DNA of 21,134 bases from a virus, in the IMG/VR virus record IMGVR_UViG_3300044609_000232, positions 1-21,134 of that record; one strand, given 5' to 3'. A program made the translations under genes and the position numbers. Shown piece by piece: positions 1 through 21,134 of this stretch. The notes beneath the pieces are model-generated. The model made no database searches and was not told the origin of the DNA. It saw only the letters and a list, made by a program, of their open reading frames with translations. Within the stretch, counting starts at the first letter, position 1. Every line of letters starts with the position of its first letter.

Positions 1-28
1 TGATGATGTCAGAGCGAAGGGTCGCCAT
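1..28 (-). CDS. Start of probable major capsid protein (partial, runs off window)
   Basis: An ATG read on the minus strand at 28-26 opens a frame beginning MATLRSDII that runs off the left edge. A good Shine-Dalgarno sequence, GAGG (revcomp of 36-39), sits 7 nt upstream. The gene lies directly downstream of the scaffold-like gene in the same direction, which is the usual place of the major capsid gene in tailed phages. MATLRSDII resembles the start of several phage coat proteins from memory, but nine residues prove nothing. The start site is well supported; the product is inferred from gene order. Confidence 0.5.
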
Positions 29-54
29 GACTAATCCTCAAAAAGGGTTTACGG

Positions 55-90
55 ATGTGGGCGCAGCCCTAGGCTCTATGTGGCGCAGCC
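55..90. repeat. Imperfect 13-14 bp direct repeat before the capsid start
   Basis: ATGTGGGCGCAGCC (55-68) and ATGTGGCGCAGCC (78-90) are the same word apart from one extra G. They fill the 84-bp gap between the scaffold stop and the probable capsid start. No good stem-loop with a T-run is present, so this is not an obvious terminator. It could be a binding site or a replication-slippage duplication. Confidence 0.5.
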
Positions 91-112
91 ATCACGAGCA
101 GACACTCAAATA

Positions 113-784
113 CTAACGGTTGGCTGCAGCCTTCATCCGCTCGTATAGGTCGCGGTCTGTACGGAATAGACGCGACTGCTCTGTGAGGTTGAATGTATCG
201 CGGCTGAATGGATTGCTCATGCCAGTCGGGATGCCACCAGTGCTGCCGCTGGTTGGCGCGCCGCTGCCTTGTGGCTTGGGTTGCTTTTGCATCCATGCGG
301 GCAGAGTCTTGGCCCATTCAGCGACAGGTTTGCGTTCGTAGCCATCAACAACAACCACGGTGCCGTCGGGCTCGCGCTGGATTGCATCAGGCGACAGCTT
401 TGTCTTCAGCACAAGGTCAGGATCGTGCACGATGTCAGCCAATGCCGTGACTGCTGGCGTAACCAGCTCTAACTCGCGGACGCGGGCTTCAAGTGTTGCG
501 ATGCGCTGATCCTTCTCCGCCGTCGCCTCACGGAACTGCTGCTCCAGAGCTTGTCTTGCCTCTTGGTATTTGCCTTGGGATTCAAGCTGCTGTTGCTCGT
601 AGTTGCGCTTGAACTCCAGCAATTCATCAACATTTACCCCATCGGGCGCCTTGGATTTCTTTGCTGCACGCAGCTCGGCAATCAGCTCTTGATTCTTGCG
701 CTCTAATGCTTCTACGCTGCGCTGCAACGCTTCAGCTTCAACCCCAGTAGTCGCAGACTCTTGGGTTTGTTGTTCATCAGACAT
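113..784 (-). CDS. Phage head scaffolding-like protein
   Basis: This 223-residue protein is highly charged. Residues 15-110 are rich in E, Q, K, R and A with heptad-like spacing, predicting a long coiled coil (for example LEARVRELEL). A Pro/Gly/Ser/Thr-rich linker follows around 170-190, then a short basic C-terminal segment ending YERMKAAANR. A coiled-coil body with a short basic tail is typical of scaffolding proteins, where the tail contacts the coat protein during procapsid assembly. The position between the portal/gpF block and the probable capsid start supports that role. A 5-bp hairpin (AAGCC-GCA-GGCTT, 789-801) lies just upstream of the ATG, and I see no strong ribosome binding site. 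No catalytic motif is visible. The assignment rests on composition and synteny. Confidence 0.65.
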   Translation of the reverse strand: MSDEQQTQESATTGVEAEALQRSVEALERKNQELIAELRAAKKSKAPDGVNVDELLEFKRNYEQQQLESQGKYQEARQALEQQFREATAEKDQRIATLEARVRELELVTPAVTALADIVHDPDLVLKTKLSPDAIQREPDGTVVVVDGYERKPVAEWAKTLPAWMQKQPKPQGSGAPTSGSTGGIPTGMSNPFSRDTFNLTEQSRLFRTDRDLYERMKAAANR

Positions 785-819
785 GGATAAGCCGCAGGCT
801 TAATTACGCCCTAAGGCTA

Positions 820-981
820 TCACTTACGCTTGCGTTTTTTAGCAGTCTTAGCCGCAGCCTTGAACGCAGCAGCAGTAGGCCTCCCCTCCTCGCCCTTGCG
901 TGCCATGCGCTCTTTGCTGCCAGCTTCAATACGCTTGCGTTTAGCGGCAATGTTGGCGTATAGGCCAGGCTTTTTAGCCAT
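820..981 (-). CDS. Small basic head-region protein, 53 aa
   Basis: This short frame starts MAKKPGLYANIAAKRKR and ends KTAKKRKRK, followed by a stop. About a third of the residues are Lys or Arg and no hydrophobic segment is present. Its ATG overlaps the stop of the preceding 45-aa ORF (TGATG at 979-983), so translation is probably coupled. From memory, near-identical small basic proteins (MAKKPGLYANIH...) are common beside the portal and capsid genes of cyanophages, where no function is established. Nucleic-acid or capsid-interior binding would fit the charge but is inference. The gene is real with high likelihood because of the recognisable N-terminus and the overlap. Confidence 0.75.
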   Translation of the reverse strand: MAKKPGLYANIAAKRKRIEAGSKERMARKGEEGRPTAAAFKAAAKTAKKRKRK

Positions 982-1118
982 CACTTCTTACCCTTGCGTG
1001 ATTTGCCGGCTTTTGCGAGCGCGATTGCCACCGCTTGCTTTTGTGGCTTGCCTTTTTTCATCTCGGTTTTGATGTTGGCTGATACTACAGCCTGCGACTT
1101 GCCCCGTTTCAGTGGCAT
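981..1118 (-). CDS. Small basic head-region protein, 45 aa
   Basis: The frame reads MPLKRGKSQAVVSANIKTEM and continues through GKPQKQAVAIALAKAGKS to a Lys-rich end. The pattern LKRGKS...SxNI...GKPQKQAVAIAL is, from memory, a recurrent small ORF of cyanophage and other phage head modules, with unknown function. Its stop overlaps the next start (TGATG). It lies almost entirely inside the 3' part of the 99-aa frame 988-1287, read in a different frame. Of the two overlapping frames this one is the safer call, because its sequence is family-like over its full length. Confidence 0.75.
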   Translation of the reverse strand: MPLKRGKSQAVVSANIKTEMKKGKPQKQAVAIALAKAGKSRKGKK

Positions 1119-1287
1119 CGCGCCATTCCTCAATACCTGTTAACAGTGTAGAACCGTCTGCTGTTGCCCAGCCCTTATCGGTGTAGATAGCTGGCACCCA
1201 TGCCTCGCCATGCAGTGCCTCTACGGGATCACTTGAGATGCAGTAGATGCCAGCATTATGAAAGTGCCGGAGGCTAGGCAGGTCCAT
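988..1287 (-). CDS. Hypothetical protein overlapping gpF end and the 45-aa ORF
   Basis: This 99-residue frame begins MDLPSLRHFHNAGIYCISSD and continues through WVPAIYTDKGWATADGS before reaching EEWRDATETG near residue 60. The first two thirds look like a folded small protein, with balanced hydrophobic and aromatic residues. From about residue 58 it shares DNA with the 45-aa basic ORF in another frame, and its tail becomes Gln/Arg/Lys-rich, as expected of an out-of-frame reading of a basic gene. Its start overlaps the end of the gpF-like gene by 14 nt, with only a weak ribosome binding site. I do not recognise the family. Either it is a real gene with a long overlap, or its true stop was lost. 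Confidence 0.5.
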   Translation of the reverse strand: MDLPSLRHFHNAGIYCISSDPVEALHGEAWVPAIYTDKGWATADGSTLLTGIEEWRDATETGQVAGCSISQHQNRDEKRQATKASGGNRARKSRQITQG

Positions 1288-2464
1288 ATCGTGCGCGGAG
1301 CTGATCTAAGGTTAACTCTGAGCCGTCATCACGGACTAACTTGGCGATGGCATCAGTCGGGCCGTATTTGTCGGCAAGTCGGTTGAAATACGGCACCTTG
1401 TTGGCGCCCAATGCCTTGGCCTTGGTTTCAAGGTCTTGCTTTGCCAGCCATTGCCCATAAGTCTGATCTGCCGGCACTTGGCCACCTGTTGATGCACGTT
1501 TAGCTGGTGGTGGTGGTGTGAAACCTAGTTCGTCGTAATCAATCACGGGTACTGTCGTTGATCTGCAGTTGAAGTGCTGCGGCGGAGTCGGGCCTTTGCC
1601 ATATTCAAACTCGCGGCCATCCAGTGCACGGCAAATGCTGCTGGTGCGGGTATCCAATGTTGCCACATAGCGATACTTTTTAGTGATATCTTGATTGGCT
1701 TCATACACCTGCTGACTAGCTGCATTGGCTACCTGGTTAATACTGGTGCGCACTAGCGTAACGATCTGATTGTCGGCAACCGCTGTTGCCTGGCCGCCTG
1801 CTGCAACTAGCTGCTTTACGGTTTTGGCCTCTTCGCCAAATTCAAGGTTTCCGATCAACCGCTTGGCAATGGCTGGCGTCGGCTCACCAGTCAGCAAGCC
1901 TTGCCGCACGACTTGCGAGAACCGCTCAGCTTGATCCACGGCAATGCCGCGAAATGCCTTGGTGACCACTTCGCCATTGGGTAATGTGATCGTGGCACCT
2001 TGCGCTGCTGTGAGGCTGTAGGTCTGCGGTGAGCCGTACGCTGCGGCGAACAAATTATCGCTCAAGGTCACCACATTGATCTGCGTTGGGTCGGTGGTGA
2101 CGACCGACTGCGCAAATTGCGGACTGATCTCTACGGTGCGCACTGCATCACGTGCACCTGCTGGCAATGCACGCCGCAGTTGATCGGTCACAAACTCAGA
2201 CTGCAGCTCTGCAATGCCTTGCAGCTCTAATGCTGTCAGCTCGGTTGCGTCACCTGCCCATGTTGCCAGGCTGTCCTTCAACTGAGCCAAGATTGCCCGC
2301 AGCCGCGCCGCCTTGACTGGCGCCGATAGCTCGTCAATGCTGCGCAGCTGATTAACGGCATCAATGATGATGTCGTTGTAAGCATTGATCACGCGCCGCG
2401 CAACACTATTGCTGTAGCGGTTCAGATCTATTGCATTGCGATATAGCGCTTCTGGTGTGCTCAT
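1274..2464 (-). CDS. Mu gpF-like phage head morphogenesis (minor capsid) protein
   Basis: The C-terminal part carries the Mu gpF signature: RYVATLDTRTSSICRALDG (residues 265-283) followed by PPQHFNCRS (294-302). This is the pattern ...TsxxCRxxDG...PPxHxxCRS of the phage Mu protein F/SPP1 gp7 family. The N-terminal 250 residues are largely helical, Ala/Leu/Gln-rich and variable, as is usual. The family sits next to the portal and is injected with or attached to the portal vertex during head assembly. At 396 residues it is an ordinary length. Its ATG overlaps the previous stop (ATGA at 2461-2464), so it is probably translated by coupling. The order portal, small ORF, gpF, scaffold, capsid is classical. 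Confidence 0.9.
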   Translation of the reverse strand: MSTPEALYRNAIDLNRYSNSVARRVINAYNDIIIDAVNQLRSIDELSAPVKAARLRAILAQLKDSLATWAGDATELTALELQGIAELQSEFVTDQLRRALPAGARDAVRTVEISPQFAQSVVTTDPTQINVVTLSDNLFAAAYGSPQTYSLTAAQGATITLPNGEVVTKAFRGIAVDQAERFSQVVRQGLLTGEPTPAIAKRLIGNLEFGEEAKTVKQLVAAGGQATAVADNQIVTLVRTSINQVANAASQQVYEANQDITKKYRYVATLDTRTSSICRALDGREFEYGKGPTPPQHFNCRSTTVPVIDYDELGFTPPPPAKRASTGGQVPADQTYGQWLAKQDLETKAKALGANKVPYFNRLADKYGPTDAIAKLVRDDGSELTLDQLRARYGPA

Positions 2465-2715
2465 CGTTCAATGCCAAGATCTTCCGGTTGATATCCGCTG
2501 CGGATGCTGACATTAGCGCCGCGGTTTAATGCAGTGGTGATCAATGCAGCAAACGCGTCGTAACCGTTCTGACCATCTTCGTGCAAGATGGTTTCATCCA
2601 CTTCATCTGGCCTGCCTTCTTTGTACCAACTAATGCGCACGATGGCTAGAACCTCTTCCGGCAAAGCGCTGACGTGATAATCAAGCTCTTGTCTCCTGGG
2701 TTTCTTCGGTTCCAT
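2461..2715 (-). CDS. Small conserved-looking head-module protein, 84 aa, function unknown
   Basis: From the ATG at 2715 the product begins MEPKKPRRQELDYHVSALPE and runs through IVRISWYKEGRPDEVDETIL to a stop that overlaps the gpF start (ATGA). The centre has alternating beta-like hydrophobic stretches and an acidic turn. The last part has an Ala-rich helix (AFAALITTALNRGANV). The frame stays open upstream to 2805, but that extension lies wholly within the portal gene and looks like a shadow, so I chose the inner ATG. Even so, 35 bp overlap the portal 3' end. The family is not recognised; an accessory head or connector role is suggested only by position. Confidence 0.6.
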   Translation of the reverse strand: MEPKKPRRQELDYHVSALPEEVLAIVRISWYKEGRPDEVDETILHEDGQNGYDAFAALITTALNRGANVSIRSGYQPEDLGIER

Positions 2716-4126
2716 CCAGATCATCAGGTCCACTAAGCGATCGGTTACCCAGTCCAGCAGGTTGTAGATCAAGACCCGCATTAGCCGTAGCCTCAAGCTC
2801 CTCATCTACGTTAAAGTCATCGCCTAGCACGTCGCCTTCGGCAAGCTCACGCAATAATGTTTCTTGCGTGATTGTGCCTGCGGTGTAAAGCTGCAGCAGT
2901 GCTTGGATCTCCTGTGGCTCAAGGCGTGTGCCAAGGAAGTCGCGGTTGACGTAGCTGCTGCCAGCAGATGTGTTGTTGCCGATGTACTGCGCATGAAACT
3001 GCAGGCAGTTGTCGATCATGTCCTGCACATTCTGCGCAATCACCATCATGGTGCTGTCGCCTTGACTGCGATCAATGCGCTTTGCTTCTGCAGTTTCCGC
3101 CGATAGCTTCTGGCCAAGCACAGCCGATAGACCTAGCTCATTGATCTGCAATGCAAGCTGTTCAAGCCTGCGGAACTGATAATCAAAGCTGCGGCCAGCA
3201 GGCTCGATATATTCTGCGCGGCCATCAGCAGGAAATGCAATCGCCTCGCCGGGACCAGCGCTGACTTCTTCCGCTGCAGATGGGAATCCGTAGAACGCCA
3301 GCATCGGCACAGCGCTGATGTGGAGCTGGTTATCTAGGTCACTCTGGATTTGATACGCCTTGAGGTTTAGCTCGGCGATGTCTTCCAGCGGAGGACGTGA
3401 CTCGATGAAGCCATGCCGCTGCGCATAAGCAACTGAGAAGGGAATCTTAGAAAGGCTTGTGCGGCCCTCGTCGACAACCTTAAAGTCGCCGTTGTCTTGC
3501 TTCTGATGCAGTTGGAATTCACCTGGCGTCAGTACCCGAATCTGCTCGACTGCCTTCTCTCCAAACTCGCCATCAGGCACGGTGACCGTCTCGGCTAGCC
3601 GCAACTGCGTGAGCACCTGCCGGCCTTCCTGCTGCTCAGCGCGCCAGCCAAGGATTTGCCGTGGTGTGTAACTCACCCAATAGGGTCGACCGCCATCAGC
3701 AGGTGCATCCACCAGTACACCAACGTGGCCATAACGGACCATCTTGCGCGTGGTTTCATAGGTCCAGACGTTGAGGTCATTGCCTTGTAGGTCAACATCA
3801 AACAACTGCTCGCGGATGATGTCAGCTGTGTCATCAAGCCGTACGGGCTTACGCGTCAACATGCCAGCCAGCATCCGCTCTAGGCGTTGATAGAACGGCG
3901 GGCATACGCTGCGTGCTAGGCGGTTGTCGTAAGACTCATCAAGCTCACGCGGCTCCTGCGGCAGATACCTGCGGTGCTTGCGGCGCATCCCATAGGTGCC
4001 TTGCAGCAGATCTTCGATCAGGATCCAATGCGGCTCTTGCGCGTACCATGCCGTGTTGGCATCTTGCACGCGAGTAACGCGGCGCTGCGCAATAGGCCGG
4101 TCGTATGCATTAAAGCCGGTGTACAT
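2681..4126 (-). CDS. Phage portal protein, DUF4055-type
   Basis: This 481-residue protein has the layout of DUF4055 portal proteins. The N-terminal region contains YDNRLARSVCPPFYQRLERM (67-86) and a beta region with VRYGHVGVLVD (130-140). The core block, from RPPLEDIAELNLKAYQ (244-259) into QSDLDNQLHISAVPML (261-276), is the family hallmark. A long helical stem follows with SAETAEAKRID and QNVQDMIDNCLQF, then a C-terminal wing with an acidic tail. The portal forms the dodecameric ring at the unique capsid vertex through which the terminase packages DNA. Position between the terminase and gpF supports the call. The start ATG has only a short gap to cyAbrB upstream. Function is confident; the exact subfamily comes from memory. 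Confidence 0.88.
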   Translation of the reverse strand: MYTGFNAYDRPIAQRRVTRVQDANTAWYAQEPHWILIEDLLQGTYGMRRKHRRYLPQEPRELDESYDNRLARSVCPPFYQRLERMLAGMLTRKPVRLDDTADIIREQLFDVDLQGNDLNVWTYETTRKMVRYGHVGVLVDAPADGGRPYWVSYTPRQILGWRAEQQEGRQVLTQLRLAETVTVPDGEFGEKAVEQIRVLTPGEFQLHQKQDNGDFKVVDEGRTSLSKIPFSVAYAQRHGFIESRPPLEDIAELNLKAYQIQSDLDNQLHISAVPMLAFYGFPSAAEEVSAGPGEAIAFPADGRAEYIEPAGRSFDYQFRRLEQLALQINELGLSAVLGQKLSAETAEAKRIDRSQGDSTMMVIAQNVQDMIDNCLQFHAQYIGNNTSAGSSYVNRDFLGTRLEPQEIQALLQLYTAGTITQETLLRELAEGDVLGDDFNVDEELEATANAGLDLQPAGLGNRSLSGPDDLDGTEETQETRA

Positions 4127-4152
4127 TACAGCGCCGCAGTCATAGGTGCAGT

Positions 4153-4473
4153 TTAAGCAGCAGTCAGCGTGATGCTGTTGCGGCCAATCTTGATGTCAAA
4201 CTCAGCGCCGGGTTCGTATCCCATTTCACGCAGGTAACCATCACCGATTTGCAGCTTGCCGTTGAATTGCACCTTGGCTTTGTAGGTCAAGCCGCGGCCG
4301 CGCTTGGCAGTCTTGCCGTTGAGGTCAAGCCCTTTGGCTTCTAGCAGTGCCTCATAGAACTGCGTGAATGCGACGCGATCCTTGACGACATAGCCGCAAG
4401 CGCGTACCAATTCAGACTTTGGCATGTCGCCCAGTTCTTTGACCTTGGCGAGTAGTTCAGCACCCTTGAGCAT
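4153..4473 (-). CDS. cyAbrB-like transcriptional regulator carried by the phage
   Basis: From the ATG at 4473 the 106-residue product starts MLKGAELLAKVKELGDMPKS, followed by ELVRACGYVVKD and FTQFYEALLEAKGLDL. Its C-terminal half is LTYKAKVQFNGKLQIGDGY then GAEFDIKIGRNSITL. This matches the cyanobacterial AbrB family (Synechocystis Sll0359/Sll0822 type), in which the AbrB-like DNA-binding part is C-terminal, unlike Bacillus AbrB. Host cyAbrBs are abundant regulators of carbon/nitrogen balance and other genes. The frame is open to 4530, but those codons lie over the HNH 3' end and are not family-like. No strong ribosome binding site is seen. It sits between the portal and the HNH gene and is probably expressed with the packaging genes. 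A role in reprogramming the host, or binding phage DNA, is inference. Confidence 0.85.
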   Translation of the reverse strand: MLKGAELLAKVKELGDMPKSELVRACGYVVKDRVAFTQFYEALLEAKGLDLNGKTAKRGRGLTYKAKVQFNGKLQIGDGYLREMGYEPGAEFDIKIGRNSITLTAA

Positions 4474-4508
4474 GGGTAGATGTAATGATTGGACTGATGG
4501 AGTGTAGC

Positions 4509-5189
4509 TTACTGGCAAGCATTTGGCCACTTGGCGCCTTTGCGGATGTTTTCAGCGGCCCATAGAGGTTGCAGATTGGTGTAGTGAAAGCACTGCCGTT
4601 GCTGCTCTGCATCGGTCAAGTCGAAGCTGGCGCACGGTCGGATGCGATCTATGTGCCAGCCTGTGCGGCCATAGTTGTTCCAGTTCATGTCATTAGTGAA
4701 CTGAGCTTCTAGGTGCTGGCGTAGTTCAGTGATGGTGCAACCAATCAGGGCGTTGGTGCGGCTTGCTTTGGTGCCAAAATGCTTGCGAATCGCTGTGTTG
4801 ATCAGTGATGCAAGGTTTGACCGCAAACGAAACGATGGATCGACGGCCATTCGATTTGCTTGCCATTGTCTGCGATACTCTCGGCGTTCATCCTTGGTGC
4901 GCTGACGATAAGCAAGCTCTCTAGCTCTGACTTCATCGGTGCGATGCCGCACGCGCCTTGATTCAGCGGCTTTCACCTTGTCTGGATTTTTTGTTTGCCA
5001 GCGTTGGCTGTATTCGGTTGATTTGCCGGGGTTGGCTGCATAAAAGGCCGCATTATGAGCAGCAGTGCATTCGGTGCAGGTTCTGGTTTTGACGTACCTT
5101 GCGGCAATATGCCCACGTTTGCAAGGCTTGCCGGTCAGATAATGAGTGAGCCCCCGTGCAAGGGCGTCTTTGCGTGTAATGATGTCCAT
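4509..5189 (-). CDS. Free-standing HNH endonuclease, catalytic His apparently replaced
   Basis: The N-terminus carries a zinc-binding pattern: C23 and H27 in GKPCKRGH, then C38 and C41 in CTEC. A long Arg/Glu/Gln-rich helical DNA-binding linker (about 60-115) follows. The C-terminal nuclease segment has GWHIDRIRPCASFDL (177-191), FHYTNLQPLW (201-210) and ENIRKGAK. Family members normally read HIDHI at 179-183, where the second His is the general base. Here R182 (codon CGC, one base from CAC) takes its place, so cleavage may be lost or altered. Such genes are typical mobile homing endonucleases of phages and often sit beside the terminase, as here, directly after terL. It interrupts an otherwise tight leftward packaging/head operon. 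Confidence 0.85.
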   Translation of the reverse strand: MDIITRKDALARGLTHYLTGKPCKRGHIAARYVKTRTCTECTAAHNAAFYAANPGKSTEYSQRWQTKNPDKVKAAESRRVRHRTDEVRARELAYRQRTKDERREYRRQWQANRMAVDPSFRLRSNLASLINTAIRKHFGTKASRTNALIGCTITELRQHLEAQFTNDMNWNNYGRTGWHIDRIRPCASFDLTDAEQQRQCFHYTNLQPLWAAENIRKGAKWPNACQ

Positions 5190-5244
5190 GTTGCCTGGTA
5201 GCTCAGGTGGCCGGGTGCAGGAGGTTGCCGCCTCGCTGCATCAA

Positions 5245-6597
5245 TCAATATATGCGTACTCCTGTCGTACGTCCAGCGGTTTTGTGCAGCATTGAAAAGT
5301 CGCGGTGCAGCCAGTATCCAAGGCAGTCGTTTAGGTGGTCAAAACCGGATTGCTTGTCCGGCAGCTGGGTCTTCTCGTCCCAGCACTGCAACTCCAAGCA
5401 TTCAGTCAGCTTTTTGCAGCCCTGCCAAACCTGCAAGCGGTTCTGCCCCTTACCGTTTTCTAGCATTGCCTGCACGTTATTGACGCGATCCTTGATCGGC
5501 GGGTTGGATTGCGGCGACTGGTTGCTAATGCCATAGCTTTCTAGGATCTGGATGTCAGTCCTAGTAGCATTTGTCGATCGGTTTCCACCGCTTGCATCGG
5601 GATAGCCATAGATCTTGTGGTCTGGGTATCGGCGACGAATTTCCTGAGCAAGCGCGTCAGTGTCCTGTGCGCCAACAACTTCGTCAACAACTACGGCGCG
5701 ATCGCCGATGCGAATACCAATCACGGCGTTAGTATTGGCAACGTTAAAGTCAATGCCAATACGAAGCGGTTCGCGGCTGATGTCGGGCAGTTCGCTAAAG
5801 ACGTGCTTGCTTCGATCAAACCTGTCATATACACAGCCGGTAGTGAGGTTAGTGAACTCCCCATCTAAATAGCTTTTGAGTAGAACCGGATCGTAGTTGG
5901 CTTCCAGTCGCTCGATAAAGTCCGGCGGCAGATGTGGGTTGTCTGCTGACCGCATCTTGATGAGCTTGCGATCAGCGCGACCCTTGGCGTCCTCACTGCC
6001 GAATGTGTTCCACATCCATCGGAAGCCTTCTGGTGTGCTGGCAGCACCAAACTGCCGCACATTGCCGGAACGCAAGCGGCCAAGGATCTTGGGGAATGCC
6101 TTATTGGCAATGGATGGCGTCACCGTGTCGATTTCATCGGCAAGCACCCAAGCAAGGTTTAAGCCGATGATGCGGCTCCAGTTCTCGAAGCTGCGGCACA
6201 GGATCTTTGTGTCACCGCCTGGTAGGTGCAGCATGTATTCAGGCAGCGGCGATGCCCTGAAGGTGTATGGGATCTCATACGCCTCGAGAAACTGCTCGAA
6301 GTCGTTCTGCCAAATGTCACGGATCAATGGGCCGGTTGGCTCCATTACAGCGCCGATGAAGCCTTGATTGGCCGCGGCCAGCATCACCGCCTTGGCGCAT
6401 AGCGCACGTGTCTTGCCGGCGCCATAACCGGCTGAGATGCCAATGATTTGCGTGTCGCTGTCGTCCACAAACGCAAGCTGCCCAGGGTGCAGATCAGCGC
6501 GGATGCGTTGCAATAAATCGCCTGTGTCCTCTTGCGTGGCGACATCCATAAACCCAAGCAGGCTGCCGGGTTGGCAGATGCCGGCAATCAGGCTCAT
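5245..6597 (-). CDS. terL: Terminase large subunit
   Basis: The ATPase domain shows Walker A GYGAGKT (57-63) and Walker B with catalytic Glu in VLADEID (151-157). The motif GAASTPEG (184-191) is the coupling motif. The RNase-H-like nuclease domain has GIDFNV (D283), YPDASGGN (D334) and FDHLNDCLGYWL (D420, D424). These are the acidic residues that bind metal and cut concatemeric DNA at headful or cos sites. The 450-residue length is normal. The start at 6597 overlaps the terS stop in an ATGA, which fixes it against a later Met at residue 17. The enzyme docks on the portal and pumps DNA into the procapsid. The gene is intact, with all motifs present. Confidence 0.95.
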   Translation of the reverse strand: MSLIAGICQPGSLLGFMDVATQEDTGDLLQRIRADLHPGQLAFVDDSDTQIIGISAGYGAGKTRALCAKAVMLAAANQGFIGAVMEPTGPLIRDIWQNDFEQFLEAYEIPYTFRASPLPEYMLHLPGGDTKILCRSFENWSRIIGLNLAWVLADEIDTVTPSIANKAFPKILGRLRSGNVRQFGAASTPEGFRWMWNTFGSEDAKGRADRKLIKMRSADNPHLPPDFIERLEANYDPVLLKSYLDGEFTNLTTGCVYDRFDRSKHVFSELPDISREPLRIGIDFNVANTNAVIGIRIGDRAVVVDEVVGAQDTDALAQEIRRRYPDHKIYGYPDASGGNRSTNATRTDIQILESYGISNQSPQSNPPIKDRVNNVQAMLENGKGQNRLQVWQGCKKLTECLELQCWDEKTQLPDKQSGFDHLNDCLGYWLHRDFSMLHKTAGRTTGVRIY

Positions 6598-6917
6598 GAC
6601 ATCTCAAACCGCAGCAGCTTGGCCTGATCTTCTAGCGCTTTAATTGCAATGCTGAGGTTACCTTTAGCGCGTGCTTCACGTTCGTAATCCTGCAAGCGAG
6701 CGACAGCAGCAGCAAGCCACTGCGGCCGCTCTAGCTCTGCATCCAACTGCATTAGTTGGCGGGCGCGGGACATATAAAGCTCAGCCTGCCGCTCGGACAC
6801 TTGCCAAGTTTCTGCGGCATAGCGAAGAATTTGCGTCCTGCTGTGAGCACGCAACAAAAGATCGTAAACGGTGTTGACCCGCTCGTCGATCTCCGTGTTG
6901 GTGCTCTTCTTTGCCAC
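6594..6917 (-). CDS. terS: Terminase small subunit (probable)
   Basis: The 107-residue helical protein starts at a GTG (6917-6915) with an AAGGG ribosome binding site (6925-6929) 7 nt upstream. The segment SRTQILRYAAETWQVSERQAELYMSRAR (about 26-53) is a helix-turn-helix-like DNA-binding unit. It is followed by a helical oligomerisation stretch (RLQDYEREARAKGNLSIAIK), the usual plan of phage small terminases, which recognise the packaging site and regulate TerL. Its stop overlaps the terL ATG by ATGA. The call rests on domain pattern and strict adjacency to terL; the sequence itself is divergent, as is common for this subunit. Confidence 0.85.
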   Translation of the reverse strand: MAKKSTNTEIDERVNTVYDLLLRAHSRTQILRYAAETWQVSERQAELYMSRARQLMQLDAELERPQWLAAAVARLQDYEREARAKGNLSIAIKALEDQAKLLRFEMS

Positions 6918-6920
6918 CTA

Positions 6921-7961
6921 TTAGCCCTTAATTTGCACAGGCATTACCAGATAAGTTACACCGTCCACACCACTAGGTGTCAATACCACGGGCGTGGTTG
7001 CCGTATTGGCGTGCAGCGTGATGGCTTCTGCAGGCTTGAACGCCTTGATGCCGTCTAGCAGGTAGTGGACGTTAAACGCCCATGCGCCACTGGCGGTGCC
7101 TTCCACCTTGAGCAGCTCCTTGCCGTTGTTGGCATCGGCTTCGGCGGTGATGGCGATAGTGCCACCTGCTGCCTCGATCTTGACGACGGAGTTGTGCGCA
7201 TCGGCAATGATGGCGACACGCTCTAGGGCACGCGTCAGGCGGCGCCGGTCGGCGGTGATGGTGTGTTTGAAGTCGCCGGGTACCAGCTTGGCCACGTCTG
7301 GGTAGGTGCCATCCATGATGCGGCTGTAGATGGTGATGCCATCGCCTGCGTCGATCACGGCTTGCCCTTTGGCAACGGCGATGGTGACCACGCGATCCTG
7401 CAGCAGTCGCATGGTGCTGGCTGGTAGCACGATGTCTAGGCCGTCTGGCAGGTCAATGGCGTAACGCATGAGGCGATGGCCATCTGCGGCTTCCATGTGG
7501 CCACTGCCAAGGTGGATGCCTTGAAGCATCTGCTTGCTGGCGTCGGTGCTGGCAGCTGCCATGCAGGCGCGGATACCAGCGGATAGGTGCAGCTCGCTCG
7601 TAGCGGCGTCTACAACCGGCAGCGCGGGGTAATCCGCCGCATCAGCCGCAGCAAGCCCGTATGAGGCCCCAGAAGCCGTCAGAGCGCCATCTGCGAGCGT
7701 TACCGCCTCATCGCCGTCAAAGCGGCTTACAAGGCCAGCCAGCAGCCGATACGGCAGCGCTACAGCGCCATCGGTCTCCACTGCAGCGGGAATGGTGACG
7801 GTGATACCGAGATCAAGGTTGAAGCCGGTGATGGTCATGACACCACCAGCGGCTTGGATCAAGCAGCAATCAAGAATCGCGTGACTGCTGCGATGGCCAA
7901 CAGCAGGCGCAATGGTGCGCAACGCGTAATCCAGATCGGCTTGGCAGATGACGGCTTTCAT
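6921..7961 (-). CDS. dnaN: DNA polymerase III beta subunit (sliding clamp) homologue
   Basis: This 346-residue protein has the three-domain DnaN layout. The N-terminus has LRTIAPAVGHRSSHAILDCCL and TGFNLDLGI (45-53). The middle domain has STDASKQMLQGIHL (138-151) and the hallmark ADGHRLMRYAI (159-169). The C-terminus ends VTYLVMPVQIKG, matching the conserved VMPM-like end of bacterial clamps. It is slightly shorter than typical host clamps (about 365-385 aa) and Ala/Thr-rich. The clamp encircles DNA and tethers polymerase. No DNA polymerase gene is present in this window, so it may recruit the host replicase or one encoded elsewhere. Unusually, it sits in the packaging operon immediately upstream of terS (3-bp gap). 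Its stop context and the ATGA junction with the preceding ORF indicate a polycistronic message. Confidence 0.92.
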   Translation of the reverse strand: MKAVICQADLDYALRTIAPAVGHRSSHAILDCCLIQAAGGVMTITGFNLDLGITVTIPAAVETDGAVALPYRLLAGLVSRFDGDEAVTLADGALTASGASYGLAAADAADYPALPVVDAATSELHLSAGIRACMAAASTDASKQMLQGIHLGSGHMEAADGHRLMRYAIDLPDGLDIVLPASTMRLLQDRVVTIAVAKGQAVIDAGDGITIYSRIMDGTYPDVAKLVPGDFKHTITADRRRLTRALERVAIIADAHNSVVKIEAAGGTIAITAEADANNGKELLKVEGTASGAWAFNVHYLLDGIKAFKPAEAITLHANTATTPVVLTPSGVDGVTYLVMPVQIKG

Positions 7962-8167
7962 TTGGCGGTGGCGGCAGTGACGAGGCTGGCGATGATGCGT
8001 TCGTAATCAGCGGCGAAGCTGTCGACCAGCTCCATGGGTAGCGGCACGCCGTCATCAATGGCGTTGTCGGCAATGGCTGCGGCATACGCCACTGCTTGAG
8101 TCATGGTCTCATGCAGCCGATTGATCACCGGCTGTTGTTTGGCTGGAATGTGAATGAGCGATGACAT
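7958..8167 (-). CDS. Small hypothetical protein upstream of the clamp
   Basis: The product from the ATG at 8167 begins MSSLIHIPAKQQPVINRLHE and ends IASLVTAATAK (69 aa), mostly amphipathic helix with no known motif. The stop overlaps the dnaN start (ATGA at 7958-7961), which supports the frame. The start is uncertain. An ATG at 8188 would add seven residues, and an ATG at 8104, 4 nt after the stop of the RHH gene, would give a 48-aa protein without overlap. The 8167 start overlaps the RHH gene by 59 bp. No Shine-Dalgarno sequence decides between them. Confidence 0.5.
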   Translation of the reverse strand: MSSLIHIPAKQQPVINRLHETMTQAVAYAAAIADNAIDDGVPLPMELVDSFAADYERIIASLVTAATAK

Positions 8168-8390
8168 ATGCAACAAGAGTTTCAACATGACGGCGGTTCA
8201 GGTCGCCACGCATGAAGGCGCAGGCGTCCGCCACCAGCGCATGGTACGCCGCCGTGGTCAATCCTGCAACAACTCCACCACTTAAAGCACGCTGCCGGAT
8301 CAGGTGCGCACGCGGGATGCCATGCGCTGCTGCTTCAGCGTTCAACCGCGCTAGGTCGTCAGTGGTGACATTGATCTTGATTTCGGGCAT
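8109..8390 (-). CDS. Ribbon-helix-helix DNA-binding protein
   Basis: The first 36 residues, beginning MPEIKINVTTDDLARLNAEA and continuing AAHGIPRAHLIRQRAL, fit a ribbon-helix-helix fold: a short beta strand (EIKINV) followed by two helices. This is the pattern of MetJ/Arc/CopG-family and relaxosome accessory proteins. The rest (to 93 aa) is Ala/His-rich helix with no known motif. It is the first gene after the repeat-rich 8391-8643 region, so it could bind there, as an autoregulator or origin-binding factor (inference). The last 20 residues lie over the next small ORF and look less protein-like. The RHH assignment is moderately confident; targets are unknown. Confidence 0.7.
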   Translation of the reverse strand: MPEIKINVTTDDLARLNAEAAAHGIPRAHLIRQRALSGGVVAGLTTAAYHALVADACAFMRGDLNRRHVETLVAYVIAHSHSSQTTAGDQSAA

Positions 8391-8443
8391 TAGATGCGCA
8401 GGAGTTCGATGCAGAATAGGTCCAAGGTGCGTCCTACCCAGAT

Positions 8444-8463
8444 GGACGAGGTCGGACGAGGTC
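8444..8463 (+). repeat. Two tandem 10-bp repeats GGACGAGGTC
   Basis: The word GGACGAGGTC occurs twice back to back (8444-8453, 8454-8463), followed by a partial third copy (GGCGG). The 10-bp period places both copies on the same face of the helix, as in iteron-like protein binding sites. Confidence 0.8.
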
Positions 8464-8515
8464 GGCGGCTTTGCTACGACTGGGGTCTGGCCTCTCCGTC
8501 CAACCTCCCAACCTA

Positions 8516-8524
8516 TATGGATAA
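8516..8524 (-). promoter_or_regulatory. Candidate DnaA box, 8 of 9 matches
   Basis: The minus strand reads TTATCCATA, differing from the bacterial DnaA box TTATCCACA at one position. It lies between the GGACG clusters and borders the purine-rich tract. One nine-base match can arise by chance; the setting makes it worth listing. Confidence 0.4.
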
Positions 8525-8528
8525 AAGA

Positions 8529-8551
8529 GGGAGAAGGGGGAGAAGGGAGGG
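8529..8551 (+). other. G-quadruplex motif in a 29-nt purine tract
   Basis: Positions 8523-8551 contain only A and G on the plus strand. Within it, four G runs (8529-8531, 8536-8540, 8545-8547, 8549-8551) are separated by loops AGAA, AGAA and A, meeting the usual G3+N1-7 pattern. The last G run also forms the left arm of the 8549-8571 hairpin, so the two structures exclude each other. Confidence 0.6.
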
Positions 8552-8571
8552 TTTAGGTAACTCTTAAACCC
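8549..8571 (-). terminator. Hairpin after the primase-helicase gene, possible terminator
   Basis: GGGTTTA (8549-8555) pairs with TAAACCC (8565-8571) around a 9-nt loop. In the leftward transcript it is followed by a pyrimidine-rich TCCCTTCTCC stretch, not a true T-run. It lies about 70 nt past the primase-helicase stop, so it may end that transcript, but a role in the origin is as likely. Confidence 0.35.
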
Positions 8572-8643
8572 TTAGATGGACGGTCGGACGTTGGACGGAC
8601 GTGGAATCCAGTGGTTGCAGTGGTTTGGCGCGTCCAACCCGAC

Positions 8644-10710
8644 CTATGGCTTTGCGAAATACCGCCGCCGCCGCCCAGACGCCTCCCGTTTTGCGACATA
8701 CCCGAGATCCTTGAGAATCGAAGCCACCTGCATCTGGTCAGCTCGTGTTTGGCGCTCAGGAGGTTTCTTGATTGCGTTATTCAAAAGCTCCTCTGTTGTA
8801 AGTGGTTCAACTACACGCCGCTTCTCAAGATGCTCCTCAATAGCACTACGCCAAGGCGAGTCAATGACATAGTTATTATTCTCCTCTGTCACTTGGATTT
8901 CCATGTCTACCGTTAAACGGTTGGTTTCACCTGCCCTGTAGGCATGTACAACAGCAGACCAAATCGCGTCACGTTCAAGCATCAGAGAAGCGGTATCAAT
9001 CTGGTCCTGCTGCGTCTTGGTAGTGGGGATGACCCAGAAGCGACGGTTGCCGGTTTCGTCAACCAAAAAGCCGGTGGTTTTATTTGTTGTGCCGACAATA
9101 ATTCCACGCCGTGGGAATGATTCAACTGCCTTGCCGTAAGGCACGCGCATAAGGTCCACTGCCTGCGAAAGAAAGGCTTTTACTTGTCCGGCATGACGTC
9201 TACCTGTGATGTGATCCAGCTCCGCCCACTCCATCATCCACGACCGATGGAGCACCATTACGTCGTCTTTACTTGATATATCACCGAGTGCATCGGAGAA
9301 GAACGGACCACCTAGGCAGCCCCAAAAACTGGATTTGTAGGCACCTTGATCGCCCATCAATACGCAGGCGGTGTCGTGCTTGCAGCCAGGGTTGAAGGCA
9401 CGTGCTACGGCGCCGATCAACGTGCGCTTGAGCATCTCGTCATAGATGGTCGGCTCCGGCAAGTCGGCGTCACACGGCCGCAGGTAGGTGGTGGCCAGCC
9501 GGTCGATGTAGGTCGGTGCAACGTGGTCGGCACAGTGCTCGAGGTAAAGCCGCACCGGGTCGTATGGTTTCTCGCTCGCCACTTGGACTAAGCAGTCGAT
9601 AGCCAACTCCTTGCCGACCTTGTAGCCCTGCTCTGCCAGCTTGAGGTAATAGCGATCGACGCCCTCGATCACTTGATTGTCGACCTCGATCTGTTGGGTA
9701 AAAATGTTGAGGCGGATATCGCCTGCGTTACGCCGCAGGTATTCGAGTAGCTCTGCAGCCTCTAGCTTCTCGGGCTTGCCCCCCACTGGCGCACGGCCAC
9801 CAGACTGCGGATCCGGGTCAGTAGTGCGACCACCAGCCACGCGCCGGACTGGGCTGGCGCTATGCCAGCCGTCTTTCTTGGCCATATCGCCAAGGGTGCC
9901 GAGCGTAATGCCGGATTTCTTGAAGCTGCGCCATTTGCGCTGGCAGTCACTGGGCTTGTGCTTGCTGGACTGCGCGGACCACTGTTCCCATTGATCGAGC
10001 AGGCTGTCATCACCGACGCTGTGCAACGACATGCCAACCGCGAGCCAGTCGTCGTAGTCATCAGCGCGGCTGGCGTCCAATGCGGCGAGGTACGACCGCG
10101 CGCGATCCGCGTCACTTTGCGGGTCAGGTATCTGGACTAGTTCGGCGCGCACTGGCTGCGGCTGCGGTTTAAGCATCCGCTCAATTAGTCCAATCGGCGC
10201 TTCTGCTATGTCGCGCTCGCCTGGCCCATGACCAGCCACCCAGTAATAGCCGGTGGTTTGAGGGTGTGCACCGGCCACAACGGATTGGCAGCCATTCCAG
10301 CGCAGCTCTACCTGCTCGGCCTTGCCGTCGTCATCAATGACACCGGTCTTGTATTTGCGCGTGGCGATGGCGTCCCAATACTGCTCAGGCACGCGGTAGA
10401 TGATCTGCATTCGGCCATCGCGGCCAGATTTGACCACCCAGCTGCGCGGCAGTGAGGACAGCGGCAGGTCCCATTCGGCCAATAGCGTGCTGGCGGACTT
10501 GCCATCGTGATCCAGAAACAACAGACCACCAGATGGCACACCGCAGCACACGCCGATAGCGCGTGCGCGACCACTGCTCAATTCAGCCAGCAGCGCATCC
10601 TTATTGAGCGGGTTGTCTTGCCATGCCGACTGATACGGGCGCTTCTGCCCATCTACAGCGACAAAACCCCAGTCATCGGGTAGGCGCGCAAGTTCTTGCT
10701 GCAGGTTCAC
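8644..10710 (-). CDS. PrimPol-helicase replication protein (prim-pol, PriCT, VirE/VapE-type ATPase)
   Basis: The 688-residue protein combines a primase and a helicase. The N-terminal bifunctional primase-polymerase domain (about 1-185) has LLFLDHDGK with the metal-binding DxD at D67/D69 and VVAGAHP (144-150). A PriCT-like segment follows (202-263: DYDDWLAVGMSLHSV, CQRKWRSF). The C-terminal VirE/VapE-type SF3-like ATPase has Walker A GDQGAYKS (453-460), Walker B region WMMEWAELD (491-499), sensor IIVGTTNK (537-544) and arginine finger GNRRFWVIP (554-562). This enzyme probably unwinds the phage origin and primes DNA synthesis. It starts at a GTG that overlaps the stop of the RHH gene (GTGA), forming a two-gene operon under the promoter at 10867-10894. 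The gene is intact. Confidence 0.92.
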   Translation of the reverse strand: MNLQQELARLPDDWGFVAVDGQKRPYQSAWQDNPLNKDALLAELSSGRARAIGVCCGVPSGGLLFLDHDGKSASTLLAEWDLPLSSLPRSWVVKSGRDGRMQIIYRVPEQYWDAIATRKYKTGVIDDDGKAEQVELRWNGCQSVVAGAHPQTTGYYWVAGHGPGERDIAEAPIGLIERMLKPQPQPVRAELVQIPDPQSDADRARSYLAALDASRADDYDDWLAVGMSLHSVGDDSLLDQWEQWSAQSSKHKPSDCQRKWRSFKKSGITLGTLGDMAKKDGWHSASPVRRVAGGRTTDPDPQSGGRAPVGGKPEKLEAAELLEYLRRNAGDIRLNIFTQQIEVDNQVIEGVDRYYLKLAEQGYKVGKELAIDCLVQVASEKPYDPVRLYLEHCADHVAPTYIDRLATTYLRPCDADLPEPTIYDEMLKRTLIGAVARAFNPGCKHDTACVLMGDQGAYKSSFWGCLGGPFFSDALGDISSKDDVMVLHRSWMMEWAELDHITGRRHAGQVKAFLSQAVDLMRVPYGKAVESFPRRGIIVGTTNKTTGFLVDETGNRRFWVIPTTKTQQDQIDTASLMLERDAIWSAVVHAYRAGETNRLTVDMEIQVTEENNNYVIDSPWRSAIEEHLEKRRVVEPLTTEELLNNAIKKPPERQTRADQMQVASILKDLGYVAKREASGRRRRYFAKP

Positions 10711-10844
10711 TTGGACTCCTTGAGTGCCTGCTCAAGCAGCAACCGAATTGCGGTAGCGCGGTTCATGCGATCACCACGCCAAGAATCCAGTTGCCGCAAT
10801 AGGTCTTGGCTTAAGCGTATATGCGTTGGCTGACTTAAGCGCAC
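10707..10844 (-). CDS. Small ribbon-helix-helix (CopG/Arc-like) regulator, 45 aa
   Basis: Reading left from a GTG at 10844-10842, the product begins MRLSQPTHIRLSQDLLRQLD and ends RATAIRLLLEQALKESK. THIRLS is the DNA-contacting beta strand, DLLRQLDSWR helix one and NRATAIRLLLEQAL helix two, the full RHH fold in minimal form. The frame overlaps the start of the primase-helicase (GTGA). Its promoter, about 20 nt upstream, contains a perfect dyad in the spacer, so negative autoregulation of the replication operon is likely (inference). The word CGCTTAAG occurs twice near the 5' end of the gene. The start codon is uncertain: no Shine-Dalgarno sequence is present, and the leader would be only about 15 nt. 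Confidence 0.75.
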   Translation of the reverse strand: MRLSQPTHIRLSQDLLRQLDSWRGDRMNRATAIRLLLEQALKESK

Positions 10845-10866
10845 GATTTCAGGGGAAAGGCCGCAC

Positions 10867-10894
10867 AGTGTAGCAGCGGGTGCTACGGTGTCAA
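10867..10894 (-). promoter_or_regulatory. Sigma-70 promoter of the leftward RHH/primase operon
   Basis: On the minus strand, TTGACA (10889-10894) is a perfect -35 box, followed after 16 nt by TACACT (10867-10872), 4 of 6 for the -10 box. The start point would fall near 10860, about 15 nt before the GTG of the RHH gene. It is the most consensus-like promoter in the window and fires away from the rightward gene block. Confidence 0.7.
10870..10886. promoter_or_regulatory. Perfect dyad in the promoter spacer, candidate operator
   Basis: GTAGCA (10870-10875) and TGCTAC (10881-10886) form a perfect 6-bp inverted repeat around GCGGG. With flanking bases it extends to ACAnnGTAGCA and TGCTACnnTGT. 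It covers the spacer and part of the -10 box of the leftward promoter, so a bound dimer would block polymerase. The adjacent RHH regulator is the natural candidate. Confidence 0.6.
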
Positions 10895-10911
10895 GGAATT
10901 AGAGCCGCTCC

Positions 10912-11076
10912 ATGCGCTACGAACCCAAATTTGTTCAGATTTCCGCTCCCGGCGAACCGCACGGGGCGACCTGTCTATACGCGCTAGATGAGGATGGCAA
11001 TGTTTGGGAACTCCACTACTACGCCGGTGCTCACGAGTGGAAATTTGTTGGCTCACCTGCTGGCATTGAGAAATGA
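10912..11076 (+). CDS. Small hypothetical protein opening the rightward block, 54 aa
   Basis: The ORF reads MRYEPKFVQISAPGEPHGAT and continues CLYALDEDGNVWELHYY to EWKFVGSPAGIEK. It is beta-rich, and the YALDEDGNVWEL turn resembles one blade of a propeller or a small beta-sheet protein. Its stop overlaps the helicase ATG (ATGA at 11073-11076), which strongly supports the frame. From memory similar small ORFs occur in cyanobacteria and their phages, without known function. It is the first gene of the rightward operon; I found no convincing rightward promoter just upstream. Confidence 0.7.
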   Translation: MRYEPKFVQISAPGEPHGATCLYALDEDGNVWELHYYAGAHEWKFVGSPAGIEK

Positions 11077-12428
11077 TTGATCTTCGCCCTTACCAGCAAC
11101 AGTTAGTTAATCAAATACGCGGCCAGTATCAGTTAGGCCACAAATCGGTTCTTGCCGTGCTTAGCACTGGTGGCGGCAAGACTTACATTTTCAGCTACAT
11201 CGCTCAACAAGCAAGTGTTAAGGGTAGCAGGGTTCTAATCCTTGTCCACAGGGCTGAACTGCTCGACCAAGCAAGCCGCAGCTTGCGCAGCATGGACGTT
11301 GCGCACGGGTTGATTCAAGCCGGCAAGGCAATGGACCTATCCCGCACGGTGCAGGTCGCATCGGTGCAGACGCTTGCGCGCAGACTGCACCTGCTGCCGC
11401 GGGATTTCTTCCAGCTGCTAGTGGTGGATGAAGCGCACCACACCACGGCAAACCAGTGGGCGCGCGTGATCGAGCACTTCCATAACGCCAAGCTGCTCGG
11501 CGTGACGGCAACACCGATACGCAGCGATGGCCGCGGCCTAGGCGAGCACTACCAAGCGATGGTGCAAGGGCCAACAGCGGAGCAACTGACGGATGCCGGC
11601 TATCTCGCCGCTGCCAAGGTGCTGGCACCGCCTGGCTTCGATTCAACCGGCCTGCGCAAGCGGATGGGTGATTTTGATGCCAAGGAGGCTGAGCAGCGCG
11701 TTGGCACGATCATGGGTGACTGCCTTGGTCACTACCGCAAGCACCTGCCAGGTCAAACGGCGATTGCGTTCTGCTGCTCCGTGGCGCACGCGGAGGCAGT
11801 GGCTGCACTCTTCCAGTCAGCCGGCATTGCCGCGGCCAGTATTGACGGCAGCATGGATACTGCGCAGCGCCGGCAGCTGCTGCATGACTTGGGCACTGGC
11901 AGGCTCAAGGTGCTCACCAGTTGCGCCCTCATTGGTGAAGGCGTGGACGTGCCATCGGTCGGCGGCTGCATCCTGCTGCGACCTACCGCATCTGTGGTGC
12001 TGCATCTGCAGATGATCGGTCGATGCTTGCGCCCGCAGCCGGGCAAGCGCGCCGTGGTGCTGGATCACGTCGGCAACACGCTCAGGCTTGGCCATCACTT
12101 GGAACCACGCGAGTGGACGCTAGACGGCATCAAAAAGCGCGACCGCGAGCAGGCGCCATCAGTCAAGGTGTGCCCGCAGTGCTTCGCCACCAGCGCCAGC
12201 GCTGTACAGGTATGCCGCGAATGCGGCCATGTGTTTGCGCCGCAGGAGCGCCGTGAGCTGCAGCAGGTTGATGGGGAGCTGCAGGAGTTGGCAGTGGCCA
12301 AGCGGCGTGAGCAGTCCTCAGCCCGCGACCTGGATGCACTCCGCCAGCTAGCGCAGCAACGCGGCTACAAACGCGGATGGGCAGAGCGGGTCTATCAGGC
12401 TAGGTTGCTCAAGAGGCATGGCGGATGA
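11073..12428 (+). CDS. Superfamily 2 DEAD/DEAH helicase with zinc ribbon
   Basis: The protein (451 aa) has a full SF2 core: Q-motif-like LRPYQQQLV (4-12), Walker A STGGGKT (31-37), motif II DEAH (119-122), motif III TATP (145-148), motif V EGVDVPSV (289-296) and motif VI QMIGRCLRP (313-321). A four-Cys zinc ribbon follows (C367, C370, C381, C384), then a charged C-terminal region with LAQQRGYKRGWAERVYQARL. This architecture resembles phage SSL2/UvsW-like helicases that remodel branched DNA or R-loops during replication and recombination. It overlaps its neighbours on both sides by ATGA junctions. Its downstream partners are a PP-loop protein and a VRR-NUC nuclease. All ATPase motifs are intact. 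Confidence 0.92.
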   Translation: MIDLRPYQQQLVNQIRGQYQLGHKSVLAVLSTGGGKTYIFSYIAQQASVKGSRVLILVHRAELLDQASRSLRSMDVAHGLIQAGKAMDLSRTVQVASVQTLARRLHLLPRDFFQLLVVDEAHHTTANQWARVIEHFHNAKLLGVTATPIRSDGRGLGEHYQAMVQGPTAEQLTDAGYLAAAKVLAPPGFDSTGLRKRMGDFDAKEAEQRVGTIMGDCLGHYRKHLPGQTAIAFCCSVAHAEAVAALFQSAGIAAASIDGSMDTAQRRQLLHDLGTGRLKVLTSCALIGEGVDVPSVGGCILLRPTASVVLHLQMIGRCLRPQPGKRAVVLDHVGNTLRLGHHLEPREWTLDGIKKRDREQAPSVKVCPQCFATSASAVQVCRECGHVFAPQERRELQQVDGELQELAVAKRREQSSARDLDALRQLAQQRGYKRGWAERVYQARLLKRHGG

Positions 12429-13216
12429 TGACACACATCTTTTCCTGTGGCGGCGGCGTTCAATCCACCGCCTGCCTAGTGCTAGCTGCTCAAGTCCGCA
12501 TACCATATCGCACTTTTGTGTTTGCCAATGTTGGCGATCAAGCTGAATCGCCTGACACTATTGAATACATTGCAAAAGTGCTTAAGCCATACGCCGCCAA
12601 ACACAGCATTGAATGGGTTGACTTGCAACGCAAGCGGCGAGATGGCGCTCCACTAGACCTTTACGATCATTTGCATCGTCCCATTCGATCCATAGACATT
12701 CCGGTGCGGATGGCTAATGGAGCACCAGGTAACCGCAACTGCACAGTGGAGTTCAAGATTAAACCCATTGCGCGATGGATCAAACACAACGCACCGAACT
12801 GCGTCCTTGGCAAAGGGATTAGCACTGATGAGCCACACCGCGCCACACCAAGCCGCGAATCTGATGGCTACACCAGCGCTTACCCGTTGATTGAGTTGGG
12901 ACTAAGCCGTCAGGATTGCTTGCGCTTGGTGGCGGAAGCCGGCCTGCCGCAGCCGCCAAAATCATCGTGTTGGTTCTGCCCATACAAAACCACCGACCAA
13001 TGGATCACGATGAGGCAAAAACGGCCAGAGCTATTTGAGCGTGTGGTTCAGCTTGAAGAAATGCTGAACGCCAAGCGCGCAGCTATCGGCAAAGATCAGG
13101 TTTTCATAAGTGGACGATGCAAGCCATTGTCTGTTGCGATCCCAGATCAGCTTGGGCTGTTTCCATCTTGGGTGGATGAGCAAGATGGTTGTGAATCCGG
13201 CTATTGCATGACGTGA
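12425..13216 (+). CDS. PAPS-reductase-like PP-loop (adenine nucleotide alpha-hydrolase) protein
   Basis: The 263-aa protein begins with a P-loop variant, FSCGGGVQSTACLVLA (6-21), corresponding to the SGGxxS pyrophosphate loop. It continues with FVFANVGDQAESPDT (31-45), RNCTVEFKIKPIARWIK (104-120), and a Cys pair in SSCWFCPYK (180-188). Further Cys lie in GRCKPLS and near the C-terminus (CESGYC), possible Zn or Fe-S ligands. This is the phage branch of the phosphoadenosine phosphosulfate reductase family. In cell metabolism relatives reduce PAPS or activate sulfur and tRNA substrates; the phage branch has no settled role. Position between a helicase and a nuclease hints at nucleic-acid modification rather than sulfur metabolism (inference). 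ATGATG at the start leaves the first Met ambiguous by one codon. Confidence 0.8.
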   Translation: MMTHIFSCGGGVQSTACLVLAAQVRIPYRTFVFANVGDQAESPDTIEYIAKVLKPYAAKHSIEWVDLQRKRRDGAPLDLYDHLHRPIRSIDIPVRMANGAPGNRNCTVEFKIKPIARWIKHNAPNCVLGKGISTDEPHRATPSRESDGYTSAYPLIELGLSRQDCLRLVAEAGLPQPPKSSCWFCPYKTTDQWITMRQKRPELFERVVQLEEMLNAKRAAIGKDQVFISGRCKPLSVAIPDQLGLFPSWVDEQDGCESGYCMT

Positions 13217-13566
13217 CCGAGCAGCAAATCCAGCAAGAGATCCGCATCGCCTGCAGCAATGGTGATACGCGCCTGTTCCGCAACAACACCGGCACGCTCA
13301 AGGATGCCAATGGCCGCCCAGTGCAGTTCGGCCTATGCAAGGGCAGCGCTGACCTGATCGGCTGGAAACGCGTCACCATTACGCCCGAGATGGTCGGCAC
13401 CCAAGTGGCCCTGTTCCTATCTATAGAGGTCAAGACCGCAACCGGCAGGCTGCGCACTGAGCAACAGCAGTGGCTAGATGCAGTCCAAGCGGCTGGCGGC
13501 ATTGCGGGCGTAGCGCGGTCGGTCAGTGATGCAGAGCGGTTGCTTACGGTTGCCGATGGTGTATAG
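13213..13566 (+). CDS. VRR-NUC domain nuclease
   Basis: From a GTG that overlaps the previous stop (GTGA at 13213-13216) the product is 117 aa. It shows the VRR-NUC pattern: conserved E9 in the first helix, FRNNTG (22-27), KGSADLIG with D47, the catalytic IEVKTATGR (E72, K74) and TEQQQWLDAVQAAGG (82-96). These PD-(D/E)xK-type nucleases act on branched DNA or flaps, and in phages they resemble Holliday junction resolvases. It is one of the standard partners of an SF2 helicase in phage replication modules. A TTG three codons earlier is possible but lacks support. The active-site residues are all present. Confidence 0.9.
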   Translation: MTEQQIQQEIRIACSNGDTRLFRNNTGTLKDANGRPVQFGLCKGSADLIGWKRVTITPEMVGTQVALFLSIEVKTATGRLRTEQQQWLDAVQAAGGIAGVARSVSDAERLLTVADGV

Positions 13567-13567
13567 T
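13540..13567 (+). promoter_or_regulatory. Rightward promoter P1 (upstream of rlpA-like gene)
   Basis: TTGCTT (13540-13545) and TATAGT (13562-13567, 5 of 6) are 16 nt apart. The spacer, ACGGTTGCCGATGGTG, matches the P2 spacer at 14033-14048 in ACGG, GC and ATGGTG. The box overlaps the VRR-NUC stop. The start point would be near 13574, right where a hairpin begins. Confidence 0.55.
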
Positions 13568-13574
13568 GGATGCA

Positions 13575-13594
13575 CGAGGGGAGAGGATCCCTCG
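13575..13594 (+). other. 5'-terminal hairpin of the P1 leader
   Basis: CGAGGG (13575-13580) pairs perfectly with CCCTCG (13589-13594) around an 8-nt loop. It starts 8 nt after the P1 -10 box, so the transcript would begin with this stem. The whole gap 13567-13705 (139 nt) has no credible gene and appears to be a long leader. Confidence 0.55.
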
Positions 13595-13669
13595 CTAAAC
13601 CGAACCTCCGCGGAACCGGGTACACGACGCGTCACCACGAGCCCAACACGCCCTAAGTAAGGCTGCACC

Positions 13670-13684
13670 GCCGGTTGGCCCGGC
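13670..13684 (+). other. Second leader hairpin, similar to the P2 hairpin
   Basis: GCCGG (13670-13674) pairs with CCGGC (13680-13684) around TTGGC. The sequence after it, ACCCAAATCACC, resembles the sequence after the P2 hairpin (ACCCCAAACCGA), and both lead into an ATG about 17-22 nt later. Confidence 0.55.
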
Positions 13685-13705
13685 ACCCAAATCACCTCAA
13701 GCATC

Positions 13706-14020
13706 ATGCGTGCACTGATCACTGCAGCAATCCTGCTGCTATCGCCTGCCCAGGCCCGGCAGGTGACTGCCACCGTCTACGACGGCTGGTATCACGGGCG
13801 CACCACGTACTGCGGCGGCACCTACCGCCACTGGGACGTGTCCGCCGCGCATCCATTCCTGCCGTGTGGCACACGCGTCACGGTGCAACACCGCGGGCGC
13901 CTGCTCACCGTGCCAGTCACTGACCGCTGCGACTGCGGATCGCTGGATCTCAGCGCCGGCGCTGCATACCGACTGGGCGTTCCGCTAGACGGCGCCGCAA
14001 CTGTGTCGATCCGTTACTGA
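13706..14020 (+). CDS. Secreted RlpA-like double-psi beta-barrel protein
   Basis: Residues 1-17 (MRALITAAILLLSPAQA) form a signal peptide with an AQA cleavage site before R18. The rest is an RlpA-like double-psi beta-barrel: TVYDGWYHGRTTYCGG (23-38), SAAHPFLPCGTRVTVQ (46-61), then VTDRCDCGSLDLSAGAAYRLG (71-91), with D73 as the likely catalytic acid. Cellular RlpA proteins are exported and act on peptidoglycan, some as lytic transglycosylases. Four Cys (38, 54, 75, 77) could form disulfides in the periplasm. A phage copy expressed from its own promoter, away from the lysis gene, suggests envelope remodelling, superinfection exclusion or lysis assistance (inference). An overlapping frame beginning at 13675 is a shadow. 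Confidence 0.85.
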   Translation: MRALITAAILLLSPAQARQVTATVYDGWYHGRTTYCGGTYRHWDVSAAHPFLPCGTRVTVQHRGRLLTVPVTDRCDCGSLDLSAGAAYRLGVPLDGAATVSIRY

Positions 14021-14026
14021 GCTGGG

Positions 14027-14054
14027 TTGACCACGGCAGCACATGGTGTAGGAT
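14027..14054 (+). promoter_or_regulatory. Rightward promoter P2 (upstream of TM-HTH gene)
   Basis: TTGACC (14027-14032, 5 of 6) lies 16 nt from TAGGAT (14049-14054, 4 of 6). The spacer ACGGCAGCACATGGTG is closely similar to that of P1. The predicted start point near 14062 coincides with the first base of a hairpin. Confidence 0.6.
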
Positions 14055-14062
14055 ACGCACAA

Positions 14063-14076
14063 GCCGGGCAACCGGC
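14063..14076 (+). other. 5'-terminal hairpin of the P2 leader with GNRA loop
   Basis: GCCGG (14063-14067) and CCGGC (14072-14076) pair perfectly around a GCAA tetraloop, a very stable GNRA loop. It starts 9 nt after the P2 -10 box and ends 17 nt before the ATG at 14094. Confidence 0.65.
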
Positions 14077-14093
14077 ACCCCAAACCGAGAACC

Positions 14094-14288
14094 ATGCTCA
14101 CAACCGCCTTGCTAGTCATCTGGAAACTGCTGCTGCCACTGCTGGTAGTAGTCGCCGTGATCGACTGGCTAACTGCCTCTGACGATCGCCGCATTCGCGT
14201 ACTGCGCCGCACTGGCCTGAGCCAGAAGCGCATTGCCGACCGCCTCAACCTGTCCACCTATCGCGTCCGTAAGGCGCTGATGGCATGA
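14094..14288 (+). CDS. Small membrane protein with a helix-turn-helix tail, 64 aa
   Basis: The N-terminal half, TTALLVIWKLLLPLLVVVAV (3-22), is a clear transmembrane helix. The C-terminal half, RIRVLRRTGLSQKRIADRLN (33-52) then LSTYRVRKALMA, reads as a HTH: GLSQKRIADRL is the first helix and turn, and LSTYRVRKAL the recognition helix. A membrane-anchored minimal DNA-binding protein is unusual. It could tether phage DNA to the membrane or act as a membrane-sequestered regulator (both inference). It is first in a chain of tiny genes joined by ATGA overlaps and sits under promoter P2. Confidence 0.75.
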   Translation: MLTTALLVIWKLLLPLLVVVAVIDWLTASDDRRIRVLRRTGLSQKRIADRLNLSTYRVRKALMA

Positions 14289-14410
14289 ACAACCTCAACC
14301 GCTTCGCCGTGCTGGCGATCATCGTCGGTGTCTGGGCAATGGCCTACGACACCGGCCGCCAGCAACCTGCCTACAGCCATCACGCCTGCCAAGAGCAACT
14401 CAAGCCATGA
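14285..14410 (+). CDS. Tiny single-pass membrane protein, 41 aa
   Basis: The frame, MNNLNRFAVLAIIVGVWAMA then YDTGRQQPAYSHHACQEQLKP, overlaps both neighbours by ATGA, so it is in step with the operon. Residues 7-20 are hydrophobic, enough for one membrane span or an uncleaved signal anchor, followed by a hydrophilic tail with one Cys. It is not recognised. A partner of the preceding membrane-HTH protein or a small antiholin/spanin-like protein are possible but unsupported. Confidence 0.65.
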   Translation: MNNLNRFAVLAIIVGVWAMAYDTGRQQPAYSHHACQEQLKP

Positions 14411-14607
14411 GCGAAGCAGACATCTACTGGACCTTTGCCACCGCCTACCAGCACGGCGGTGGTTTCTTCCAAGCACTAGCGCACGCTGGCCTCAAGGCTG
14501 ATCCCGGCAATAAGCGCCGCCTGCTGGATGCGTTCCCTGAGCTAGTCGCCACTTACGGCACCGCTAGCCGGATGCACCGCCAACTGCGCAGCGGTGCAGC
14601 GGTATGA
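14407..14607 (+). CDS. Small conserved phage protein, 66 aa, function unknown
   Basis: The product starts MSEADIYWTFATAYQHGGGF and ends MHRQLRSGAAV, with the core FFQALAHAGLKADPGNKRRL then LDAFPELVATYG. From memory this YxxGGGFFxALAxAGLxAD pattern recurs in phage early regions, always just upstream of recombination genes. It looks helical and soluble. Both ends overlap neighbours by ATGA, the second with the exonuclease, so it is probably made together with the recombination proteins. Confidence 0.7.
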   Translation: MSEADIYWTFATAYQHGGGFFQALAHAGLKADPGNKRRLLDAFPELVATYGTASRMHRQLRSGAAV

Positions 14608-15395
14608 CTAGCAACGCCGACTACCACGCCGATCCAGCCGTCAGCGCCAGCCACCTGCACGCAGTGGCTAAGTCGCCCTACCACTACTGGAGTCGCTACC
14701 TCGATCCCAAGCGCAGCGCACCGGAGCCAACTGCTGCAATGCGGCTGGGCTCACTGGTCCATTGCGCGGTGTTGGAGCCGGAGGAGCTGCAAGCCCGCTA
14801 TGGCGTCTGCGGTCCGCGCAATACCAAGGCCGGCAAGGAGCAAGCAGAGCACATGGCTGCTGCTGGCATTGAGGCAGTTACCGCTAGCGACATGATGGCC
14901 GCCAACTGCATGGCCGACAGCGTGCATCGCCATCCTGCAGCGGCAGCACTGCTTGCCCAAGGCAAGGCTGAGCAGTCCTTCTGGTGGGATGACGCCGCTA
15001 CCGGGCTGCGGTGCAAGTGCCGCCCCGACTGGTACGACGGCACAACAGTGGTTGACCTCAAGACCACTACAGACGCCAGTCCTGCCGGCTTTGCCCGTAG
15101 CGTCGCCACCTTCCGCTACCATGTGCAAGCGAGCCATTACCTAGCCGGCTTGCACGGTGCTGAGCGTTTTGTGTTCATTGCTGTCGAGAAGACTGCGCCG
15201 TACGCGGTTGCGGTCTACCAGCTCGATGTCGCGGCCATGGCTGCTGGTGACGAGCTACGGCAACATGACATGCGCGTGATTGCCGACTGCCAAGCCACTA
15301 AGGAGTGGCCGGGTTACGGCGATCACTGCCAAGCGCTCAGCCTGCCTTCCTGGGCATTAACTGCCAACCCAACTATCACATCCGATGACTTCTAG
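14604..15395 (+). CDS. RecE/YqaJ-like PD-(D/E)xK exonuclease
   Basis: The 263-residue protein has the phage exonuclease plan: MRLGSLVHCAVLEPEE (46-61) with H53, GLRCKCRPDWYDG with D142, VVDLKTTTDASP with D151/K153 (the D-x-K core), and the QASHYLAGLHG helix (175-185). This fits the PDDEXK exonucleases paired with RecT-type annealing proteins (DUF3799, exodeoxyribonuclease VIII-like), which resect double-strand ends 5' to 3'. It is immediately upstream of the Bet/RecT gene (11-bp overlap), so the two form a two-component recombination system. All active-site acids appear intact. Confidence 0.88.
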   Translation: MTSNADYHADPAVSASHLHAVAKSPYHYWSRYLDPKRSAPEPTAAMRLGSLVHCAVLEPEELQARYGVCGPRNTKAGKEQAEHMAAAGIEAVTASDMMAANCMADSVHRHPAAAALLAQGKAEQSFWWDDAATGLRCKCRPDWYDGTTVVDLKTTTDASPAGFARSVATFRYHVQASHYLAGLHGAERFVFIAVEKTAPYAVAVYQLDVAAMAAGDELRQHDMRVIADCQATKEWPGYGDHCQALSLPSWALTANPTITSDDF

Positions 15396-16137
15396 CATCA
15401 CGCTTTGGACCCCAGAGCAAACGCAGCTGATCTCAACCACCATTGCGCCTGGCTGCAGCAATGACGAGCTACGGCTATTTGCTTACGCCTGCCAGCGCAC
15501 TGGACTAGATCCGTTCAGCAAGCAGATCTACGCCATCAAGCGTGGCGGCAAGATGACCATCCAAGCTGGCATTGACGGCTTGCGTGCCATTGCCGAGCGC
15601 ACCGGGCAGCTTGACGGCAGCATCACTGAATGGTGCGGCGAAGACGGCCAATGGACTGATGTATGGCTTGGCAGCAAGCCACCTGCCGCGGCCAAGACCA
15701 CTATCTGGCGCAAAGGTGCCAACCATCCATTTACTGGTGTGGCACGCTTTGCTGACTACAACGCCGGCCAAGGCTTGTGGTCCAAGATGGGTGCAGCGAT
15801 GATCGCCAAGTGTTCTGAGGCATTGGCATTGCGTAAGGCGTTTCCCGCCGACATGTCTGGTGTCTACAGCACCGATGAGATGCAGCAGGCCGAGGTGGAG
15901 CCGGTGACCGTTACCACTGCACCCGCGCTCCCAGCAGGCGACGCCAAGCTGTTCCAAGCCGGCAAAGCTGCCATCGCCAAAGCCGACACGCTCGACAAGC
16001 TGCAAGAGGTCGTTGCACGCATGGATAAGCGCAAGCCTGACCTCAGCGATGAGCAAAATCAACAGCTCATGGAGTTAGCACTAGCCAGAGAGGCTGCTCT
16101 AGCACCCACCACTGAGGATCCCTTTGCTGATGACTGA
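15385..16137 (+). CDS. bet: Bet/RecT-family single-strand annealing protein
   Basis: The 250-aa protein has the Bet signature: SNDELRLFAYACQRTGLDPFSKQIYAIKR in outline (25-53, DELRLF...GLDPF), MTIQAGIDGLRAIAERTG (57-74), and GQGLWSKMGAAMIAKCSEALALRKAFP (128-154 region). This is the DNA-binding core shared with lambda Bet. The C-terminal 80 residues are acidic and helical with Ala-rich repeats, probably for contact with the exonuclease or SSB. It anneals complementary single strands coated on resected ends. Gene order exonuclease-annealing-SSB is classical for phage recombination modules. The start is an ATG that overlaps the previous stop. Confidence 0.93.
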   Translation: MTSSITLWTPEQTQLISTTIAPGCSNDELRLFAYACQRTGLDPFSKQIYAIKRGGKMTIQAGIDGLRAIAERTGQLDGSITEWCGEDGQWTDVWLGSKPPAAAKTTIWRKGANHPFTGVARFADYNAGQGLWSKMGAAMIAKCSEALALRKAFPADMSGVYSTDEMQQAEVEPVTVTTAPALPAGDAKLFQAGKAAIAKADTLDKLQEVVARMDKRKPDLSDEQNQQLMELALAREAALAPTTEDPFADD

Positions 16138-16339
16138 GCCGTATCTCACCACTGACGAACTGGCGGCACGTTGGGGGCTGAAGCCAGCGGCCATCAAAAA
16201 TCAACGTGCACGCGGCATTGGCCCTGCCTACGTCACTGCACCACGCATTGGCCTACCAGCAGGTACACCACGCGTTCGCTATCCCCTTGCACAAGTCTTG
16301 GCTTTTGAAGAAGCCAATGGCATCACCCCACTGAACTGA
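16130..16339 (+). CDS. Small MerR/AlpA-like helix-turn-helix protein, 69 aa
   Basis: The product begins MTEPYLTTDELAARWGLKPA then AIKNQRARGIGPAYV, a winged HTH of the excisionase/AlpA (MerR-like) type: LTTDELAARWG is the first helix and turn, KPAAIKNQRARG the recognition helix, and the VRYPLAQVLAFEEAN wing/helix follows. In phages such proteins act as excisionases or transcription factors. No integrase is visible in the window. The ATG at 16130 overlaps the Bet stop; an upstream TTG is less likely. It is followed after one base by the SSB gene. Confidence 0.8.
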   Translation: MTEPYLTTDELAARWGLKPAAIKNQRARGIGPAYVTAPRIGLPAGTPRVRYPLAQVLAFEEANGITPLN

Positions 16340-16340
16340 A

Positions 16341-16691
16341 ATGAGCCTCTACGCAACCGGCATCGTTCGCATCATCACCGACCCACAACTGCGCGCCTTT
16401 GAATCTGGGACCATGGTCGCCAACTTCGCTGGCGGCATCCAAGAGGGCAAAGACAAGGACGGCAACTGGATCAATAACGCAATCGACTGCGAGATCTGGG
16501 GTAAGTCCGCTGAGCTGATCGTTGATAAGCTCAAAAAAGGCGACAGCATCCTCGTAACCGGTGCCGTGCGCCGGCAAGAATGGAACGACAAAGAAACCGG
16601 TGCCAAGCGCAGCAAGCATGTGCTCAGCATCCAGCGCTTTGAATTCATGCCACGCGGCGCAGCGACCACCAGCGAGGAGCCTGTGTTCTGA
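16341..16691 (+). CDS. ssb: Single-stranded DNA-binding protein
   Basis: This 116-residue OB-fold SSB starts MSLYATGIVRIITDPQLRAF and has VANFAGGIQEGKD, the typical WGKSAELIVDKLKKGDSILVTG in outline (53-75 region), and RRQEWNDKETGAKRSKHVLS. The bacterial SSB tail is an acidic tip ending DDDIPF. Here the protein ends SEEPVF, a shorter acidic-hydrophobic version of that tip, so host-protein contacts may be weakened or altered. It stabilises single strands for replication and the Bet/exonuclease reaction. Its stop overlaps the next ATG (TGATG). Confidence 0.9.
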   Translation: MSLYATGIVRIITDPQLRAFESGTMVANFAGGIQEGKDKDGNWINNAIDCEIWGKSAELIVDKLKKGDSILVTGAVRRQEWNDKETGAKRSKHVLSIQRFEFMPRGAATTSEEPVF

Positions 16692-16846
16692 TGAATCAAA
16701 CCACACTTGACATTGCATTCAAGGAGTGGTGGGAGGCGTCTTACGGGCGCCCTCCCGGCACCCATGCAGTGATGACACACGTGGCATTTGCCGCGCATAT
16801 TCTTGAACTTCTGGAGCTGATGCAAAATGATCAACCACAAAACTGA
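16691..16846 (+). CDS. Small hypothetical protein, 51 aa
   Basis: The frame MNQTTLDIAFKEWWEASYGR then PPGTHAVMTHVAFAAHILEL is open from the TGATG junction with ssb to a TGA at 16844-16846. KEWWEASYG and a helical LELLELMQ end suggest a compact helical protein. I do not recognise it, but from memory short WW-containing ORFs with a PP(G/N)THAVMTHV motif occur in phage early regions. It overlaps the next start by 20 nt. Confidence 0.7.
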   Translation: MNQTTLDIAFKEWWEASYGRPPGTHAVMTHVAFAAHILELLELMQNDQPQN

Positions 16847-16982
16847 GCAGCGCCGTGATAACTACTTGCAGTGGTTGTATCAGCAAAGCGGCCGCACCTG
16901 CAGCACCTACACCGGTTTATACCAGCAGCGCATTGCTGACCTGATCAAGCGTGATATGGCAGAGGCTTTGGGTGATGAGTGA
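16827..16982 (+). CDS. Small hypothetical protein, 51 aa
   Basis: The product MINHKTEQRRDNYLQWLYQQ then SGRTCSTYTGLYQQRIADLI ends RDMAEALGDE. It is rich in Arg, Gln and Tyr, probably helical, with the feature SGRTCSTYTGLY in the centre. The start overlaps the preceding gene by 20 nt and the end overlaps DUF3310 by 8 nt. Function unknown. Confidence 0.65.
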   Translation: MINHKTEQRRDNYLQWLYQQSGRTCSTYTGLYQQRIADLIKRDMAEALGDE

Positions 16983-17193
16983 TCTTGTCAACCATCCTCC
17001 GCATTACAAGCACAGCGATATTGAGTGCATCCAAGCCATTAAGTCAGCACTCGGTGATGATGGCTTTCGTGCTTACTGCAAAGGCAACGTCATCAAATAT
17101 CTATGGCGCGCTGAGCACAAAGGCAATGCCGACCAGGATTACGGCAAAGCTGATTGGTACATGCGCAGATTGCTGCTGCATGTAGATGAGTGA
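16975..17193 (+). CDS. DUF3310 protein
   Basis: From the ATG at 16975 the 72-aa product contains VNHPPHYKHSDIECIQAIKS (5-24), CKGNVIKYLWRAEHKG and DYGKADWYMRRLL, the diagnostic DUF3310 pattern (NxPxHY...E.I......G......C.GN.IKYl.R...K). In T7 gp1.7 and related proteins a DUF3310 unit is fused to or associated with nucleotide kinase activity, and it is common in phage early genes. It is the standalone short form. A longer start at 16951 is open but is not family-like. It probably serves nucleotide supply together with the nearby dCTP deaminase. Confidence 0.88.
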   Translation: MSDLVNHPPHYKHSDIECIQAIKSALGDDGFRAYCKGNVIKYLWRAEHKGNADQDYGKADWYMRRLLLHVDE

Positions 17194-17371
17194 TCCGTTT
17201 AAGCGCGGCGAGGCAAACTACGCCGCGTTTCTTACAGAAGATCACGTGCGCGAACTGCGCCAGTTGCGTATTGCTGGCAGCAGCTACGGCCAACTGGCAG
17301 AACGCTACGGCATTGACAAAAAACACGCATGGCGCATCTGCCAACGCATTGCATGGAGCTGGCTTGATTAG
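17186..17371 (+). CDS. Small HTH-like DNA-binding protein, 61 aa
   Basis: The product begins MSDPFKRGEANYAAFLTEDH and ends RICQRIAWSWLD. LTEDHVRELRQLRIAGSSYG then QLAERYGIDKKHAWRICQRI is the typical phage HTH with which many HNH proteins end (LTeeqVreIR...s...iA..yGvs...v..I...rtW). Here it stands alone, so it may be a small regulator or the remnant of an HNH gene that lost its nuclease half. It overlaps the DUF3310 gene by 8 nt. Confidence 0.75.
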   Translation: MSDPFKRGEANYAAFLTEDHVRELRQLRIAGSSYGQLAERYGIDKKHAWRICQRIAWSWLD

Positions 17372-17395
17372 CTTCGCACGCCACTTACTTAACCA

Positions 17396-17926
17396 ATGAC
17401 CATCCTCTGCGACTACGAAATCAAAGCGCTGTGCACCGACGGCATGGTGCAAAACTATGACGAGGCATTGATCAATCCCGCCAGCCTTGATCTACGGCTA
17501 GGCGATACGATCATGATTGAGTCCGCAGAAGACCTCAACATGCGCCCGCTCAGCATTGCAGGGCGTACTGCAGACAATCCCTACGAACTCAAGCCTGGGC
17601 AATTCATCCTTGCTCAGACTATCGAAGTGTTCAACATGCCAGAAAACATTGCTGGCTTGTTCTTCCTCAAATCCAGCCGTGCACGGGAAGGGTACGAAAA
17701 CCTGCACGCCGGCTACGCCGACCCCGGCTGGCATGGCAGCGTACTGACCCTAGAGCTGAAAAACAGCCGCCAGCTTCTACCTCTGCCGCTATGGCCTGGC
17801 TTGAAGATTGGTCAGATGGTGTTCTTCCGTATGAGCCAGCAGCCAGTGACCAGTTACAGCATTACTGGCCATTACAACTCAGATCTCACGACGACGCCCT
17901 CTAAGCAGTTCCTCAGCGGCATCTAG
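17396..17926 (+). CDS. dcd: dCTP deaminase (dCTP deaminase/dUTPase family)
   Basis: The 176-residue protein carries DCD motifs: INPASLDLRLGD (26-37), FLKSSRAREG (90-99), HAGYADPGWHGSVLTLELKN (104-123) and WPGLKIGQMVFF (133-144). E120 corresponds to the catalytic glutamate of dCTP deaminases, so the deamination reaction (dCTP to dUTP) is expected; a bifunctional dUTPase activity cannot be excluded. The C-terminal tail (HYNSD...) should close over the trimer active site. It provides dUMP precursors for dTMP during phage replication. The 24-nt gap before it is the first real gap in this operon since P2. The 48-bp antisense overlap with the leftward ORF is unusual. Confidence 0.88.
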   Translation: MTILCDYEIKALCTDGMVQNYDEALINPASLDLRLGDTIMIESAEDLNMRPLSIAGRTADNPYELKPGQFILAQTIEVFNMPENIAGLFFLKSSRAREGYENLHAGYADPGWHGSVLTLELKNSRQLLPLPLWPGLKIGQMVFFRMSQQPVTSYSITGHYNSDLTTTPSKQFLSGI

Positions 17927-18139
17927 GTGCCACTGCTCTAGACCAGTCCGCAACGCTGCCGACGCCTCCTGCGCAAGCCAGTGGATTTGAGACCGCTGGC
18001 TTGCTTCTTGCTCGGCTATCAACAGTGCATATTCCAGCAGTCCGCCCCAATCTGCTGCAGCATGTAACGCACGTAGCTGCGCAGCATTGGCAGCACCGTG
18101 GAATTGTGCTTCCATTGTATGCACTAACGGATTTTCCAT
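17879..18139 (-). CDS. Leftward Ala-rich helical hypothetical protein inside the rightward block
   Basis: The 86-aa frame begins MENPLVHTMEAQFHGAANAA and continues LRALHAAADWGGLLEYALLI then AEQEASQRSQIHWLAQEASA. It has well-formed amphipathic helices with acidic and aromatic residues and does not look like an antisense shadow. It fills the 211-bp gap between dcd and the sigma gene, overlapping the dcd 3' end by 48 bp and touching the sigma ATG (18138). An inner ATG at 18115 is an alternative start. No ribosome binding site or promoter is evident. It is the only leftward gene between 10.9 and 19.0 kb. The family is not recognised. Confidence 0.55.
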   Translation of the reverse strand: MENPLVHTMEAQFHGAANAAQLRALHAAADWGGLLEYALLIAEQEASQRSQIHWLAQEASAALRTGLEQWHLDAAEELLRGRRREI

Positions 18140-19064
18140 GTCTGACGCTATTGGCGACTACCTGAACAGTATCGCGCGGTATCCACTTTTAACACCGCAA
18201 CAAGAGATACAACTTGGCCGCCGCGTCGCAAAGTGGAGAGAATTAAAGGATCTTGAAAGACCTTTAACAACACAAGAACGCCGTGAGCTACGTAGCGGCG
18301 AACGCGCACGGCAAAAGTTCATGCAATCCAACCTTCAACTGGTGGTGCATGTCGCACGCAAGTACAGCAAGCGCAACACGCAAACGCTTGACATGCTGGA
18401 CTTGATCCAAGAGGGCAACATCGGTCTTGCGCGTGCTGTTGAGCTGTTTGACTACAGTCGCGGTTACAAGTTCAGCACCTATGCCTATTGGTGGATTCGT
18501 CAATCCATTGGGCGCGCCTTGATTCAATACGATCCAATCATCAGGCTGCCGCTTGGCGTGCATGAAATGCTGATCAAGCTAAACAAAACAGCACAGGCAT
18601 TTGCGCAAGAGCACGGACGCACAGCGACCATAGCTGAACTTGCAGCGGTGCTTGATGTGACTCCCAAGGTGATATCTGACACATTGCAGCAGGCTTATCG
18701 TGTCACAAGCCTTGACAAGCCTGCGCAAGATGAATCATCTAACATCTTGGACATCATCGCCGATCAAAGGCAATACGATGTTGAATATGATTGGCAGCTT
18801 GAAACTGTACGTGACTATTGCGATGAACATTTAGATGATCGCACACGTGAAATCATCTACGCACGCAACAGTCGCAATCCGGTGCCGTGGAATGATCTAG
18901 AGAAGCGCATGGGCTTATCGCGTGCACGCATGTGCGAAATACAAAGGCGTGGCATAAGCCGCCTTCGTATGCTGATAGGCAACCCGCTGGCAGGCACCCC
19001 ACTTGGCGCCAACAATACAGAAAGTCGGGAACGTTTGGAGAGTCTGTCTGGCGGGAATGTGTAA
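18138..19064 (+). CDS. Phage-encoded sigma-70 family factor (group 2/3-like)
   Basis: From the ATG at 18138 (308 aa), region 1.2 is IGDYLNSIARYPLLTPQQEI (5-24). Region 2 holds NLQLVVHVARKYSKR and DLIQEGNIGLARAVELFDYS (88-107) followed by RGYKFSTYAYWWIRQSIGRA (108-127), the core-binding and -10-recognising helices. Region 3 has RLPLGVHEM (136-144), and region 4.2 has SRARMCEIQRRGISRLRML (261-279), the -35-recognising HTH. No region 1.1 is present, and the 2.3/2.4 helix is close to primary-type sigma factors. The -10 specificity should therefore be near TATAAT. The sequence resembles cyanobacterial group 2/3 factors. It probably redirects host RNA polymerase to phage late genes. It is the last gene of the rightward block. 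The frame stays open upstream to 18087 without family resemblance. Confidence 0.93.
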   Translation: MSDAIGDYLNSIARYPLLTPQQEIQLGRRVAKWRELKDLERPLTTQERRELRSGERARQKFMQSNLQLVVHVARKYSKRNTQTLDMLDLIQEGNIGLARAVELFDYSRGYKFSTYAYWWIRQSIGRALIQYDPIIRLPLGVHEMLIKLNKTAQAFAQEHGRTATIAELAAVLDVTPKVISDTLQQAYRVTSLDKPAQDESSNILDIIADQRQYDVEYDWQLETVRDYCDEHLDDRTREIIYARNSRNPVPWNDLEKRMGLSRARMCEIQRRGISRLRMLIGNPLAGTPLGANNTESRERLESLSGGNV

Positions 19065-19170
19065 AGACCACCAGCAAGAATGGCAGGCTAAGGTGTTCTA
19101 TCATCAGATGCTTGAATCCAGTGCAGCACAGCAAGCTCACGATCTAGCAGATAAGAATCCTGCTGATTGA
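19057..19170 (+). CDS. Possible tiny ORF after the sigma gene, 37 aa
   Basis: The ATG at 19057, 8 bp before the sigma stop, opens MCKDHQQEWQAKVFYHQMLE then SSAAQQAHDLADKNPAD to a TGA at 19168-19170. It is hydrophilic and helical and has the form of other tiny operon genes here. Most of it (19088-19170) is antisense to the 3' end of the leftward HNH gene, so only one may be used there. Evidence is limited to the overlap and composition. Confidence 0.4.
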   Translation: MCKDHQQEWQAKVFYHQMLESSAAQQAHDLADKNPAD

Positions 19171-19405
19171 ACCACTGCTGCCATTCTTCGCTTCCTTTAT
19201 TTCGATTGCATGGCCTGCAGGCTGGCACAAGATTAGTCGTCACAGTAGCGCCGCCTTTATGGCGCGGCTTGACGTGATCCAACGTGTCGGCCAGGTCTCC
19301 GCAGTAAGCGCATTGATGCTCCCATGCTTCAAAGATCTGCTGCCTGAATTTATGTTTTGCACTGCGTTTTGGGATGAGGTTTGCGCCATCAATGCAGTGA
19401 TCCAC
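19088..19405 (-). CDS. Cys4-type HNH endonuclease, leftward
   Basis: The 105-aa protein has the compact HNH module: CAYCGDLADTLDHVKPRHKG (32-51) with catalytic D43-H44, TTNLVPACRPCNRNKGSEEW (56-75), and zinc pairs C32/C35 and C63/C66. It is the family of small stand-alone HNH nucleases found in phages and in cyanobacterial genomes. It starts at a GTG (19405-19403). The tail WFNQQDSYLLDRELAVLHWI is typical for cyanobacterial members. It is likely a mobile homing nuclease inserted between the sigma gene and the endolysin; a packaging role cannot be excluded because some HNH proteins assist TerL. Confidence 0.85.
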   Translation of the reverse strand: MDHCIDGANLIPKRSAKHKFRQQIFEAWEHQCAYCGDLADTLDHVKPRHKGGATVTTNLVPACRPCNRNKGSEEWQQWFNQQDSYLLDRELAVLHWIQASDDRTP

Positions 19406-19421
19406 GCAGTGGGCCTTGCTG

Positions 19422-19449
19422 CCTACAGCTTAAGCGCATGGTTTAGTAT
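19422..19449 (+). promoter_or_regulatory. Rightward promoter-like site P3 (upstream of HNH gene)
   Basis: TAGTAT (19444-19449) lies in GCGCATGGTTTAGTAT, which matches GCACATGGTGTAGGAT of P2 at 13 of 16 positions. The -35 position (19422-19427, CCTACA) is weak, 3 of 6. The site stands 59 nt before the HNH ATG at 19508. Confidence 0.45.
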
Positions 19450-19455
19450 TGGAGT

Positions 19456-19482
19456 GCCCCGGCGAGTTCCAGCTCCCGGGGC
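19456..19482 (+). other. Strong 5'-leader hairpin after P3
   Basis: GCCCCGG (19456-19462) pairs with CCGGGGC (19476-19482), and after one bulged C the stem continues GAG/CTC around the loop TTCCAG (19467-19472): ten pairs. It starts 7 nt after the P3 -10 box and has no T-run on either side. It lies 25 nt before the ATG, too far to mask the start codon directly. Confidence 0.65.
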
Positions 19483-19507
19483 GCGACCAACTCAACCATC
19501 TGAGCTG

Positions 19508-19960
19508 ATGACCAGCATTGTAAGGGCTACTGAGCCTTGGGAGTATTACTGCCGCAAAGTTGCGATTAATCATCCGTCAAAATGTTGGGAATGGATGGGT
19601 AGCTGCGGAGCGCCCGGCTACGGCAATTGGGGGCTAGGCGGTGTGCAAGGCGCTCATCGAGCGACTTACAGGCTGTTTTATGGTGAGCCGTCCAATATGG
19701 TTTTGCACAAATGCGGCAATCGTCGTTGCTGTAATCCGAATCACCTTTACGACGGGACATCCCAGCAAAACCGTAGGGACGCGGAATCCCATGGAATGGC
19801 TCCTGTCGGCAGCCGGCACGGTCAATCAAAGTTGACGGAAGGGCAGGTTTTAGCCATACGGAATGACAATCGGCAAAGAAAAGTTATTGCTGCCGAATAT
19901 GGAGTTAGTCCCACGGCAATTACTAACATCAAGCGGCGAAAAACTTGGGCGTGGCTTTAG
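19508..19960 (+). CDS. HNH_3-type homing endonuclease with C-terminal HTH, rightward
   Basis: The 150-aa product begins MTSIVRATEPWEYYCRKVAI. A WEWMGSCGAPGYGNWGLGG strand region (27-45) is followed by the HNH_3 core MVLHKCGNRRCCNPNHLYDG (64-83, with H67, N76, H79 and Cys ligands) and NRRDAESHG. The C-terminal HTH is SKLTEGQVLAIRNDNRQRKV (107-126) then IAAEYGVSPTAITNIKRRKTW (127-147). Such proteins are typical phage homing endonucleases. A longer frame to 19259 runs antisense to the other HNH gene and is not family-like, so I chose 19508. Its 3' end overlaps the endolysin stop by 4 bp, tail to tail. Confidence 0.85.
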   Translation: MTSIVRATEPWEYYCRKVAINHPSKCWEWMGSCGAPGYGNWGLGGVQGAHRATYRLFYGEPSNMVLHKCGNRRCCNPNHLYDGTSQQNRRDAESHGMAPVGSRHGQSKLTEGQVLAIRNDNRQRKVIAAEYGVSPTAITNIKRRKTWAWL

Positions 19961-21018
19961 GCGTAATCCCAGCGCACGCGTGGCCTGCCGCGACGCATTC
20001 CTAAATGCACGAATCCTTTAGGTGCGCCGTAGCCAAGTGAATGCGGCCAGTTAGCGTCGCACCACTCTTGCACATGGTTGATGTTGACTTCACGGATGTA
20101 GAAATCAACAGCGCCAACATCAGGTGCATCGTATAGATGCTCGCTGCCACTGGAGCCGCCTACAGCTGCATTGATGGCACGCGGGCGGTATCCACTGGTG
20201 ATGACTACAGGCTTGCCGCCAAACTTGACGCGTGCACGCTCAAGGAATGCGGCTAACTCTGCTGCTGTGTCGAGCTGATATTGATGATCAAACCGCCGTG
20301 CCTCTTGGAACAAGGCAAACTCACCAAGCTGTATGTGCGGCGTGATGCGTGCGGTGAATGCACTATTGGGCGACAGCTTGGCGGGATCCTGCTGTTGCTC
20401 ACCAGTCCACAGCCGGCCTTCTGCGCGGCGGCGACGCAGCAATCCTGCCTCTACAGCACTACCTGGGTTGCGGTACAACTCCATTGCTGCTGGCACAGCC
20501 GCCCAATCCTTGCCGGCAAGGCATTTGCTGATGGTTTCAAACCCAGCGCCGCCGTAGAAGCCAGCGCCAAGATTGTAGGCAAAGGAGATCAACGCGCATT
20601 GCTTGTTGCCCGTCATCTCATTCCAAAACGGCACGCTATTGCGCAGTTTTGCTGCGATGTGCTCAACCTCAAGCGTCAGCAACTGATCAGCATCAATCAC
20701 GGTGATCTTGTCACCGCGTTGTACCTTGCGGCCATCTGGGTAGCGCGTGGTGCCGTAGCCGATGGTTGCCACTTCCCATCCATGCAGCGGATCAGGATAA
20801 GCGCTGAGATGCACGCCTTCGAACTCTTTAATGAGCTTTATGGCTGGCTCATAACTGTGCAGCTTGCCGCTAGCCTGCCATGTCTTATACCACGGCTGAT
20901 CCTTGCTGAAGACTTGCGGCGCAACCTTTACTAGCTCAGTTTCTAATTCAGAGATGGCAGCCATTTGATGTGGCGTGCCGTGCTTGTAATACTTAAACAG
21001 ATCGGTCAGTTTGATCAT
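19957..21018 (-). CDS. Bifunctional endolysin: GH24 lysozyme plus M15 peptidase
   Basis: The 353-residue protein has an N-terminal T4-type lysozyme (GH24): IKEFEGVHLSAYPDP (63-77) with E67 and D76, ATIGYGTTRYPDG with T85 (84-96), and the AGLLRRRRAEGRLW C-terminal helix (191-204). After a linker comes a peptidase M15 domain: TSGYRPRAINAAVGG (274-288), SGSEH with H294, GAVDF with D305 and FVHLGM with H338, the zinc ligands. It should cut both the glycan strand and a stem-peptide bond. The first 50 residues (MIKLTDLFKYYKHG...) match neither domain and no signal peptide is seen, so export needs a holin. The ATG overlaps the stop of the preceding gene (ATGA). Two-enzyme endolysins suit the thick cyanobacterial peptidoglycan (inference). 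Confidence 0.93.
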   Translation of the reverse strand: MIKLTDLFKYYKHGTPHQMAAISELETELVKVAPQVFSKDQPWYKTWQASGKLHSYEPAIKLIKEFEGVHLSAYPDPLHGWEVATIGYGTTRYPDGRKVQRGDKITVIDADQLLTLEVEHIAAKLRNSVPFWNEMTGNKQCALISFAYNLGAGFYGGAGFETISKCLAGKDWAAVPAAMELYRNPGSAVEAGLLRRRRAEGRLWTGEQQQDPAKLSPNSAFTARITPHIQLGEFALFQEARRFDHQYQLDTAAELAAFLERARVKFGGKPVVITSGYRPRAINAAVGGSSGSEHLYDAPDVGAVDFYIREVNINHVQEWCDANWPHSLGYGAPKGFVHLGMRRGRPRVRWDYA

Positions 21019-21134
21019 CGCTTAACCAATGGAGTGACAACACCAGCAAGCACTTCAATAGCCCTATAAAGTTTGACCGCAAGTTTGGCGGTTTTTCTTA
21101 GTGCTTTGTTGTCTTTCGGTGTTGGCGTCAGGTT
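21015..21134 (-). CDS. 3' end of an unidentified gene upstream of the endolysin (partial)
   Basis: The last 39 codons before a TGA that overlaps the endolysin ATG read NLTPTPKDNKALRKTAKLAV then KLYRAIEVLAGVVTPLVKR. The end is an amphipathic to hydrophobic helix (LYRAIEVLAGVVTPLV) with a basic stop, which could be membrane-associated, and a holin or lysis accessory gene would fit the position. The true start lies beyond the window, so the product cannot be judged. Confidence 0.55.
   Translation of the reverse strand, partial: NLTPTPKDNKALRKTAKLAVKLYRAIEVLAGVVTPLVKR

Follow-up and report, generated by a model that had tools for sequence, protein, structure and literature searches.

A repeat-bearing candidate replication origin beside the PrimPol-VapE helicase gene of tailed cyanophages

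The gap and its flanking genes

The DNA analysed here (the window) comprises 21,134 nucleotides of the IMG/VR virus record IMGVR_UViG_3300044609_000232, in which a PrimPol-helicase gene is followed by a gap of 253 bp and then by RHH, orf2, clamp and terminase genes on the same strand (Table 1); the repeats pointed out in the initial annotation fill this non-coding gap. The primase-helicase matches the Pfam families Prim-Pol (7.2e-16), PriCT_2 (1.4e-20) and VapE (2.3e-62). Its sole sequence match in the PDB is entry 7pds (phmmer 1.8e-24), entitled PriRep1 with dsDNA, which is also the best Foldseek match (E 8.7e-08) of the full model, itself of moderate confidence (pLDDT 71.8, pTM 0.39); we take this PriRep1 to originate from SaPI5. 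By its Pfam domains and the 7pds match the enzyme is akin to PriRep1 and belongs with the PriRep/VapE-type initiators. At its C-terminus a helix-helix-helix-strand-strand fold is predicted, most blocks having pLDDT 84-96, and residues 600-688 modelled alone form a winged helix (pLDDT 83). The fold is a generic one, because the comparison with PriRep1 (7pds_B; Z 5.9 over 68 residues) scores level with unrelated winged helices and plain Foldseek with residues 600-688 returned nothing below E 0.001. The N-terminal 280 residues are ~43% identical to the N-terminus of plasmid replication proteins of the CyRepA1 family from Synechococcus elongatus (pUH24), and matches to the VapE half come from other cyanobacterial plasmids; on these similarities the initiator of the phage may have arisen by fusion of domains.

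Table 1. Features of the PrimPol-helicase locus, in window coordinates
Feature	Position	Strand	Remarks
RHH-type small protein, weak NikA-like match, rival binder	8109..8390	-	Pfam E 4.8e-4, under the Pfam cut-off
Candidate origin region	8391..8643	- (PrimPol sense)	Non-coding, from PrimPol-helicase stop (8644) to RHH start (8390), 253 bp
GGACG words (n=9)	8430-, 8444+, 8454+, 8497-, 8578+, 8586+, 8593+, 8597+, 8631-		
Repeat set 3	8430..8463	.	Tandem GGACGAGGTC (8444-8463) and CGTCCTACC (8430-8438)
Conserved box CCAGT...CAAAGCC	8467..8483	-	In relatives CCAGT...CAAGGCGTC
Repeat set 2	8497..8513	-	G-rich orientation on minus strand: GGTTGGGAGGTTGGACG
Conserved polypyrimidine tract, then T-rich stretch	8514..8551	.	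Described on minus strand (purine tract on plus); contains the non-conserved DnaA-like box
Least stable 40 bp of gap, candidate melting segment	8541..8580	.	Conserved AAGAGTTNCC core, invariant alignment columns
Repeat set 1, adjoining PrimPol	8578..8639	.	GGACG x4 (8578, 8586, 8593, 8597) and CGTCCAACCCGACC at 8631
Predicted winged helix, proposed iteron-binding domain	8647..8856	-	PrimPol C-terminal residues 619-688
PrimPol-PriCT_2-VapE primase-helicase, proposed initiator	8644..10710	-	Pfam

Nine GGACG/CGTCC words on both strands lie within 8430-8635, against ~0.33 GGACG expected per 213 bp, and the clustering beyond chance on which the initial annotation had based a candidate origin is thereby confirmed. 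The whole window holds 33 such words (chance mean 32.3). No 213-bp interval contained more than 4 in any of 300 dinucleotide-shuffled versions of the window, or more than 6 when the gap stretch alone was shuffled 2000 times, and no other 4- to 6-mer is clustered as strongly anywhere in the window. Equally real are the tandem GGACGAGGTC pair, the three similar elements (GTTGGAC copies at 8497, 8590 and 8631) and the purine tract (8525-8551), whose opposite strand is a pyrimidine tract conserved in relatives. The unit conserved among relatives is nevertheless a different one, GGACG being a lineage-specific form and, as far as the alignment goes, one lineage's version of a changing GGTTAGG(A)C-type repeat; other lineages carry TAGGACGG, GGTTAGG, TAGGTAGG or GGTTAGGCA.

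The DnaA box has the consensus TTATCCACA. A DnaA-like box noted earlier, TTATCCATA at 8516-8524 on the minus strand, does exist with a single mismatch to this consensus, but it is confined to the window's closest group; the gap thus has none of the conserved DnaA boxes of a DnaA-dependent origin, and a DnaA role for it is not supported. The layout of the gap is two-sided, with repeats at 8578-8639 and 8430-8513 flanking the least stable segment, to which merely 0.6% of the window's 40-mers are inferior in stability and which contains, in the window's lineage, the inverted repeat AGGGTTTA/TAAACCCT. In the window the array begins ~10 bp or less past the PrimPol stop, and in the aligned relatives it likewise lies in the gap 3' of PrimPol.

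Conservation of the gap and the protein it tracks

Searching IMG/VR with the PrimPol yielded 121 relatives, 80 of which were kept; when the PrimPol alignment served as query in a second viral scan, the best contigs were the same. In 37 of the 80 loci the gap spans 252-254 bp, and the other loci in which it was measured range from 193 to 258 bp. By length, 75 gaps including that of the window were usable, and 62 distinct ones were aligned, loci truncated within the gap and loci without a recognised downstream RHH gene being excluded. In PrimPol sense the consensus runs from C-rich repeats (GTCCTAACC...CCGACC, the counterpart of repeat set 1) through AAGAGTTNCC, the pyrimidine tract and the T-rich stretch to G-rich repeats (AGGTTAGG...GGACGG), the CCAGT...CAAGGCGTC box and further C-rich repeats, where CGTCCAACC and GGTTGGACG correspond to repeat set 3. 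The best conserved block, GGTTAGG/GGTTGGG with GACGG, is repeat set 2, and the last ~25-50 nt ahead of the RHH start are the least conserved portion. An expectation-maximisation motif over the gaps collapsed into a purine-rich pattern and was discarded.

Absence of the repeats from close relatives had been named as the outcome that would speak against an origin; in the comparison with sister phages they persist, and repeats and layout are retained among relatives with PrimPols 66-97% identical and in Synechococcus phage S-LBS1 (53.5%). In L083 (PrimPol 55%) downstream repeat enrichment was absent, 96 of 200 shuffles reaching the observed level. Within groups the gap has a p-distance of 0.06-0.12 against 0.24-0.38 at four-fold sites of PrimPol and so diverges 3-5x more slowly; this non-coding stretch is under strong constraint. 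When the window group is compared with the L004 group, gap distance (0.44) exceeds that of the four-fold sites of both PrimPol (0.41) and RHH (0.24), as if the gap had been replaced as a single piece.

Judged by the density of a compound motif, itself built from these gaps, the gap is the top 300-bp interval in all 16 long records, and the next-best site elsewhere scores 1-5. By unbiased counts of 7-mer repeat pairs the gap ranks first in three of the 16 (the window, G007 and G008), at most 13 other windows reach its score in 11 further records, and the gaps of G009 and G014 are moderate, with 83 and 52 other windows equalling them. GC skew, proposed as a check on the origin, was weak and inconsistent over 14 IMG/VR contigs, S-LBS1 and the window: the cumulative minimum that would mark a bidirectional origin comes near the gap (within 0.2 kb) in S-LBS1 alone of these 16 records. 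A minimum lying elsewhere, which had been named as a refutation, is hence the case in most records, yet the skew is too weak to decide. In G002 and G004 the skew maximum lies 52 nt beyond the end of the PrimPol match.

The repeats had been suggested to be iterons for either the PrimPol-helicase or the RHH protein. Across the 57 loci that have all genes, distances between gaps correlate with those of PrimPol (0.836), RHH (0.715) and clamp (0.509), and with those of the last 74 PrimPol residues at r 0.915, a value that linkage could inflate because the PrimPol C-terminus is the coding part closest to the gap. The partial correlation of PrimPol with the gap given RHH is 0.621 (0 of 999 permutations), whereas given PrimPol that of RHH is -0.028 and that of the clamp 0.00; once the PrimPol C-terminus is controlled, RHH retains 0.29-0.33, so that a residual RHH link or plain linkage may remain. 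The two proteins can also be dissociated over 61 loci, in pairs that are not independent. Where RHH is at least 88% identical and the C-termini less than 75%, gap identity is 0.56 (82 pairs), and where RHH is below 70% and the C-termini at least 88% identical it is 0.82 (57 pairs); it amounts to 0.57, the background, when both differ (1215 pairs) and to 0.95 when both are similar (181 pairs). Moreover, L075, L076 and L080 keep the gap with no RHH gene found downstream in the sequence available, as S-LBS1 keeps its repeats, and in L078 the profile search gave a weak downstream RHH match (E 0.023). The gap tracks PrimPol, chiefly its last 74 residues, rather than RHH; of the two suggested binders PrimPol is therefore the supported one, and RHH as main reader is not supported.

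Two further observations concern this flank of the gap. A promoter-like TTGACC-N17-TACCAT follows the array, by eye, in L075 and L076, with a variant in L078. L028 (IMGVR_UViG_3300037485_000597) is a natural recombinant that combines PrimPol and gap of L004 type with RHH (59%) and clamp (48%) from another lineage, and its switch point lies at about the final 25 nt of the gap.

Similar layouts in other replicons

S-LBS1 (MG271909), a named relative with a PrimPol of the same family, carries 11 GGTTAGG and additional TTGGGCA copies in the 405 bp 3' of PrimPol, and the array directly precedes terS. Its annotation includes portal, capsid and tail genes; it differs from the window in that no clamp gene is annotated and the only RHH-like ORF, a weak match (E 7e-4), lies upstream of PrimPol. 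The main text of the S-LBS1 paper contains none of the terms 'origin of replication', 'repeat', 'GC skew' and 'intergenic' (PMC6157547). Part of the array occurs twice in the record (34262-34393 and 34510-34641); the second copy is truncated and sits at the record end, immediately ahead of terS, which starts at position 1. This may reflect a real duplication or an assembly effect. A long direct repeat at ~11200-11450 is, by 7-mer pairs, the most repetitive place of this genome outside the PrimPol gap region.

The PriRep1 family is reported to read iteron origins just downstream of its own gene (PMC7581432, PMC6092414): the C-terminal domains of SaPI Rep and Cch2 bind iterons immediately downstream of their own genes (PMC7581432), and PICI origins lie 3' of rep, with an AT-rich region between two iteron sets (PMC6092414). 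In 2018 this layout was stated to be common to PICIs and to be found in no other known bacterial replicon. The window shares with the SaPI/PICI pri-rep-ori arrangement a fused primase-helicase with a VapE-type helicase and a predicted C-terminal winged helix, and the candidate origin likewise lies directly 3' of the initiator gene, its repeat sets placed around the least stable segment (compare PMC6092414 and PMC7581432). Unlike these elements, the cyanophage gap has three repeat sets, a conserved pyrimidine tract, a CCAGT box and another repeat sequence. PICIs are satellites without structural genes, whereas the window encodes a large terminase (Pfam) and S-LBS1 portal, capsid and tail proteins, so that the host element is a tailed phage and the replicon PICI-like rather than a PICI.

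SCCmec Cch2 is similar in its D5/VapE-like helicase, the C-terminal domain of which binds direct repeats downstream of the gene, but three 5-nt iterons only and a separate primase are reported (PMC7581432). The PER element of Streptococcus thermophilus phage Sfi21, a 302-bp stretch reported to act as an origin (PMC6356513), resembles the gap in being a non-coding phage element, and its repeats are different. GGTAAC repeats lie 3' of the VapE-type helicase of CHPC1282, another S. thermophilus phage, and we infer that the CHPC1282 gap is the same element as PER. The alpha protein of satellite phage P4 is a primase-helicase binding short iterons (ori1/crr), and P4 replication needs two separate sites, in contrast to the single one of the cyanophages. 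P4 alpha and its ori are mentioned in PMC6092414.

To gauge breadth, 18 named VapE phages were surveyed, five that headed a first ranking, S-LBS1 among them, and 13 chosen by taxonomic spread from 60 matches listed of 647 records. In eight of them the number of repeats within 350 bp past the gene exceeds that in all 200 shuffles (S-LBS1, RcJoli, APSE-1, vB_SauS_320, Dina, ApiWellbeing, NatCom_24345 and CHPC1282), NatCom_24345 being marginal (z 3.9, against z 3.0 in its mid-gene control); the controls gave 0/18 upstream and 1/18 (Mano) in mid-gene. The commonest repeated words vary among most array-positive phages, an example being TGATGCAACA in vB_SauS_320, and TGCAACA is common to vB_SauS_320 and ApiWellbeing. 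No array was found within the first 350 bp in the other ten (LPPA36, Mano, P2559Y, PM21P2, BF503P4, HNL35, phi3ST:2, vL_291, FoX3 and KA2-1), and that of LPPA36 is located after the following ORF; the layout is thus widespread, not universal. It appears to be present in this cyanophage group as well as in several further tailed phages. On cyanobacterial plasmids, six VapE genes from among 158 records with a match had no comparable 3' array, the maximum being two tandem GGGACAACC in L200, and iterons were not found in the passages searched of the CyRepA plasmid papers. Staphylococcus, Corynebacterium and Paenibacillus phages (L210, L211, L215) have a recurring set of VapE-type helicase, VRR-NUC or other small endonuclease and DEAD/ResIII helicase, and genes similar to this set occur in another order at 11073-13566 of the window.

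Proposed origin function and alternative readings

The repeats, their two-sided layout, the strong constraint, the single site per record, the tracking of the C-terminus and the kinship with PriRep1 are best read as an initiator-adjacent iteron origin, SaPI/PICI-like, in tailed cyanophages. The gap is probably recognised by the C-terminal end of the adjacent PrimPol-helicase, and we consider it likely that it serves as the phage replication origin. PrimPol-VapE oligomers, hexamers by analogy, would bind the repeat sets through the C-terminal winged helix and open the AT-rich segment between them; the protein would then load itself as the replicative helicase, and its PrimPol domain would prime synthesis as the origin fires. 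Of the origin proposed initially, the iteron-type site belonging to the PrimPol-helicase is supported by persistence and by co-change with the C-terminus; RHH as main reader and a role for DnaA are not supported.

Alternatively, the repeats might be operators or promoter elements of the RHH-orf2-clamp-terminase genes, bound by RHH or another phage regulator. RHH proteins often bind repeats, the gap lies immediately upstream of these genes on their strand, and RHH keeps its partial correlation with the gap when the PrimPol C-terminus is controlled. Yet near-identical RHH loci have gaps at background difference, the gap outlasts the RHH gene in L075, L076 and L080 (with L078 at E 0.023), and the S-LBS1 array stands directly ahead of terS. 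No second array occurs elsewhere in the 16 records, 8300-8750 contains no sigma-70-type match, and conservation is lowest in the final nucleotides before the RHH start; we regard this explanation as unlikely, although a promoter for the RHH-clamp-terminase genes could possibly share the gap.

It is more improbable still that the gap is a packaging site (pac/cos) with terminase-binding repeats. Terminase genes do follow ~1.5 kb downstream in the window, and terS comes right after the S-LBS1 array, but in the S-LBS1 paper PhageTerm locates the terminus at 25,643, a long way from the array (PMC6157547), and the gap follows PrimPol rather than downstream genes, as measured for the clamp. If the transcript that leaves PrimPol contained a structured RNA or an attenuator, this could account for inverted repeats that form hairpins, 9 of 14 predicted pairs changing on both sides; however, repeats on both strands yield paired changes without any RNA, the gap folds no better than shuffles (z -0.95), the consensus energy is just -5.1 kcal/mol and there is no Rfam match, which makes this reading the least likely.

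If the gap is the origin, iteron array and PrimPol C-terminal winged helix might form a swappable specificity pair, exchanged as a cassette, within a type of replicon general to tailed phages that have a VapE helicase; we put this at slightly under an even chance. The window and L004 groups, with RHH at least 88% identical and gaps at background difference, would exemplify such a swap. Were the proposal true, co-infecting phages would retain compatible, non-cross-reacting origins, and the initiator-3'-iteron layout would extend beyond PICIs to VapE-helicase tailed phages generally. A ~250-bp origin and a single protein might give a compact vector replicon for Synechococcus-like hosts. The 62 distinct natural versions of the candidate origin beside their initiators provide a data set on the co-changing specificity of helicase-initiator and origin, in which the joint change of origin layout and enzyme is visible across many related viruses.
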